A stretch of 53,076 bases of DNA, taken from positions 747,604 to 800,679 of the forward strand of contig NZ_CP017881.1 of NCBI RefSeq assembly GCF_002761295.1, read 5' to 3'. Under the pieces are notes generated by a model. That model was not told the DNA's origin. It was given only the letters and a program-made list of their open reading frames with translations, and did no database searches. The DNA comes from Methanohalophilus portucalensis (lineage in GTDB: Archaea; Halobacteriota; Methanosarcinia; Methanosarcinales; Methanosarcinaceae). A program made the position numbers and the translations under genes. Below, in pieces: positions 1 through 53,076 of this stretch; within the stretch, counting starts at the first letter, position 1, and the number at the start of each line of letters is the position of its first letter.

Positions 1-837
1 AAATCCGAAACCCGTCAGATCAGGACCGCCGCTTCCATGGCAGGTCGTCCTGGTATGGCAGTTTAGGGCCCTGAGACTTCTCTGTCTGCCCAGGGTAACA
101 TCGGTGCAGACTGTGTCGGTGGTATGAACTCCAACGACAGCCACGAAGTCTCCCAGTTGAACGAACTCAAGATCGATCTTGACGCAATCGCTGTCATTGC
201 CCACTACAAGGGTAACAGTGACATCATCATGGATGAACAGATGCCTATCTTTGGAGGCTACGCCGGCGGTGTTGAGGAAACAGCCATTGTCGATGTTGCA
301 ACCCACCTGAACTCTATGGTAATGAGCAGTGCCAGCTGGCACCTTGATGGTCCAGTGCACATCCGCTGGGGATCCACCAACACTCGTGAGACCCTTATGA
401 TCGCAGGTTGGACATGTGCCACCATTTCCGAGTTCACAGACCTTATGTCCGGTAACCAGTACTATCCATGTGCCGGTCCATGCACCGAGATGTGCCTGCT
501 TGAGGCTGCAGCCCAGTCTATGACCGATACTGCATCCGGTCGTGAGATCCTGTCCGGTGTTGCAGCCGCAAAGGGTGTTATCACTGACAAGACAACCGGT
601 ATGGAAGCACGTATGATGGGAGAAGTCGCACGTGCAACTGCTGGTATGGATATCAATACTGTCAACCAGATTCTGGATAAACTTGTAGCAAGCTATGAAG
701 GCGATTATGCCAACGCACCTGCAGGCAAGACGTTCCAGGAATGCTATGATGTTGCAACCGTTACACCGACCGAGGAATACGTCAAGGTCTATGACGGTGC
801 AAAAAAGAAACTCGAAGACCTGGGTCTGGTATTCTGA
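1..837 (+). CDS. mtmB: monomethylamine methyltransferase MtmB, C-terminal part, with in-frame amber (pyrrolysine) codon
   Basis: Transfers the methyl group of monomethylamine to the corrinoid protein MtmC, the first step of methanogenesis from methylamine in the cytoplasm. The frame is open from base 1 (5' end outside the window) and reads GRPGMAV-[TAG]-GPETSLSAQGNI, the known active-site context of MtmB, where UAG encodes pyrrolysine. The following 237 residues (NSDIIMDEQMPIFGGYAGG, WHLDGPVHIRWGSTNTRET, ending KLEDLGLVF) match the family closely. It stops at TGA, and a strong hairpin terminator follows within 6 bases. Identity is very secure; a start at the ATG of base 124 would be an artefact of treating TAG as a stop. 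Confidence 0.97.
64..66 (+). other. in-frame amber codon read as pyrrolysine in mtmB
   Basis: TAG lies in the mtmB frame directly after GRPGMAV and before GPETSLS. This is the established pyrrolysine position of the family, and the frame is open on both sides. It shows that the host decodes UAG, which matters for the integrase and the small repeated gene further right. Confidence 0.97.
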
Positions 838-842
838 GTGTG

Positions 843-866
843 AAAGAGCCATTTTTATGGCTCTTT
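843..866 (+). terminator. mtmB terminator hairpin
   Basis: A perfect 10-bp stem AAAGAGCCAT / ATGGCTCTTT with a four-base loop is followed by a T run, starting six bases after the mtmB stop. It separates mtmB from the permease genes, which therefore rely on readthrough or their own promoter. Confidence 0.85.
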
Positions 867-904
867 TTTTAGTAGAGATATAAAAACAAATAGGAGGCAT
901 CCGA

Positions 905-1000
905 ATGACCTGGACTATAATTAACGGCGTCATTTACCTGGTATGTTTCGCCATGATCGGCTGGATGTTGCTTGATGCAATGAAGGTAGCGAAAAAATAA
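905..1000 (+). CDS. 31-residue single-span membrane protein upstream of mtmP
   Basis: A short gene with an excellent ribosome-binding site (TAGGAGG, 7 bases before ATG). The product starts MTWTIINGVIYLVCFAMIGW and ends in a basic tail (KVAKK), so it is one hydrophobic span with an inside-positive C-terminus. It ends 14 bases before the permease gene. I do not recognise a named family; the position suggests a small accessory subunit of the methylamine permease, by analogy with the tiny partners of sodium:solute symporters. The function is inference. Confidence 0.75.
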   Translation: MTWTIINGVIYLVCFAMIGWMLLDAMKVAKK

Positions 1001-1014
1001 TGGGGGAATATTGA

Positions 1015-2400
1015 ATGACAGATGAAACTACTAAAGATCCCTTGGAAGAATCCACCGGCCTTGTCAAGACACTAAGACCATACCATGTATGGGCACTTGG
1101 TGTCGGGATTGTGCTTGTGGGTGAATATATGGGATGGAACTTTACAGTTGCCAAAGGTGGTATATTGGGTTCCCTTTTGGCATTACTTGTTGCCGGTACA
1201 ATGTATCTGATGGTTTCTCTATGTGCAAGTGAACTAGGTGCATCTACCAAACTTGCGGGAGGACCTTATGACTGGGCACGATTATTTGTAGGTCCCGGTG
1301 CAGCGGCACTGGTGGGACTTGCTGTTTATATGGAATACATCGCTCTGGAAGCCGCAGATGCCATTGTTGTGGCATCAATTGCAGAATCAATTTTCCCGGA
1401 GATACAGGTATTCCCGGTCACGCTTTTAGTGATCACGTTCTTGACATTTATGAATTACAGAGGGGTTGTGGCAGCGCTCAACCTTAATTTCGCACTGACA
1501 TTTACTGCATTCATTGCAATTCTTGTATTCTTTGCTATGAGTGTTACAGGTTTTGCAGGTGTATGGAATCCGGGTAACTTAATATCCGGTGCTATTCCAA
1601 ATGGCTTTATAGGAATTTTCGCTGCATTGCAATTTGGTCCCTGGTTCTATCTGGGTATAGAAGGAGCGGCTATGAGTGCTGAAGAATGTAAACATCCTTC
1701 CAGGGCAGTTCCGCTGGGTCAACAGGCGGGGATGATCACTCTTTTGCTTGCAGCCGGTATGACACTGTATGTATGTTCTGGTCTTATACCAACAGACCAG
1801 CTTGGTGTATCTGTCTATCCACTTTATGAGGCAGCCACTAACAGCGGTGTACAATTGCTCGTAGTACTTCTTGCAATAGGTACTCTCTTTACATGTCTTG
1901 CAAGTGCCAACGGTACTATCTGTGACTCGTCCAGATCATGGTATGCCCTATCAAGGGACCAATTCCTTACACCATGGTTCTCTGCTGTACATCCAAAGTA
2001 TAATACGCCTTACAGGGCTGTTATTTTCACTATGCCAATTGCTATTGCATTTGCATTCAGTGGTTTCTTGGATCAGGTTATCACATTCTCGATAACATCA
2101 GGACTTGTGTGCTATGTTATGATTCCATTCTCCCTGATTCGTTTCAGGAAGATGTTCCCACAACACAGCAACAAAGTGCGTCCATTCGTTGGTCCGTTGC
2201 AACCCTGGCTTGCATACTTCACAATATTCCTGGCACTTGTGATTATGTCAACCCTGCAGTGGGGATACAGGTATAATCTGATATTTGGCCTGTTGTTCTA
2301 TGCGATTGCATATTTCTATTTCAACCGGAGATATCGGAGTTTAGAAGTTAGCCATGACTGGGGCGAAGAGATGGGCTGGCCCGACCCTGTGAGGACATAA
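1015..2400 (+). CDS. mtmP: monomethylamine permease MtmP (APC superfamily)
   Basis: A 461-residue polytopic membrane protein with about 12 predicted spans, of the amino acid-polyamine-organocation type. Near residues 18-50 it reads TLRPYHVWALGVGIVLVGEY, followed by KLAGGPYDWARLFVGPGAAA, typical of APC transporters. Adjacency to mtmB is the classical arrangement for the methylamine permease of Methanosarcina-type methanogens, which is believed to import monomethylamine. ATG is preceded by GGGGGAATATTGA. It is flanked on both sides by tiny membrane protein genes in a tight same-strand cluster, probably one operon. The substrate is assigned by context; an ethanolamine- or amino-acid-type substrate cannot be excluded from sequence alone. 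Confidence 0.88.
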   Translation: MTDETTKDPLEESTGLVKTLRPYHVWALGVGIVLVGEYMGWNFTVAKGGILGSLLALLVAGTMYLMVSLCASELGASTKLAGGPYDWARLFVGPGAAALVGLAVYMEYIALEAADAIVVASIAESIFPEIQVFPVTLLVITFLTFMNYRGVVAALNLNFALTFTAFIAILVFFAMSVTGFAGVWNPGNLISGAIPNGFIGIFAALQFGPWFYLGIEGAAMSAEECKHPSRAVPLGQQAGMITLLLAAGMTLYVCSGLIPTDQLGVSVYPLYEAATNSGVQLLVVLLAIGTLFTCLASANGTICDSSRSWYALSRDQFLTPWFSAVHPKYNTPYRAVIFTMPIAIAFAFSGFLDQVITFSITSGLVCYVMIPFSLIRFRKMFPQHSNKVRPFVGPLQPWLAYFTIFLALVIMSTLQWGYRYNLIFGLLFYAIAYFYFNRRYRSLEVSHDWGEEMGWPDPVRT

Positions 2401-2413
2401 GGAGGTGATGATC

Positions 2414-2701
2414 TTGGAAGATAAACAAAAAGAGGAAAATGTTGATACTAGAAGATACATGAGCAAACTGCGGCAGGACGCTCTTGTTGTGGTGGCTTTG
2501 ATGGGTATTTTGTTCTTCTCAGAGTCATTCATCTTCTATACCATAATTACTACTGTATGGGATAGCACGCCTGAACTTTCGGGTATATTCCCGGTTTATG
2601 TGCTGTTCTTACTGCTGGTACTGGGTATAGGAACCGCTGCATGTCTAAGGGTGTATAGTTCTATAAAGGAACACATGTACACATTCAGGTATTATGACTA
2701 A
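2414..2701 (+). CDS. 95-residue two-span membrane protein of the mtmP cluster
   Basis: An acidic/basic N-terminal tail precedes two hydrophobic spans (near ALVVVALMGILFFSESFIFY and IFPVYVLFLLLVLGIGTAAC). The ribosome-binding site GGAGG at 2401-2405 points to the TTG at 2414 (8-base spacing); the GTG and ATG just upstream overlap or crowd the site. It lies 13 bases after mtmP and 12 bases before another two-span protein. I do not recognise the family; a membrane accessory role for the permease is inferred from position only. Confidence 0.7.
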   Translation: MEDKQKEENVDTRRYMSKLRQDALVVVALMGILFFSESFIFYTIITTVWDSTPELSGIFPVYVLFLLLVLGIGTAACLRVYSSIKEHMYTFRYYD

Positions 2702-2713
2702 GGAGGATTAAGT

Positions 2714-2965
2714 ATGGCAGTTACTAGCAGGGGAAAAGAAAGAAGTGCTTTCATGCAGATATTTGACATCTTGTTTATTTTTATAGTGGCAGGTATCTGT
2801 GTTGTATTGCCTGTTGTCCTGCAAGGTACCGTCCTTGTAGGCTGGGGGGAGTCAGGAGGCATGAAATTTATCTGGGACCCGGTGTCTTATTTCAGCCTGG
2901 TTGCTGTAATTCTGGTGTTCTTTGGAGTGGTGCTTTTCCACTCGGTTAAGAATTACAGGTTCTGA
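2714..2965 (+). CDS. 83-residue two-span membrane protein of the mtmP cluster
   Basis: Begins MAVTSRGKERSAF and has two hydrophobic segments (around DILFIFIVAGICVVLPVVLQ and YFSLVAVILVFFGVVLFH). A perfect AAGGAGG sits 8 bases before ATG. It is the last gene of the same-strand cluster that starts with the 31-residue protein; the next gene has its own leader of about 50 bases. Unknown function. With its neighbour it could form a small membrane subunit pair for MtmP. Confidence 0.75.
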   Translation: MAVTSRGKERSAFMQIFDILFIFIVAGICVVLPVVLQGTVLVGWGESGGMKFIWDPVSYFSLVAVILVFFGVVLFHSVKNYRF

Positions 2966-3017
2966 AGTTGTCAGCATTTCTGGCAACTTATTTTTTAATT
3001 AATGGGTAGGTGATACG

Positions 3018-3488
3018 ATGACTGATAATATTAACCGTTTAAAAGATAAGGATAATCCAACGGAGACTGAAAAGAAACATATACCGGTAATCGAAGGGCC
3101 GTCAATGATGACAGCAGGAGGTACCTATGAAGTAACGGTTTCTGTAGGAATTGAACCACATGTAATGGAAGATGGTCACTACATCGAATGGGTAGACCTC
3201 TATCTTGCGGATCAGAAGATAGGCAGGGTGGATCTTGGGCCATCTGCAGAAAAAGCAGAAGCCACATTTAATGTAACTCCCAATGAGGAGCTAATTGGTG
3301 CAAAAGAGTTTGAGGTCTGTCACATAAGGGGTGTAAATGTTTGTGGAGATTGTGGTCTGACTTCTGTGATTACAGATTTTAAAGCAATTGAAAGTTGTAA
3401 TGTCCATGGCCTTTGGGAATCTTCCATGGAAGTGGAAGTCATGTCCTCAAAACAAAAACCAGGCAAAAAATGCAGCTGGAAAGCTTGA
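3018..3488 (+). CDS. superoxide reductase-like (SORL, desulfoferrodoxin-fold) protein
   Basis: A 156-residue protein with the ferrous-iron site of neelaredoxin/desulfoferrodoxin proteins: PHVMEDGHYIEWVDLYL supplies His ligands, and C-N-V-H-G-L-W near residue 130 supplies the axial Cys and a His. Such enzymes reduce superoxide to peroxide without making oxygen, which suits a strict anaerobe. An additional cysteine cluster (C-H-I-R-G-V-N-V-C-G-D-C) around residues 102-113 is an insertion not found in the simplest members and may bind another metal, as in class II SORL proteins. ATG follows GGTAGGTGAT. A hairpin terminator lies just downstream. Confidence 0.85.
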   Translation: MTDNINRLKDKDNPTETEKKHIPVIEGPSMMTAGGTYEVTVSVGIEPHVMEDGHYIEWVDLYLADQKIGRVDLGPSAEKAEATFNVTPNEELIGAKEFEVCHIRGVNVCGDCGLTSVITDFKAIESCNVHGLWESSMEVEVMSSKQKPGKKCSWKA

Positions 3489-3510
3489 TAATCTATATTT
3501 GGAATTAAGA

Positions 3511-3537
3511 TACCGGTCTTGCCGGTACTTTTTTTTT
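3511..3537 (+). terminator. terminator after the SORL gene
   Basis: TACCGG-TCTTG-CCGGTA stem-loop followed by a run of nine T, 23 bases after the SORL stop codon. Confidence 0.8.
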
Positions 3538-3621
3538 ATTTTATTGCAACAAAAAACAAATGGCTATTTAAAAATTTACTTCATATATTTTTTCTATAAA
3601 TTAGTAAACAGAGGAATAATC

Positions 3622-4044
3622 ATGAAATCCGGGGGCATATTGGTAGTTGAGGATGAAATGATCGTTGCAATGGGCATAAAACTCAAACTGGAAGAGATGG
3701 GTTATACTGTTTGTGGAATTGTGGCAGATGGGCAAACTGCTATAAATATGGCATCACATTTGAAACCTGATTTGATTTTGATGGATATTGTTCTCAAAGG
3801 CAATATAGACGGAATTGAAGCTGCCAAAGTAATCAAACAGAAATTGGCTCCTCATTTTATTTTCCTTACCGGTATCTCTGACAAAGCCATTTTGAAGCGT
3901 GTCCATGAACTAAAACCAGTGGGAACTATAATGAAACCCTTTGATGACTCACAGCTGCGTAATATGATAGAAGAGGCTTTGTCTGAAAATCAATCCTCTT
4001 CAGAGACATTGGATTTTTCTGATTCTTGTGCTTTGTCAGGATGA
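3622..4044 (+). CDS. stand-alone response regulator (receiver domain only)
   Basis: 140 residues forming one CheY-like receiver: acidic pair in ILVVEDE near the N-terminus, phospho-acceptor Asp in LILMDIV, the conserved Thr in FLTG and the Lys in IMKPF. There is no output domain, only a short Ser-rich tail. The start ATG is chosen because AGAGGAATAATC precedes it; the longer in-frame extension upstream is low-complexity non-coding sequence. Methanogens carry many such single-domain regulators acting with soluble histidine kinases like the one at 37506-40490, but a specific pairing cannot be shown. Confidence 0.88.
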   Translation: MKSGGILVVEDEMIVAMGIKLKLEEMGYTVCGIVADGQTAINMASHLKPDLILMDIVLKGNIDGIEAAKVIKQKLAPHFIFLTGISDKAILKRVHELKPVGTIMKPFDDSQLRNMIEEALSENQSSSETLDFSDSCALSG

Positions 4045-4139
4045 AAGAACAAATCGAACCCTGTATGCAAAATTGTTATATTTTTTGTAATCATATACCT
4101 ATGTCCTGATACGTGCTCATAAACTCTTGAGTGTCTTAA

Positions 4140-4664
4140 ATGAAACCAAAATCCGATCAAAGTAGATACATTATCCTTGGCAGTATTGATGGAGTACTGG
4201 CAGTACTTGGTGTTGTCATTGGTGCTTCGAATGTCTCTTCTAACCCTGATCTCATAATAAATGCTGCTCTGGGAGGTGCGCTTGCTCTTGCAATGACCAA
4301 TGGGCTTGGTTCTTATCTTGCAGAAAGTGCGGTAGAATATGGCCATCTTGCTGATCTTGAAAAACCTCTCTTACGCAATCTTGAATCTACAAGTCTTGAA
4401 AAAGAAACACGCAATAAAATATTATATGATACTCTAGCACATGGCGGTTCCAGTCTCATTGGTTCTCTTGTGCCGATATTGCCGTTTGTATTTCTGGAAA
4501 ATTATGCACTGGAGGTCTCAGTTGTATTAAGTATAATTGTCTTGGCTGCTCTTGGAATGTTTTCCGGCAAAATAGCCCGGCAGAACCTGATACTACATTC
4601 TGTCCGAATGGTTGGGCTTGGAATACTTGTTGTAATTGTTGTAACTGCTTTTGGACTTACATGA
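4140..4664 (+). CDS. VIT1/CCC1-like membrane protein (TIGR00267 type)
   Basis: 174 residues with about five hydrophobic spans. It contains GSIDGVLAVLGVVIGAS followed by GGALALAMTNGLGSYLAES, the pattern of the VIT/CCC1 iron-manganese transporter superfamily, in the shorter archaeal branch annotated as TIGR00267. The likely role is divalent metal transport at the cytoplasmic membrane, but the substrate is unproven for this branch. It ends 16 bases before the universal stress protein gene, so the two are probably co-transcribed. Confidence 0.75.
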   Translation: MKPKSDQSRYIILGSIDGVLAVLGVVIGASNVSSNPDLIINAALGGALALAMTNGLGSYLAESAVEYGHLADLEKPLLRNLESTSLEKETRNKILYDTLAHGGSSLIGSLVPILPFVFLENYALEVSVVLSIIVLAALGMFSGKIARQNLILHSVRMVGLGILVVIVVTAFGLT

Positions 4665-4680
4665 GAGGGATGAGGGTAAA

Positions 4681-5118
4681 ATGAAAGACATAACCTATAG
4701 TAACATTCTGGTGCCAATTGATGAAACGAAACTTTCTAAAAAAGTGATAGATAATGCATTGCATCTTGCTTCTATGGAGAATGGGCGCATTATTGTAATT
4801 TATGTGGAAGAGCCAAACAACTTAAAATCATTGCCGGATGAGTTTCATGAAAAACTTGCCGATCTGGTTATTAAGAATATAGAAGCCAATCTGGAATATG
4901 CGGCAAAGCAATCTGAAATACATGGCATAGAGTTCCATAGCCGGGTTGTTAGAGGCAAGGATCCGGGTCGTGAAATTATCAATATCGCAAAGGAAAACAA
5001 GGTTGATCTTACTGTAATGGGGACAGAATCATTGCGTAGCAATCCTTTTGGAAGCCTCACAAGATGGTTAATTGCTGCCGATATAGGACCGGTTCTTGTT
5101 ATTACTGCAGGTGACTGA
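4681..5118 (+). CDS. universal stress protein A-type protein
   Basis: 145 residues beginning ITYSNILVPIDETKLSKKV, the start of the USP fold, with V-R-G-K-D-P-G-REIINIA and VDLTVMGTESLRSN in the expected places. The canonical ATP-binding glycine pattern is only partly kept. ATG 4681 is chosen over an upstream in-frame codon because GAGGGATGAGGG sits directly before it. It follows the VIT-like gene closely and precedes the exchanger gene. Confidence 0.88.
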   Translation: MKDITYSNILVPIDETKLSKKVIDNALHLASMENGRIIVIYVEEPNNLKSLPDEFHEKLADLVIKNIEANLEYAAKQSEIHGIEFHSRVVRGKDPGREIINIAKENKVDLTVMGTESLRSNPFGSLTRWLIAADIGPVLVITAGD

Positions 5119-5177
5119 AAAATTTTAATCGGTTAAGTTTTATATTCTCTATTAACCATATTGCGCTGATCCCAAAA

Positions 5178-6131
5178 ATGCAGCAATATACTTTACCTCT
5201 TTTTATAGTAGGTCTGATCCTTATTACAAAAGGTGCTGACTGGTTTACTGAGTCTGCAGTTTCTATATCCCAAAAAAGTGGCATTCCTAAAATGATTATA
5301 GGAGCGACTATTGTTAGTTTCGCAACGACTGCACCGGAATTTGCTGTTTCTGCATATGCTGCCTATCTGGGTCATACAGGTCTGACAGTTGGTAACGCTG
5401 TAGGCTCTGCTATATGCAATGCTGGCCTGATCCTTGGAGGCGTAATAGTCTTACGCTCGATTCCTGTAGAGGATTCCTCTTTTTTGAAAAGGGGTGCATT
5501 TATGATTGTATCGGCTTTGCTGCTGATTGTAGTATCCATTGACGGCATGCTCACACCTGTTGATGGTATACTTTTACTGATAGTTTTTGTTGCTTTTCTT
5601 TATTACAATTACAGACTTCAATCGATGCTCTTTGGGACAAATGAAGAAGTTAATGAAGAACTCGGCGAAGTATCCGATTCTATTTCAAAAGATGTGGTTT
5701 TTTTTGTTCTTGGTGCTGCTCTTGTGGTGGGTGGCAGTCGTATCCTGATTGATTCCGGTACTGACATTGCTATGTGGCTTGGTGTTCCCGAGATGATAAT
5801 CGGATTGACCCTTGTAGCATTTGGGACATCTCTTCCTGAACTGATAACTGCTATTTCAGCTACTCGTAAAGGACATAATGACCTGGCAGTCGGTAACATA
5901 CTTGGGGCAAATACGATGGACATAGCACTTATATTGGGTGCTTCTTCCCTTATCAGTGAACTTCCGATACAGGACCAATCCCTATACTATGATTTTCCTG
6001 CAATGTTGTTAATTATGGGTATGATTGTATTTTTTGGATTGACAGGTCGCAAGCTTGCACGCTGGGAGGGAGCTATTATCTTAGCCACTTATATTGCATA
6101 CATTGTAGGCCTTTTCTTTTTCTATATGTAA
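5178..6131 (+). CDS. calcium/sodium antiporter (CaCA family, YrbG-like)
   Basis: 317 residues, about ten spans, built from two inverted halves. Each half carries the alpha-repeat signature: SFATTAPEFAVS near residue 53 and AFGTSLPELITA near residue 215, with the acidic residues that bind the cation. It exchanges Na+ or H+ against Ca2+ at the cell membrane. Typical length for the prokaryotic family. No strong ribosome-binding site is visible before ATG 5178. Confidence 0.9.
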   Translation: MQQYTLPLFIVGLILITKGADWFTESAVSISQKSGIPKMIIGATIVSFATTAPEFAVSAYAAYLGHTGLTVGNAVGSAICNAGLILGGVIVLRSIPVEDSSFLKRGAFMIVSALLLIVVSIDGMLTPVDGILLLIVFVAFLYYNYRLQSMLFGTNEEVNEELGEVSDSISKDVVFFVLGAALVVGGSRILIDSGTDIAMWLGVPEMIIGLTLVAFGTSLPELITAISATRKGHNDLAVGNILGANTMDIALILGASSLISELPIQDQSLYYDFPAMLLIMGMIVFFGLTGRKLARWEGAIILATYIAYIVGLFFFYM

Positions 6132-6139
6132 TCAATAAG

Positions 6140-6217
6140 GGCTTTGTAGAAATCCTTAACCAGACTAAAAAAACAATGTTGAAATGCTGAAGTTAGAGAA
6201 AGGATTTTTACAAATCC
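6140..6217. mobile_element. 78-bp MITE-like inverted repeat (IS remnant)
   Basis: Terminal inverted repeats of 18 bp: GGCTTTGTAGAAATCCTT on the left and the complement of GGATTTGTAAAAATCCTT on the right (16 of 18 match), enclosing 42 bp of non-coding DNA. The same end sequence occurs at 50241-50319 and, as GGCTCTGTAGAAATCC, at 52950-52965 where an insertion sequence appears to end. This is best explained as an internally deleted derivative of that insertion sequence. Confidence 0.65.
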
Positions 6218-6261
6218 AAAATAAAGATATATTTTTATTTTAACGAATCAATCTTATCGTT

Positions 6262-7350
6262 ATGACAATGAACGAAACTAATCAAAAAAGAATGGAAAAT
6301 ATTGCCCATGTGTTATCTGAAGTTTCAAACCTGAATATGACTGATATGTTTATCCTGTTGGCTTTGTTGAAGAATAGCAAGATCACGAATTCAGAACTGG
6401 CGAAGATACTGGATTTCAAAGATGGTAACTCTGCTGCCTATCACACACGCAGTATGCAGAAAGAAGGCTTGATAGATAAGTATACTATCATTCCCAATTG
6501 GAAACGTGCTGGGTTGCCAACTGAATTCATTATACTAGCAGATGCTGATGGATATGTTACTGTAATGCTTTACAAGGATTATCCTAACATAAAAGAAGAA
6601 GACATTGCGGGAATAACAAAAATTATTCGAAACAATGCAGTAAAAGTAGGCATAAAAGATGTACCAATCATTTTTACACTTGATGAACATATAAAACCTG
6701 CCACGGGCGACTGGCCAGCTTTGCCTTCATATTCTTTAAAATATCGCCCTATTATAGGAGGTATTGCAATGACAACAACCAATGGAACTATTGGACAGGT
6801 TGGAAGCGTTGGATTTGCTGCAGAAAGAGACTCTGACAACCAGAAAGGATATGTCACCGCTGGACATGTTAGTTTCTGGTCTTCAGGAATACAGGCATAC
6901 CAGCCTCTTCCAGGAGTTGGTAACGAGTCAGGAACTTCTTCCCTTATTGGAAGTGACTCCGATGTTGCATTCGTTCCTTACGATAATGTGGTTGGAAAGA
7001 TTCACGTAGGAGGAGGCTACACTATTGATGTAGATGGATATTACTCAGGTGGTATAACATCCATGTACTTGCAAAGATCAGGTTGTGTGAGCGGTGTAGA
7101 ACTTGGTGACTATGAGGCAGTTTTAACTGGAGTAACCATTCGTGGACAGTACATGGACAAAGTTGAAGTTATGGATAATGAATGTCAACAGGGAGACAGT
7201 GGTGGACCAGTATACTACACATACTATGGTCGCAACAAGGTTGTAGGCATCATCTCTGCATATGGAACATATAATAATGCGGATGTTACATTCTATATAC
7301 CATGCAGTGAAGTGACATCAAAGTTGGATGTTACACCTCTTGAAGCATGA
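6262..7350 (+). CDS. winged helix-turn-helix / chymotrypsin-like serine protease fusion
   Basis: 362 residues, no signal peptide. Residues about 25-80 form a winged HTH (SELAKILDFKDGNSAAYHTR). Residues 98-144 form a small alpha/beta module (GYVTVMLYKDYP to VPIIFTLDEHI). Residues 165-362 are a trypsin-fold protease with a complete triad: His202 in TAGH, Asp234 in DSDVAF and Ser313 in GDSGGPV, with Cys275 and Cys308 able to pair. It resembles secreted streptogrisin/alpha-lytic proteases, but a DNA-binding type domain sits where the export signal should be. A TATA-like stretch at 6225-6240 and the absence of a ribosome-binding site suggest a short leader. The next gene encodes a secreted protein with the same middle module. 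Confidence 0.85.
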   Translation: MTMNETNQKRMENIAHVLSEVSNLNMTDMFILLALLKNSKITNSELAKILDFKDGNSAAYHTRSMQKEGLIDKYTIIPNWKRAGLPTEFIILADADGYVTVMLYKDYPNIKEEDIAGITKIIRNNAVKVGIKDVPIIFTLDEHIKPATGDWPALPSYSLKYRPIIGGIAMTTTNGTIGQVGSVGFAAERDSDNQKGYVTAGHVSFWSSGIQAYQPLPGVGNESGTSSLIGSDSDVAFVPYDNVVGKIHVGGGYTIDVDGYYSGGITSMYLQRSGCVSGVELGDYEAVLTGVTIRGQYMDKVEVMDNECQQGDSGGPVYYTYYGRNKVVGIISAYGTYNNADVTFYIPCSEVTSKLDVTPLEA

Positions 7351-7386
7351 TTCTGAAGAGGTTAACTATCACGTGTAACTTCATTT

Positions 7387-7407
7387 AAAGGCACATTTCG
7401 TGCCTTT
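7387..7407 (+). terminator. hairpin between protease and secreted-protein genes
   Basis: Perfect stem AAAGGCAC / GTGCCTTT with a five-base loop followed by ATCTTTTT. It lies just before the ribosome-binding site of the next gene, so it may limit co-expression rather than end the operon. Confidence 0.65.
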
Positions 7408-7426
7408 ATCTTTTTGGAGAATAAAT

Positions 7427-8107
7427 ATGTACAAAATTATTGTCACACTTTCAATGTTGTTAATTCTTTTTACTAATATGGGGTCTGCAAATTTTGATGA
7501 TATTGAATATGTAGATTATTATACAGATGAAAGGGCATTATCAGTTTATCTTGGATTAAAAAATGAGAAGATCTCAAGTTTCACAAATCCTGCTAGTAAC
7601 ATCTATGATCCAAATGTCATCAAAGTATACGGTGAGCTCCCAGAGATTGAAAATACTGGCCAGTTAGTTTCATATATCTATACTTTGAGAGATATAAGAG
7701 CTAATTCTTATGATAAAATTGGTCCCGATTTCTATCCTGAAGGAGATGTTGTGCTTTATGGATACAATACAGCAACCGGTTATTTTGCAATTGATCTTTA
7801 CAGGAATGATAATAATACAACGTATTCTGATGAAGAAATAGAGAAGATATACAATATTATAAAAGAAGAAGCAGACAAGAATGGGATAGAAAACATACCA
7901 GTTGTTTTTAGGCTTACAAACAATATTGATGCGGTTGGTTACTATGATGTGAATTTTGGATCCCTGGATGAGACTTTAGAAGATAATAAAGAAGCTAACA
8001 TCAGCGATTCTAAGGACACTGGAGAAGATCGATCCACACCTGGATTTGGAACATTTTTATGTCTAATGATGTTAGCGTTTGTATTCTATAAAGATCGTTT
8101 ATTGTAA
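7427..8107 (+). CDS. secreted, C-terminally anchored protein sharing the protease's middle module
   Basis: 226 residues: signal peptide (hydrophobic residues 4-20, cleavage likely near GSAN), then an acidic globular region and a C-terminal PGF motif at 205-207 followed by a hydrophobic span and YKDRLL, resembling PGF-CTERM sorting signals recognised by archaeosortase. Residues 118-168 (GYFAIDLYRN to IPVVFRLTNNI) align with residues 98-144 of the upstream protease fusion (GYVTVMLYKDYP to VPIIFTLDEHI). ATG 7427 is chosen because TTGGAG lies 9 bases upstream; the longer frame lacks a site. An inhibitor or pro-domain role is inference. Confidence 0.8.
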   Translation: MYKIIVTLSMLLILFTNMGSANFDDIEYVDYYTDERALSVYLGLKNEKISSFTNPASNIYDPNVIKVYGELPEIENTGQLVSYIYTLRDIRANSYDKIGPDFYPEGDVVLYGYNTATGYFAIDLYRNDNNTTYSDEEIEKIYNIIKEEADKNGIENIPVVFRLTNNIDAVGYYDVNFGSLDETLEDNKEANISDSKDTGEDRSTPGFGTFLCLMMLAFVFYKDRLL

Positions 8108-8136
8108 TATTATAATGAAATAACGAATCGCTGTTG

Positions 8137-8200
8137 ATGCTGGGAGGTGAATTCCACGTGGGGAAGTGGAAATTCACATACTTCCAGGAGGAAGCAGCAT
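8137..8200. ncRNA. candidate structured RNA with three-way junction
   Basis: An outer helix ATGCTG (8137-8142) / CAGCAT (8195-8200) encloses two hairpins: GTGAATTCCAC (8147-8157) with GTGGAAATTCAC (8166-8177), one bulge, and CTTCC-AGGA-GGAAG (8181-8194). Together this is a compact three-way junction with only a few unpaired bases. A TATA-like stretch (8104-8115) lies about 25 bases upstream on the + strand. No open frame fits. It could be a small RNA or the leader of the XRE-CBS gene. Confidence 0.5.
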
Positions 8201-8263
8201 ATACTTGATTAAATAAAATCGGGCAGGTTCAAGCTTGTTGGAATCAGCTCGGTTTAAACTAAA

Positions 8264-8277
8264 TAAGCAATTGCTTA
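8264..8277. promoter_or_regulatory. palindromic operator candidate before the XRE-CBS gene
   Basis: Perfect 14-bp palindrome TAAGCAATTGCTTA, directly followed by AAATAATAAA, a TATA-like stretch about 25 bases before ATG 8307. The position over the promoter suggests autoregulation by the XRE protein. Confidence 0.5.
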
Positions 8278-8306
8278 AATAATAAAATTCACATCAATAT
8301 TACTAA

Positions 8307-8864
8307 ATGATACTGCCAACTGCCCAATCCATAAAGCAGCAAAGGATAGAGCTAGGACTTACACAGAGCGGCCTGGCAAAAAGAGCCGGTGTCAGCCAGC
8401 CCCTTATAGCAAGAATAGAGTCGGGTGATGTTGATCCTAGGTTATCTACATTGAGAAAAATATTTGATGCTTTTGACCAATCTGAAAAAGAAAAGATATG
8501 TGTCAGGAACATCATGCATACCCTTGTGGTTTTTGTATCTTCCGATGAGTCGGTGGACCATGCAGTCAGTATCATGCAGGAGCATGGTTATTCTCAGGTT
8601 CCTGTGATTGACAATGGTGTGCCTGTAGGCAGTATTTCAGAGGACACGTTTGTCAAGTCAATGGCTGAGAAAAAAACCGCCGTGATATCTAAAATGAAAG
8701 TAGGCGATATGATGGGTGAATCTTTTCCAGCAGTTTCTCCGGAGGCTGATATTGGTATTGTATCGACACTGCTGGAACGCTATCCTGCTGTCCTTGTGCT
8801 TGAAAAAGGAGTTGCTATCGGATTTATCACCAAACACGACATAATTAAGTTGCTACACGGTTAA
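8307..8864 (+). CDS. XRE-family helix-turn-helix regulator with paired CBS domains
   Basis: 185 residues. Residues 7-55 are an XRE HTH (IKQQRIELGLTQSGLAKRAG, then SQPLIARIESGDVDPRL). Residues 65-185 are two CBS motifs (VRNIMHTLVVFVSSDESVDH and VGDMMGESFPAVSPEADIG), which usually bind adenine nucleotides such as AMP, ATP or S-adenosylmethionine. This architecture is common in methanogens and implies a transcription factor sensing cell energy or cofactor state. No ribosome-binding site precedes ATG; a TATA-like element about 25 bases upstream suggests a leaderless transcript. Confidence 0.9.
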   Translation: MILPTAQSIKQQRIELGLTQSGLAKRAGVSQPLIARIESGDVDPRLSTLRKIFDAFDQSEKEKICVRNIMHTLVVFVSSDESVDHAVSIMQEHGYSQVPVIDNGVPVGSISEDTFVKSMAEKKTAVISKMKVGDMMGESFPAVSPEADIGIVSTLLERYPAVLVLEKGVAIGFITKHDIIKLLHG

Positions 8865-8952
8865 TATTGTTTATTCTGACTGTTTAACTACAGTTAAATA
8901 TTAGCGCTACATTAGGTGTGGATTAGTTAAAAAAACTATTAGAGGAAAGTCT

Positions 8953-10098
8953 ATGGACCTTGAAGATAATTTATTAATGATGCCGGGCCCGGTGCCAGTA
9001 CCACCCAGGGTTCTCAGGGCAATGTCCAAACCGATGATCAATCATCGTGGAGCACAATTTTCTGGAATATATGATGATTGTCGTCGTATTCTTGCTGACG
9101 TTTTCAAGACAGAAAATGATATTTTTGTGTTAAGTGGTTCAGGTACCGCTTCTATGGAAGCTGCTGTAGGTTGTATCGCAGACAAAGATGACAGGATAAT
9201 CTCCATTGAGAATGGTAAATTCGGGGAGCGTTTCAAAGATCTTGCATCCAGATACGGTTCTGTCGTTCCCCTGGAATTTGAATGGGGTTCTTCAGTGGAC
9301 CTGGATATGCTTGAAGCACAACTTCAGGAAGGAGCAAAGGCCGTTACCATGGTTCACAACGAAACATCAGCAGGTATCCTGAATCCTGCCGAACAGGTTG
9401 GCAAACTGGCAAAGAAATATGGGGCCCTATTTATAATGGATGGCGTAACCTCCCTGGGCGGAGATAATGTATTTGTTGATGATTGGGGAGTTGATGTAGC
9501 AGTGGTTGGTTCCCAGAAATGTATTGGTGCACCACCAGGCCTTTCAATGCTTTCTGTAAGTGAAGCTGCCTTTGACGCAATGGAAAAAGAAAACCTTCCT
9601 TATTATCTTGATCTCAAAGCCTGCAAAAAGAGTGCTGACAAGGAAAAAACACAAACTCCTTACACACCTGCGATCCCCCTATTCTACGCCCTGCAGGAAT
9701 CCCTTCATATAATTGAAGAAGAGGGAATGGATGCCAGGATAGCAAGGCACCATAAGGGTGCAGCTGCTGTGCGTGCTGCTATGGATGCTATGGGTATCGA
9801 GATGTTCCCACAGCTCAGTGAATACAGTGCATATTCCAACACTGTCTCGGCAATGAAGGCACCGGCGGGTATGGACAGTGAAACCCTTAAAAAAGAAATG
9901 ATGAAATCCGGAATTACAATTGCAGGCGGACAGGCCCACCTTAAGGGCAAGATTTTCCGTATTGGAAGTATGGCCAATGTAAGTTACAGGGATATTCTCA
10001 GTACTCTCCAGCAGATTGAAGTAGTATTCAAGAAGAATGGAGTGGTTTCAGAACTGGGTCCTGCAACAGAAGCTGCAATTGAAGTATTGTATAAATGA
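8953..10098 (+). CDS. class V PLP-dependent aminotransferase (serine-pyruvate / alanine-glyoxylate / aspartate type)
   Basis: 381 residues of fold type I. It opens with LLMMPGPVPVPPRVLRAMS, typical of alanine-glyoxylate/serine-pyruvate aminotransferases, has the PLP aspartate in LFIMDGVTSLGG and the Schiff-base lysine in VVGSQKCIGAPPG near residue 193. In methanogens this family includes broad-specificity enzymes acting on aspartate or serine; the exact substrate is not readable. GAGGAAAG precedes ATG. It heads a tight run with ribC, ribH and a class I aminotransferase. Confidence 0.88.
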   Translation: MDLEDNLLMMPGPVPVPPRVLRAMSKPMINHRGAQFSGIYDDCRRILADVFKTENDIFVLSGSGTASMEAAVGCIADKDDRIISIENGKFGERFKDLASRYGSVVPLEFEWGSSVDLDMLEAQLQEGAKAVTMVHNETSAGILNPAEQVGKLAKKYGALFIMDGVTSLGGDNVFVDDWGVDVAVVGSQKCIGAPPGLSMLSVSEAAFDAMEKENLPYYLDLKACKKSADKEKTQTPYTPAIPLFYALQESLHIIEEEGMDARIARHHKGAAAVRAAMDAMGIEMFPQLSEYSAYSNTVSAMKAPAGMDSETLKKEMMKSGITIAGGQAHLKGKIFRIGSMANVSYRDILSTLQQIEVVFKKNGVVSELGPATEAAIEVLYK

Positions 10099-10569
<471 letters not shown>

Positions 10570-10632
10570 GAGTTTGATTTTATAATTTATAAGTATGATT
10601 AGGAAGCAAAATCTGCATTGGAGAACAATATA

Positions 10633-11037
10633 ATGACAATCAGACTGGGATTTGTGGTAGCGGAGTTTAACAGGGATCTTACCTACCAGATGGAATTGCT
10701 TGGTATAGAACATGCGAAATTCCTGGGCGCGGAAGTGACAGATACCATTCTTGTGCCCGGTGTTTACGATATGCCGCTCGCAATCAAGAAACTTTGCGAA
10801 AAAGATGACATTGATGCAGTTGTAACCATTGGTTCGGTGATAGAAGGTGCAACAGGTCACGATGATATCGTGGTCCAGCATGCCTCAAGAAAGATTACCG
10901 ACCTTTCTCTGGAATACAACAAGCCTGTCACTCTGGGCATTGCAGGTCCCGGTATGAGTCGCATGGAGGCTCATCAGAGGGTCGATTATGCCAAGAGGGC
11001 TGTAGAGGCTGCGGTAAAACTTATCAGGCGTCTCTAA
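10633..11037 (+). CDS. ribH: 6,7-dimethyl-8-ribityllumazine synthase
   Basis: 134 residues. Characteristic segments are [54 protein letters not shown] and the C-terminal [18 protein letters not shown]. It condenses the ribityl-pyrimidine with 3,4-dihydroxybutanone 4-phosphate, the step before riboflavin synthase. ATG 10633 is chosen because TTGGAGAA lies 9 bases upstream; a longer frame starting TTG would overlap that site. It sits between ribC and a class I aminotransferase on the same strand. Confidence 0.95.
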
Positions 11038-11057
11038 ATAATTCATAGGGGCTACTA

Positions 11058-12200
11058 ATGGCATCTTCAAGATTGGCCCGAGTGGCTGAATCCCCGACAA
11101 TCCGTATAGCAAATATAGCAAATAAGCTCAAGCATGATGGCATTGATGTAATTAGTTTCAGTCTGGGTGAACCGGATTTTGATACACCCAGACACATCAG
11201 TGATGCTGCATGCAAGGCGCTTTATAGCGGAGAAACTCATTATTCTCCATCCCCGGGTATCAAACCGCTGCGCGAAGCTATAGCCAAAAAACTACAAACA
11301 GAGAACAATCTGAATTTGGATGCATCCAATGTGATGGTTACACCGGGAGCCAAACAGGCAATCTTCGAAGTTATGATGTCTGTACTTGATGATGGCGATG
11401 AGGCTATCCTGTTCGATCCTGCCTGGGTTTCCTATGAACCATGCATCAAATTTGCAGGAGCAAACCCCAAATGGGTGCCTACAGACCCGGAAAATGGCTT
11501 TCTTCCTTATGATATTGGAGATCACATTACAGATAAAACTCGTCTGATAGTTGTCAATTCCCCCTGCAATCCCACGGGTGGTGTATTTGGCAAGGACAAA
11601 TTAAAAGAAATAGCAGACCTTGCCATTGATCATAATCTGCTGGTTCTCTCCGATGAGATCTATGAGAAGATACTTTATGATGAAAAACACTACAGTATCG
11701 GTGCTATGGAAGGGATGCAGGACCGCACTATTACTGTAAATGGCTTTTCCAAATCATATGCGATGACAGGCTGGAGGTTAGGATATGTCGCTGCCAATGA
11801 AGCTTTCCTCCATGATTTCCAGAAAATCCAGTCACATTCTGTCAGCAGTGCTACAACGTTTGCTCAATATGGTGCCATTGAGGCACTGGAAGGTGACCAG
11901 CAACCTGTTGAGGACATGGTAGCCGAATTCAGGCAACGTCGCGATATCCTTGTAGATGGGTTGAATGATATTGGTATACATTGCAGCCGTCCCAGGGGTG
12001 CATTCTATGCATTTGCGGATGTAAGCGAGTATGGGAATGGTGAAGAGATTGCTGAGAAATTACTTTCAGATGCCCACGTTGCTGCTACTCCCGGTTCGGC
12101 TTTTGGCCCAAGTGGTAACAATTTCGTGAGGCTTTCATATGCTATTTCACAGGAAAGGATAAGAGAAGCTCTTGAAAGGATTGAGAATTGCCTTTTATAA
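11058..12200 (+). CDS. class I PLP-dependent aminotransferase, aspartate aminotransferase-like
   Basis: 380 residues with the subgroup I-gamma pattern: ISFSLGEPDFDTPRHI, THYSPSPGIKPLREAIA, NSPCNPTGGVF, LSDEIYEKILYD, the PLP lysine in NGFSKSYAMTGWRLGY near residue 233, and the substrate arginine in NFVRLSYA. It probably transaminates aspartate or another amino acid. The gene starts 20 bases after ribH and ends in a 6-base convergent overlap with ribL. Substrate specificity among AspC-like enzymes is not resolvable here. Confidence 0.9.
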   Translation: MASSRLARVAESPTIRIANIANKLKHDGIDVISFSLGEPDFDTPRHISDAACKALYSGETHYSPSPGIKPLREAIAKKLQTENNLNLDASNVMVTPGAKQAIFEVMMSVLDDGDEAILFDPAWVSYEPCIKFAGANPKWVPTDPENGFLPYDIGDHITDKTRLIVVNSPCNPTGGVFGKDKLKEIADLAIDHNLLVLSDEIYEKILYDEKHYSIGAMEGMQDRTITVNGFSKSYAMTGWRLGYVAANEAFLHDFQKIQSHSVSSATTFAQYGAIEALEGDQQPVEDMVAEFRQRRDILVDGLNDIGIHCSRPRGAFYAFADVSEYGNGEEIAEKLLSDAHVAATPGSAFGPSGNNFVRLSYAISQERIREALERIENCLL

Positions 12201-12623
12201 TTCTGTTCTCTTTCTTTCCAGGATTCTTTTTATAATTCTGCCACTGCTGCAAAGCGGACATTGCCGGGGCTTTCCCAGACGAACTACCTTTGTCTTGAAT
12301 CCTCTTTTTTGAAGTTTATCTTCAAGTTCTTTTTCACCGAATACCTGGTCGTGCCCCAGTACGATGATATCCGGTTGTACTTCTTCGAGGGGTTTGAACA
12401 TATCTTCTTCGCTTCCCAGAAGGGCATGGTCCACAACCTTTAAAGCTTTAACCATTTCAAGCCGCTGTTTTTCAGGAACTATGGGTTTAGGTTTATGTTC
12501 AATTGTTGAGTCCCGTGCAACAAGGACATATAATTCATTGCCATACTTCCGGGCCTGGTCCAGATAGTAGAGATGGCCCGGGTGTAGTATATCAAAGGTT
12601 CCTGTTGCAAGTATGCGTGTCAA
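12195..12623 (-). CDS. ribL: archaeal FAD synthase RibL (cytidylyltransferase-like)
   Basis: Nucleotidyltransferase with the signature ATGTFDILHPGHLYYLDQA at its N-terminus, HKPKPIVPEKQRLEMVKAL in the middle and RKRTEL at the C-terminus; it adenylylates FMN to FAD. Two cysteines occur in RQCPLCSSG, as in the archaeal enzyme. TTG 12623 gives 142 residues, the usual length, with GGTGAT just upstream. An alternative TTG at 12707 overlaps the stop of the DUF1638 gene (TTGA) and adds 28 residues. It is divergently placed but functionally linked to ribC and ribH across the convergent overlap. Confidence 0.88.
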   Translation of the reverse strand: MTRILATGTFDILHPGHLYYLDQARKYGNELYVLVARDSTIEHKPKPIVPEKQRLEMVKALKVVDHALLGSEEDMFKPLEEVQPDIIVLGHDQVFGEKELEDKLQKRGFKTKVVRLGKPRQCPLCSSGRIIKRILERKRTEL

Positions 12624-12703
12624 TTCATCACCTGATTTATTGTCCGCTAATGAATAGGAATTACCTTTAATAACTTTATGGAAAAGAACCGGATACTTTA
12701 GGT

Positions 12704-13483
12704 TCAATATAATTCCTTTTTGAAATTACTGTAGCACTGCTTTAAAGTGTTAAGGTTTGCCGGTACATGCAGTATATCAAAGTCAAATAAATCAGCGAAC
12801 TCATCGACCTTTTGGTGGAAATCCTCTTCGTAATTAATTCCTGTGTCGACCTTTGCTACGTGCTTGTAACCAACTTCATTAAAGACATATCTCGATGTTT
12901 CAATGTCGTTTTTATCTTTGCCAAACCCAGAAGAAACCAGCATATCCCTCCAGTTGGCTGCCCACATGGGTGTCAGGAAAAAAGCCCCTTCCCCTTTGAA
13001 ACTCTTAAGAGTGTCGAGATATTCCTGTCTGCCTCCAAGTACGGCACCGATACAGTCATCAATTGTTTCCCCGTTATTTTCTCTTAGTATTCCCACCGGA
13101 CAGGGATGATCGGCAAAATCCTGTTCTATATTTGAGAGTACGTTGCCACACAATCCGTAGAAAAGCAATATACCGTCAGATATGGGTGTCAATCTCTTGG
13201 TATTTGTGTATACCTCATCCTTGAGTTTCTTTGGGGTTGCATGCAGGGCAAATTCAAGTATCTGGATAACTATATTGAATTGATTATCTGACAATGGGTT
13301 ATTCAGCAAATTCACCATTGTTTTTGTTTCAACATCCACTCCTGCTTTGTTGAGTTTGTTCTTTATACCATAAGATTCATCATTTTCGATTATAATCACA
13401 TTATCTACCGAATTGTCCTCTTTTATGAGATATGCTATCTCATCTTCGAACATTCTGCAGGCTATTATTGTTAGGGTTGGCAG
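12704..13483 (-). CDS. DUF1638 protein with probable CTG start
   Basis: The protein matches the DUF1638 family of methanogens and other anaerobes (GILLFYGLCGNVL, GRQEYLDTLKSFKGEGAFFLTP, IETSRYVFNEVGYKHVAKVD). Its molecular function is unknown; homologues tend to occur near corrinoid methyltransferase genes. The first in-frame ATG (13453) lies inside the conserved TIIACR-M-FEDEI segment, so it is too late. Upstream, the frame runs to CTG 13483, preceded at 5-base spacing by AGGTGAT, and is then closed by TGA; no ATG, GTG or TTG is available. The stop overlaps the possible upstream start of ribL. Confidence 0.75.
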   Translation of the reverse strand: MPTLTIIACRMFEDEIAYLIKEDNSVDNVIIIENDESYGIKNKLNKAGVDVETKTMVNLLNNPLSDNQFNIVIQILEFALHATPKKLKDEVYTNTKRLTPISDGILLFYGLCGNVLSNIEQDFADHPCPVGILRENNGETIDDCIGAVLGGRQEYLDTLKSFKGEGAFFLTPMWAANWRDMLVSSGFGKDKNDIETSRYVFNEVGYKHVAKVDTGINYEEDFHQKVDEFADLFDFDILHVPANLNTLKQCYSNFKKELY

Positions 13484-13542
13484 GTTAAATCACCTGTATA
13501 AAAGAGAAAAGGGAAGGGATTTTAAGATTGTGCCTTTTGGCC

Positions 13543-15141
13543 TTATCTTTTGATGCATCCCCTGTAACATTTGTCGAGGTGTTCTTCTGGCATTGGCTTG
13601 GTAGCAAGGCTTACTACTACGGCGGTAATGGCTGCAATTGGTGTGGCAACAAGGATTGGATCCACAACGGTCCAGGTGCCGGTGAGCAGGGTTTCCGTTC
13701 CGAAAATAGCCTGTGATATTCCCAGGGGAGCCGCTTCCTTTGCATGGACAAAGGTCAGCCAGAAAAGGCTGCTGAATGTTCCTGCAAGAAGACTTGCAAT
13801 CGCTCCTTCCCTTGTCATACGCGGCCAGAACAGCGCTCCTGCATAGGCGGGCAGGAAGGCAGCTGCACACAGGCCAAAGAAAATAGCTGTGCCACGGGCA
13901 ATAATGCTGATTGGCAGCATGTAGGCAAGGATGACACTCAATATGATTGTAACAGCGATTCCCAGTCTGGTTACGGATATGGTCTTTCCGGATTTACCAC
14001 CCTTGAGGAATTCTTTATAAAAATCATGGCCAATAGCAGTTCCCATTGTGTGATATTGGGAACTGAGAGTTGACATAGCAGCTGCCAGCAGGGTTACCAT
14101 GAAAATTGCAACGAAAAGGTCTGGTGTGGCACTGTTTATGTATTCCGGGATGATGCGGTCCATATTACCTCCTGCCACATCCAATGCAATCTGGCCTTGC
14201 GTATCGAGGAAATACACATTGGAAAGGGCACCCACGATATAGGCAACTCCTGCCATCATGAGGATAAAAGGCCCGCCGGCAAATACTGCCCTGTTGAGGG
14301 ATTTCTTGCTATCTACTGTCATGAATCGCACGGCCAGCTGGGGCTGTGCCAGTACACCGATTCCCACGCCAAGTATAATTGTAGATACCATTGTCCACCA
14401 TATCGGTGTGCCAAGTGCAGGCATTGATGTCCATCCAGTATGTCCGCCTGCAGCTAAACCTGCAGGTACCATTGATGACATGTCTGTGAGAGCCTGGTGG
14501 GCTTCCGTGACTCCACCGAGGTTAACATAGGTCAATATGAGCAGTACAGTCATACCTCCAAGCATCAGGGTTCCCTGCATGGCGTCTGTGTACATAACTG
14601 CCAGTAAACCTCCTGTAATCACATAGGCTGCAACAATAATAGTGAGGATAAATACGGCCACGTCATAATTTATTCCCAGGGATGTTTCCATGAACCTGGC
14701 TCCTCCGATAAGTACGATCCCTGCATAAAGGGGCATGAATACACCGATCAAGGCACCTGAAAAACCCTGTATGAATTTTGAGTTGAAACGTTTGCCTAGA
14801 AGATCGGGGAATGTGACAGCTCCCAGGTTTACACCTATACGTCGTGTGCGTGATCCGAAAAGGACAAAGGCTACAAATATTCCAACCACGATGTTCATGA
14901 AGACGAGCCACAGGGTTCCCATGCCTAAAGTTGCGGAGACTCCTCCAAAACCAACGATTGCCGAGGTACTGATAAATGCTGCTCCGTAGGATAGGGCCAG
15001 TATGTACGGATGCACTTTCCGCCCCGCAAGCATGTAATCGTCAACTTCTTTTGTGCGCTTGTATGCAATCCATCCACAATAGAAGACTATCATCAGATAG
15101 ACCAGAACGATTACACCAAGAACTACCGGGCTTACAGGCAA
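13543..15141 (-). CDS. sodium:solute symporter (SSS family)
   Basis: 532 residues, about 13 spans. SSS features are DDYMLAGRKVHPYILALSYG near residue 35, STSAIVGFGGVSATLGMG, the sodium-site region in AAYVITGGLLAVMYTDAMQG and TLLAAAMSTLSSQYHTMGT near residue 345. It co-transports Na+ with an organic solute; the substrate (amino acid, betaine or carboxylate) is not determinable. The TTG start lies within the last codons of the 40-residue partner gene and uses the GAGGAGG that encodes its acidic tail, so translation is coupled. Confidence 0.9.
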   Translation of the reverse strand: MPVSPVVLGVIVLVYLMIVFYCGWIAYKRTKEVDDYMLAGRKVHPYILALSYGAAFISTSAIVGFGGVSATLGMGTLWLVFMNIVVGIFVAFVLFGSRTRRIGVNLGAVTFPDLLGKRFNSKFIQGFSGALIGVFMPLYAGIVLIGGARFMETSLGINYDVAVFILTIIVAAYVITGGLLAVMYTDAMQGTLMLGGMTVLLILTYVNLGGVTEAHQALTDMSSMVPAGLAAGGHTGWTSMPALGTPIWWTMVSTIILGVGIGVLAQPQLAVRFMTVDSKKSLNRAVFAGGPFILMMAGVAYIVGALSNVYFLDTQGQIALDVAGGNMDRIIPEYINSATPDLFVAIFMVTLLAAAMSTLSSQYHTMGTAIGHDFYKEFLKGGKSGKTISVTRLGIAVTIILSVILAYMLPISIIARGTAIFFGLCAAAFLPAYAGALFWPRMTREGAIASLLAGTFSSLFWLTFVHAKEAAPLGISQAIFGTETLLTGTWTVVDPILVATPIAAITAVVVSLATKPMPEEHLDKCYRGCIKR

Positions 15142-15254
15142 TCCTCTTCCTCCTCTTCATTCCATTTTGCAATTCCATATGCCATGCAGGCAATGGCACT
15201 TATTATGCACAGAACATATGCACTCCATATGTAGGGGTCCTCTATGCCTAACAT
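15132..15254 (-). CDS. symporter small accessory protein (40 residues)
   Basis: Starts MLGIEDPYIWSAYVLCIISA, one hydrophobic span, then a Trp-Asn and an acidic EEEEED tail. It matches the pattern of the tiny symporter small accessory proteins that sit directly before SSS transporters in archaea and bacteria. Its end overlaps the start of the symporter gene by 10 bases, and its Glu codons double as the ribosome-binding site of that gene. Too short for ordinary gene callers but well supported by arrangement. Confidence 0.85.
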   Translation of the reverse strand: MLGIEDPYIWSAYVLCIISAIACMAYGIAKWNEEEEEDCL

Positions 15255-15475
15255 TTTTACACCTCTTTTATACTGGGGAATGTTAGCAAGTAACATACTT
15301 GAACTTTTCGAAAAGAGCAGGATAAACAGGGATCAAACAAACGGACCAAAAGGTATTTATCGAAAAATAACAGAAAAGTAGAATTAAGTATTACAATAGA
15401 TGATTTTTGTAATACTATGTCTGTTTTGCAGACCTTAAAGGGCGTTGTTGTCAGACCACGCCTCCTTCTCTTCTT

Positions 15476-15967
15476 TTAGAGTTCAATTATCTCGGTTTCC
15501 TTTGTTACGGGATCCACCAGTGCAACAGTAGCTTTTCCGGTAAGTACTCCGGCAGTCTCCCCGGGATTTATCACCCGTGTATTGCCGATCATGTGGCTGC
15601 CTGCCTGGTGGGTATGTCCCCTGACAATCAGATCAAAATTACCGGATGCAGCAAGAGCCTCAATTTCTTCTTCATTGATTCCATGTAGCAGGGCAATATG
15701 CAAATCCTCGATATCCATTGTTCCAAAATCACCACATACGTTTGCTCCCTGTTTTACAAACCATTCTTTTATGGTGATTCTGTCTCCCTCATTATTTCCA
15801 AATACAAGGTGGAGAGGTGCCTTCAGTTCAGTGAATCCTTTTACATTGAAGGGTGATACGAGATCCCCGGCATGGAGCACAGCTGAGACCTGTTTTTCAT
15901 TGAAGAACTTAACTGCTTTACGTATCATTTCCAGATTATCGTGGGAATCAGCCATTATTCCGATCAT
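15476..15967 (-). CDS. YfcE/MJ0936-type metallophosphodiesterase
   Basis: 163 residues with the calcineurin-like motifs in order: IMADSHDN (D-x-H), AVLHAGDLV (G-D), LVFGNNEGD (G-N-N/H-D-like), LLHG and RGHTHQAG (G-H-x-H). These bind two metal ions. Archaeal relatives hydrolyse phosphodiesters such as bis-p-nitrophenyl phosphate in vitro; the natural substrate is unknown. It ends downstream of the macrodomain gene on the same strand, 20 bases apart, so the two may act together on nucleotide-type metabolites. Confidence 0.9.
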   Translation of the reverse strand: MIGIMADSHDNLEMIRKAVKFFNEKQVSAVLHAGDLVSPFNVKGFTELKAPLHLVFGNNEGDRITIKEWFVKQGANVCGDFGTMDIEDLHIALLHGINEEEIEALAASGNFDLIVRGHTHQAGSHMIGNTRVINPGETAGVLTGKATVALVDPVTKETEIIEL

Positions 15968-15987
15968 TTCTATATCTCCTGCTTTGT

Positions 15988-16509
15988 TTATGGTACTCTC
16001 GCATTAAGTACCCTATTGAAGCTACTGAAAGTTTCATCGTTAAAACATACAAATACTATCCTGTCAAAAACAGGCCGGTCATTCAGAAAATCGATTACTT
16101 CATTTATCGCTATTTCAGCTGCTCTGGGTATGGGAAAATGGTAGGCTCCGGTACTTATTGAGGGGAAGGCGATTGTTTTTATTCCTTTTTCTGCCGCCAC
16201 CGTAAGGCAATTCCTGTAACATTTGGCCAGCATTCCGTCCTCGTCATTGTTTCCGCCGTGCCAGACAGGCCCCACTGTATGAATGACCCATTTTGCCGGC
16301 AGGTTATAGCCTTGTGTGATTTTTGCTTCACCAGTTGCACAACCGTTCAGTGTCCTGCACTCTTCCAGCAGTTTAGGTCCTGCAGCTTTGTGTATTGCTC
16401 CATCAACCCCTCCTCCTCCCAGCAGGGAATTATTGGCTGCATTCACGATGGCATCAACTTTCTGTTCGGTAATGCCGCCTTTAATTATCTTGATTATTTG
16501 TTTATCCAT
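15988..16509 (-). CDS. macrodomain protein (ADP-ribose binding / deacetylase)
   Basis: 173 residues, a single macrodomain: [20 protein letters not shown] near residue 20, [20 protein letters not shown], and [12 protein letters not shown] near residue 115. These loops bind ADP-ribose. Bacterial YmdB-like members deacetylate O-acetyl-ADP-ribose or remove ADP-ribose from proteins. It precedes the phosphodiesterase gene with short spacing on the minus strand. Confidence 0.92.
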
Positions 16510-16549
16510 AATCTTTGGTCTTTTTTACGGGTTAATAATTGTTGTCACT

Positions 16550-17773
16550 TCAGAACAGGAAGTAATCAATCAGTAAGACTGAAGTGAAGAGTGATATCCC
16601 CAGTATGGCAAGTGGAATGGTATAGTTTGATACTACGGTTTTCACATCATCGCCCGTGGTTCTCTGGATCAGCCAGAAAAATGGATCTGTAACGTAGGAA
16701 AACACCATGGTGCCAGCTGAAATCATCAATATTAGAGGGATGGTTGCCACCTCTGAAACATAGGGGCTGTAGGCGAGTATGGATGATGTTATTATTGCAG
16801 TGACAGCCCTGGAGCCCTGCGCAGTCTGGATTATCGCGGCGAAAAGAAACGGGATGAAAAGAGCAGGTACTAGGTGTCCGATTAGATTATAGGTATTTTC
16901 TGCAAATGAGCTTGCAGCAATTACTCCTCCAAGTGCCCCCGCACCGCATAGGTCAAGTAATATAATACCTGCATTGCGGCTGCCTTTTTCAAAAACTATA
17001 TCCAGGTTTTCCTTTTTTACCAGTAACAGGGAGAAACTGGCTGCAAGAATAATAGCAAGATTGATATCTGCCAGCAGGGAAGCTCCCGGCAAAAAATGGC
17101 CAATTGTCAGGAAAAAAATGGGCAGTATTAATGGAATCCATCCAATAGGTGACTTTTTTGCTGACAATTCTCTTTCTTCCCATGTGTCTTTGTGGCTGCC
17201 TCTTTTTGTAATAAGCAGGTATCCAAAAATAAAGAGAATTATGGATATGGTGATTGCAGCCAGGTTGAAGCCAGCATCAACATTAAAATTAAGATTTCTT
17301 GTAATACTGTATATAACAGGAAGCGGATACAGAAGGACAAAAGAAAGTGTGCTTGCGATTGCGGTTGCATAATAGCATTTCTTCCTGATTTCAGAGTTTA
17401 CATTCAGGTTTTCAACAAGGGGTATCATTACCACATAAGCTGTCAGGCAGCACATGAGGGGTATGGATAACAGGTAACCTGCAATCGCTGATGTAAGGGT
17501 GGGCCGTGAGGATATTTTTTGCATATCTGAGACAATTCGCTGAGCAAAATTTTCCTGTCTTATTACCAGGGCAATCAATGACCCTGAAAAAATAGGAATT
17601 GCTAGAAGTGCAAAAACCCTGCCTGCACCCTGTGTAGCCATTGAGATTGCATTTTGCTGCATCCCACTGAAAATACCATAAAAAAGGGCTGCACCTGTCA
17701 GGACAAGGAAAGGGGGTAATCTAATCTTCCAGAGAAGAATTGTTATTAATACTATAGTTATCGTGAAAATCAT
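16550..17773 (-). CDS. DUF401-type membrane protein, 5' end replaced by element insertion
   Basis: 407 residues, about 10-12 spans, resembling the archaeal DUF401 group of ion-transporter-like membrane proteins (LPPFLVLTGAALFYGIFSG, LLDLCGAGALGGVIAASS). Function unknown. The present start ATG 17773 is partly created by the integrated element: the 15-bp att core covers codons 1-5. On the other side of the element the core is preceded in frame by GTG-CAA-GCT-ATC-C and a GGTGA site, so the ancestral protein began MQAILIFTIT. The element now supplies upstream DNA with only a weak ribosome-binding site (GAGGTAT) and a TATA-like TATATA near 17825, so expression may be altered. Confidence 0.75.
   Translation of the reverse strand: MIFTITIVLITILLWKIRLPPFLVLTGAALFYGIFSGMQQNAISMATQGAGRVFALLAIPIFSGSLIALVIRQENFAQRIVSDMQKISSRPTLTSAIAGYLLSIPLMCCLTAYVVMIPLVENLNVNSEIRKKCYYATAIASTLSFVLLYPLPVIYSITRNLNFNVDAGFNLAAITISIILFIFGYLLITKRGSHKDTWEERELSAKKSPIGWIPLILPIFFLTIGHFLPGASLLADINLAIILAASFSLLLVKKENLDIVFEKGSRNAGIILLDLCGAGALGGVIAASSFAENTYNLIGHLVPALFIPFLFAAIIQTAQGSRAVTAIITSSILAYSPYVSEVATIPLILMISAGTMVFSYVTDPFFWLIQRTTGDDVKTVVSNYTIPLAILGISLFTSVLLIDYFLF
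17758..17772. other. attL core, overlapping DUF401 codons 1-5
   Basis: TTATCGTGAAAATCA, identical to 27902-27916. On the minus strand it reads as the first codons of the DUF401 gene (ATT TTC ACG ATA). A nearby inverted repeat ATTCAAATA (17784-17792) / TATTTGAAT (17808-17816) could be an arm site for the integrase. Confidence 0.8.
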
Positions 17774-17905
17774 TACGATATAGATTCAAATACCTCTAAT
17801 TGTACTATATTTGAATTGATTGTATATATTATTTCTTATTATATGATTGAAAAAATAAAAATAGTTATTTTTGGAATTTAAATTCAATCGGCAACATACA
17901 GATTT

Positions 17906-17943
17906 TTATACTTTGTCAATTTATGTAAATAGGGTGTATCCTA
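17906..17943 (+). promoter_or_regulatory. promoter shared by the two MGxxDxDY genes, copy 1
   Basis: TTATACTTTG lies 29 bases before ATG 17944; ATTTATGTAAA and a GTGTAT ribosome-binding region follow. The same boxes at the same spacing precede the gene at 25798, although the DNA between differs, so the two genes are probably controlled together. Confidence 0.55.
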
Positions 17944-18417
17944 ATGGGATTGGCAGACAGAGATTATACAAAAAGGGATTCAAACGGAAATCTTACAACA
18001 TCAAAAAACCATACTTATCAAAAATATAGTTATCATAAATCAGCTTCCAAATCGTCCACTATATCTTCTAAAGAACAATTTTCTAAATCATCTGGTAAGG
18101 ATTATCCTATTTCAAATACTACTTTGGAACAAAAGAAATCTGAACTTGCAGCTGTTTTAAGTAACCCAGATATACCCAAAGATGAAAAAATAAGATTAAA
18201 ACAAAAGTTAAAAGCTGATATTAAATACATCAAAATATCACTGGGGCATGAAACAAATATTGACGTCATAAATACTTCGACAAATGAATACAATTATTCA
18301 TCTGATAAAACTACATTTTGCAAAAAACCAAAATCAGAATCGAAACCAAAACCCCTATCTGAAAAAATCACTTCCAAATTAGGTAACATATTCAAATCTA
18401 TTAAAGGCAAAAGTTGA
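17944..18417 (+). CDS. hydrophilic protein with N-terminal MGLADRDY motif
   Basis: 157 residues, very rich in Lys, Ser and Asn, no membrane span. It starts MGLADRDYTKRD, matching MGVQDKDYPKSN of the AN1-finger protein at 25798; comparable MGLxDRDY starts occur on some archaeal and bacterial membrane proteins such as rhomboid-type proteases, but their role is unknown to me. A central segment (KKSELAAVLSNPDIPKDEKI) is probably helical. Its stop lies 45 bases before the AN1 gene, which has the finger and span but lacks the motif. Together the two look like a split form of the 25798 protein. Confidence 0.7.
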   Translation: MGLADRDYTKRDSNGNLTTSKNHTYQKYSYHKSASKSSTISSKEQFSKSSGKDYPISNTTLEQKKSELAAVLSNPDIPKDEKIRLKQKLKADIKYIKISLGHETNIDVINTSTNEYNYSSDKTTFCKKPKSESKPKPLSEKITSKLGNIFKSIKGKS

Positions 18418-18461
18418 ATATTGCATTGTTTGACAACATACTGATTTTATTGGGGGGAATT

Positions 18462-18983
18462 ATGTCTTCAGGTAATAACAAAGAAAATAACAGTAAATGT
18501 TGGTATTGTGGCAAATCTCCCAAAGATACAAAATATTCTTATGAAACTGGTGGTGAAAAGAGAATAAATACGAAAGGATATGGAGACGTTTTTAAATGTA
18601 ATCTTTGTGGATACTATTTTTGTGAGGAACACCACTTACCTGAAAAACATGATTGTTCTGGTTTGTTATTGAAAATGAAAATACGAAATAATAATGGTAA
18701 ATTGGAATATTCCTATTCAAATCTGATGAAATCAGATTCTAAATCCAATCAAAATATCAAAGATAAAATTAAACTTTCAGGAAGAAAGAATTATCCAATA
18801 AATAGTAAATCAGATGAAGCTCGAATCAGTTATAGAAAACCAACTCCTATTACACAAAAAAATGAAATAGAGTATTTAAATAATCCATCATTAAGAAATT
18901 GGATTTTGAACAATATAATTCTTTTATTAATGGTTCTTGTAATTATAGGTGCAATTGTATATTATTTGTTTATATACTCTTAA
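18462..18983 (+). CDS. AN1-type zinc finger protein with C-terminal membrane anchor
   Basis: 173 residues. Residues 13-65 hold the finger: CWYC, then a 25-residue loop, then CNLCGYYFCEEHHLPEKHDC, which fits the AN1 spacing of Cys and His ligands. A charged linker follows, and the last 25 residues are one hydrophobic span (NIILLLMVLVIIGAIVYYLF). The start at ATG 18462 is preceded by TTGGGGGGAAT; the longer frame has no site. Probably bound to the inner face of the membrane. A paralogue lies at 25798 in the same element. Function unknown. Confidence 0.8.
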   Translation: MSSGNNKENNSKCWYCGKSPKDTKYSYETGGEKRINTKGYGDVFKCNLCGYYFCEEHHLPEKHDCSGLLLKMKIRNNNGKLEYSYSNLMKSDSKSNQNIKDKIKLSGRKNYPINSKSDEARISYRKPTPITQKNEIEYLNNPSLRNWILNNIILLLMVLVIIGAIVYYLFIYS

Positions 18984-18985
18984 CA

Positions 18986-20008
18986 TCAATATTTCATTAA
19001 TTTTTTTTCTTTCATGCCGTTTTCTAATATATCACGAACGTATATTCCTTGTGGAGTATAGTTCACAATTGCAAATCCACATGCATAAATATGATATTCA
19101 TTCAATTTATGTTTTATATGCCCCCGACTAAATTCCTCATTGTTTTTACTCAATATTTCAATATCACCCTTTTTAACCGCATTTTTACCTTTAACACGAA
19201 CAGGTATCATATTACCCCATTTTTTAAAGAAATTCATATCTAAATATTCCCCATTATACTTTTTAGCTAACTTTTTACGTCTGTTTATTCTTTCTTCATT
19301 CTTCTTTTGGGTTTCAGATTTTTGAGTATTTGGTTGTTCTTTGGATTTGTTTTGAAGTTCGGAGACTTTCTTTGCATATTCTTCTATACGTTTCTGATGA
19401 GTCATTTGAAGTGAGAATTTTTCAGCTTCTAATTTTTTTATTTCCTTATCTTTTTCCATTAATTGCGATTCTAAATTTTCATCATCGGATTTTTCATTTC
19501 CATGACTATCATATTCATTACCAAAATCGTTAGGAGTATTCATATTGTTGGGAGGAGTGCCACTAAAATTGTTTCCTGTTCCGTTATTCAAATATGCAAC
19601 ACCATTGTTGCCATATTTTTCACGCATTCGTTTATCGTAATTGGATACAATCTGATTATGTAATGCGATTCGTTCTTCACGATACCCAAATGGGTTATCT
19701 ATACAGGCATCTTTGCCCATTGGTGTCAATTGGTAGTATGATGGTCGTTTTCCGTACTTTATAATATATCCACGTTTTACATATCTCGATAAATGGCTTC
19801 TGAATGAACTATATTCTCCTTTATATTCAGAATATTCATACATATCTTTAGATGTCATATCCACATTGATTATAGGTTTCAATATTTCCTGTTTTGCGAT
19901 ACAATCTCGTTCATGACATTTACCATGTAATTTTTTCTTTTTCTTTGCGTTTGTATTATTTTCAAAATTTTCATTATTATTACTATTTTTTGGAATTTGA
20001 ATTTTCAT
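18986..20008 (-). CDS. winged-helix and coiled-coil protein of the element
   Basis: 340 residues. The basic N-terminus (NAKKKKKLHG) precedes a winged helix at about 45-105 (SFRSHLSRYVKRGYIIKYGK, YYQLTPMGKDAC). An Asn/Gly-rich linker leads to a long coiled coil at about 180-255 (ESQLMEKDKEIKKLEAEKFS) and a C-terminal region with a second possible globular domain. It lies convergent with the AN1 gene (2 bases apart) and is preceded by an inverted repeat over a TATA box at 20086-20113. Likely a DNA-binding regulator or partition-type protein; no named family recognised. Confidence 0.65.
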   Translation of the reverse strand: MKIQIPKNSNNNENFENNTNAKKKKKLHGKCHERDCIAKQEILKPIINVDMTSKDMYEYSEYKGEYSSFRSHLSRYVKRGYIIKYGKRPSYYQLTPMGKDACIDNPFGYREERIALHNQIVSNYDKRMREKYGNNGVAYLNNGTGNNFSGTPPNNMNTPNDFGNEYDSHGNEKSDDENLESQLMEKDKEIKKLEAEKFSLQMTHQKRIEEYAKKVSELQNKSKEQPNTQKSETQKKNEERINRRKKLAKKYNGEYLDMNFFKKWGNMIPVRVKGKNAVKKGDIEILSKNNEEFSRGHIKHKLNEYHIYACGFAIVNYTPQGIYVRDILENGMKEKKLMKY

Positions 20009-20472
20009 AATATCACCATTGATAATATTGTTTTCACTATAACGATTTCAACGATTTCACCTCTCAATTCCTGTGGGTAACCGAAGATGTAATGTATATA
20101 TATAGATTACATCATTAATATATAATACTTTTTATTGAAATGTATTTGAAGAACAGATATATATTTATTCATAAATTGAAGAACAAATCGACATACATCA
20201 TTTCAATGAATGGTGAACAATTCATTTCAGGTGTTTGAAAAATGGCAAAAATTATCAAACGTCATTTGTCGTTTATTACATCGACAAAATAATTGTGCAA
20301 AAATGAACATATTTATACAATACTTTCATCGGATATATACTTCTTGTTTGAATTATTATCACCTTTACTCAAAAGGTAAACTTTTACTGTCTGTTCGAAA
20401 TGTATATATAGAAGTTGCGATATTGAGTAGTATGTATTATTCAATACGAATTATATTAATAAGATGATTTAA
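20009..20472. other. intergenic control region between divergent element genes
   Basis: No credible gene. It holds the TATA-spanning inverted repeat described separately, two copies of TTGAAGAACA about 30 bases apart (near 20147 and 20177), CGATTTCA repeated near 20043, and a TATA box GTATATATAG near 20401 that would start the RHH/ATPase transcript about 45 bases before its first codon. A frame at 20210-20467 has atypical composition and no ribosome-binding site. Confidence 0.5.
20086..20113. promoter_or_regulatory. inverted repeat around a TATA box
   Basis: GATGTAAT (20086-20093) and ATTACATC (20106-20113) enclose GTATATATATAG, about 80 bases before the winged-helix gene. The half-site GATGTAATC recurs inside the repeat array (23926-23934 and its copy), so one element regulator may bind both places. 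Confidence 0.5.
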
Positions 20473-20616
20473 ATGAAACAACGAATAACAATAACAGTCG
20501 ATGAAGATATATTGCCAATTTTCGATGAGATGGCAAATGAAAGAATGATAGCTAAAAGTAGATTAATTAATCAATTAATTAAAAATGAGATAGACAAATG
20601 GAAAAATACGAGGTAA
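20473..20616 (+). CDS. 47-residue ribbon-helix-helix (CopG/Arc-type) regulator
   Basis: Starts MKQRITITVDEDILPIFDEM: a basic beta strand (RITITV), then two helices with SRLINQLIKNEIDKW, the classic RHH pattern of dimeric DNA-binding proteins that control plasmid copy number or partition. It ends 4 bases before the ATPase gene and is probably its co-transcribed repressor. The TATA box lies about 70 bases upstream. Confidence 0.85.
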   Translation: MKQRITITVDEDILPIFDEMANERMIAKSRLINQLIKNEIDKWKNTR

Positions 20617-20620
20617 CAAT

Positions 20621-22513
20621 ATGGAAAAAAAAGAAAAAAATGAAACGCCCTGTCAGACGCAACAGGAAAATATTAATGCCAATAATAAAAATAATAACAA
20701 ATTATATAAAGATTTCGATACAAATGCAGATTTAACAAATAACAACGATAAAGATGAAATTGATAATCCACAAAAAGAGAAAATAATACAAACCATTTCA
20801 AAAGAATATAAAATTCCATTAGATACAATACGAGAAATATATAACATTGGTATTATAGAATTACAAAATGAAAATAAAGAATCAGAATATATCAGTAAAA
20901 TAAAGGAAAAGTGTAAAGTTTCCGATGATGACGCAGAAGATATAATGGATATAATATCTACAAATGCACGAAATCCCGATGCTATTGAAAATTATAAACA
21001 GAACCGAGAGCTTGAAATCCATACTTCAGATGTTATATTTACAATCACGTATGTAAAAAATCAATACCATATTCAATTAATGGAAGATGGAAAAAAGTTA
21101 GGTATGAATTATTCTGCAAAAAAATCCTTACTTACATCTCATCCACAAAGAGATAAAGATATTATAAAATTGATACAGGATTTATTAAATATTGATAGGG
21201 AAAAGGCGAAACAATCCGTTGCAGAATTAAATCGCAAAATATCAAAAGAATACTTCAAAGCTGTTGATGAACTCAAAACCAATTATGAAAAATATATTGA
21301 AACAATAGAAGATGGAGATGAAGATGATGAAAATGAACCTGAAGCGTGGGAAAATGAAGACATAATCGATAAAGCTAATGATATTCTTAATAATGGTAAT
21401 CCTTATGAATTTATACAAAAATCTACCGCAAAACACCACGCTGGTGATGAAGACTTAATAAAAATGTTAATTATTGCAAGGTCAAATCAATCAATACGAA
21501 ACAGTAATGGGTTACAACCCACTATTAATGGCGATTCGGGTTCAGGAAAATCACATGCCACATTTACATTTATAAAACATATTCCAAAAAAATATGTAAT
21601 AGAAGGTTCTTTTAGTGACAAATCCTTTTTTTATCTCGGTTTGAAACCCCCTATGGTTATCGTTAGTGATGATACTGAAATTAGTAATAGTATGGAAAAT
21701 ACATTAAAAAGGGCAATGTCAAATTTTCAAGAAAAAACTGAACATTATACTGTGAATACTGATAGAGAATCAGAAAAATTAATACTTCCTGAAAGGTCAC
21801 TCTTTTTATTAAATTCTGTAGAAATGAAAGGAGGAGATGAACTACAAAATAGACAGACGAGCTTTGCTGCCGATAATAGTAAAAAACAGGATGAATCTGT
21901 CTTTAATATTCAACAAAGAAAGGCAATGTTAGGAGAGATACCCGACCTTGCAGATGATGAAAATGTATTGATATGTAGGGCAATGTTCGATATATATGCA
22001 AAGAATCTAGATATCGTAGTCATCCCCTTTGCCGATAAAATAAAGTGGAACGATAAGAAAAATAGGCGAAATTTCGATATGTTTTTAGATATGGTCAAAG
22101 GGTTCACAATGTTAAATTTTCGACAACGCAAAAAGAACAATTCTGGATATTATATAGCTACAATTGAAGATTTTAGAGAAGCCGAAAAAATATATCATAA
22201 AATTGCAGTAAGTCAAACAACTAAACTAACAAAGGCAGAAATAAAAATGGCAAATCGAATTTCAATTAATGGAAATGCAGGAATAACTGTAAATGAATTG
22301 ACAAAATCTTTAAAAATATCAGATACAATGGTTAGAAAAAGATTAAATACACTTTTTGAAAAAACACAAATATATGAGGAAGAAGGTTCAAAAGGTACAC
22401 ATAATGAAAATACTAGCCATTATGTAAAATACAAAAAATATTATTTACCTAATTTTAATCCAAATAATATTGGTAAAATCGTATATTTAGAAGGAGATAA
22501 TGTTGATGGATAA
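20621..22513 (+). CDS. AAA-type ATPase with C-terminal winged helix, probable replication protein
   Basis: 630 residues. The N-terminal 250 residues are acidic and Asn-rich. Walker A is INGDSGSGKSHATF near residue 310, a Walker B-like MVIVSDDTE near 348, and LFLLNSVEMKGGDE contains a sensor-like Asn. A helical region and a C-terminal winged helix (ITVNELTKSLKISDTMVRKR, near 560-590) follow. The architecture suggests a helicase loader or initiator of an archaeal plasmid, in line with the RHH gene upstream and iterons downstream. No primase motifs are apparent. Base composition is very AT-rich compared with chromosomal genes. Confidence 0.75.
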   Translation: MEKKEKNETPCQTQQENINANNKNNNKLYKDFDTNADLTNNNDKDEIDNPQKEKIIQTISKEYKIPLDTIREIYNIGIIELQNENKESEYISKIKEKCKVSDDDAEDIMDIISTNARNPDAIENYKQNRELEIHTSDVIFTITYVKNQYHIQLMEDGKKLGMNYSAKKSLLTSHPQRDKDIIKLIQDLLNIDREKAKQSVAELNRKISKEYFKAVDELKTNYEKYIETIEDGDEDDENEPEAWENEDIIDKANDILNNGNPYEFIQKSTAKHHAGDEDLIKMLIIARSNQSIRNSNGLQPTINGDSGSGKSHATFTFIKHIPKKYVIEGSFSDKSFFYLGLKPPMVIVSDDTEISNSMENTLKRAMSNFQEKTEHYTVNTDRESEKLILPERSLFLLNSVEMKGGDELQNRQTSFAADNSKKQDESVFNIQQRKAMLGEIPDLADDENVLICRAMFDIYAKNLDIVVIPFADKIKWNDKKNRRNFDMFLDMVKGFTMLNFRQRKKNNSGYYIATIEDFREAEKIYHKIAVSQTTKLTKAEIKMANRISINGNAGITVNELTKSLKISDTMVRKRLNTLFEKTQIYEEEGSKGTHNENTSHYVKYKKYYLPNFNPNNIGKIVYLEGDNVDG

Positions 22514-22515
22514 TT

Positions 22516-22532
22516 ATAGGTTACAAACCTAT
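22516..22532 (+). terminator. terminator after the element ATPase
   Basis: ATAGGTT-ACA-AACCTAT stem-loop followed by ATTTTTTTATA, 3 bases after the stop codon. Confidence 0.75.
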
Positions 22533-22542
22533 ATTTTTTTAT

Positions 22543-22947
22543 AAACTACCATTATAATATGTATGGGAACCCCTATACAACCCTATACAAATCCCCATAT
22601 AACCCCCATATAACCCCTTCTTTTTTTGAATAACGGAGATACATTGACTATTTTTGCCAGATACACATAATAAGATAAAAAAACTACCATTATAATATGT
22701 ATAATAATATGCATGAAAAAAATATAGACTTCACTCATATCTAATAGGGGTTGGATACCCCTTTATATTTTACAAAATATACTCTACTATTATTAATTAT
22801 TTATTATATATATAAGGGTTTGATAAGGAGTTTGATAGACAGTTTGATAGGGGTTCGAGAGGTTATACTTATTTATTATTCAAATTATAACCAAAAATGG
22901 TAATTTAAGCGCATATTTGAATTATTATTACAAATATGCATCAAACT
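22543..22947. other. candidate replication origin with several repeat classes
   Basis: This gene-free stretch holds (1) an exact 22-bp direct repeat starting AAACTACCATTATAAT at 22543 and 22681; (2) a run of CCCCTATACAA / CCCCATATAA variants at about 22568-22616; (3) three GTTTGATA iterons at 22818, 22830 and 22842, exactly 12 bases apart, with an inverted copy at 22940-22947; (4) a GGGGT-ACCCC hairpin at 22747-22761; and (5) very AT-rich DNA. It lies directly downstream of the ATPase, the usual place for an origin in small archaeal plasmids. Confidence 0.6.
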
Positions 22948-22998
22948 GCCTATAACCGTAATTATTTGTAAATTTGAGAGAATATGACAATCTAATAG

Positions 22999-23634
22999 TC
23001 ATTTTATGTTCTTTATCTTCTCTAACTTATCCTGTTCTTCCCATTTATCTTTATATTTATACATTGTAGATGCAGGTATGTTCATAGTTCGTGCAATCTC
23101 AGCCCATGTCAAACCTTTCTTTCGATAATCCATAACCTTACGTTTATTTGGTTCTTTAGAGGGTCTTCCCCACGAATCATTTTCTTTCTTATGACGTTGA
23201 ATACCGATTTTTATTCGTTCCTGCAAAATACGTTTCTCATTTTCTGCAACCCACCCAAATAATGAGATTAACAACTTCCTGTAATGTGAATCTCCAACTG
23301 TACTCCATGATTCAGATGGAGATAATGAAACCACTTTAATGCCCTTATCTTCAAAATCCATGATTAAATTCAATGTATCAATAAATGTTCTACCTAATCG
23401 TGAGATCTCAAAAAGATAAATGGTATCAATATCATTTTCCTCAATTAATTTTAACATCTGTTTGAATCCATGTCTTTTGGTAGCTGTTACAGAACCACTA
23501 ACTCCTTCGTCAAAAAATATATTTTCGTCAGGGATTCCATTATTCTTTAACTGAATGATTTGTGTATCTATATTCTGTTCCTTCGTACTGGTTCTTGCAT
23601 AACCAACTGATTTATTATATTTTATATCTTCCAT
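22999..23634 (-). CDS. serine recombinase (resolvase/invertase family)
   Basis: 211 residues. The N-terminal catalytic domain has the Ser nucleophile in VGYARTSTKEQNIDTQ, YLFEISRLGRTFIDTL around residue 75, and the helix E region up to about 140 (LLISLFGWVAENEKRILQER). A Hin-type HTH follows (RKVMDYRKKGLTWAEIARTM, then IPASTMYKYK). It may resolve multimers or invert DNA. The gene reads toward the candidate origin, and a pair of inverted ATGTTACAT sites lies at its promoter. Confidence 0.92.
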   Translation of the reverse strand: MEDIKYNKSVGYARTSTKEQNIDTQIIQLKNNGIPDENIFFDEGVSGSVTATKRHGFKQMLKLIEENDIDTIYLFEISRLGRTFIDTLNLIMDFEDKGIKVVSLSPSESWSTVGDSHYRKLLISLFGWVAENEKRILQERIKIGIQRHKKENDSWGRPSKEPNKRKVMDYRKKGLTWAEIARTMNIPASTMYKYKDKWEEQDKLEKIKNIK

Positions 23635-23646
23635 AAAATATATTTT

Positions 23647-23692
23647 ATGTTACATACTATATAAACATTTTTATTAGGGTGTTATGTAACAT
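23647..23692. promoter_or_regulatory. inverted ATGTTACAT pair upstream of the serine recombinase
   Basis: ATGTTACAT (23647-23655) and ATGTAACAT (23684-23692) are exact inverses flanking the TATA-like CTATATAAAC, 13 bases before the recombinase start. They fit an autoregulatory operator or a crossover subsite. Confidence 0.5.
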
Positions 23693-23863
23693 AATAGAGG
23701 TGTATTATGGAATGGGAATTTGCGAAAGGTAACAATAGTGAACAGTCTAAAACGAAAAATCTTTACACTCTACTCTACTGCCCCTCTTTTTTTAAACTCT
23801 CTAAATAAATTTTGTCGGACTATGCCTATAGTATAAGAGAGAAAAATCGTGGTTTGAGAAAGG

Positions 23864-23995
23864 TTTATATAATACGAAAATTTGAGATACAAACCAATCT
23901 TTAACTATTGAGTGAACATTACACATGATGTAATCTTTTACCAGTAGAACCCTCATATATCCTCATTTTTGGCATATTTTGGTATAAGAGGATAT
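23864..23995 (+). ncRNA. candidate repeat RNA, copy 1, with conserved TATA box
   Basis: A TATA box TTTATATAAT (23864-23873) is preceded by a purine-rich BRE-like GAAAGG. Downstream of the expected start are two hairpins: ATTACA-CATGA-TGTAAT (23918-23934) and ATATCCTC / GAGGATAT (23957-23995). No convincing open frame follows. The promoter is retained unchanged in all three copies, including the diverged third one. Confidence 0.45.
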
Positions 23996-24110
23996 GTAAC
24001 TCCTTTCAAACAAAATAGTTCCATATTGATAGGATATGAACTTTACAACATCAAATCTTTTTCTTACATCTTGTTGCAAATCGAAATTGAAGAGAATAGT
24101 ACATGAACGT

Positions 24111-24140
24111 AATAACACTAATAGATTTGTTTGTGTTATT
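24111..24140 (-). terminator. hairpin just after the repeated small gene, copy 1
   Basis: AATAACAC / GTGTTATT form an 8-bp stem. On the minus strand it begins 5 bases after the TGA at 24146-24148, where it can end the small-gene transcript. The same hairpin follows copy 2 (746 bases further right). Confidence 0.55.
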
Positions 24141-24145
24141 GATAT

Positions 24146-24361
24146 TCAATCTTCCTTTCTACAAATTGTTAATATATTACCATCTTCCATCCATTGAAAC
24201 TAATCGTCTATCCAGTCGCCAATCAGTAATATATATTCAACATTTACCTCATTACAGAAATACGATAATAAAGCTGCCAGTTTTGAATTTTCAATAGATT
24301 TGTCTGAAAACCTATTTTCAAATGTTATTTCGTTATTTATTTTCAAAACCCATTTTTGCAT
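24146..24361 (-). CDS. small repeated gene, copy 1, with one in-frame amber codon
   Basis: Starts MQKWVLKINNEITFENRFSD; an amber codon follows IGDWIDD after 53 residues. If UAG is read, 17 further residues (FQWMEDGNILTICRKED) follow to TGA, 71 in total. GGATGAT lies 7 bases before ATG. A TATA box TTTATATAAT (24429-24438, minus strand) lies about 68 bases upstream, and a terminator hairpin begins 5 bases after TGA. No family recognised; acidic and soluble. An identical copy lies at 24892. Whether the short or the long product is made cannot be told from sequence alone. Confidence 0.6.
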
Positions 24362-24607
24362 TTTACATATCATCCTTTATTTGTTGGAATTGAGAGTGAC
24401 ATAATTATCGAAGTAAGAGAGTACAAATATTATATAAATGTGACTGTATTTTAAAAAAGAAGCATGGTGTACATAACAATAGTGAACAGTCTAAAACGAA
24501 AAAACTTTATACCCTACTCTAATGCCCCTCTTTTTTTGAACTCTCTAAACAATTTTTGTCGGACTATGCCTATAGTATAAGAGAGAAAAATCGAGTTTTG
24601 GGAAAGA

Positions 24608-24741
24608 TTTATATAATACGAAAATTCGAGATACAAACCAATCGTTCAACTATTGAGATGAACATTACACATGATGTAATCTTTTACCAGTAGAACCCTC
24701 ATATATCCTCATTTTTGGCATATTTTGGTATAAGAGGATAT
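24608..24741 (+). ncRNA. candidate repeat RNA, copy 2 (hybrid)
   Basis: Same TATA box (24608-24617) and both hairpins as copy 1. Its leader carries the third copy's variants and its hairpins those of the first copy, reflecting the crossover. Confidence 0.4.
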
Positions 24742-24891
24742 GTAACTCCTTTCAAACAAAATAGTTCCATATTGATAGGATATGAACTTTACAACATCAA
24801 ATCTTTTTCTTACATCTTGTTGCAAATCGAAATTGAAGAGAATAGTACATGAACGTAATAACACTAATAGATTTGTTTGTGTTATTGATAT

Positions 24892-25107
24892 TCAATCTTC
24901 CTTTCTACAAATTGTTAATATATTACCATCTTCCATCCATTGAAACTAATCGTCTATCCAGTCGCCAATCAGTAATATATATTCAACATTTACCTCATTA
25001 CAGAAATACGATAATAAAGCTGCCAGTTTTGAATTTTCAATAGATTTGTCTGAAAACCTATTTTCAAATGTTATTTCGTTATTTATTTTCAAAACCCATT
25101 TTTGCAT
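24892..25107 (-). CDS. small repeated gene, copy 2, with in-frame amber codon
   Basis: Identical to the copy at 24146-24361, including the amber codon (24946-24948), ribosome-binding site, TATA box (25175-25184) and downstream hairpin. The lack of any difference shows the duplication is recent, so conservation between the two copies is not evidence of selection. Confidence 0.6.
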
Positions 25108-25353
25108 TTTACATATCATCCTTTATTTGTTGGAATTGAGAGTGACATAATTATCGAAGTAAGAGAGTACAAATATTATATAAATGTGACTGTATTTTAA
25201 AAAAGAAGCATGGTGTACATAACAATAGTGAACAGTCTAAAACGAAAAAACTTTATACCCTACTCTAATGCCCCTCTTTTTTTGAACTCTCTAAACAATT
25301 TTTGTCGGACTATGCCTATAGTATAAGAGAGAAAAATCGAGTTTTGGGAAAGA

Positions 25354-25485
25354 TTTATATAATACGAAAATTCGAGATACAAACCAATCGTTCAACTATT
25401 GAGATGAACATTACACATGAAGTAATCTTTTACAAGTAGAACTCTCATATACCCTCATTTTTGGCGTGTTTTGGCATTAAATGTG
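25354..25485 (+). ncRNA. candidate repeat RNA, copy 3, diverged
   Basis: The TATA box (25354-25363) is unchanged, but the hairpin region differs: the first stem has one mismatch (GAAGTAATC) and the second stem is largely lost (ACCCTC with AATGTG instead of GAGGAT). The small gene is absent after this copy. Confidence 0.35.
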
Positions 25486-25759
25486 AATATACACCTTTCA
25501 AACAAAATAGTTCCATATTGAGAGGATATGAACTTACAACATCAAATCTTTTTCTTATATCTTGTTGCAAACCGAAAATGTAGGAAAATAGTCTATGAAT
25601 GATGAAGATATTTGAATAAATGGGATTATTTAATTATTCTCAAAAAGATGCAATAATGTGTGAAACATTATATTCTTTCATAAGAAAAATTCTATAAATA
25701 AAGTTATATAACATGAATATAAGGCACGTAAACAAATTATAGGAGTATTACCAAACCTA

Positions 25760-25797
25760 TTATACTTTGAATATTTATGTAAAATGGATGTATTACA
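25760..25797 (+). promoter_or_regulatory. promoter shared by the two MGxxDxDY genes, copy 2
   Basis: TTATACTTTG lies 29 bases before ATG 25798, with ATTTATGTAAA next and GATGTAT as a ribosome-binding region, matching the arrangement before 17944. Confidence 0.55.
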
Positions 25798-26217
25798 ATG
25801 GGAGTTCAAGATAAAGATTACCCAAAAAGTAATTTTAACTCAAATCAATCAGAAAAAGAAATCGTTAAGTGTTTTCATTGTGGGATTACCCCCGATAAAT
25901 ACAATAGTTTAATGGATGCAGTTAATATAGATGACAAAGGTCATCTAAAACATAAAAGTAATTGTTCCTTCAAGGTATGCAAAAACTGTGGGGAAATTTT
26001 TTGCCCAATCGATATTTTACCTGAAAAACATAATTGTATTGGTAAACCAAATGAAAACTCTCAAAATAATCATACGATTGAACCATATAATTGGTTTGCT
26101 TCGGAACAAGAAAAAAGAAACAAGAAACAACCATCTTACTATTCTTTTATACCAAAAATACTCGCTTTATTGGTGATAATTGCATTACTATTGTTGTATC
26201 TTTATCTAAACACATAA
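25798..26217 (+). CDS. MGVQDKDY-motif AN1 zinc finger protein with C-terminal membrane anchor
   Basis: 139 residues joining three parts found in two separate genes at 17944-18983: the N-terminal MGVQDKDYPK motif, an AN1-type finger (CFHC, then VCKNCGEIFCPIDILPEKHN-C) and a C-terminal span (ILALLVIIALLLLYLYL). At the first His ligand position of the finger there is Asp (C-P-I-D), so metal binding may differ from its paralogue. The gene is convergent with the integrase, 11 bases apart. Function unknown. Confidence 0.78.
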   Translation: MGVQDKDYPKSNFNSNQSEKEIVKCFHCGITPDKYNSLMDAVNIDDKGHLKHKSNCSFKVCKNCGEIFCPIDILPEKHNCIGKPNENSQNNHTIEPYNWFASEQEKRNKKQPSYYSFIPKILALLVIIALLLLYLYLNT

Positions 26218-26228
26218 GAAGTCGTTTT

Positions 26229-27836
26229 TCACTCACCTATATCGTACTTTTTCTTTATTTCTTCTATTTTTTCGAGATAGGGTTCTTTTATACGTTCAAT
26301 TTCATATTCAAATCTTCCTTTTTCTTTTTTTAATATTTTTATTGTTCTTTTGTAACTATCAATGTCTTTCGTAGTCAAATTGACATATTCTTTGCCATCA
26401 ATAATAGTAGTTTTAATTTTATTTTTGTCAGTGCCTATTAGAGTTAATTTTTCAATGGGTTTCATACCATATGTTAGATACTTATTATATTCCTTTATCC
26501 AGTACTCTTTATCCTCTATTTCTTTTTGATATGGATAGGTAATTGCATCTATTTTTACTTGTTCATTATTAACTTCACTTTCCATTCTCATCATTTTTAT
26601 TTCTTTATTATGTTCTATTTCCATTTCAGCTATTTTCTTTTCAAGTCTTCTTTCTCTATCTTTTATTAGGTTTATATTGACTTTTTCTGTAAACATCAAA
26701 TGGTTCATGTAATCAACATATTTGTCTTTTAAAACTGTCACAGCTTCTTCAGGAGTTCCATAATTTGTCAAATACGTTTCATATGATTCACCTGTTGATT
26801 TTCCAGCTAAAAAATGTACGTCTTGTATTCCGTAACCATAACTATGCAATGTTTTTATGAAGAAACTACGTAAATTATGTGTACGAAGCTTATTGTATTT
26901 CCCCTCTCCAGTTGATAATCCAGATTCATGTGCGATTTTCACCATATATTTGCCTATATTATGTGGTCGTAAACATCGTTTTTTATCATCAAAATCATCC
27001 AAATAATAGTCAGGTATATCCCGCATTAGAAATAACTAATCACTATGGTTTCTCCATTCACGTTTACTTTTCAATATATTAGCGGGTTTCCCTCTATAAT
27101 TTACATTTTTATTATCTTTGTTTTTATATGTAGGGTTGCGGTTTCTCCATTCTAAATATTCACATACAGCTTTAGTAGCTTCAGGATTTAAAAAGGAAAG
27201 GTGCTCCACATCTGTTTTTCCTCTTTTTAATAATTCTAATGTAACTATTTTATTTTCATCAATATTTTCCTAAACATCACCAACAGTCAATTTCGTAATA
27301 TCATCAGACGCCATACCCGTCGATACTGCAACTAAAATATAAGCTCTTATTAGAGGATTTTCTCCTGCATAATTTTCTAAAACATTCTTAATATCTTCAT
27401 AAGTTAATCTTTCATTATTTCCATCTTTCTTATTTGTTTTTTTTGCTATGACATTTTCAGAAATAGGAATATCATAATATTTGTAAAAGTTATGAATACA
27501 CCGAAGTCTCTGATTAACTGTTTTTTCCGAGGAATTTCTTTCATTTATCAAATAATTTTTAAATTTACGAATATATCGTATGTGTTTTTGCCTTTGTATA
27601 ATAACTTTGTCATCTAATTCGTCGAGTGCTTCATCTATCAATTCATCTGGTGTTTTCCCTGTGAATTTTACATATATTTGTAATGTACTTTTGTAATTTT
27701 TTCTTGTGTTAATACTTTTTTTACTTTCTATCCATTCTTTACATGATTCATATTCATCAACACATTTTCCATTTATTTTGTATTTTAAATGGTCTTTATT
27801 TCGTCTTTTATCTACCTTTTTATTTTGATTATTCAT
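26229..27836 (-). CDS. tyrosine recombinase (integrase) with two in-frame amber codons
   Basis: A single frame of 536 codons, interrupted only by TAG at codons 189 and 267. Residues 30-130 are the core-binding domain (SINTRKNYKSTLQIYVKFTG). The catalytic domain starts near 160 with STGMASDDITKLTVGDV, where Arg I seems to be Ala. His320 and Arg323 lie in RTHNLRSFF, Lys346 replaces the usual box II His (LAGKS), and the nucleophile is probably Tyr355 in ESYETYL. A coiled-coil tail of about 170 residues follows. AAAGGTG precedes ATG. Read with pyrrolysine or suppressed, the protein is whole; read as stops, it is a pseudogene. It lies next to attR. Confidence 0.8.
27036..27038 (-). other. second in-frame amber codon of the integrase
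   Basis: TAG (CTA on the + strand) between REWRNHSD and LFLMRDIP, in the same frame as both halves. In related recombinases this position holds an ordinary residue just before the Leu-Phe strand. Confidence 0.85.
27270..27272 (-). other. first in-frame amber codon of the integrase
   Basis: TAG directly after KLTVGDV and before ENIDENKIVTLELLKRG, the normal continuation of the catalytic domain. The frame is unchanged across it. Confidence 0.85.
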
Positions 27837-27901
27837 TCAATTACACCTTTCATACTTTTTGATATGATTCATATGATATAATCACATCGATATCGATTTG
27901 A

Positions 27902-27916
27902 TTATCGTGAAAATCA
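27902..27916. other. attR core
   Basis: TTATCGTGAAAATCA, identical to attL. The adjacent element-side DNA carries palindromic segments (TCGATATCGA near 27888 and ATGATTCATATGAT near 27863) that may be integrase or excisionase arm sites. Confidence 0.8.
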
Positions 27917-27939
27917 GGATAGCTTGCACATTTTTCACC
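27917..27939 (-). promoter_or_regulatory. stranded ancestral start and ribosome-binding site of DUF401
   Basis: On the minus strand GGTGA (27935-27939) is followed after 5 bases by GTG CAA GCT ATC C, which continues in frame into the att core and, if the element is removed, into DUF401 (MQAILIFTITIV). This is the displaced translation start of that gene. Confidence 0.75.
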
Positions 27940-28122
27940 GTTTTTGGTTAATTCACATTCTGTATATCATCTCCAGTTATATTTTCTGTATATTTTAAAC
28001 CAATGTTTTCAAAAATACCTTTAATACGGAACAGCAATTTAAATAGCAAAAGAATAGGTTTAATTATAAAAAAATCTAATTTAATATCCTCTTAAAACAA
28101 TCACATTAAAGGTGCTTTTGCC

Positions 28123-29046
28123 ATGGCTAAAATCTCAGTAATAGGAGCAGGGAATGTTGGTGCAACTACTGTGCAGAGACTTGCCGAAATGGAATTCGGT
28201 AACATTGTCCTTGTGGATATAGTTGAAGGTTTACCTCAGGGAAAAGCCTTGGACCTTATGCAGGCAGGGTCTATAGTAGGATATGATACTAAAATCAAGG
28301 GCAGTAATGACTATGCGGACATTGTTGATTCAGATATTGTTATCATAACTGCCGGTGCTGCAAGAAAACCCGGAATGAGCCGGACTGATCTGATAAATAT
28401 CAATACTAAGATCATGAAAGATGTTTGTGAGAAAATCAAGCAATATGCACCTAAATCGATTGTAATTGCTGTTACCAATCCTCTTGATGTAATGACTTAT
28501 GTGGCCCTGAAAGTCACTGGTTTTGAACCAAATCGTGTGTTTGGAATGAGTGGAATACTTGATACGGGACGTTTTGCCAGTTTTATTGCCGATGAGCTTG
28601 CCTGCTCCAAAAGAGATGTTGAAGCAATGGTAATAGGTGGTCATGGGGACCAGATGCTTCCTCTTCCCCAGCATTCTTCAGTATTCGGGACGCCTCTGCC
28701 AGAATTGCTTGGGGAAGATGTAATTGCAGGGCTTGTAGAACGTACAATCCATGGTGGTGCTGAAATAGTTGCTCTTCTCAAACAGGGTAGCGCCTTTTAT
28801 GCACCTTCTGCTGCCATAGTCCAGATGGTTGAATCAATTTTGAGAGATGAAAAGAGAATCTTACCTGTTTCTGCTTATCTGGAGGGGGAATACGGCCAGA
28901 AAGGAATATACTTCGGTGTACCTGCCAAAATTGGTTGTGATGGCATTGAAGGGATAATAGAGCTGGAACTGACAGAAGAACAGAAAAAGGCAATAAAAGA
29001 CTCCTCTGCAAATATAAAGGAAAGCATCGATTATCTGGATATATGA
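28123..29046 (+). CDS. mdh: malate dehydrogenase (lactate/malate dehydrogenase family)
   Basis: 307 residues. The Rossmann motif is ISVIGAGNVGATTVQRLAEM, the NAD-selecting Asp is in VLVDIVEG, the malate-specific active-site loop is ARKPGMSRTDL, the catalytic Asp/Arg region is FGMSGILDTGRF, and the catalytic His is in GGHGDQM. It interconverts malate and oxaloacetate, feeding the incomplete citrate cycle of methanogens. Typical length. It is divergent from the ancestral DUF401 gene; the element ends about 200 bases upstream. Confidence 0.93.
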   Translation: MAKISVIGAGNVGATTVQRLAEMEFGNIVLVDIVEGLPQGKALDLMQAGSIVGYDTKIKGSNDYADIVDSDIVIITAGAARKPGMSRTDLININTKIMKDVCEKIKQYAPKSIVIAVTNPLDVMTYVALKVTGFEPNRVFGMSGILDTGRFASFIADELACSKRDVEAMVIGGHGDQMLPLPQHSSVFGTPLPELLGEDVIAGLVERTIHGGAEIVALLKQGSAFYAPSAAIVQMVESILRDEKRILPVSAYLEGEYGQKGIYFGVPAKIGCDGIEGIIELELTEEQKKAIKDSSANIKESIDYLDI

Positions 29047-29174
29047 TATTTCGCATTTTAGCGAATTTTGTAGGAGAAAAAGGTGCAGCAACAAGTAGAC
29101 ATTTTGGGAGGCAATTGCCTATAAGGCTGGCATTGAATAATGCGAGAAATTAAAATATAATACTTCAAAGCCAG

Positions 29175-29327
29175 TTATAGTTTTTTGGCTTTGCAGAGGT
29201 TCTTGTCATCCTTTGCAACCCGACCACATTTCTTGCAGTAATATGAAGGATTCTTTATAAGTTTTTTAAATTCCTTTGTGTTTTCTTTTATATCATCTTT
29301 TTTCCAGGAACACATCTTTTTTGACAT
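29175..29327 (-). CDS. 50-residue zinc-ribbon-like protein
   Basis: MSKKMCSWKKDD at the start, a lysine-rich middle, and YYCKKCGRVAKDDKNLCKAK with CxxC plus a further Cys at the C-terminus. AAGGAGGAC, an ideal ribosome-binding site, lies just before ATG 29327, which fixes the start. Similar small basic proteins occur in other methanogens, without known function. A hairpin (AAAGCCA / TGGCTTT) spans the stop codon. A 12-bp palindrome AGGCAATTGCCT sits at 29109-29120, beyond its 3' end. Confidence 0.75.
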   Translation of the reverse strand: MSKKMCSWKKDDIKENTKEFKKLIKNPSYYCKKCGRVAKDDKNLCKAKKL

Positions 29328-29413
29328 ATTTGTCCTCCTTAAAAGGATCATAATCAAATCAAACTATACAATACTAGCTTGGTATGTGCTATTATTTTAA
29401 ATTATCCTGCAGT

Positions 29414-30292
29414 TCAGAAATCCCATAAATGTGCTGCATTTTTGTACAACACTCTGTCAACATCCTTTGTTGAAAAGGTTCCGTCTTCCTGTAGTTTAAC
29501 TATGTTCTGGAGTTGCTCCTGCAGGTTTCCCCAGGGTTCATCTGAACCAAAAAGGACTTTTCCTTCTGGCTGGCTGGTTATTATATCCTCAGTAGTCGTG
29601 CCATTATTTTTATACATATATCTGTATGCTTCATGGTTTGACATTGCCGTATCCAGATAGAGATTGTCAAGATCATTAACTGCTTTTATAATTTCAGGGA
29701 TACCATCCCCCAGATGTGCAAGCTGAAAATTAATATCCGGATATTGTTCCACTTTATCCAGCAATTTATAAGGATCTTTACTACACGCCATAGGGATGTG
29801 TAAAAGGAGGTTCATGTAGTTTTCATTCATATAACTCAGGATTGAATCATCAGGCATATTTCCATAGATTCCATAATACTTTATCCCTGCAGGAGGTTTT
29901 TCGTCTTCATCTTCATATTTTGCAATATTTTCGGCACTATCATTTGCAGCTATAAACGGTATAAAAGCAACCCGGTCATCATCAATTGCCCATATTTCAT
30001 CGTTTGCTCTGGTGTAATCTATCTTCCAACCAGAGTATGGTTCATCAGGGTCTGGGGATTTGTTTTTGAGATGGTAGAACAGGCCTTTCCAGAAATGTCC
30101 GAAAGTGTTTGATGGTTCTGGTTGTGCAAACAGAACACAGTTTTCAACATTATTCTGATCCATGTTCTCCTGCAGCCTCTGTATGTTATTACTGATCCTG
30201 GTGGTGGGCCTTAGCGCCATTGTCATAAAGATTGAATTTGTTCCGTAATGGCAATGTGCATCATTGATCCGATATTTTTCACATTTTTCCAT
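29414..30292 (-). CDS. amidohydrolase-family (TIM-barrel) protein
   Basis: 292 residues. The N-terminal metal motif is RINDAHCHYG (H-x-H), followed by FIPFIAAND, a His in LLLHIPMA, QLAHLGDGIPEI and VLFGSDEPWG with the metal Asp. The order fits the amidohydrolase-2 group (COG2159), which includes decarboxylases and hydrolases. The substrate is unknown. No operon partner is evident. Confidence 0.8.
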   Translation of the reverse strand: MEKCEKYRINDAHCHYGTNSIFMTMALRPTTRISNNIQRLQENMDQNNVENCVLFAQPEPSNTFGHFWKGLFYHLKNKSPDPDEPYSGWKIDYTRANDEIWAIDDDRVAFIPFIAANDSAENIAKYEDEDEKPPAGIKYYGIYGNMPDDSILSYMNENYMNLLLHIPMACSKDPYKLLDKVEQYPDINFQLAHLGDGIPEIIKAVNDLDNLYLDTAMSNHEAYRYMYKNNGTTTEDIITSQPEGKVLFGSDEPWGNLQEQLQNIVKLQEDGTFSTKDVDRVLYKNAAHLWDF

Positions 30293-30604
30293 GAAGAACT
30301 GTTTTTATTTATACCACATATACATACTCGACACAAAGATTTGCTTACTGCTGTCTTTTCTTAAGCCTTTGTCGAATTGATGAGGCTTGTACATAATGTA
30401 TCGTCTATGCTGGAGTACAGAAGAATTAGATTATATGAAAATAGCATAGATGCGCGTTTTTCACATTATTTACTTGAGGATGTCGGCAAATTTTGGGTGT
30501 GGTTAATAATAGGCAGAAAGGTTTATTAATGATAAATCATTATAGATATTTGTAATGATTAAACATCACAATATGTGTGATAATAAATAAACGGAGGTTA
30601 GTAA
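30293..30604. promoter_or_regulatory. divergent control region with palindrome at 30527-30542
   Basis: No gene is seen. A perfect inverted repeat TAATGAT-AA-ATCATTA (30527-30542) lies about 50 bases before the ribosome-binding site (GGAGGT, 30593-30598) of the small membrane protein gene, and a related TAATGATTA follows at about 30552. This is a likely operator for the 30605-31683 genes. Confidence 0.5.
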
Positions 30605-30766
30605 ATGGAAATTTACCAAAATGGATCTATACATGAGAGCGGGGATCTTACCAGACAAGCAAACCATACCATGACCATTAATGAAATGGTTTTCATGATG
30701 GTTATTCTGGCATTTGGATTGTTTTCTCTGTACAGGTTGACCGCTTATGCCAACCTTATCGGCTGA
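30605..30766 (+). CDS. 53-residue single-span membrane protein
   Basis: Starts MEIYQNGSIHESGDLTRQAN, then one hydrophobic span (MVFMMVILAFGLFSLYRL) and a short tail ending LIG. GGAGGT lies 6 bases before ATG. A perfect terminator follows 9 bases after the stop, and the TrkA-C membrane protein gene comes 134 bases later. I do not recognise a family; the position suggests a partner of the downstream ion-transport protein. Confidence 0.72.
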   Translation: MEIYQNGSIHESGDLTRQANHTMTINEMVFMMVILAFGLFSLYRLTAYANLIG

Positions 30767-30775
30767 TCATTAAAG

Positions 30776-30794
30776 GGCAATTCACCGAATTGCC
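30776..30794 (+). terminator. terminator after the 53-residue protein gene
   Basis: GGCAATTC-ACC-GAATTGCC, a perfect 8-bp stem followed by TAATTTTCC. Confidence 0.75.
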
Positions 30795-30900
30795 TAATTT
30801 TCCTCCTCTCCTATTGTTTTTGTTTATTTTGTCATTCCATTTAACTCAGAAAATGATAAATGGTTTCAGGTCCAATAGGACACAAGGAGCAAACTTCTAA

Positions 30901-31683
30901 ATGATAGCGGCATTTATTACGGTTTTTGCAGTAATTATTTTATCTCTTTTTATCAATCGTATAGCCACGATTGCGCTAACCCTTACCGGTCTTTCCCGTG
31001 AAGTCTCACGTTTCCAGGCAAGGTCTGCACTTACAGGTGCGGGATTTACTACCACGGAATCTGAAAAAATGATGAATCATCCTGTAAGGCGCAGGATACT
31101 GATGTTGCTTATGCTTGTGGGAAATGCCGGAATAATAACCCTGATGGCCTCTGTAGTCCTTGTTTTCCTGAGCCCCTCGTCTGATACACTGCTAAGTTAT
31201 ATCGTTGTCATTACACTTGGTATGCTAGTGATTTTAATCATTACCCGTAGCAAAAAAGCCGATCGGTTTCTCAGCCGTGTTATCACTTTTTCTCTTACCA
31301 GATGGACTGATATCCAGACATCGGATTCTGCAAGCCTGATTTACCTGGGTGGGGATTATCAGGTTTCAGAACTGGAAGTTGGCTCTGAAGATTGGCTAGC
31401 AGGTAAAATCCTGAATGAGTTGAACCTTGTGGATGAGGGGGTGCTGATTCTTGGTATCCAGAAACCCGGCGGTAAATACATTGGAGCCCCTGTAGCGTCC
31501 ACACGTATTGAAGTTAATGATGTACTCCTTCTATACGGCAGAGGCGAATCTTTGCGCTCCCTGGATAGAAGGCGTAAAGGGCTTCGTGGGGCGGTTGCAC
31601 ACGCCGAAGCAGTGGCACAGCAGAGGGACGTGGTGGAAGAACAGAAAACAGGCAGTAAACAAAGTGAGTCTGCGGATATTTGA
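30901..31683 (+). CDS. membrane protein with C-terminal TrkA-C (RCK_C) domain
   Basis: 260 residues. Three hydrophobic spans occupy about 1-120, with SALTGAGFTTTES between the first two, a segment reminiscent of the pore loops of Ktr/Trk potassium proteins. Residues about 140-215 form a TrkA-C fold (SELEVGSEDWLAGKILNEL, ending VNDVLLLYGRGESL), which binds a nucleotide or similar ligand and gates transporters. The tail is charged. Probably a ligand-controlled cation transport or sensor protein; it is too small to be a full Trk transporter. Confidence 0.75.
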   Translation: MIAAFITVFAVIILSLFINRIATIALTLTGLSREVSRFQARSALTGAGFTTTESEKMMNHPVRRRILMLLMLVGNAGIITLMASVVLVFLSPSSDTLLSYIVVITLGMLVILIITRSKKADRFLSRVITFSLTRWTDIQTSDSASLIYLGGDYQVSELEVGSEDWLAGKILNELNLVDEGVLILGIQKPGGKYIGAPVASTRIEVNDVLLLYGRGESLRSLDRRRKGLRGAVAHAEAVAQQRDVVEEQKTGSKQSESADI

Positions 31684-32003
31684 TTATTTTTCTTCGATAT
31701 ACTTTTCTATTTTTTGCTTTTAGATTGGGCTTATTTGGCAAATTCAGTATAGGCTCGTTGTAAAATACCACTAAATATATCCAGTTTTTTAGTAAAACCA
31801 ATTTATGGGATTGTTTTGCTTACCGACAACCTTTATATACTTGCCGTTGTTATGGACCATGCCTCTTTTTGTTTAAAGAAACATTTAGAACAAGTACATT
31901 TAATTGATCATCATTATCCCCAAAGATGCCTATACAGGCACCTATTCTGTGTCAGGCAATTTTTTAGGATACTGTGATAGCAGAATATAAAAGGAATTTC
32001 ACC
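31684..32003 (+). promoter_or_regulatory. promoter and long 5' leader of the DEAD-box helicase gene
   Basis: TATA box TTTATATA at 31832-31839 predicts a transcript start near 31861, leaving a leader of about 140 bases before ATG 32004. A small hairpin TGCC-TATACA-GGCA lies at 31927-31940. Long leaders on deaD are known in cold-adapted methanogens, where they take part in cold induction. The first 150 bases hold no gene. Confidence 0.6.
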
Positions 32004-33299
32004 ATGGAATCATTAACTTTTAAAGATTTGAATTTATCGAAAAATATTGAACGTGCAGTTGAAGACATGGGTTTTGAGGAACCCACCCCTATTCAGTCTC
32101 AATCTATTCCCTATCTTATGGAAGGTAAGGATGTAATAGGACAGGCGCAGACCGGTACCGGTAAAACTGCTGCCTTCGGTATACCTGCTCTTGAAATGCT
32201 GGATGTTAAAAGTAAGAAGGTGCAGGTAGTGGTCCTCTGTCCAACCAGAGAACTGGCAAATCAGGTTGCCGAGGAGATGAGCAAACTTGCCAAGTACCAG
32301 AATACCAAAATGTTACCGGTTTACGGTGGTCAACCCATAGACAGGCAGATTAAGGCCCTGAGAAGAGGCGTACACATTGTAATTGGTACTCCCGGGCGAG
32401 TTATGGACCATATCCAGAGAAAGACACTGAAACTTGACGGTGTTAAAATGCTGGTGCTGGATGAAGCTGATGAAATGCTTGATATGGGTTTCAGGGAGGA
32501 TATTGAATTTATTCTCAGTCGCGTGCCCGGCCAGAAACAGACCGTTCTATTTTCTGCCACGATGCCCCAGCCAATCATTAAACTCACAAAGAAATACCAG
32601 CAAAACCCTCAAATGGTAAAGACTGTTCATAAGAAACTAACGGTCCCCCAGATTGAACAATTCTATTTCGAAGTCAAAAACAATGCAAAGACCGAAGTTT
32701 TGTGCCGTTTGATAGATATTTACAATTTCAAGTCATCCCTTGTTTTCTGTAATACCAAGAAAAATGTCGATAAACAGGTTGAAACTCTCAAGGCACGAGG
32801 TTATCTTGCAGATGGAATGCATGGTGATATGAGGCAAGCGCAAAGGGAACGTGTCATGGCCAATTTCAGGAAAGGAGAAATTGAGACACTCGTTGCAACC
32901 GATGTTGCTGCCCGTGGTATCGATGTGGAGAACATCGAGGCTGTTTTTAATTATGACATCCCTCAGGATGAGGAATCATATGTCCACAGGATAGGCAGAA
33001 CCGGTAGGGCAGGCAAAGAAGGAGTTGCAATAACCTTTGCTTCCGGTAAGGACATCCGTAAGATCAAAGATATACAGAAACACACCAAGGCAAAGATCAC
33101 AAGGAAAAATGTTCCTTCCCAGAGTGATGTTGAAGATATCAGGGCGGAAATGCTGTCACAAAACGTCAAGAAGATAATCGATGATGGGCATATTGGCAAA
33201 TATGAGCACTGGGTTGAAAATTTACTGGAAGAAGATTATGCTTCAGTGGATGTTGCAGCTGCCCTTGTAAAAATTCTGTTAGCAGAAGAGAAGAAGTAA
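32004..33299 (+). CDS. deaD: DEAD-box RNA helicase (cold-shock type)
   Basis: 431 residues with all helicase motifs in order: Q motif (FEEPTPIQSQSIPYL), I (AQTGTGKT), Ia (PTRELANQ), Ib (TPGR), II (VLDEADEML), III (SATMP), IV (SLVFCNTKK), V (ATDVAARGIDV) and VI (HRIGRTGRAG). A C-terminal basic extension of about 70 residues follows. It unwinds structured RNA, important at low temperature. ATG 32004 is chosen because AAAAGGAATTTC precedes it; a GTG 30 bases upstream in frame has no site. Confidence 0.93.
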   Translation: MESLTFKDLNLSKNIERAVEDMGFEEPTPIQSQSIPYLMEGKDVIGQAQTGTGKTAAFGIPALEMLDVKSKKVQVVVLCPTRELANQVAEEMSKLAKYQNTKMLPVYGGQPIDRQIKALRRGVHIVIGTPGRVMDHIQRKTLKLDGVKMLVLDEADEMLDMGFREDIEFILSRVPGQKQTVLFSATMPQPIIKLTKKYQQNPQMVKTVHKKLTVPQIEQFYFEVKNNAKTEVLCRLIDIYNFKSSLVFCNTKKNVDKQVETLKARGYLADGMHGDMRQAQRERVMANFRKGEIETLVATDVAARGIDVENIEAVFNYDIPQDEESYVHRIGRTGRAGKEGVAITFASGKDIRKIKDIQKHTKAKITRKNVPSQSDVEDIRAEMLSQNVKKIIDDGHIGKYEHWVENLLEEDYASVDVAAALVKILLAEEKK

Positions 33300-33309
33300 G
33301 CCTGCCACA

Positions 33310-33334
33310 GGGAGGTTTTATTTTCACACCTCCC
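33310..33334 (+). terminator. terminator after deaD
   Basis: GGGAGGT / ACCTCCC stem with a T-rich loop, beginning 10 bases after the stop codon. Confidence 0.65.
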
Positions 33335-33509
33335 TATTCAAAAAGTATATATACCATAACATCGTATTAAGATTGCTTTCAAGAGATTAAGGCTACTGCG
33401 ATAAATATTAGGTTTATACGTTTTTACTTATACCGTATTTACTATTTTCCTATGTTTTCCAACTAGTTAATTATCTGTTTTAAGCTTCATTAGAAAGGAC
33501 GTGTAATAT

Positions 33510-33713
33510 TTGTTTAACAATATGGATTCAAGTGCACCAGTAGAAGCTGGCGAAAGTTATGAAGTGACCATCGAAGATATCGCAAGAGAAGGAGACGGCA
33601 TTGCAAGAGTTAGCGGCTTTGTCATCTTTGTTCCAAACACCGAAGTCGGCGATGAAGTCACTGTTAAAGTCACCAAAGTAATGCGTAAATTCGCATTCGG
33701 TGAAGTAGTTTAA
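33510..33713 (+). CDS. TRAM-domain RNA-binding protein
   Basis: 67 residues forming a single TRAM domain: SYEVTIEDIAREGDGIARVS, then FVIFVPNTEVGDEV and VTKVMRKFAFGEVV. Archaeal TRAM proteins act as abundant RNA chaperones, proposed as cold-shock protein substitutes in methanogens, and here the gene follows a cold-type helicase gene. TTG 33510 (Leu-Phe-Asn-Asn-Met) is preferred because AAGGA lies about 10 bases upstream and the family usually starts MFNN; ATG 33522 is too far from the site. Confidence 0.9.
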   Translation: MFNNMDSSAPVEAGESYEVTIEDIAREGDGIARVSGFVIFVPNTEVGDEVTVKVTKVMRKFAFGEVV

Positions 33714-34037
33714 ATCTTCTGATTTTGAAAAAAACGATTTGGGTATTTCCCAAATCCCTATTTTTATTTCTATTCCTATGCTGTAATTTAGTATTTGAAT
33801 ACCTATTAAGTTAACTTTAATACTGTTCTATAGTTTTCCTCGCGAAGTTAGTGGGAACTTTGTTTGGGTTAGTTAATCTTCAATTTATTATAACAATGTA
33901 TTCTTCAAAAAGCAGGAAATAGGACAATAAATCATCTATGTTCAGAATTTACTGAAGGTGATTTAAATCATGCAAAAGAAGGCTATATGGAAAATTCTAT
34001 CAAAAATCTGATTTTCAAAATTTTCCCGGAGATTGAT
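33714..34037. terminator. terminator at 33736-33756 and otherwise empty spacer
   Basis: GATTTGGG-TATTT-CCCAAATC forms an 8-bp stem followed by CCTATTTTTATTT, ending the TRAM transcript. The remaining 280 bases up to the minus-strand membrane protein gene are AT-rich, with no open frame, repeat or structure that I can support. Confidence 0.7.
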
Positions 34038-34373
34038 TTAATTTCCGGGATGAATGGCAGGAATATTTTTCCTGTATGAGAAAAGCCGACTGTTAAGAAT
34101 TATAGGTGTGGCTGCCAGTGCAATTATTATCAATGCCCATGTGCAGAGTCCGATTGCTGCATATACTGGATACTGGAACAGTTCCCCGAACGTAGTCGGA
34201 TCTATTATGATACCCACGGTTTCCAGGGTATGAATCATTTTGATACCTGTGTGTGTGAACATTTGCCAGAAGAATATAGATGCTGCTGACAATATTCCCG
34301 CTTTGGATGCAAGATAAAATGCTGGATGGCTTCTAAAAATGCCTGTTTTGGAGAGTTTGTTTTTTCGAATCAT
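34038..34373 (-). CDS. 111-residue membrane protein, paralogue A
   Basis: About three hydrophobic segments: AGILSAASIFFWQMFTHTG, GELFQYPVYAAIGLCTW and IIIALAATPIILNSRLF; ends SYRKNIPAIHPGN. It is clearly homologous to the gene at 40678-41013, with the same length and C-terminal sequence. ATG 34373 is chosen so that both paralogues have 111 residues; longer frames run into the promoter. Function unknown. The shared palindrome upstream implies common regulation. Confidence 0.75.
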   Translation of the reverse strand: MIRKNKLSKTGIFRSHPAFYLASKAGILSAASIFFWQMFTHTGIKMIHTLETVGIIIDPTTFGELFQYPVYAAIGLCTWALIIIALAATPIILNSRLFSYRKNIPAIHPGN

Positions 34374-34446
34374 GATTTTCCATAGGTACTTAGTATAGCA
34401 CACATCAGGATTCGCATCTATATAAAAAAATCCGGATCCATTAATT

Positions 34447-34464
34447 ATGAACAATATTATTCAT
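34447..34464 (-). promoter_or_regulatory. palindromic operator next to promoter of paralogue A
   Basis: ATGAACAATATTATTCAT (one mismatched pair), followed on the minus strand by TAATTAAT, a GGATCCGGA patch and TTTTTTTATATAGATG, the likely BRE/TATA. The same palindrome and promoter precede paralogue B at 41085-41102. The rest of 34374-34685 shows no further feature, apart from AT-rich DNA before the 34686 gene. Confidence 0.65.
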
Positions 34465-34685
34465 GAACATTTCTGTGGATCAAGCATAATTTAGGCTCTA
34501 TGTTGAATTAAGTATATTTTGAAATTAATAAAAATCTTATAAAAACATATATATACTCTAAGTTGGATTTGCTTCTTAAAATTATGAAAATAGATGTATC
34601 ATTTGTGTAAACACCACTTTGTTAAGGAATAGGTCCTTTTTACTTATGAATGATATGTCAAAAAAGTTCACAGTGAAGATGTCTT

Positions 34686-35177
34686 ATGACTAAAAAAGAA
34701 CAGGGCTTGATGCTTGGATGGAGAGAGTGGGTTGCACTACCCGAATTAGGACTGCATGCCATAAAAGCGAAAGTAGATACAGGCGCCAGAACATCTGCTT
34801 TGCATGCGTTTGATATCGAGCTTTACAGAGAGAATAATATTGATATGGTCCGATTTCTGGTTCATCCCATTCAAAAAAACTTAAATTTCTATATTGAATG
34901 TAACGCACCTCTTAAGGATAGACGTCAGGTGACAGATTCTGGTGGTCATAAGGAGATGCGTTATGTCATCGAAACACCGGTTGTTTTTAAAGATTATATA
35001 TATCCCATTGAACTAACGCTTACTGGCCGGGATACTATGCGTTTCAAGATGTTACTGGGGCGTAATGCACTTAAGAAAAGAGCAACGGTAAATCCGACTG
35101 CATCATTTATGTGTGGGAAACTGGATAAAAAAACATTATACGAACTATATGGGATAAAACCTGAGGTAAACGAATGA
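34686..35177 (+). CDS. RimK-associated retropepsin-like zinc protease domain protein (COG4067)
   Basis: 163 residues. [12 protein letters not shown] is followed by [17 protein letters not shown], the hallmark of the COG4067 ATP-dependent zinc protease family with its aspartic-protease-like [19 protein letters not shown] closes the domain. The family accompanies rimK-type ATP-grasp ligases. Its stop overlaps the ATG of rimK (ATGA), so the three following genes are translationally linked. Whether it hydrolyses the peptide tails added by RimK is not established here. Confidence 0.87.
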
Positions 35178-36079
35178 AAATTGCTTTATTGTCAAGGAAT
35201 AAGAAACTTTACTCAACTCGTCGCTTAATTGAAGCAGCAGAAGAAAAAGGGCATACAATTCAGGTTATAGATGTACTGCGCGCTTACATGAATATTACTT
35301 CTCACAAACCTTCCATTCACTATAAAGGCGATGAATTGAATGATTTTGATGCGGTAATTCCCCGTATAGGTGCATCTGTTACATTCTATGGTGCTGCAGT
35401 TTTGCGACAATTTGAGATGATGGGTGTTTTTCCTTTGAATGAATCAGTTGCACTTACCCGTTCCAGGGATAAACTACGCTCTTTACAGTTACTCTCCCGC
35501 AGGGGTATAGGTTTGCCTGTGACTGTGTATGCAAGCAAACCCGATGATGTAAAAGACATGGTAAAAATGGTTGGTGGTGCTCCACTTGTTGTTAAAATTC
35601 TTGAAGGTACTCAGGGTATAGGTGTAGTGCTTGCAGAAACACAAAAAGCTGCAGAAAGTATTATTGAAGGATTTATGGGTGTAAATGCAAATATTCTGGT
35701 GCAGGAATATATAAAGGAATCCAAGGGAGCCGATATACGCTGTTTTGTTGTTGGGGGTAAGGTTGTGGCATCCATGAAAAGGCAGGGTCCCAAAGGTGAA
35801 TTCCGTTCAAACATTCACAGAGGAGGAACGGCAACTACTATCAGAATCACACCTGAAGAACGTTCAACTGCTGTGCGTGCTGCAAAAATAATGGGGCTTA
35901 ATGTTGCAGGTGTTGATCTTTTACGTTCCAATCATGGACCTGTGGTGATGGAAGTAAACTCCAGTCCAGGTTTGGAAGGCATAGAATCCAGTACTGGCAA
36001 AGATATTGCAGGTATGATAATTGATTATATTGAGAAAAACAGTAAATTCGGTAAGACACGAACCAGGGGAAAAGGTTAA
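35174..36079 (+). CDS. rimK: RimK-type ATP-grasp ligase
   Basis: 301 residues. The N-terminal part ([20 protein letters not shown]) and [20 protein letters not shown] precede the ATP-grasp fold: [59 protein letters not shown] and [15 protein letters not shown] with the Mg-binding Glu/Asn. It joins glutamate-type residues to a protein or small-molecule acceptor; relatives act on ribosomal protein S6, coenzyme F420 or tetrahydrosarcinapterin. It overlaps the protease-like gene and precedes a deacylase gene. Confidence 0.92.
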
Positions 36080-36082
36080 TCG

Positions 36083-37129
36083 ATGCAACCACCAATAACA
36101 ATAGCAGGGAATACGATCCAGCCAGGAACAAGAAAATCCATCGAATTACCGATTCCCAGCTTTTATACTCATACGTCGGCTTCAATGCCGGTTCATATTA
36201 TACATGGCCGCAAACCCGGACCCTGCCTACTTGTGTGTGCCGCTATTCACGGGGATGAGATTAACGGTGTAGAAATTATTCGTCGTGTCCTTGCACATAA
36301 AACGATCAATAACGTCAAAGGCACTCTTATTACCATACCAATTGTAAATGTTTTTGGTTTTGTCTCCCAGTCCCGTTATTTACCGGATAGGCGAGATCTG
36401 AACCGCTCTTTTCCGGGTTCTAAAAAAGGTTCAATGGCATCCAGACTGGCAAACATCCTGATGGAAGAAGTAGTAGAGCATTGCAGTCATATAATTGATC
36501 TTCATACAGGAGCTGTTGCCCGGGAAAACTTACCTCAGATACGTGCATGCCTGGTAGATGATACTGAAACAGAAGCTTTAGCCCGTGCTTTTGGTGTACC
36601 GGTCATAATTAATACTGAATTGCGTGATGGCTCTTTGCGTGAAGCTGCTCGTGAGAAAAATATACCATTTCTATTATATGAAGCAGGTGAAGCACTTCGT
36701 TTTGATGAGGTCGCAATTCGAGCAGGTGTAAGGGGTATACTTGGAGTTATGCATCATTTAGGTATGAGGACAAAGGCCAGAAAAAAGAAAGGTTATGAGA
36801 CTGTCATTTCCCAATCGACTCAATGGATTCGGTCTCCCAAAAGTGGAATATTACGTTCAATATCTCCTCTGGGGACATTGGTCAAAAAAGGAGATTTACT
36901 GGCCTATGTAGGTGACCCTCTGGGTGAGGTCGAAACAAAAGTTATGAGTTCAATTTTTGGGATTGTAATCGGAAAGACAAACCTGCCGCTGGTTCATGAA
37001 GGGGATGCTATATATCACATTGCCAGATATCCAGAAGCAGAAGAGGTTTCTAATTATATAGAATCATATCATGATGAACTTGATCCTCTAAACGATGAAA
37101 TAGCAGACAAGAACAATTCCCTGGCATAA
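36083..37129 (+). CDS. succinylglutamate desuccinylase/aspartoacylase family zinc hydrolase
   Basis: 348 residues. The zinc-binding H-x-x-E is in CAAIHGDEINGVEIIRR, RDLNRSFPG follows, the third zinc ligand is His in HIIDLHTGA, and the general base Glu is in LLYEAGEA. A C-terminal barrel-like domain (SPKSGILRSISPLGTLVKKG) follows. It removes acyl or amide groups from amino-acid-like substrates. Starts 3 bases after rimK. The gene trio matches a widespread RimK, COG4067 and desuccinylase-like cassette. Confidence 0.88.
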   Translation: MQPPITIAGNTIQPGTRKSIELPIPSFYTHTSASMPVHIIHGRKPGPCLLVCAAIHGDEINGVEIIRRVLAHKTINNVKGTLITIPIVNVFGFVSQSRYLPDRRDLNRSFPGSKKGSMASRLANILMEEVVEHCSHIIDLHTGAVARENLPQIRACLVDDTETEALARAFGVPVIINTELRDGSLREAAREKNIPFLLYEAGEALRFDEVAIRAGVRGILGVMHHLGMRTKARKKKGYETVISQSTQWIRSPKSGILRSISPLGTLVKKGDLLAYVGDPLGEVETKVMSSIFGIVIGKTNLPLVHEGDAIYHIARYPEAEEVSNYIESYHDELDPLNDEIADKNNSLA

Positions 37130-37505
37130 TTTTTTGGATTTTTTAAGAGATCTATTTTTTATCATGAATTGTCCGGATTAACTTTTTAATGGCAAATCCA
37201 CTAGAATCAAATTTATTACGTCAACGTTTCACACAGATAGATTTTCTTTTTTTCTTGATGTATACTCGATTGTACTGAGCAGATTTCGTTCTTGTAATTT
37301 ATTTTTGGAGCATAGTGCCGGGAAGATTGCTTTTATCCAATTACAGATATTTCATATATTCAGTATGTAATGTGTTAATTTTATTCGTGAGAATGGTTTT
37401 TATCTATACAACCTGAACAGATTAAAGGTCAATTAAATTATTATAACAGTCATTGCATATACTTATTAAAAGTATCCACTCAATTTCTTAACAGAGGATT
37501 TTTGT
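37130..37505. promoter_or_regulatory. 376-base promoter region of the histidine kinase
   Basis: AT-rich and without a gene. Just before the kinase is an inverted repeat ATACTT-ATTAA-AAGTAT (37459-37475), overlapping a TATA-like CATATACTTATTA. GAGGA lies 8 bases before ATG 37506. No other structure is seen. Confidence 0.4.
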
Positions 37506-40490
37506 ATGTCTTTCCAGAAAAATTATAGTGAAAAAAGTTTCACAACTGACGTTTTTGATTTATGGGAAGACAATGTTGCAATCCTATCTGTGAATGGAAT
37601 TATTTCTTACACAAATAAAAGCTGGAAACAGTTTTTTGAGAATAATTATCTGAATCCTGAAGAATACAATGAAGGTATAAATTACCTGAAGGTATGCGAT
37701 GAAGCAATAGGTGAAAATTCAAACGGGGTTTCTGTTGCAGCAGAAGGAATAAGGGATGTAATAAGCGGGAAAATAGATGCATTTAAAGTTGAATATCCAT
37801 GCCACAATTCGGATGAAAAACGCTGGTTTTTGCTGAAAGCCACGCCGCTTTCAAAGACCTATCCGACAAGTGTTCTTCTGCAGCATATAGATATAACGGA
37901 AATTAAAGAATCTGAAATTGTATCTCAAAGAAAGTTTGCTATCGAAGATACAATTTCTTCAGTATCATCCTTATTCATTGCACCGGATAATATCGATAGT
38001 GCAATCGTGAAGTCCCTTGGAAAAATTGGAAAATTGTGTGGTGCCAGCAGAGCGTACCTGTTTTTGTTCCATGAAAATGAAAAGGTGATGGACAATACAC
38101 ACGAATGGTGTATGGAAGGTGTAGATCCCCAGAAAGAGAATCTTCAGGAATTGCCTGTTGACATGTTTCCCTGGTGGATGCAGAGACTCAGGAAAGGTGA
38201 ATACATCCATATCACCGATGTTTCTTCATTACCAATTGAAGCTTCTGCAGAACGTGAAATCCTTGAAATGCAGCACATCAAATCTCTCATAGTACTACCT
38301 GTATATATTGATGGAAAAATATCGGGATTTATCGGGATGGATAATGTAATAGGTACGGGAAAATGGAATGAAGAGGACGTCTCTATGCTTCAGATGGTAG
38401 CTACTGTGATCGGTCAGGGCCTGAAAAGTCAACGTGCTGAAAAAGAACTGCACAAAAAGGCTGATTTTGAACACCTCATTAGTGAGATATCGTCGGATTT
38501 TGTGACATTGAGTGTGGATGAGGTTGATACGGGGATCGAACGTGCTCTGGGTTCTATTGGGGCTTTCACCGGGGCTGACCGTGCTTATGTGTTCCTATTT
38601 AAGGGAGGATATGAGCGTGTGGCAAACACTCACGAGTGGTGCAATGAGGGTATTGAGCCACAAATCGACAACCTTCAGGATATTCAGCTGAGTGAAGAAT
38701 TGCCGTGGCTTGCTGAACATATACTCAACTGTGAGATATTTTATGTACATGATGTTGCATCCCTGCCCAAACAGGCACAACTAGAACGTGAACTTTTCGA
38801 ATTACAACACATTCGATCACTTATCACTGTACCTATGATTCAAGAAGGCCAGCTTATTGGTTTCCTGGGTTTTGATGCTGTGTATGAATATCGAATATGG
38901 ACTGATACTGACAGGGACCTGTTGAAGCTGATTGGCCAAAACATTACCCATTTGCTTAAAAGCAAAAGTGACAAAGAAACGTTGATCAATTCAGAAAAAA
39001 AGCTGCAGGAGAGGGAAGCTCTTTATCGGGCTGTAACTGAAAATAGTCACGATGCTATATTTATTCAAAAAGGTAACAAGCTGCTTTTTGTGAATGATAC
39101 TGTCTGTAAGCTCCTTGGATATACAAAAGATGAATTATATGAAATGAAGGACTGGGATCTAATCCATTCGGATGATAGGGAAAAATTGCAAAACTATGCA
39201 CTAAGAAGAGCATCGGGAAAAGATGTCCCTTCTACATATGAGGTTAAAGTATTAACAAAAAGTGGGGATACTTTGTATGTAGAGTTTGCGATTACTTCTA
39301 TTATTTACAAAGGGGAATATGCAGCTCTTTGCAGTGCAAGGGATGTCACCCAGCGTAAAAAAATGGAAGAGGATATTAAAGACAAATTGAATCAGATAGA
39401 AATGATAAATGCAAATGTTCCCAATGTCATCTGGAAATCTGACATCGATAAAAATAGTAATTTTATAAACACATATATTTCCGAAGCTGTAGATCAATTA
39501 TTAGCTCTTCCTCCAAATACGATTAATAACCAGTGGGACAAATATTTCAGTTACATCAAACCCCAGTATATGAATGGTGCAATGGATGCCTTCACACAGG
39601 GAATTGCCCATCCCGGCGAAACCATATCCCGGGAATATGAAGTAGTAAAAGCAGATGGAACAGATGCATGGTTTTTTTCCTCTGGAAAGGTGTTCCATAA
39701 TAATGGTAGCTTGCAGGTTTACGGTAATACCATCGATATAACCGGGCGAAAAAAGGTTGAAAAGGCTCTTATCCAATCGAAGCTTCTTGCTGAGGAAGCA
39801 AGCAAGACCAAATCCGAATTCCTCGCAAACATGAGCCACGAACTCCGCACCCCTCTTAATTCAATTATCGGTTTTAGCCAGGTGCTTGATTCATGTGAAT
39901 TCGGTACTTTGAATGAAAAGCAATCAAGATATTTATCCAATATCCTTTATAGTGGAAAACATCTTCTTGACCTGATCAATGATATACTTGACCTGTCCAA
40001 AATTGAAGCAGGCAGGATGGATTTTGAAGGTGAAGACATTAATATCTCTGAAGTTATTATTGAAACCATTACGATGCTCGGGCCGGTGGCAGAAAAGAAA
40101 GATGTCAATATGAAATGTACGAATGGGCCTGAATCTCTGGAAATACATGCAGATAGTATGAAAATCAAGGAAATTATGCATAATCTGCTGAGCAATGCAA
40201 TAAAATTTACACCGGAAAATGGTGAGGTCAAGGTCAACTTAAAAGTTATCGATGACCAAATCCATGTATCTGTTTCAGATAATGGTACTGGCATTCCAAA
40301 AGAAAAGCATGAAGAAATATTTGATCCATTCCGCCAGGCAGATTCATCTTCCTCTCGCAAATTTGGAGGGACTGGTCTGGGTCTTGCCCTTGTCAAAAAA
40401 TATGTAGAAATGCATGGTGGGGATATCTGGCTATACAGTGGAGTTGGTAAGGGCAGTACCTTTACGTTCACAATACCTGCCAGTGTGTAA
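37506..40490 (+). CDS. soluble multi-sensor histidine kinase (PAS-GAF-GAF-PAS-PAS-HisKA-HATPase)
   Basis: 994 residues without membrane spans. A PAS domain is at about 15-140; two homologous GAF domains at about 150-310 and 320-485 share [20 protein letters not shown] and THEWC motifs; PAS domains are at about 505-620 and 630-755. HisKA has the phospho-acceptor His in [15 protein letters not shown] near residue 778. The ATPase has N box [12 protein letters not shown]1 [11 protein letters not shown] and G2 [20 protein letters not shown]. It autophosphorylates on unknown cytoplasmic signals and could signal to single-domain regulators such as that at 3622-4044. Confidence 0.93.
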
Positions 40491-40677
40491 TTCTTAGAGA
40501 TTAATTTATAGTGTGATTTAAGATTAAAAATTGCATGGATTGCTCTGCTCACATTTGCATGGCACAAATACAATATATGTTTACCGCAGAATTAGAATAG
40601 TATGGCTACTTCTTTTGTATAAGCAAATCGGGAAAAATTAAAATCAAATTCGAGAAGTATTTGCTCTCGGCATTGAA

Positions 40678-41013
40678 TTAATTCCCTGGATGAATGGTAG
40701 GAATATTTTTCCTGTATGAGAAAAACCGGCTATTGAATATTATTGGGGTGGATGCCAGTGCAATTATTATCATTGCCCATGCACCGAGTCCTATTGCTGC
40801 GTATATCGGATACTGGAACATTTCACCGAACATTGTCGACTCTATCATAATGCCAGCAGATCCCAGGGTCTGAACCATTTTTAGACCTGTATTTGTAAAT
40901 ATGTGCCAGAAAAATATAGATGCTACCAGTAACATTCCTGCTTTTGCTGTAAGATAACATGCTGGGTGGCTTTTAAACGTGCCCTTTCCGGATATTTTGC
41001 TTTTTTGGCTCAT
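40678..41013 (-). CDS. 111-residue membrane protein, paralogue B
   Basis: Starts MSQKSKISGKGTFKSHPACY, with hydrophobic segments around MLLVASIFFWHIFTNTG, GEMFQYPIYAAIGLGAW and IIIALASTPIIFNSRFF, ending SYRKNIPTIHPGN. It has the same layout and length as paralogue A (34038-34373), and the DNA is similar into the 3' region. ATG 41013 follows TGTGGAATATC. It lies convergent with the histidine kinase gene. Unknown function; the two copies flank the rimK cassette and the kinase. Confidence 0.75.
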   Translation of the reverse strand: MSQKSKISGKGTFKSHPACYLTAKAGMLLVASIFFWHIFTNTGLKMVQTLGSAGIMIESTMFGEMFQYPIYAAIGLGAWAMIIIALASTPIIFNSRFFSYRKNIPTIHPGN

Positions 41014-41375
41014 GATATTCCACAGATACTTTATATTATACAATAGGATTCGCATCTATATAAAAAAATCCGGATTTATTAATTATGAACAATATTATTC
41101 ATGAACAATTGAGCAAAATTACAACATATATTTTGTTGTTATTATTATTTATCAGTTTAAATTAAATTAATCTTCAATTTTAAGTTAATTTATATTGTAT
41201 AAAAAAATGTATATTTGTTCTACTGTTATCTGAAGTTCACAGTACAGATATAAATTAAAATGCTAGTTATTTGAATTGATTGTACTGTTCCCTTATTTTA
41301 TCATATTTCTCTATGCGACGGAAAATTCCTATATACCTGTGCCACCCACATCACTATGGGAGTTGAGGGTAGATT
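41014..41375. promoter_or_regulatory. operator copy B (41085-41102) and AT-rich spacer
   Basis: ATGAACAATATTATTCAT at 41085-41102 and the adjoining promoter TTTTTTTATATAGATG (minus strand) duplicate those before paralogue A almost base for base over about 55 bases. The rest is AT-rich; CCTATATACC near 41330 could be the TATA box of the phosphoribosyltransferase gene. Confidence 0.65.
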
Positions 41376-42038
41376 ATGCAGATATACAAAAATAGGGTGG
41401 ATGCCGGGCGCAAACTGGCTGGTGAATTAAGTGAGTATGCAAACAGGAAGGACGTTATTTTGCTTGCCCTTCCAAGGGGTGGAGTGCCGGTTGCATATGA
41501 AATTGCAAAACAATTGAAAGTACCTATGGACATTTTTCTGATTCGAAAACTGGGTGTTCCCGGGAATGAAGAACTGGCAATGGGAGCTATCGATTCCGAG
41601 GATGTCCGTGTACTGAATCAAGATATAATCAGGTCTTTCGATATCTCCGATAGAATGATTGCCAAAGTTGCAGCTGATGAACGTAGAGAGCTACATAGAA
41701 GAGAACGGCTATACCGGGGAGATCGCAAACGTCCAGAAGTAAAGGGTCGTACTGTGATTCTGATTGATGATGGTTTGGCTACAGGTGCCACTATGCTAGC
41801 TGCAGTTAAAGCATTGCGTTCAAAAAACCCATCAAATATAGTAATTGCTGTCCCGGTTGCCTCCTTAGATACATGCAGGGCTTTTGAAAGGGAAGTTGAC
41901 GATCTAATCTGTGGCGCCACTCCGGAACCTTTCCATGGTGTAGGTGCCTGGTATGAGGACTTCAGGCAGGTAAGCGATGAGGAAGTCTGTGATATGCTGG
42001 AAAAAAGTATTTCATTACAAAAGCCAGGGGCGGACTGA
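41376..42038 (+). CDS. phosphoribosyltransferase-family protein
   Basis: 220 residues of the type I PRTase fold: ILLALPRGGVPVAYEIAKQL at the N-terminus, FLIRKLGVPGNEELAMGAI, and the PRPP-binding loop VILIDDGLATGATMLAAVKA near residue 130. The substrate base is unknown. Its stop lies 2 bases before an alpha/beta hydrolase gene; in some bacteria the two are fused in one protein, so a joint function is likely. Confidence 0.88.
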   Translation: MQIYKNRVDAGRKLAGELSEYANRKDVILLALPRGGVPVAYEIAKQLKVPMDIFLIRKLGVPGNEELAMGAIDSEDVRVLNQDIIRSFDISDRMIAKVAADERRELHRRERLYRGDRKRPEVKGRTVILIDDGLATGATMLAAVKALRSKNPSNIVIAVPVASLDTCRAFEREVDDLICGATPEPFHGVGAWYEDFRQVSDEEVCDMLEKSISLQKPGAD

Positions 42039-42040
42039 AT

Positions 42041-42703
42041 ATGGTTATTAATAAAATCCAGGAAACTGTACGCATCCAGATGGATTCTATTATCCTTGAG
42101 GGTGATTTGGAAGTCCCTGAAGGTGCTGAGGGATTAGTTATATTTGCTCATGGCAGTGGAAGTAGTCGACATAGTATACGTAACAAAACAGTTGCAAAAA
42201 TGCTGCGGCAGAATAAAATGGCTACTCTTCTCTTTGATCTATTAACTCCAGAAGAAGAAGAAATCGACAATGTTACCGCACACTTGAGATTCGATATAGA
42301 TCTTCTTTCTGAACGTCTTATAGGAACCACTGATTGGGTCCTCCAAAACCCGCCTACCAAAAATTTGAATATCGGTTATTTTGGAGCCAGTACAGGTGCT
42401 GCAGCTGCCCTTAGTGCAGCCAGTAAACGTTCAGACAAAATTGGTGCAGTGGTTTCCAGGGGAGGCAGACCTGATCTGGCAGAACAAGCCCTTCCGAGTG
42501 TAAAAGCACCTACCCTTCTGATAGTTGGAGGGAAAGATTATCAGGTTATAGACATGAATCGTGAGGCATTAAAAATATTAAACTGCAAGAAAGAACTCCA
42601 GATTATCCCAGGTGCCACCCATCTTTTCGAGGAGCAAGGAGCACTGGAGGAGGTAGCAAAGATCGCAGGAAATTGGTTTGTTGAATATTTAATCACAGAC
42701 TAA
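42041..42703 (+). CDS. dienelactone hydrolase-like alpha/beta hydrolase
   Basis: 220 residues. GLVIFAHGSGSSRHSIRNK forms the oxyanion region, GYFGASTGAAAALSAASK holds the nucleophile elbow G-A-S-T-G with Ser, PTLLIVGGKDYQVIDMN the Asp, and GATHLFEEQGALEEV the His. It hydrolyses an ester or related bond of unknown substrate. Coupled to the phosphoribosyltransferase upstream. Typical length for the family partner. Confidence 0.88.
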   Translation: MVINKIQETVRIQMDSIILEGDLEVPEGAEGLVIFAHGSGSSRHSIRNKTVAKMLRQNKMATLLFDLLTPEEEEIDNVTAHLRFDIDLLSERLIGTTDWVLQNPPTKNLNIGYFGASTGAAAALSAASKRSDKIGAVVSRGGRPDLAEQALPSVKAPTLLIVGGKDYQVIDMNREALKILNCKKELQIIPGATHLFEEQGALEEVAKIAGNWFVEYLITD

Positions 42704-42876
42704 TTGAATTTCCTTTGGTTGTAGGTATAAGAATATTTTTGCTTAATCTGCAACTCTCTTTTATATATTTTGATACAGGAAAATTGCATATATGAAGTAA
42801 CTCTCCACTGTCCAAAAAACATCCTAATAAAATTGGCCCGTAATTTATTTAATTATGGAATTAATTCCTATATTGA

Positions 42877-42990
42877 GGAGAGTTTTGGTATGAAACTCTC
42901 CTGTATGTTAAGCCAACCGCTGAGAAGGAACGGTTGAAAGGAGTGGTGGTACGAAAGTGGGAACATTATAGCAGCGATTTTCCCACTACT
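42877..42990 (+). ncRNA. candidate small RNA, family member 1
   Basis: Three hairpins: GGAGAGTTT (42877-42885) / AAACTCTCC (42893-42901); AACCG (42915-42919) / CGGTT (42931-42935); AGTGGGAA (42956-42963) / TTCCCACT (42980-42987). Between hairpins 2 and 3 is an unpaired GAAAGGAGTGGTGGTACGA. A TATA-like TTTATTTAA ends 24 bases before hairpin 1. No open frame. The order of hairpins, the linker and the promoter distance recur at 47309-47417 on the other strand. The rest of 42704-43178 shows nothing clear. Confidence 0.6.
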
Positions 42991-43178
42991 TTATATTTTA
43001 CTTTAATTATATACTAAAATTCAGTTTATACTCTTCTAAAAGTCAGGGCTTACGCTGTTTTTGTGTTTTGTTTGTAAGAAAATTACAGTATTGCACTTAT
43101 TATTGGTACATTGATGTCTGGTAGGAAAACAAAGTGTAGTTTGAGAAGCACTATCCAATATAAAACTTAACTGGGAGA

Positions 43179-43523
43179 TTACTTCTCCCAGTAAGGAGCA
43201 AATCCATATTTTGCATAGACATCCGTCAACCATTTGCGCTCACTGGACAATGGCCAATTATCTTTATCAAATCCTTCCGCTTCTTCAAGTAGAGACCTGT
43301 CGTGATGAAATACAAACCTGTGCTCTCCTTCTTTCAAAGACAATGCTTCCCAGGGAACTGCAAATAACTTGTCTTTGAAGGAAAGGGCTGCATAGGCAAC
43401 CGTACCAAAGTCCAGATCTATCATCAGTTCTTCTATATGGCCAATGTCTTCACCGTTTAAATCTTCTACTTTGTCTTTTTCGATTGTACTTGCTGACAAA
43501 AATTTAGGTGCATTTCCATTCAT
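43179..43523 (-). CDS. PRC-barrel domain protein
   Basis: 114 residues. FLSASTIEKDKVEDLNGEDI to IEELMIDLDFGTVAYAALSF, then KLFAVPWEALSL is the PRC-barrel pattern seen in RimM, photosynthetic H subunits and many small archaeal proteins. The C-terminal RKWLTDVYAKYGFAPYWEK is typical of the stand-alone group. A binding or scaffold role is likely but undefined. ATG 43523 is used because GGAG lies 8 bases before it; a GTG nine bases upstream would overlap that site. Confidence 0.85.
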   Translation of the reverse strand: MNGNAPKFLSASTIEKDKVEDLNGEDIGHIEELMIDLDFGTVAYAALSFKDKLFAVPWEALSLKEGEHRFVFHHDRSLLEEAEGFDKDNWPLSSERKWLTDVYAKYGFAPYWEK

Positions 43524-43755
43524 TTTTCCCACTCCTATTAAATGAAAGGCATGCGAACAGGATATTCTGATTTCTTATACCTGCGGTTAAACCAGAATGA
43601 AACAAATTCTTTCACCGCAGCTACAAATCATCCCCCCATACCTTCCATACTGTCTTCTTTTTTGATGGTTGTTAAAAGTATCGCCTATATGGACCATCTA
43701 AAGCTATTTCTGGTAGTAAACACAAATTTATACAGGATATTTTAAGGTGGGGGCC

Positions 43756-45465
43756 ATGGAGTCATTTCGGAAACTTGTAGAACTTTATGAAAAATTAGAT
43801 AATTCTACATCTCATAAGAAAATAATTGAATTGCTGGCAGAGCATTTTCAAAAACTTGAGCCGGCAGAGGTGAAAATAACCGCATATCTTGCACTTGGTA
43901 CAATCGGTCCCCGTTTTGAAAAAATTGATTTGGGAATTGGAGATAAATATGGTATACAAGCCATCTCCAAGGCCTATGATGTGGATATAGAAAAAGTAGA
44001 GATAGCATTTGAGAATCAAGGAGATCTGGGGGATGTGGCTTCTGATCTTAATGATAGACAGCGAAGTTCACTTACGCTCAAGTATGTCTTTCAGCATTTT
44101 GTGCAGATAAGGGACGTTTCAGGAAAGGGTAGCCAAAAAAGAAAGATAAATCTACTCGCAGAAGTCCTGTCACAGGCCAGGCCTTTGGAATCCAGATATA
44201 TTATGCGTATTGCACAGGGAAATCTGAGGCTGGGTTTTGGTGAGAAATTTCTTCTGGAAGCTCTGGCTCTGGCCTTTACAGGTAGCCGGAATAATACAGC
44301 CAAAGTGGAAGATACATACAATGTATGTACTGATATCGGTCAGCTTGGCGAGTCTCTGGCAAAGCACGGGATGAGTTCACTGGGAAAATTTTCCATTAAA
44401 ATAGGCCGGCCTGTCCAGATGATGCTAGCCAGCAGGGTAGATACTATGGAGGAGCTGAATGAGAAATTCTCTGCAACCATGGCAGCCGAGGAAAAATATG
44501 ATGGAGAAAGGGTTCAGGTACATGTGGACGGGGATAATATAAAGGCGTTCTCAAGACGGCTAACTGATATTTCTGCACAGTTTCCTGATGTCATTGAGGC
44601 TGTTCGCGAAAGTGTAAAAGCTGAAAAAGTTGTCTTAGATGGAGAAATAGTTGCCTATAGGCAAGGGGAGTTCCTTCCTTTCCAGGAGCTTATGCAGCGC
44701 AGGCGAAAGTATCATGTCAAGGAATATGTGGAAAAAATCCCAGTTGCCGTATTTTTCTTTGATATTATATATCTCGATGGTAAATCCCTGATGAACAGGG
44801 CTTATCCTGAAAGGAGACAAGTTTTGGAAGAAAATCTCGTAGAGACAGAAAAAGTAAAACTTGCAGGTCGGGTTGTGAGTGCAGATTTCTCCCGGATACA
44901 GCGTTTTTTCGATTCTTGTGTGGAGAAGGGAATGGAAGGCATAATTATTAAGTCAGTAAAGGCTAAATCCACTTACAGGCCGGGAAAAAGGGGTTGGTTG
45001 TGGGTTAAGTGGAAAAAGGAATATATTGAAGACGTAAGAGAAACCTTTGACCTGGTGATTGTTGGAAGTTATCATGGTAAAGGGAGGCGCAAAGGTTCAT
45101 TTGGAGCATTGTTATGTGCTGTGCTCAATGAAAGCGAAAAACGGTATGAAACTCTGGCTAAAGTAGGTACGGGTTTCAAAGATGAAGACTTTGCGGAAAT
45201 CAACGATCTTCTAAAAGAATACTCCGTTGAAAAACAACCTGTCAACATTTTGGTAGACAGTAACATGCAACCAGATAAATACATTGAACCATCTGTTGTT
45301 ATCGAAGTAATTGGATCGGAGATTACTTCAAGTCCCTCCCATACATCAGGTCAGGAAAATTCAGGGAATGGATACGCGCTACGTTTTCCACGTTTCCTTA
45401 GGATAAGGTATGACAAAGGCCCAGAGGATGCAACTACAGTTGAAGAGGTGAAATATCTGAAATGA
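43756..45465 (+). CDS. lig: ATP-dependent DNA ligase
   Basis: 569 residues, standard for the archaeal/eukaryal ligase I type. An N-terminal DNA-binding region is followed by motif I EEKYDGERVQVH with the adenylated Lys247, motif III (VAVFFFDIIYLDG), motif IV (GMEGIIIKS) and motif V (GWLWVKWKKEY), with the OB domain C-terminal. It seals nicks in replication and repair. ATG 43756 is preceded by AAGGTGG. The stop overlaps the start of the PolX gene (ATGA), linking the two repair enzymes. Confidence 0.95.
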   Translation: MESFRKLVELYEKLDNSTSHKKIIELLAEHFQKLEPAEVKITAYLALGTIGPRFEKIDLGIGDKYGIQAISKAYDVDIEKVEIAFENQGDLGDVASDLNDRQRSSLTLKYVFQHFVQIRDVSGKGSQKRKINLLAEVLSQARPLESRYIMRIAQGNLRLGFGEKFLLEALALAFTGSRNNTAKVEDTYNVCTDIGQLGESLAKHGMSSLGKFSIKIGRPVQMMLASRVDTMEELNEKFSATMAAEEKYDGERVQVHVDGDNIKAFSRRLTDISAQFPDVIEAVRESVKAEKVVLDGEIVAYRQGEFLPFQELMQRRRKYHVKEYVEKIPVAVFFFDIIYLDGKSLMNRAYPERRQVLEENLVETEKVKLAGRVVSADFSRIQRFFDSCVEKGMEGIIIKSVKAKSTYRPGKRGWLWVKWKKEYIEDVRETFDLVIVGSYHGKGRRKGSFGALLCAVLNESEKRYETLAKVGTGFKDEDFAEINDLLKEYSVEKQPVNILVDSNMQPDKYIEPSVVIEVIGSEITSSPSHTSGQENSGNGYALRFPRFLRIRYDKGPEDATTVEEVKYLK

Positions 45466-47174
45466 TCAATCGGGAAATAGCCAAACTGCTCTATGAGATT
45501 GCGGATATATTTGAATATAAAGAAGTAGAGTGGAAACCTCGTGCATACCGCAAAGCAGCCAGAAAAATAGGGGATATGAGGGAAGACATCTCAGGGCTCT
45601 ACTCAAAAAAGGGCAGGGAAGGATTGGAAAACATTCCCGGTGTTGGGAGCCGTATTGCAGACCACATTGTTGAATATATTGAGACCGGTTCTGTGGAAGA
45701 ATTTAGAAAGATAAGAAAGCAAACTCCCAGGGGTGCTAGTAAGATAATAAAGATTAGAGGACTTGGTCCTAAAAAGGCAAAAAAACTCATGGATGAACTT
45801 GACATACAATCAATACCCGATCTGAAAGAGGCAATTAAAAATCAGGAGATCCGCAAACTTGAAGGGTTTGGGAAAAAGACTGAAGAAAATCTGGATAAAG
45901 CAATTTCCCAATACGAAAAAAGCCATGAACGCATGCTTTTACCAAAAGCAATGGATTTGGCGGAAGAAATTATAGCTTATATGGAAGAAAACACTACCCT
46001 GAAAAAAATAGATTACGCTGGGTCTCTGCGGCGGATGAAGGAAACGATCGGGGATATTGATATACTGGTTGTTGCTTCGGATCCTGAAGAAGTCATGGAT
46101 GCCTTTGTTAATTTTGAAAATGTGGACGAGGTTGAATCCCGGGGTAAGACACGCAGTACAATAATATTCCAAAACGGCGGTCATGTAGATTTGAGAGTGG
46201 TTCCTGAAAGTAGTTATGGAGCAGCATTACAGTATTTTACAGGTTCAAAGGATCATAACATCGAACTGAGAAATCTTGCCCTCTCGAAAGGCTATAAGCT
46301 TTCGGAATATGGATTGTTTAAAGAGGATTCCAAAATAAAGATTGAAGGAAAAGAAGAAGATAGAATCTACGCAAAATTAGGCTTAAGTTTCATTCCGCCA
46401 CAACTGCGGGAAAACAGGGGAGAGTTGGAATGTGCAAAAAATACACTTCCTTCACTGGTGAAAGTAGAAGATATCAGGGGCGATCTGCATGTCCATACCT
46501 CTTACAGTGACGGAACGGATAGCCTCAATTCTATGATCACACAGGCCGATAAATTGGGATATGAGTATATTGGTATCACTGATCATTCCAGATCCCGCAA
46601 GATCGCCGGTGGTTTAGGTACCGATAAGGTAAAAGATCAGTGGAAGGAAATAGATGGACTCCGCGAGGATTTTGATATAGAAATCCTGAAAGGTATTGAA
46701 GTGGATATCCTTCCTGATGGAAGTTTGGATTGTCCGGATGACATTCTTGAGGAAATGGATATTGTCGTGGGATCTATTCATTCCGGTTATAAGTCTTCCA
46801 AAAAGAAAATGACTGAAAGGATAACTACGGCCCTGCAAAATGAATTTTTGCATGTGCTGGGACATCCTACAAGCCGCAAGATTGGTATTCGGGAAGCATA
46901 TGATGTTGACCTTGACAAAATCTTCGAAACAGCGGCAGAAAACGGTAAACTTATGGAAATAAACAGCCAGCCGGAAAGGCTTGATCTTAACGACAACCTG
47001 ATTTTACGAGCCAAAGAATATGACCTTAAGTTTTGCATCAGCAGCGACAGTCATTCCTCTGCACAACTGGATTTCATGAAATACGGTATCGGACAAGCAC
47101 GCAGAGGATGGCTTACAAAGGATGATATTGCGAACACTTATTCACTGAAAAAACTGAAACGATTGATTGGCTGA
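45462..47174 (+). CDS. polX: DNA polymerase X family protein with PHP domain
   Basis: 570 residues. Helix-hairpin-helix motifs (GLENIPGVGSRIADHIVEYI) lie in the N-terminal 8-kDa-like domain. The palm nucleotidyltransferase site is YAGSLRRMKETIGDIDILVV near residue 187. The C-terminal PHP domain from about 340 (RGDLHVHTSYSDGTDSL, ITDHSRSRKIAGG, CISSDSHS) carries the metal ligands for 3'-5' exonuclease or AP-endonuclease activity. It acts in base-excision or gap repair, matching its ligase neighbour, with which it overlaps by four bases. Confidence 0.94.
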   Translation: MINREIAKLLYEIADIFEYKEVEWKPRAYRKAARKIGDMREDISGLYSKKGREGLENIPGVGSRIADHIVEYIETGSVEEFRKIRKQTPRGASKIIKIRGLGPKKAKKLMDELDIQSIPDLKEAIKNQEIRKLEGFGKKTEENLDKAISQYEKSHERMLLPKAMDLAEEIIAYMEENTTLKKIDYAGSLRRMKETIGDIDILVVASDPEEVMDAFVNFENVDEVESRGKTRSTIIFQNGGHVDLRVVPESSYGAALQYFTGSKDHNIELRNLALSKGYKLSEYGLFKEDSKIKIEGKEEDRIYAKLGLSFIPPQLRENRGELECAKNTLPSLVKVEDIRGDLHVHTSYSDGTDSLNSMITQADKLGYEYIGITDHSRSRKIAGGLGTDKVKDQWKEIDGLREDFDIEILKGIEVDILPDGSLDCPDDILEEMDIVVGSIHSGYKSSKKKMTERITTALQNEFLHVLGHPTSRKIGIREAYDVDLDKIFETAAENGKLMEINSQPERLDLNDNLILRAKEYDLKFCISSDSHSSAQLDFMKYGIGQARRGWLTKDDIANTYSLKKLKRLIG

Positions 47175-47308
47175 AAGTTCCAAAATGTTTCCATATCGTT
47201 CATATTTCCGGGCAAGGATATTAGACATAAATATTAGAATTATTGTTAAAGAAGGCAATGACAAAAATACAGTTCAAGTCCTTCTATCAGGCAAAGTGTA
47301 AAGAGGAT

Positions 47309-47417
47309 TTGAGAGCAAAGGGGCCCTTACCCAATGCTCTCAACTCATACCCCACTCCTTTTTTCAGTCGCAACCCCTATTACGACTGATTTTTGTGAGA
47401 GTTCCCTTTCCTCTCAC
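47309..47417 (-). ncRNA. candidate small RNA, family member 2
   Basis: On the minus strand: GTGAGAG / CTCTCAC (47395-47417), TCAGTCG / CGACTGA (47364-47389), an unpaired AAAAAAGGAGTGGGGTATGAG, then TTGAGAGCA / TGCTCTCAA (47309-47343). A strong TATA box lies at 47439-47450, 22 bases before hairpin 1. Order, linker sequence (AAAGGAGTGG with GGTAYGA) and promoter distance match the locus at 42877-42990. The rest of 47175-47777 has no supported gene; a short + strand frame at 47468 lacks a ribosome-binding site. Confidence 0.6.
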
Positions 47418-47777
47418 TCCAACTTAGTAAATGAGGTCTTTATATATATACAAAATGGCCAGAAATATTGTATGCAATTAGAATTTTCAATAGCATTTTA
47501 ATTGATTTTTATGTATGTTTTGACTTTAATTTAAATCGACAACAGGAAATGCATATAAAATATATGTCTCCGATGGTTTACGCAGCCTGTGGCGGGAATT
47601 CCTTTTTCTTGTCCCCATCCCCAATAAAACGTACATTTTTCAATATATCAGGTTTTATGCTTTATCTTTTAAGTGGGCAGCATCGAGGATTGATTTCCCG
47701 ACTCTTCTTACCAATTATAATAAATATCAGGTTATGTTAAATATCATATACTGATTCTTCAAATATGGAGTGGGAAT

Positions 47778-47996
47778 ATGACAGAACCAGAAAAGGAAAT
47801 TGAGAAGAAGTATTCATACAATAAACAGGAACTTATTGGATTTTTGGATCAGTTTAAGACCCAAATTAAGGCTGGAAAAATAGAGATCGGACAAGAACAT
47901 GTTGAGATACCCGATGGCAACATGGACGTAGAATATGGTTTCAAAATTGAAAATGGCCAAAAAGAGATTGAAATAGAAATAAAATGGAAAAAATAA
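47778..47996 (+). CDS. amphi-Trp domain-containing protein
   Basis: 72 residues, highly charged: EKKYSYNKQELIGFLDQFKT then IEIGQEHVEIPDGNMDVEYG and EIEIEIKWKK. This is the short amphi-Trp family, common in archaea and some bacteria, named for its alternating strands ending in a conserved Trp. Function unknown. GGAGTGGGAAT precedes ATG. A 113-base helix-closed element follows 42 bases after the stop. Confidence 0.8.
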   Translation: MTEPEKEIEKKYSYNKQELIGFLDQFKTQIKAGKIEIGQEHVEIPDGNMDVEYGFKIENGQKEIEIEIKWKK

Positions 47997-48038
47997 AAAG
48001 ATAATATTACTTTGAAAAGATTACATATAATATTATTG

Positions 48039-48151
48039 TATATTGATGGGCCAGGGAATAAACTACATCAGGTGTTATAAACTCCTTTCATTGTGGTCTG
48101 GTGGTGGATAAAACAATTTTTATCCTGCATTATACCCTACCCATCAATATA
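48039..48151. repeat. 113-base element closed by a perfect 12-bp inverted repeat
   Basis: TATATTGATGGG (48039-48050) and CCCATCAATATA (48140-48151) are exact inverses. Inside, GGATAAAA / TTTTATCC forms a second hairpin (about 48107-48126), and GGGAATAAAC / GTTATAAACTCC could pair less well. It is either a structured RNA with a long closing stem or a small inverted-repeat transposon remnant; no target duplication or second copy is visible. The surrounding 47997-48341 holds no gene. Confidence 0.5.
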
Positions 48152-48341
48152 TCTATATGATTTTTTGGGGATATAAGTAGCGGAACGAGGAGTTCTGAAC
48201 TTTCTTATCTATTCAAGGGATAGTTGAAGGTTCCTTGTTTTAATATTGCTTTAAAAAGTTAGACAATTTAGTTAATCATGAACTAAAAAAAGTGTAAGAT
48301 GGAAAAGTTCCATCTTTGAATTATTCATAGTTTGGTTGTCT

Positions 48342-48779
48342 TTATGGGACGACCATCACAGACGTTTTCGCATGACGTACGACATTTTCTGCTACACTTC
48401 CCAATAAGAGCTGGGTTAGACCTGTTGCACCCAGTGTTCCCATTACGATGAGGTCCATATTGTTTTCCTTCGCAAAGTTGACTATCCCCTCAGATGGATG
48501 ATCTTCAACGGTAACTGGTTCTACTTCGACTCCAGCTGCTTTACCCACTTCAACAACATATTCAGTGGCTTCCTTTCCTTCCTTTTCTAAATGGGTACGC
48601 GTTCCTTCAGCCCAGCTTTCTCCGCGAACTGCAGCAGAAACACCTACTGGCGGTATGACAAATAAGGCCTTGACCTTTGCATCGGTTGATTTTGCAAGAT
48701 CTATACCCCAATCTACCGCATTCTTTACATTCTCAGATCCATCAGTAGCGATTAATATATTTTCAATTTTCTCACTCAT
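48342..48779 (-). CDS. universal stress protein with complete ATP-binding motif
   Basis: 145 residues. IENILIATDGSENVKNAVDW at the N-terminus and VMGTLGATGLTQLLLGSVAE near 110-130, which keeps the G-x-x-G-x9-G-S/T ATP-binding pattern that the stress protein at 4681 only partly has. TEYVVEVGKAAGVEVEP lies between. ATG 48779 is chosen because AATTGGGGGC precedes it; an upstream extension would be hydrophobic and atypical. Dimeric cytoplasmic stress protein, probably ATP-binding. Confidence 0.92.
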   Translation of the reverse strand: MSEKIENILIATDGSENVKNAVDWGIDLAKSTDAKVKALFVIPPVGVSAAVRGESWAEGTRTHLEKEGKEATEYVVEVGKAAGVEVEPVTVEDHPSEGIVNFAKENNMDLIVMGTLGATGLTQLLLGSVAENVVRHAKTSVMVVP

Positions 48780-48995
48780 TAAAATGCCCCCAATTATTAT
48801 ACAGAGAGATAATCCTATATAGTTTTTGGTCAAAACGCAGAAATTATTAAAATAAATTAAATATTAATATAATGTATTATATGTTTTTTATAGTTATAAG
48901 TATGTCTTTTCTACAAACCGGATAATAATATGCATAATCAAGTGTTTTATATGTTGGAAACCTAGTTTTTTATGGGATTTTGGGGGTGCGAGTAA

Positions 48996-49508
48996 ATGAA
49001 AGTATTAGTAACATACATAACTCGAACGGGAAATACAAAGAAAGTTGCAGAAGCAATTTTTGATGGGATTGATGAACAAAAAGAAATGAAACCATTAGAT
49101 GAAGTTAATAGCTTAGATGGTTACGATCTAACTTTTATTGGTTTTCCGATTAATCAATTCTATCCACCAGAAACAGCGCAGAAATTTTTAAGCAATCAAA
49201 CATCTGGTAAAGACATTGCTTTGTTCATGACTCATGGAGTACCTGAGGGTACAGGATTGATACTGGATTGGATATCTACAGCTAAAGAAATGGCATCCGG
49301 GGCAAATATTATAGGTACTTTCAATTGTCAGGGTAAAGTTGCCCGGAAAGTACTGGATATTCTACAGGACTCTGATGATCCGGAAATGAGAGATTTTGCT
49401 AATATGTGTGCTCTGGCTAAAGAGCAGCCAGACAGAACTAGGTTGCAAAAAGCGCGTAAATTTGCAAAAGCGATGATATATCAAAAAAAGGAATATATAG
49501 CACCATAA
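48996..49508 (+). CDS. flavodoxin-like protein
   Basis: 170 residues. The FMN-phosphate loop is TYITRTGNTKKVAEAI at the N-terminus; FIGFPINQFYPPETAQKF and ALFMTHGVPEGTGL follow. The C-terminal part contains the Cys-rich-free helix ANMCALAKEQPDR. It carries electrons with FMN in the cytoplasm; related proteins occur widely in methanogens. GGGGGTGCGAG lies before ATG. It is divergent from the stress protein gene, with a shared promoter region of about 215 bases. Confidence 0.88.
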   Translation: MKVLVTYITRTGNTKKVAEAIFDGIDEQKEMKPLDEVNSLDGYDLTFIGFPINQFYPPETAQKFLSNQTSGKDIALFMTHGVPEGTGLILDWISTAKEMASGANIIGTFNCQGKVARKVLDILQDSDDPEMRDFANMCALAKEQPDRTRLQKARKFAKAMIYQKKEYIAP

Positions 49509-49581
49509 GAGTAAATTTTCTAATTTATTTTTTTAGATATGGTGCTTTATTGTTACTTTATAGATTTAGTACCTTTATTTT

Positions 49582-50103
49582 TCACAGGTTCGGTTCAATG
49601 CCTTCATCCAGCAAGACTTTTGCCGTCCATTTCGCTGCATTTCCCGTTACACTTGGGCATTTATCATCATGCCCTCCAGCTTCTTCAAAAGCTTCAAATT
49701 CCCGGGGATCCCACAGATTGTAGGATTTCCCAAATACTTCTTTTTGGATATCATTGCAGATGATACTACCATATTTATCAATGAATTCTTCTCTAACTTT
49801 CCTTGATAATTTAGATGACTCCATCCAATCCGCAACGTCCCCTTCGCCGAACTGATCCCTTTTCCTACCGAAAAAAGCGCTAATAGCCATCATAGCTCCA
49901 CTATATCCGCCACAGGTCCCATCACCATCCAGTGAGCCTCCGCCAGCAAGGGAGTGGGATGCCTGGATCACTTCATCATCTATTCCACCAAAAATATCCT
50001 GAATTGCTGAAAGGACGGCTTGAGAGCAGTAACCATATTTCCTTTCGTACTCAAAACCTTTATCGTAAGCCCTGTCTAGAATTTCCTGCTGGTTTTCAAC
50101 CAT
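49582..50103 (-). CDS. C_GCAxxG_C_C family redox protein
   Basis: 173 residues containing the pattern that names the family: Cys in YGYCSQAVLSAIQ, GTCGGYSGAMMAI, Cys in SIICNDI and DDKCPSVTGNAA near the C-terminus. The conserved cysteines probably bind a metal or cluster or form redox disulfides; no activity is proven. ATG is preceded by AAAGGGGGTATATT. Convergent with the flavodoxin gene. Confidence 0.87.
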   Translation of the reverse strand: MVENQQEILDRAYDKGFEYERKYGYCSQAVLSAIQDIFGGIDDEVIQASHSLAGGGSLDGDGTCGGYSGAMMAISAFFGRKRDQFGEGDVADWMESSKLSRKVREEFIDKYGSIICNDIQKEVFGKSYNLWDPREFEAFEEAGGHDDKCPSVTGNAAKWTAKVLLDEGIEPNL

Positions 50104-50240
50104 AATATACCCCCTTTACCAAATAATATTGTCCTCGTTGTGGATATATATTTTCCCTTCAGTGTTTAGTTAGTTTAATCGAATATAATTTCCAAAATGC
50201 CGGGTATTCAATAGGATAATTGTAGCATGATAAAATATCA

Positions 50241-50319
50241 ATTCTGTAGAAATCATGTTGAAATTGACACCCAACAAATCTTGATAATCGTGTGAATCTC
50301 GAGGATTTCTACAAAGGCT
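50241..50319. mobile_element. 79-bp MITE-like inverted repeat, second copy
   Basis: Right end AGGATTTCTACAAAGGCT is the complement of the left end of the element at 6140 (GGCTTTGTAGAAATCCT); left end ATTCTGTAGAAATCATG is a less perfect copy. Both elements have TGTTGAAAT inside. It lies just beyond the 3' end of hsdM, where hsdS and hsdR would be expected. Confidence 0.6.
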
Positions 50320-50358
50320 AAATACAGTTCTTATAATTGAACTCAAATCACATTCGTC

Positions 50359-51894
50359 TTATTCTATCTTCAGATTTCCAGCAGATTCCCATTCATCTGG
50401 TTTTTCATCCTGTACATTAACCGTAGTCATAATCTCCTGAAAACTTTCAAGGGCGGATTCCAGATTCTCGACAATTTCATTTGCCAGAATATCCGGTTCA
50501 GGCAGATTGTCAAGGTCGGCCAGACTTTCATCCTTGAGCCAGAATATATCCAGGTTGGTTTTGTCCCTTGCTACAATTTCATCGTAGGTGAATCTACGGA
50601 AACGTCCCTCTGGATTGTCTTCACTCCACGTTTCTTCCCGGTTGAAACGGTTTTCCGGATTGTAGCACCTGATGAAATCTTCAAGATCGGAGTATCTCAT
50701 CGGGTTCTTTTTCAGGGTATGATGGACATTGGTACGATAATCATAAATCCAGACTTCTTTTGTCCAGGGGTCTTTAGCAGCCTTTTTTGCTTCAAAGAAG
50801 AGCACGTTTGCTTTCACACCGTTTGCATAGAAGATGCCTGTAGGCAGTCGCAGTATGGTGTGCAGGTCGGTGGTTTCAAGAAGTTTTTTGCGGACTGTTT
50901 CTCCAACCCCGCCTTCGAACAAAACATTGTCCGGAAGGACCACTGCTGCCTGACCTCCAGCTTTCAACATGGTGCGGATGTGTTGCAAGAAGTTGAGCTG
51001 CTTGTTACTTGTGGTGACCCAGAAGTCCTGCCTGTTATAGGTGAGGTCCTGCTTTTCGAGCTCTCCTGCATCGTTGGTGAAGGTCATGCTGCTCTTCTTA
51101 CCAAAAGGGGGATTGGTGAGGACATAGTCGTAGCGTTTACCTGCATCGGCAATCAGCGCATCAGTGTTGTCGATCATCGGTTCCCCGTCGATCTCACCGA
51201 TGTTGTGGAGGAAGAGGTTCATCAGCGCAAGTCTGCGTGTACCGGCCACAATTTCGTTACCCGAAAAGGTCTGGTCTTTCAGGAAACGATTCTGTTCCCG
51301 GTTCAATCTTTCTTCCCGGTTTTTGAGGAAGTCATAGGCTGCCAGGAAGAAGCCACCGGTACCACAGCAGGGATCACCTATGGTTTTGAGGGGTTCGGGT
51401 TGCAGGCATTCCACCATGACCTTGATGAGAGGACGGGGTGTGAAATACTGGCCTGCACCGCTTTTGGTATCTTCTGCATTTTTCTGCAAGAGCCCTTCGT
51501 ATATCTCACCCTTGGTGTCCACACCCATCATGACCCAGCTTTCCTTATCGATCATGTCAATGACCTTGTACAGCATTGCCGGGTCACTGATCTTGTTCTG
51601 GGCTTTGAGGAATATCTGGCCGAGCATACCGGGCTTTTTCCCCATTTCCTCAAGCAGTTTCCTGTAATGGGTGTCCAGTTCCGCCCCACGTTTCTGTTTC
51701 AATTCTTCCCACGAGTATTCTTCGGGAATCCCGATGTCCCGGTTGTAGGGTGGTTTGTTATACTCGCTGGCCATCTTCAGGAAAATAAGATAGGTCAATT
51801 GCTCCAAATAATCTCCGTAACTGACCCCGCCGTCACGCAGGACGTTGCAGAAGCTCCAAACCTTGGATACTATGGATGATGTGTTTTCTGACAT
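50359..51894 (-). CDS. hsdM: type I restriction-modification system methylation subunit HsdM
   Basis: 511 residues. The N-terminal helical domain (DGGVSYGDYLEQLTYLIFLK) and the N-6 adenine methyltransferase core follow: GQYFTPRPLIKVMVECL, motif I GDPCCGTGGFFLAAYDFL and the catalytic motif NPPFGKKSS. It methylates adenine in the target set by an HsdS subunit. No hsdS or hsdR is seen: downstream lie only about 40 bases and a MITE-like repeat, and upstream is a truncated nuclease gene one base away. It may be orphaned, or work with subunits outside the window. Confidence 0.92.
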   Translation of the reverse strand: MSENTSSIVSKVWSFCNVLRDGGVSYGDYLEQLTYLIFLKMASEYNKPPYNRDIGIPEEYSWEELKQKRGAELDTHYRKLLEEMGKKPGMLGQIFLKAQNKISDPAMLYKVIDMIDKESWVMMGVDTKGEIYEGLLQKNAEDTKSGAGQYFTPRPLIKVMVECLQPEPLKTIGDPCCGTGGFFLAAYDFLKNREERLNREQNRFLKDQTFSGNEIVAGTRRLALMNLFLHNIGEIDGEPMIDNTDALIADAGKRYDYVLTNPPFGKKSSMTFTNDAGELEKQDLTYNRQDFWVTTSNKQLNFLQHIRTMLKAGGQAAVVLPDNVLFEGGVGETVRKKLLETTDLHTILRLPTGIFYANGVKANVLFFEAKKAAKDPWTKEVWIYDYRTNVHHTLKKNPMRYSDLEDFIRCYNPENRFNREETWSEDNPEGRFRRFTYDEIVARDKTNLDIFWLKDESLADLDNLPEPDILANEIVENLESALESFQEIMTTVNVQDEKPDEWESAGNLKIE

Positions 51895-51895
51895 A

Positions 51896-52949
51896 TTAAT
51901 TCCATATTATTTTAATCATCTTAAACAAAAGCCGTTGCCTACTTTCAAGTTCATCTGGCCCAAATTTGGTGCTTAATGGAATCATTTCATCAAGAGAATA
52001 TTTGTTTTTGAAATTTCTTATATCCAATTTTGATTTATAGAAGTCTTCCCTTAATGTTTCGTTCCAATAAAGTGTATTATTATATGACTTTAATTTTTGG
52101 AGATAAGATTCATTCCCACTAGAAATATTATCTTTGCCTTTGAGTAAAAGAATTCCTCCTAATCTATTTCTTTCCTGTTCGAATGTATCTTCATCTTCAT
52201 TGAATAGTTTTAGATTTTCCTCATTTCTTGATAATATATGTTCAATATGGAAACCGTTTTTTGGTCCTGTTTTTGTGACCAAGTTTTCAAATGGGTGTTT
52301 CATATTCAAATTCGTGTTTTCTGCAATGAACTTTTCAATTCGTGCAAAAAAATACCTCTTAAAACGCATATTGAGATTTATTCCGGTATTTCTGAAAAAA
52401 GCATATTGAATAGGTTCTTTTGCTTCTGAATTCCTTTGTTTCGATAACTGTTCGAGCAAATACTTATCAAAAGTACCTCTTATATTGTCAAGTGTTCCAT
52501 CTCTAATTTCACTTGATATTTTGTACAATGTTTGATTGAATACATTGCTTTCATAAGCATTTTGAAGTTGATGTAAAGCAAAAAAACGGTCCAATTCATA
52601 AGATATTTTTTCTATTTTTTCATCTTCTTCGGCATCATTTAGTTTGCAGGAAGATAATATTAGTAAAAATTGACCATCCATCTCATTTAGCTTATTGAAG
52701 AAAACATGGTCAAACCCATTCCCATAATTTGAATATGATTTCCATATTTTTGTATATAATTGTGTGTAATAAGTGAATGTATTTTCAAGAAATTTCTTCA
52801 CTTCGGATGGATTGTGCTTTAATTGCAAGATATTATTAATGTCATTTTTGAACATCTCTCGGTGATAATCATCATCAAAACGTTTACCTTCACTCTGTGT
52901 ATTTGCGAATTTAGCTTTTAGTAAGTATCTAAAAAACGTATCGATTTCA
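51896..52949 (-). pseudogene. DUF262/DUF1524-type nuclease gene, 5' end lost to an insertion sequence
   Basis: About 350 residues remain: a helical middle part ([20 protein letters not shown]) and a C-terminal DUF1524 HNH-like domain ([20 protein letters not shown] and [19 protein letters not shown], with His-x-x-His and Asn). Such GmrSD-like proteins restrict modified DNA or assist type I systems. The N-terminal DUF262 domain with its DGQQR motif is missing. At 52950 the frame passes without a stop into what looks like a transposase tail and the end of an insertion sequence. It ends one base before hsdM, so they were one operon. Confidence 0.7.
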
Positions 52950-53076
52950 GGCTCTGTAGAAATCCCCATTTGAATAATTACTGAAACAGAGACAGACCTG
53001 TCTATATTATGGATTAATAATTTGAACTTGACCTCTTTGACCTGATTTCTGTATTTTGTTGCCCTGAGTTCTTCCC
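52950..53076 (-). mobile_element. end of an insertion sequence with transposase C-terminus, continuing beyond the window
   Basis: GGCTCTGTAGAAATCC (52950-52965) matches the terminal repeats of the two MITE-like elements at 6140 and 50241 in 15 of 16 positions. On the minus strand the open frame before it reads [17 protein letters not shown] then [13 protein letters not shown], resembling the last residues of a DDE transposase (R-N-Q-x-x-E-x-x-x-K-x-L-x-x-N). The frame has no stop and runs through the repeat into the DUF1524 gene. Family (IS4- or IS5-like) uncertain. Confidence 0.55.

Follow-up and report, generated by a model that had tools for sequence, protein, structure and literature searches.

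Archaeal integrases that use protein genes or intergenic sites have been reviewed (PMC8371274, section 19). In a survey of 68 elements of Thaumarchaeota, 39 were found at tRNA genes, 15 at intergenic sites and 14 in protein genes, all of the last in 3'-distal position (PMC6563490). These protein-gene elements resemble the element described here in their short att repeats, in the proof by empty sites and in the restoration of a codon, which there is a stop codon; the difference is that all 14 are 3'-distal, whereas the present element sits at a 5' end. For a 5'-end site, the closest mechanistic parallel is the dusA islands of Proteobacteria (PMC4482086), in which the target of a tyrosine integrase is likewise a protein gene at its 5' end, whose start is replaced by element DNA. 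However, dusA islands are bacterial, use one conserved housekeeping target and occur in > 200 bacteria, while the element studied here is archaeal, targets a transporter gene and is known from one occupied genome.

Among elements of methanogens, the virus psiM2 of Methanothermobacter encodes an integrase, ORF29, which is a distant homolog of the integrase studied here (24% identity over ~400 aa), and psiM100, like our element, avoids tRNA genes (PMC8371274, section 19). In contrast to our element, psiM2/psiM100 is a virus using an AT-rich intergenic site without effect on the neighbouring genes, and no in-frame TAG is reported for it in the open-access literature. The small plasmids of Methanothermobacter (pMTB1; NC_014409) share a Rep-type ATPase, homologous over ~300 aa, but are free and only 4.4-4.9 kb in size, whereas the element here is integrated and its integrase has no match on plasmids. 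Finally, the amber transposases of Methanosarcina (PMC2933860, PMC3639795) are, as in the present case, enzymes of mobile elements from a pyrrolysine-decoding archaeon and possess a conserved in-frame TAG; they are IS transposases with one TAG, in contrast to a tyrosine integrase with two TAGs here.

The window, i.e. the whole stretch of DNA analysed, comprises 53,076 nt of the methane-making archaeon Methanohalophilus portucalensis (GCF_002761295.1 NZ_CP017881.1:747604-800679). The 15-bp sequence TTATCGTGAAAATCA occurs exactly twice in it, at 17758-17772 (attL core) and at 27902-27916 (attR core), and both copies were delimited by their exact match and by the empty sites of congeners. The G+C content drops from 0.40-0.45 outside to 0.25-0.33 between the repeats (28% for the block), and one unit of the element measures 10,144 bp (~10.1 kb). 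On the minus strand, the attL core forms codons 5-10 of a permease gene. When one unit is deleted, the joined flanks read, in the direction of this gene, GGTGA-AAAAT-GTG CAA GCT ATC C/TG ATT TTC ACG ATA A... (the slash marks the join). They align without a break to the element-free locus of five genomes of the same genus with 91-97% identity over ~855 bp, namely G001/L004 (97.1% over 854 bp), G004/L005 (92.5%), G003/L006 (92.0%), G007/L007 (92.0%) and G006/L008 (90.9%). L004, L005 and L006 have an identical core sequence, and in L007 and L008 this sequence has diverged; all five empty sites possess the GTG CAA start and GGTGA. In G005, a more distant congener with 61% protein identity, ATG takes the place of the GTG start of the five. 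Only one of the eight genomes of the genus is occupied. Thus, identical att repeats and a matching empty site show that the element recombined at the 15-bp core over permease codons 5-10.

The first-pass annotation had claimed boundaries at 17758-27916 with a 15-bp direct repeat, an insertion in the 5' codons of the permease gene and a GTG start with GGTGA restored upon rejoining. Each of these is borne out by the exact repeat, by the position of the core and by the uninterrupted congener loci. The test of one of its proposed refutations, a related genome that lacks the element and whose gene starts at the present ATG, turned out in favour of the claim, because the uninterrupted gene of the congeners begins with the predicted GTG CAA behind GGTGA. 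An origin of the repeat by chance or by an assembly artefact might be considered in such an AT-rich region; this is refuted by the five independent empty loci and is given practically no weight here. Further, the genome is a single contig with 99.99% completeness. The longest word common to both boundaries has 15 bp, compared to a maximum of 13 and a mean of 9.0 when the 300 bp around each boundary were shuffled 200 times. At this locus, an archaeal element has replaced the 5' end of a protein-coding gene, a case which is exact to the nucleotide and proven by empty sites; the Thaumarchaeota survey has 3'-distal protein-gene cases only.

A near-perfect palindrome of 22 bp, ATCACATCGATATCGATTTGAT, lies at 27881-27902 and abuts attR between the core and the integrase gene. 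It is the sole such site in the window, with none in 100 shuffles, and is possibly a site for the integrase or a regulator. The predicted attP junction is ATCGATTTGATTATCGTGAAAATCATTACGATATAG; a search of viral contigs for an attP 31-mer gave no match. Neither a second copy nor a circular form of the element turned up, which was counted against our best explanation.

The interrupted gene encodes a GntP/DUF401-type permease of 407 aa (16550-17773, minus strand), which is intact in the congeners. It matches the Pfam family GntP_permease (PF02447, E 1.7e-26); the name DUF401 does not occur among its matches in the Pfam version searched. At present the gene starts with ATG ATT TTC, in which the A (17773) was contributed by the element, while TG belongs to the core. 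The displaced native start, GTG CAA GCT ATC C, is located at 27917-27929 (minus strand) and is conserved in the five empty sites; the native GGTGA ribosome-binding site lies upstream of it at 27935-27939. The left end of the element (17773-17943) now forms the permease leader and was analysed by sequence and promoter scan. It has no Shine-Dalgarno sequence 4-12 nt before the new ATG; the nearest similar motif, GAGGT, is found 18 nt before it, and an in-frame TGA is located five codons upstream. When the left end was scanned with a motif derived from upstream regions of the host, its TATA-like sites scored no better than shuffles, which also counted against the best explanation. No conservation beyond chance was found between the left end and the remnant of a related element in G006. 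On its own branch the permease has 10 synonymous and 5 nonsynonymous changes, compared to 6 and 5 in G001. There is no excess of amino-acid changes, and the ORF is intact without signs of decay.

On the mdh side, the permease promoter, GGTGA and the GTG with four codons were left behind and now face the integrase gene. The native GTG there opens a 15-codon ORF (GTG CAA GCT ATC CTG ATT TTC ACG ATA ATC AAA TCG ATA TCG ATG TGA), which is followed after ~50-60 nt by the start of the integrase gene with its own AGGTG. As these arrangements show, integration exchanges the leaders of permease and integrase. Working promoters may be exchanged as well; a promoter swap at the element ends was retained as an inference, with TATA-like sites at shuffle level and a left end not conserved beyond chance with the G006 remnant. 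Of the earlier proposal that integration can "switch or re-promote" the target, the loss of the native promoter and ribosome-binding site thus stands, whereas a left-end promoter is not above chance. In the integrated state, the permease would probably survive four residues shorter, its expression could be altered and perhaps weaker, and transcription of the integrase gene may start at the permease promoter of the host.

The insertion might instead be a reversible regulatory switch under selection, in which excision restores GTG/GGTGA and the permease and integration re-promotes or silences it. The empty site is exact and scarless, the leader and start codon of the permease are replaced, its ORF is not decaying, and dusA islands supply replacement 5' ends (PMC4482086). 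On the other hand, a single occupied genome in eight and the lack of a detectable promoter above chance speak against a switch, and the elements of relatives break their target genes outright. Besides, three of the four possible junction bases would yield an ATG, GTG or TTG start and, therefore, the new ATG is weak evidence. We consider a switch quite improbable.

Seven main genes are located between the repeats. A 157-aa protein (17944-18417, plus strand) has a 71% homolog in the G006 remnant and is followed by an AN1 zinc-finger protein with a C-terminal membrane segment (18414-18983, plus strand; PF01428, E 3.3e-8). The next gene encodes a 340-aa protein (18986-20008, minus strand) without Pfam match, whose N-terminal part recurs beside the integrases of relatives. 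A second AN1-type zinc-finger/membrane protein (25798-26217, plus strand) matches PF01428 weakly. The tyrosine integrase (26229-27836, minus strand) is described below. A small serine recombinase of the resolvase/invertase type (22999-23634, minus strand; 211 aa) was assigned by PF00239 (E 1.2e-29) and the DNA invertase family phrog_125; an 89-bp remnant with 85% identity to its gene was observed in another genome of the genus (L108, G007:C1:487174-487262). Next to it, ~2.5 head-to-tail copies of an AT-rich, probably non-coding unit of ~746 bp were detected by repeat comparison (23730-25583). Over 300 bp, the identity of two stretches is 100%; hence, the duplication either is recent or has been homogenised. 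The units contain no long hairpins.

A further gene (20621-22513, plus strand) encodes a plasmid Rep-type ATPase of 630 aa with the Walker A motif GDSGSGKS and a C-terminal wHTH-like region. It has 24.8% identity to the putative Rep of pMTB1 and to two plasmid proteins of Methanothermobacter marburgensis (homologs on three plasmids, E 2e-10). Homologs with 30-39% identity are present in Methanosarcinales genomes, and pairs of integrase and Rep recur in G027/L064 and G088/L069. No relatives were found in phages or IMG/VR, and no match among solved structures. Rep-Arvir (PMC13107129) was considered as a counterpart of the replication ATPase and discarded, as the paper names no methanogen case.

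From this gene content we infer that the element is best read as an integrative plasmid. The tyrosine integrase would recombine the attP of the circle with the attB in the permease gene, and the Rep-type ATPase would replicate the excised circle. A provirus is an unlikely alternative in our view, despite the kinship of the integrase with psiM2 ORF29 at 24% identity and despite small membrane and zinc-finger proteins that could be virion or host-takeover proteins. Searches of Pfam and PHROGs gave no capsid, terminase, portal or packaging-ATPase match, the lone exception among the virion-gene searches being a weak protease-like match of the 340-aa protein. Additionally, IMG/VR holds no close relative and the replication ATPase resembles plasmid proteins. 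Taken as a whole, an integrative plasmid at the permease core, with an integrase needing pyrrolysine decoding and a shortened permease, is the explanation we regard as likely.

The integrase belongs to PF00589 (Phage_integrase; E 2.1e-9, 37.8 bits at a cut-off of 27.1). Its AlphaFold2 model has a mean pLDDT of 84.7, and the top Foldseek matches are XerA, IntI4, Tn1549 Int, lambda Int and Cre; residues 388-530 form mostly two long helices. His320 and Arg323 (H-x-x-R) and the nucleophilic Tyr355 are invariant in 28 sequences. The position of the canonical first Arg (T-G-x-R) is A, S or G in nearly all family members, which was again counted against the best explanation; the invariant Arg205, two residues before Lys207, may substitute for it. 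The family (window 26229-27836; loci L034-L048 and L201-L238) possibly has an altered catalytic set. Since the gene at 26229-27836 lies wholly inside the repeats and is not split by integration, a suicidal integrase of the SSV type is excluded.

Under the standard code, the integrase would be two ORFs; with TAG open it has 535 codons, without TAA, TGA or frameshift. The two in-frame TAGs, missed by the first-pass annotation and added here, are codons 189 (27270-27272) and 267 (27036-27038) on the minus strand. In an alignment of 67 integrase homologs, the column of codon 189 is mostly K, R or Y and that of codon 267 mostly Y or F. The former is also TAG in an integrase of Methanococcoides (G064); the TAG at codon 267 is not shared. 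The host genome encodes PylS (367.9 bits) with tRNA-Pyl (CUA) beside it, and TAG terminates 4 of the 318 ORFs of ≥ 150 aa sampled from the host and none of the element genes. Both interruptions are TAG, whereas TAG would result from 22% of all nonsense changes possible in the integrase gene. A stop at either TAG would kill the integrase, because the invariant His320, Arg323 and Tyr355 are downstream of both.

Most likely, the integrase carries two pyrrolysines. If so, mobility depends on pyrrolysine decoding: full-length integrase would be made only when tRNA-Pyl reads both UAG codons, and integration as well as excision would need a pyrrolysine-decoding cell. In the bacterium Acetohalobium, pyrrolysine insertion is regulated by the growth substrate (PMC8211752). 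The further reading of amber-gated mobility, with pyrrolysine at a position conserved across genera and movement only when UAG means pyrrolysine, is put forward tentatively, and we hold it to be possible but doubtful. If true, it would link the movement of the element to methylamine metabolism and restrict its family to pyrrolysine-decoding hosts, and integration would swap promoters between the integrase and the host permease.

Alternatively, the TAGs could be ordinary nonsense mutations, the integrase dead and the element a fossil that can no longer leave the permease gene. Few of the homologs have an in-frame TAG, the relative in G006 has decayed, and amber codons of M. acetivorans can be stop or sense (PMC2933860). 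A host with tRNA-Pyl and PylS in which TAG nearly never terminates genes, 535 otherwise open codons and a TAG column common to another genus make such a fossil unlikely. The two-pyrrolysine reading nominates a tyrosine integrase, with two ambers and one column common to another genus, as a candidate pyrrolysine protein outside methylamine metabolism, and makes it directly testable whether a mobile element can need an expanded genetic code for its movement.

The closest integrases are those of G142 (36-38% identity) and G030 (33-37%). An SLC41-like gene, the same in both cases, lies downstream of them, and the junctions are found ~55-75 and ~257 bp before its ATG. An integrase fragment ~1.5 kb upstream of the SLC41-like gene of G030/G142 was observed in G027 (G027:C55:12894-15380; L050, L145), a third case near one site. 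In G027, a TctA gene is split so that its N-terminal part (profile positions 2-56) and its C-terminal part (position 62 onwards) are 24 kb apart; in G064, a TctA gene is split near profile positions 305-312 with its halves 39 kb apart. The latter element of ~39 kb belongs to the Methanococcoides integrase with one in-frame TAG (L102:9470-10690). In G018, a PfpI gene beside the integrase lacks the first 66 profile positions. As relatives split TctA or adjoin the SLC41-like gene, non-tRNA targeting is a trait of the members examined, and the position within or near the target gene varies. Uniform 5'-end targeting by the family is ruled out by sites upstream of the SLC41-like gene and, within TctA, at about codon 60 or in the final third of the gene. 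The earlier view that such a target is unusual for an archaeal integrase accordingly applies to the exact place in the 5' codons; it does not apply in principle, non-tRNA sites being known and common to relatives. For the G027 and G064 relatives no att repeats ≥ 13 bp were found, and a 12-bp match was judged to be due to chance and dropped.

Two further loci were recorded. The remnant in G006, of the same genus (L070:7859-11420), is a decayed relative of 3.5 kb, ~70 bp upstream of purB, and contains the AN1 and 157-aa proteins, only the C-terminus of the integrase and a rhomboid-like membrane protein. In G030 (L068:478-8616), the integrase adjoins apparent type I CRISPR cas genes (Cas3/Cas5/Cas7/Cas8-like) and a Csa3-like regulator.

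Follow-up and report, generated by a model that had tools for sequence, protein, structure and literature searches.

The integrase gene of an integrated element in Methanohalophilus portucalensis is interrupted by two in-frame amber codons, which raises the question of whether the gene is dead or is read through with pyrrolysine. The gene lies at 26229..27836 on the minus strand of the window, i.e., the whole stretch of 53,076 nucleotides of chromosomal DNA that was analyzed, and comprises 535 codons followed by a TGA stop. The initial annotation held that this frame is interrupted solely by TAG at codons 189 (27270..27272, minus strand) and 267 (27036..27038, minus strand), and we confirmed this: there are no TAA codons, no internal TGA codons, and no frameshifts. 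The remaining two minus-strand frames of the same interval contain 26 TAA and 14 TGA codons and 34 TAA and 41 TGA codons, respectively. Because these sibling frames are full of TAA and TGA, the integrase frame is a real coding sequence rather than a product of chance.

Profile matches, conserved residues, and the predicted fold place the readthrough product, as originally proposed, among the tyrosine recombinases. With TAG translated as a residue, the protein matches the Pfam family Phage_integrase (37.8 bits vs. a cut-off of 27.1) over residues 143-356, an interval that contains both TAGs; it also scores above the cut-off for Phage_int_SAM_4 and matches PHROG integrases at 1.9e-13. Relatives are present in 57 of the 186 genomes of the same order (Methanosarcinales), with named loci in Methanosarcina, Methanolobus, Methanococcoides, Methanoperedens, and other genera, and the best homologues are 36-38% identical. 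Phage and plasmid records and viral contigs held no relative closer than 24-38% identity. In an alignment of 29 rows (28 homologues plus the integrase), all 13 invariant columns are retained in the integrase. The HxxR motif and nucleophilic tyrosine (H320, R323, Y355) are invariant across the 29 sequences, and five invariant residues (R287, H320, R323, G345, and Y355) lie downstream of the second TAG, all of them kept. Lys346 occupies a position where His is usual; given that the closest homologues also have Lys there, this substitution does not represent damage.

An AlphaFold2 model based on the alignment of 29 sequences (mean pLDDT 87.2) predicts core-binding and catalytic domains, with Z scores of 13-18 against Xer, Cre, lambda Int, and SSV1 Int. 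The predicted fold and HxxR...Y pattern resemble those of XerA (4a8e, 5hxy) and the catalytic domain of the SSV1 integrase (3vcf), with a Z score of 18.1 over 260 residues (rmsd 9.7) for 4a8e and 14.7 over 158 residues (rmsd 2.9) for 3vcf. In contrast to these two enzymes, with which identity is 13-20%, the integrase family has a long C-terminal coiled extension and lacks the usual box-I Arg in the aligned column. This column falls within TGMASDD in the integrase and SGLAANEI in the family consensus, compared to TGVRVGEL in XerA, and the aligned residue is not Arg. The box-I stretch of the integrase spans residues 172-183 (about 27288-27323 of the window, minus strand); the HxxR motif and Tyr are invariant nonetheless.

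The host encodes a full pyrrolysine system, with pylS, pylB, pylC, pylD, and tRNA-Pyl (anticodon CTA) in one cluster. A positive control for UAG decoding is found at the left of the window, where the 3' part of mtmB (1..837, plus strand) has the in-frame TAG previously noted there (64-66); another mtmB with an in-frame TAG is present elsewhere in the host. A further full-length MtmB-family protein of the host (L086, G000:C1:546785-548131, minus strand) contains no in-frame TAG and, by eye, has Val at the expected pyrrolysine position.

Stop codon usage was counted with a simple gene caller in 858 kb of the host chromosome (41% of the genome). Across 724 genes, TAA ends 374, TGA 341, and TAG only nine. 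At least five of the nine TAG-ended genes continue in frame through a conserved protein, i.e., the integrase, a PAS/GAF kinase, a URO-D-family protein, DNA polymerase IV, and a GNAT acetyltransferase. The others include a lipoprotein-like frame that probably continues and one that is apparently spurious, while TAG may genuinely terminate cofC, whose extension is four codons, and pylB, whose 39-codon extension overlaps pylC. When TAG is treated as a sense codon, further frames emerge, namely those of a GT2 glycosyltransferase, a SAM methyltransferase, a second URO-D protein, and a small ORF. Pfam domains cross or directly flank the single TAG in the genes for Pol IV, the GNAT and URO-D proteins (two genes for the latter), the PAS kinase, the SAM methyltransferase, and the GT2 enzyme. 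The suggestion that UAG is read in the integrase too is thus well supported by the full pyl set, the rarity of TAG ends, and the presence of TAG inside ordinary conserved genes.

Samples of related genomes were also surveyed. TAG accounts for approximately 18% of gene ends in a genome from another family of the order (G041) and for a few percent in Methanosarcina and Methanolobus. In the sample of a genome from a sister genus (G099), each of the four frames called as ending in TAG proceeds within a conserved protein. TAG is found there within a PAS kinase, an SPP1-gp7/Mu-gpF-like minor capsid protein (L079:11443-12003), and chorismate synthase (L074:2579-3601), a normally essential enzyme. As a control, TAA and TGA were likewise read as sense in the host; the 17 same-frame fusions obtained were judged to be adjacent genes without checking each, and the control was left unused, since it cannot separate pseudogenes from neighboring genes.

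The host retains aRF1 and termination can therefore compete at UAG; amber translation of a reporter in M. acetivorans reached 20-30% (PMC2933860). The host pylB gene (L181:4878-5939) ends in TAG, beyond which its frame stays open for 39 codons and overlaps the beginning of pylC. A TAG at the end of pylB is also found in M. mazei, M. acetivorans, and M. burtonii (PMC2933860), and could feed back on pyrrolysine supply.

Aligning the amber positions with related integrases, a check proposed in the initial annotation, gave a different answer for each codon. The codon 189 column is variable and mostly basic (Lys in 12 and Arg in five of the 28 homologues), and the TAG recurs in exactly this column in L008, a homologue in G099. 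At codon 267, by contrast, the TAG is unique to this integrase and the column otherwise holds Tyr (23 of 28) or Phe (5 of 28) in every aligned homologue, as well as in 31 of the 35 sequences of a second set. L008 is a distant homologue (about 34% identical) and its nearer relatives carry Lys, Arg, Asn, Leu, or Gln codons at codon 189; the codon 189 TAGs of the two genes are therefore probably of independent origin. Only two of some 60 family members have internal TAGs; in several homologues, TAGs that shortly precede the true start were set aside as leader sequence. In-frame TAG is not conserved across the family, unlike in mtmB/mtbB/mttB-type or amber-transposase-type genes. Given the rarity of TAG ends, the continuation of most of them through conserved domains, and the recurrence at codon 189 in L008, it is well supported that UAG is mainly a sense codon in this Methanohalophilus host. 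It follows that the TAGs alone are no ground to call the integrase dead.

The main alternative is that the gene is a recent pseudogene, with two nonsense mutations that are both amber by chance and an element stranded in the chromosome. Codon 267 hits a near-invariant Tyr/Phe position, and both TAT and TAC are one base away from TAG. TAG density is also unusually high: two in 535 codons far exceeds the host rate of about nine in 228,000 codons outside the integrase and methyltransferases, a difference that counts against readthrough. Gene decay involving TAG, TAA, and TGA is moreover seen in the citrate synthase of several members of the genus. We nonetheless consider a pseudogene unlikely. 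Host genes do not usually terminate in TAG, and the chance that two random nonsense changes in the integrase would both be TAG is about 0.03-0.05. Neither TAA, TGA, nor indels accompany the ambers, all invariant residues are retained, and a homologue from another genus has a probably independent TAG in the codon 189 column. Furthermore, a degraded integrase fragment in a sister genome contains three TAA codons, and decay there looks different from the TAG-only interruptions of the integrase.

The citrate synthase genes of the genus (L150, L151, L152, L154) are intact in the host, interrupted by one TAG in M. mahii, and reduced to a decayed remnant in several sisters. The M. mahii gene with its amber codon (PMC3017947) might seem to favor readthrough, but was set aside as ambiguous given that citrate synthase decays in sister species.

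With a probability of roughly 0.7, we conclude that the integrase gene is intact and that its full-length product contains two pyrrolysines; both translation with pyrrolysine and recombinase activity are inferred from the DNA. Host tRNA-Pyl would insert pyrrolysine at codons 189 and 267, and the two TAGs would most likely be ordinary near-neutral substitutions, one at a Lys-type site and the other at a Tyr/Phe site. The integrase may be less than fully active, as codon 267 replaces a near-invariant Tyr/Phe, and no close relative was found that could show selection since the TAGs arose.

The integrase could in principle also work as separate pieces without readthrough, i.e., a 188-residue DNA-binding fragment and a 265-residue C-terminal fragment starting from the ATG at 27026. 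An ATG does occur soon after codon 267 (ORF 26229-27026), but neither piece would contain the beta-hairpin Lys207 or conserved residues 189-266, and we regard this arrangement as highly improbable.

The full-length protein would act as a site-specific tyrosine recombinase, with the 5' end of a permease gene as the integration site of the element. The left att copy, TTATCGTGAAAATCA (17758..17772, plus strand), covers the first codons of this gntP-type gene, and the right copy (27902..27916, plus strand) is about 65 bp upstream of the integrase start. The copies are identical 15-bp direct repeats, and the starts of the two are separated by 10,144 bp (17758..27901) with a GC content of 25-31%. 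Three sister Methanohalophilus genomes (G105, G109, G110) contain one 15-bp copy with both flanks joined, i.e., the empty site. The two identical copies, together with the single copy and joined flanks in the sisters, indicate that a 10,144-bp element has inserted cleanly. The GntP-type permease gene (16550-17773, minus strand) has integration at its start. An ATG in the occupied allele corresponds to CTG in the empty allele, and the upstream region has been swapped for element DNA; given these two changes, the insertion may alter permease expression.

Further ORFs were recognized in the element. On the plus strand are a 157-aa ORF with no Pfam match (17944..18417), a piece of which is 71% identical in a relic in a sister genome (G106); an AN1-type zinc-finger protein with a C-terminal hydrophobic stretch (18414..18983); a 630-aa P-loop protein with a GDSGSGKS motif (20621..22513), which has relatives in 18 other Methanosarcinaceae genomes; and a second AN1-like zinc-finger protein that falls below the Pfam cut-off (25798..26217). 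A TAG at codon 3 in a 642-aa reading of the P-loop gene was set aside as leader sequence. The minus strand encodes a 340-aa ORF without a Pfam match (18986..20008), for which a weak match to PHROG head maturation proteases was not trusted, and a serine resolvase/invertase (22999..23634). The sister relic (L071, about 9757-13162) is derived from a related element and combines 157-aa-type and AN1-finger genes with a decayed integrase C-terminus. At 23674-25600, a 746-bp unit is repeated in tandem about 2.5 times, with 762 bp identical at this spacing and no convincing ORF; possible interpretations are a region for replication or partition and a recently duplicated segment. No Rfam elements, PYLIS-type families included, were detected in the element at E-values up to 1.

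The initial annotation further proposed that integrase activity would be tied to methylamine metabolism. We found no support for this link: TAG is a sense codon in housekeeping-type host genes and nothing singles out the integrase for control. Indeed, this usage, together with the TAG in the chorismate synthase of the sister genus, points to a constitutive pyrrolysine supply. A related reading is that the ambers were selected as a control, either allowing full-length integrase only when pyrrolysine is abundant during growth on methylamines or confining the element to pyrrolysine-using hosts. UAG would be decoded twice per integrase, multiplying any inefficiency, and the codon 189 TAG does recur in another genus. 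However, internal TAGs are sporadic in the family and the nearest relatives have Lys or Arg at this position, the use of TAG in unrelated housekeeping-type genes argues against scarce, regulated pyrrolysine, and Pyl genes are constitutive in Methanosarcina (PMC4153887). We therefore regard selected control as very unlikely. It is somewhat less improbable, though still doubtful, that the element is restricted to hosts in which UAG encodes pyrrolysine, with full-length integrase and hence integration or excision occurring only where the pyl system is active. If so, pyrrolysine supply would be a gate on horizontal transfer, possibly a dose-dependent one given the two ambers.

Kivenson et al. are said to have described, in Science in 2025, archaea that use TAG as a general pyrrolysine codon (the 'Pyl code'). 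The Methanohalophilus host resembles such archaea in having almost no TAG stops, pylTSBCD, and TAG inside many ordinary genes; the present case differs from those reports in concerning a provirus- or plasmid-like integrase with two TAGs, read from DNA alone. Methanomassiliicoccales likewise make little use of TAG as a stop and carry amber codons in many genes, among them insertion sequences and cas genes (PMC4153887, PMC5011839). The closest parallel in function is provided by the amber transposases of Methanosarcina acetivorans and M. mazei (PMC2933860), which are also mobile-element recombination enzymes with in-frame UAG in pyrrolysine-using archaea. The integrase is a tyrosine recombinase rather than an IS transposase, however, and its amber codons are sporadic instead of conserved in the family. 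Thg1 of Methanosarcina is described as having gained pyrrolysine by neutral evolution (Heinemann et al., 2009, as cited in PMC4153887 and PMC8211752). Going by these citing accounts, it has, as proposed for the integrase, pyrrolysine at a position without known need, but is a cellular enzyme with one pyrrolysine, in contrast to the two predicted for this mobile-element gene. Amber transposases (PMC2933860) and the frequent use of TAG for pyrrolysine in certain archaea were already known; what is new here is an example in which the integrase of an integrated element carries two ambers.

The defined att sites and two independent amber positions make this case directly testable. Our findings suggest that the altered code of pyrrolysine-using archaea extends to their mobile elements, and standard gene callers would consequently split or miss such integrases or label them as pseudogenes. 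If UAG is needed for the integrase, the genetic code itself would limit which cells the element can enter.
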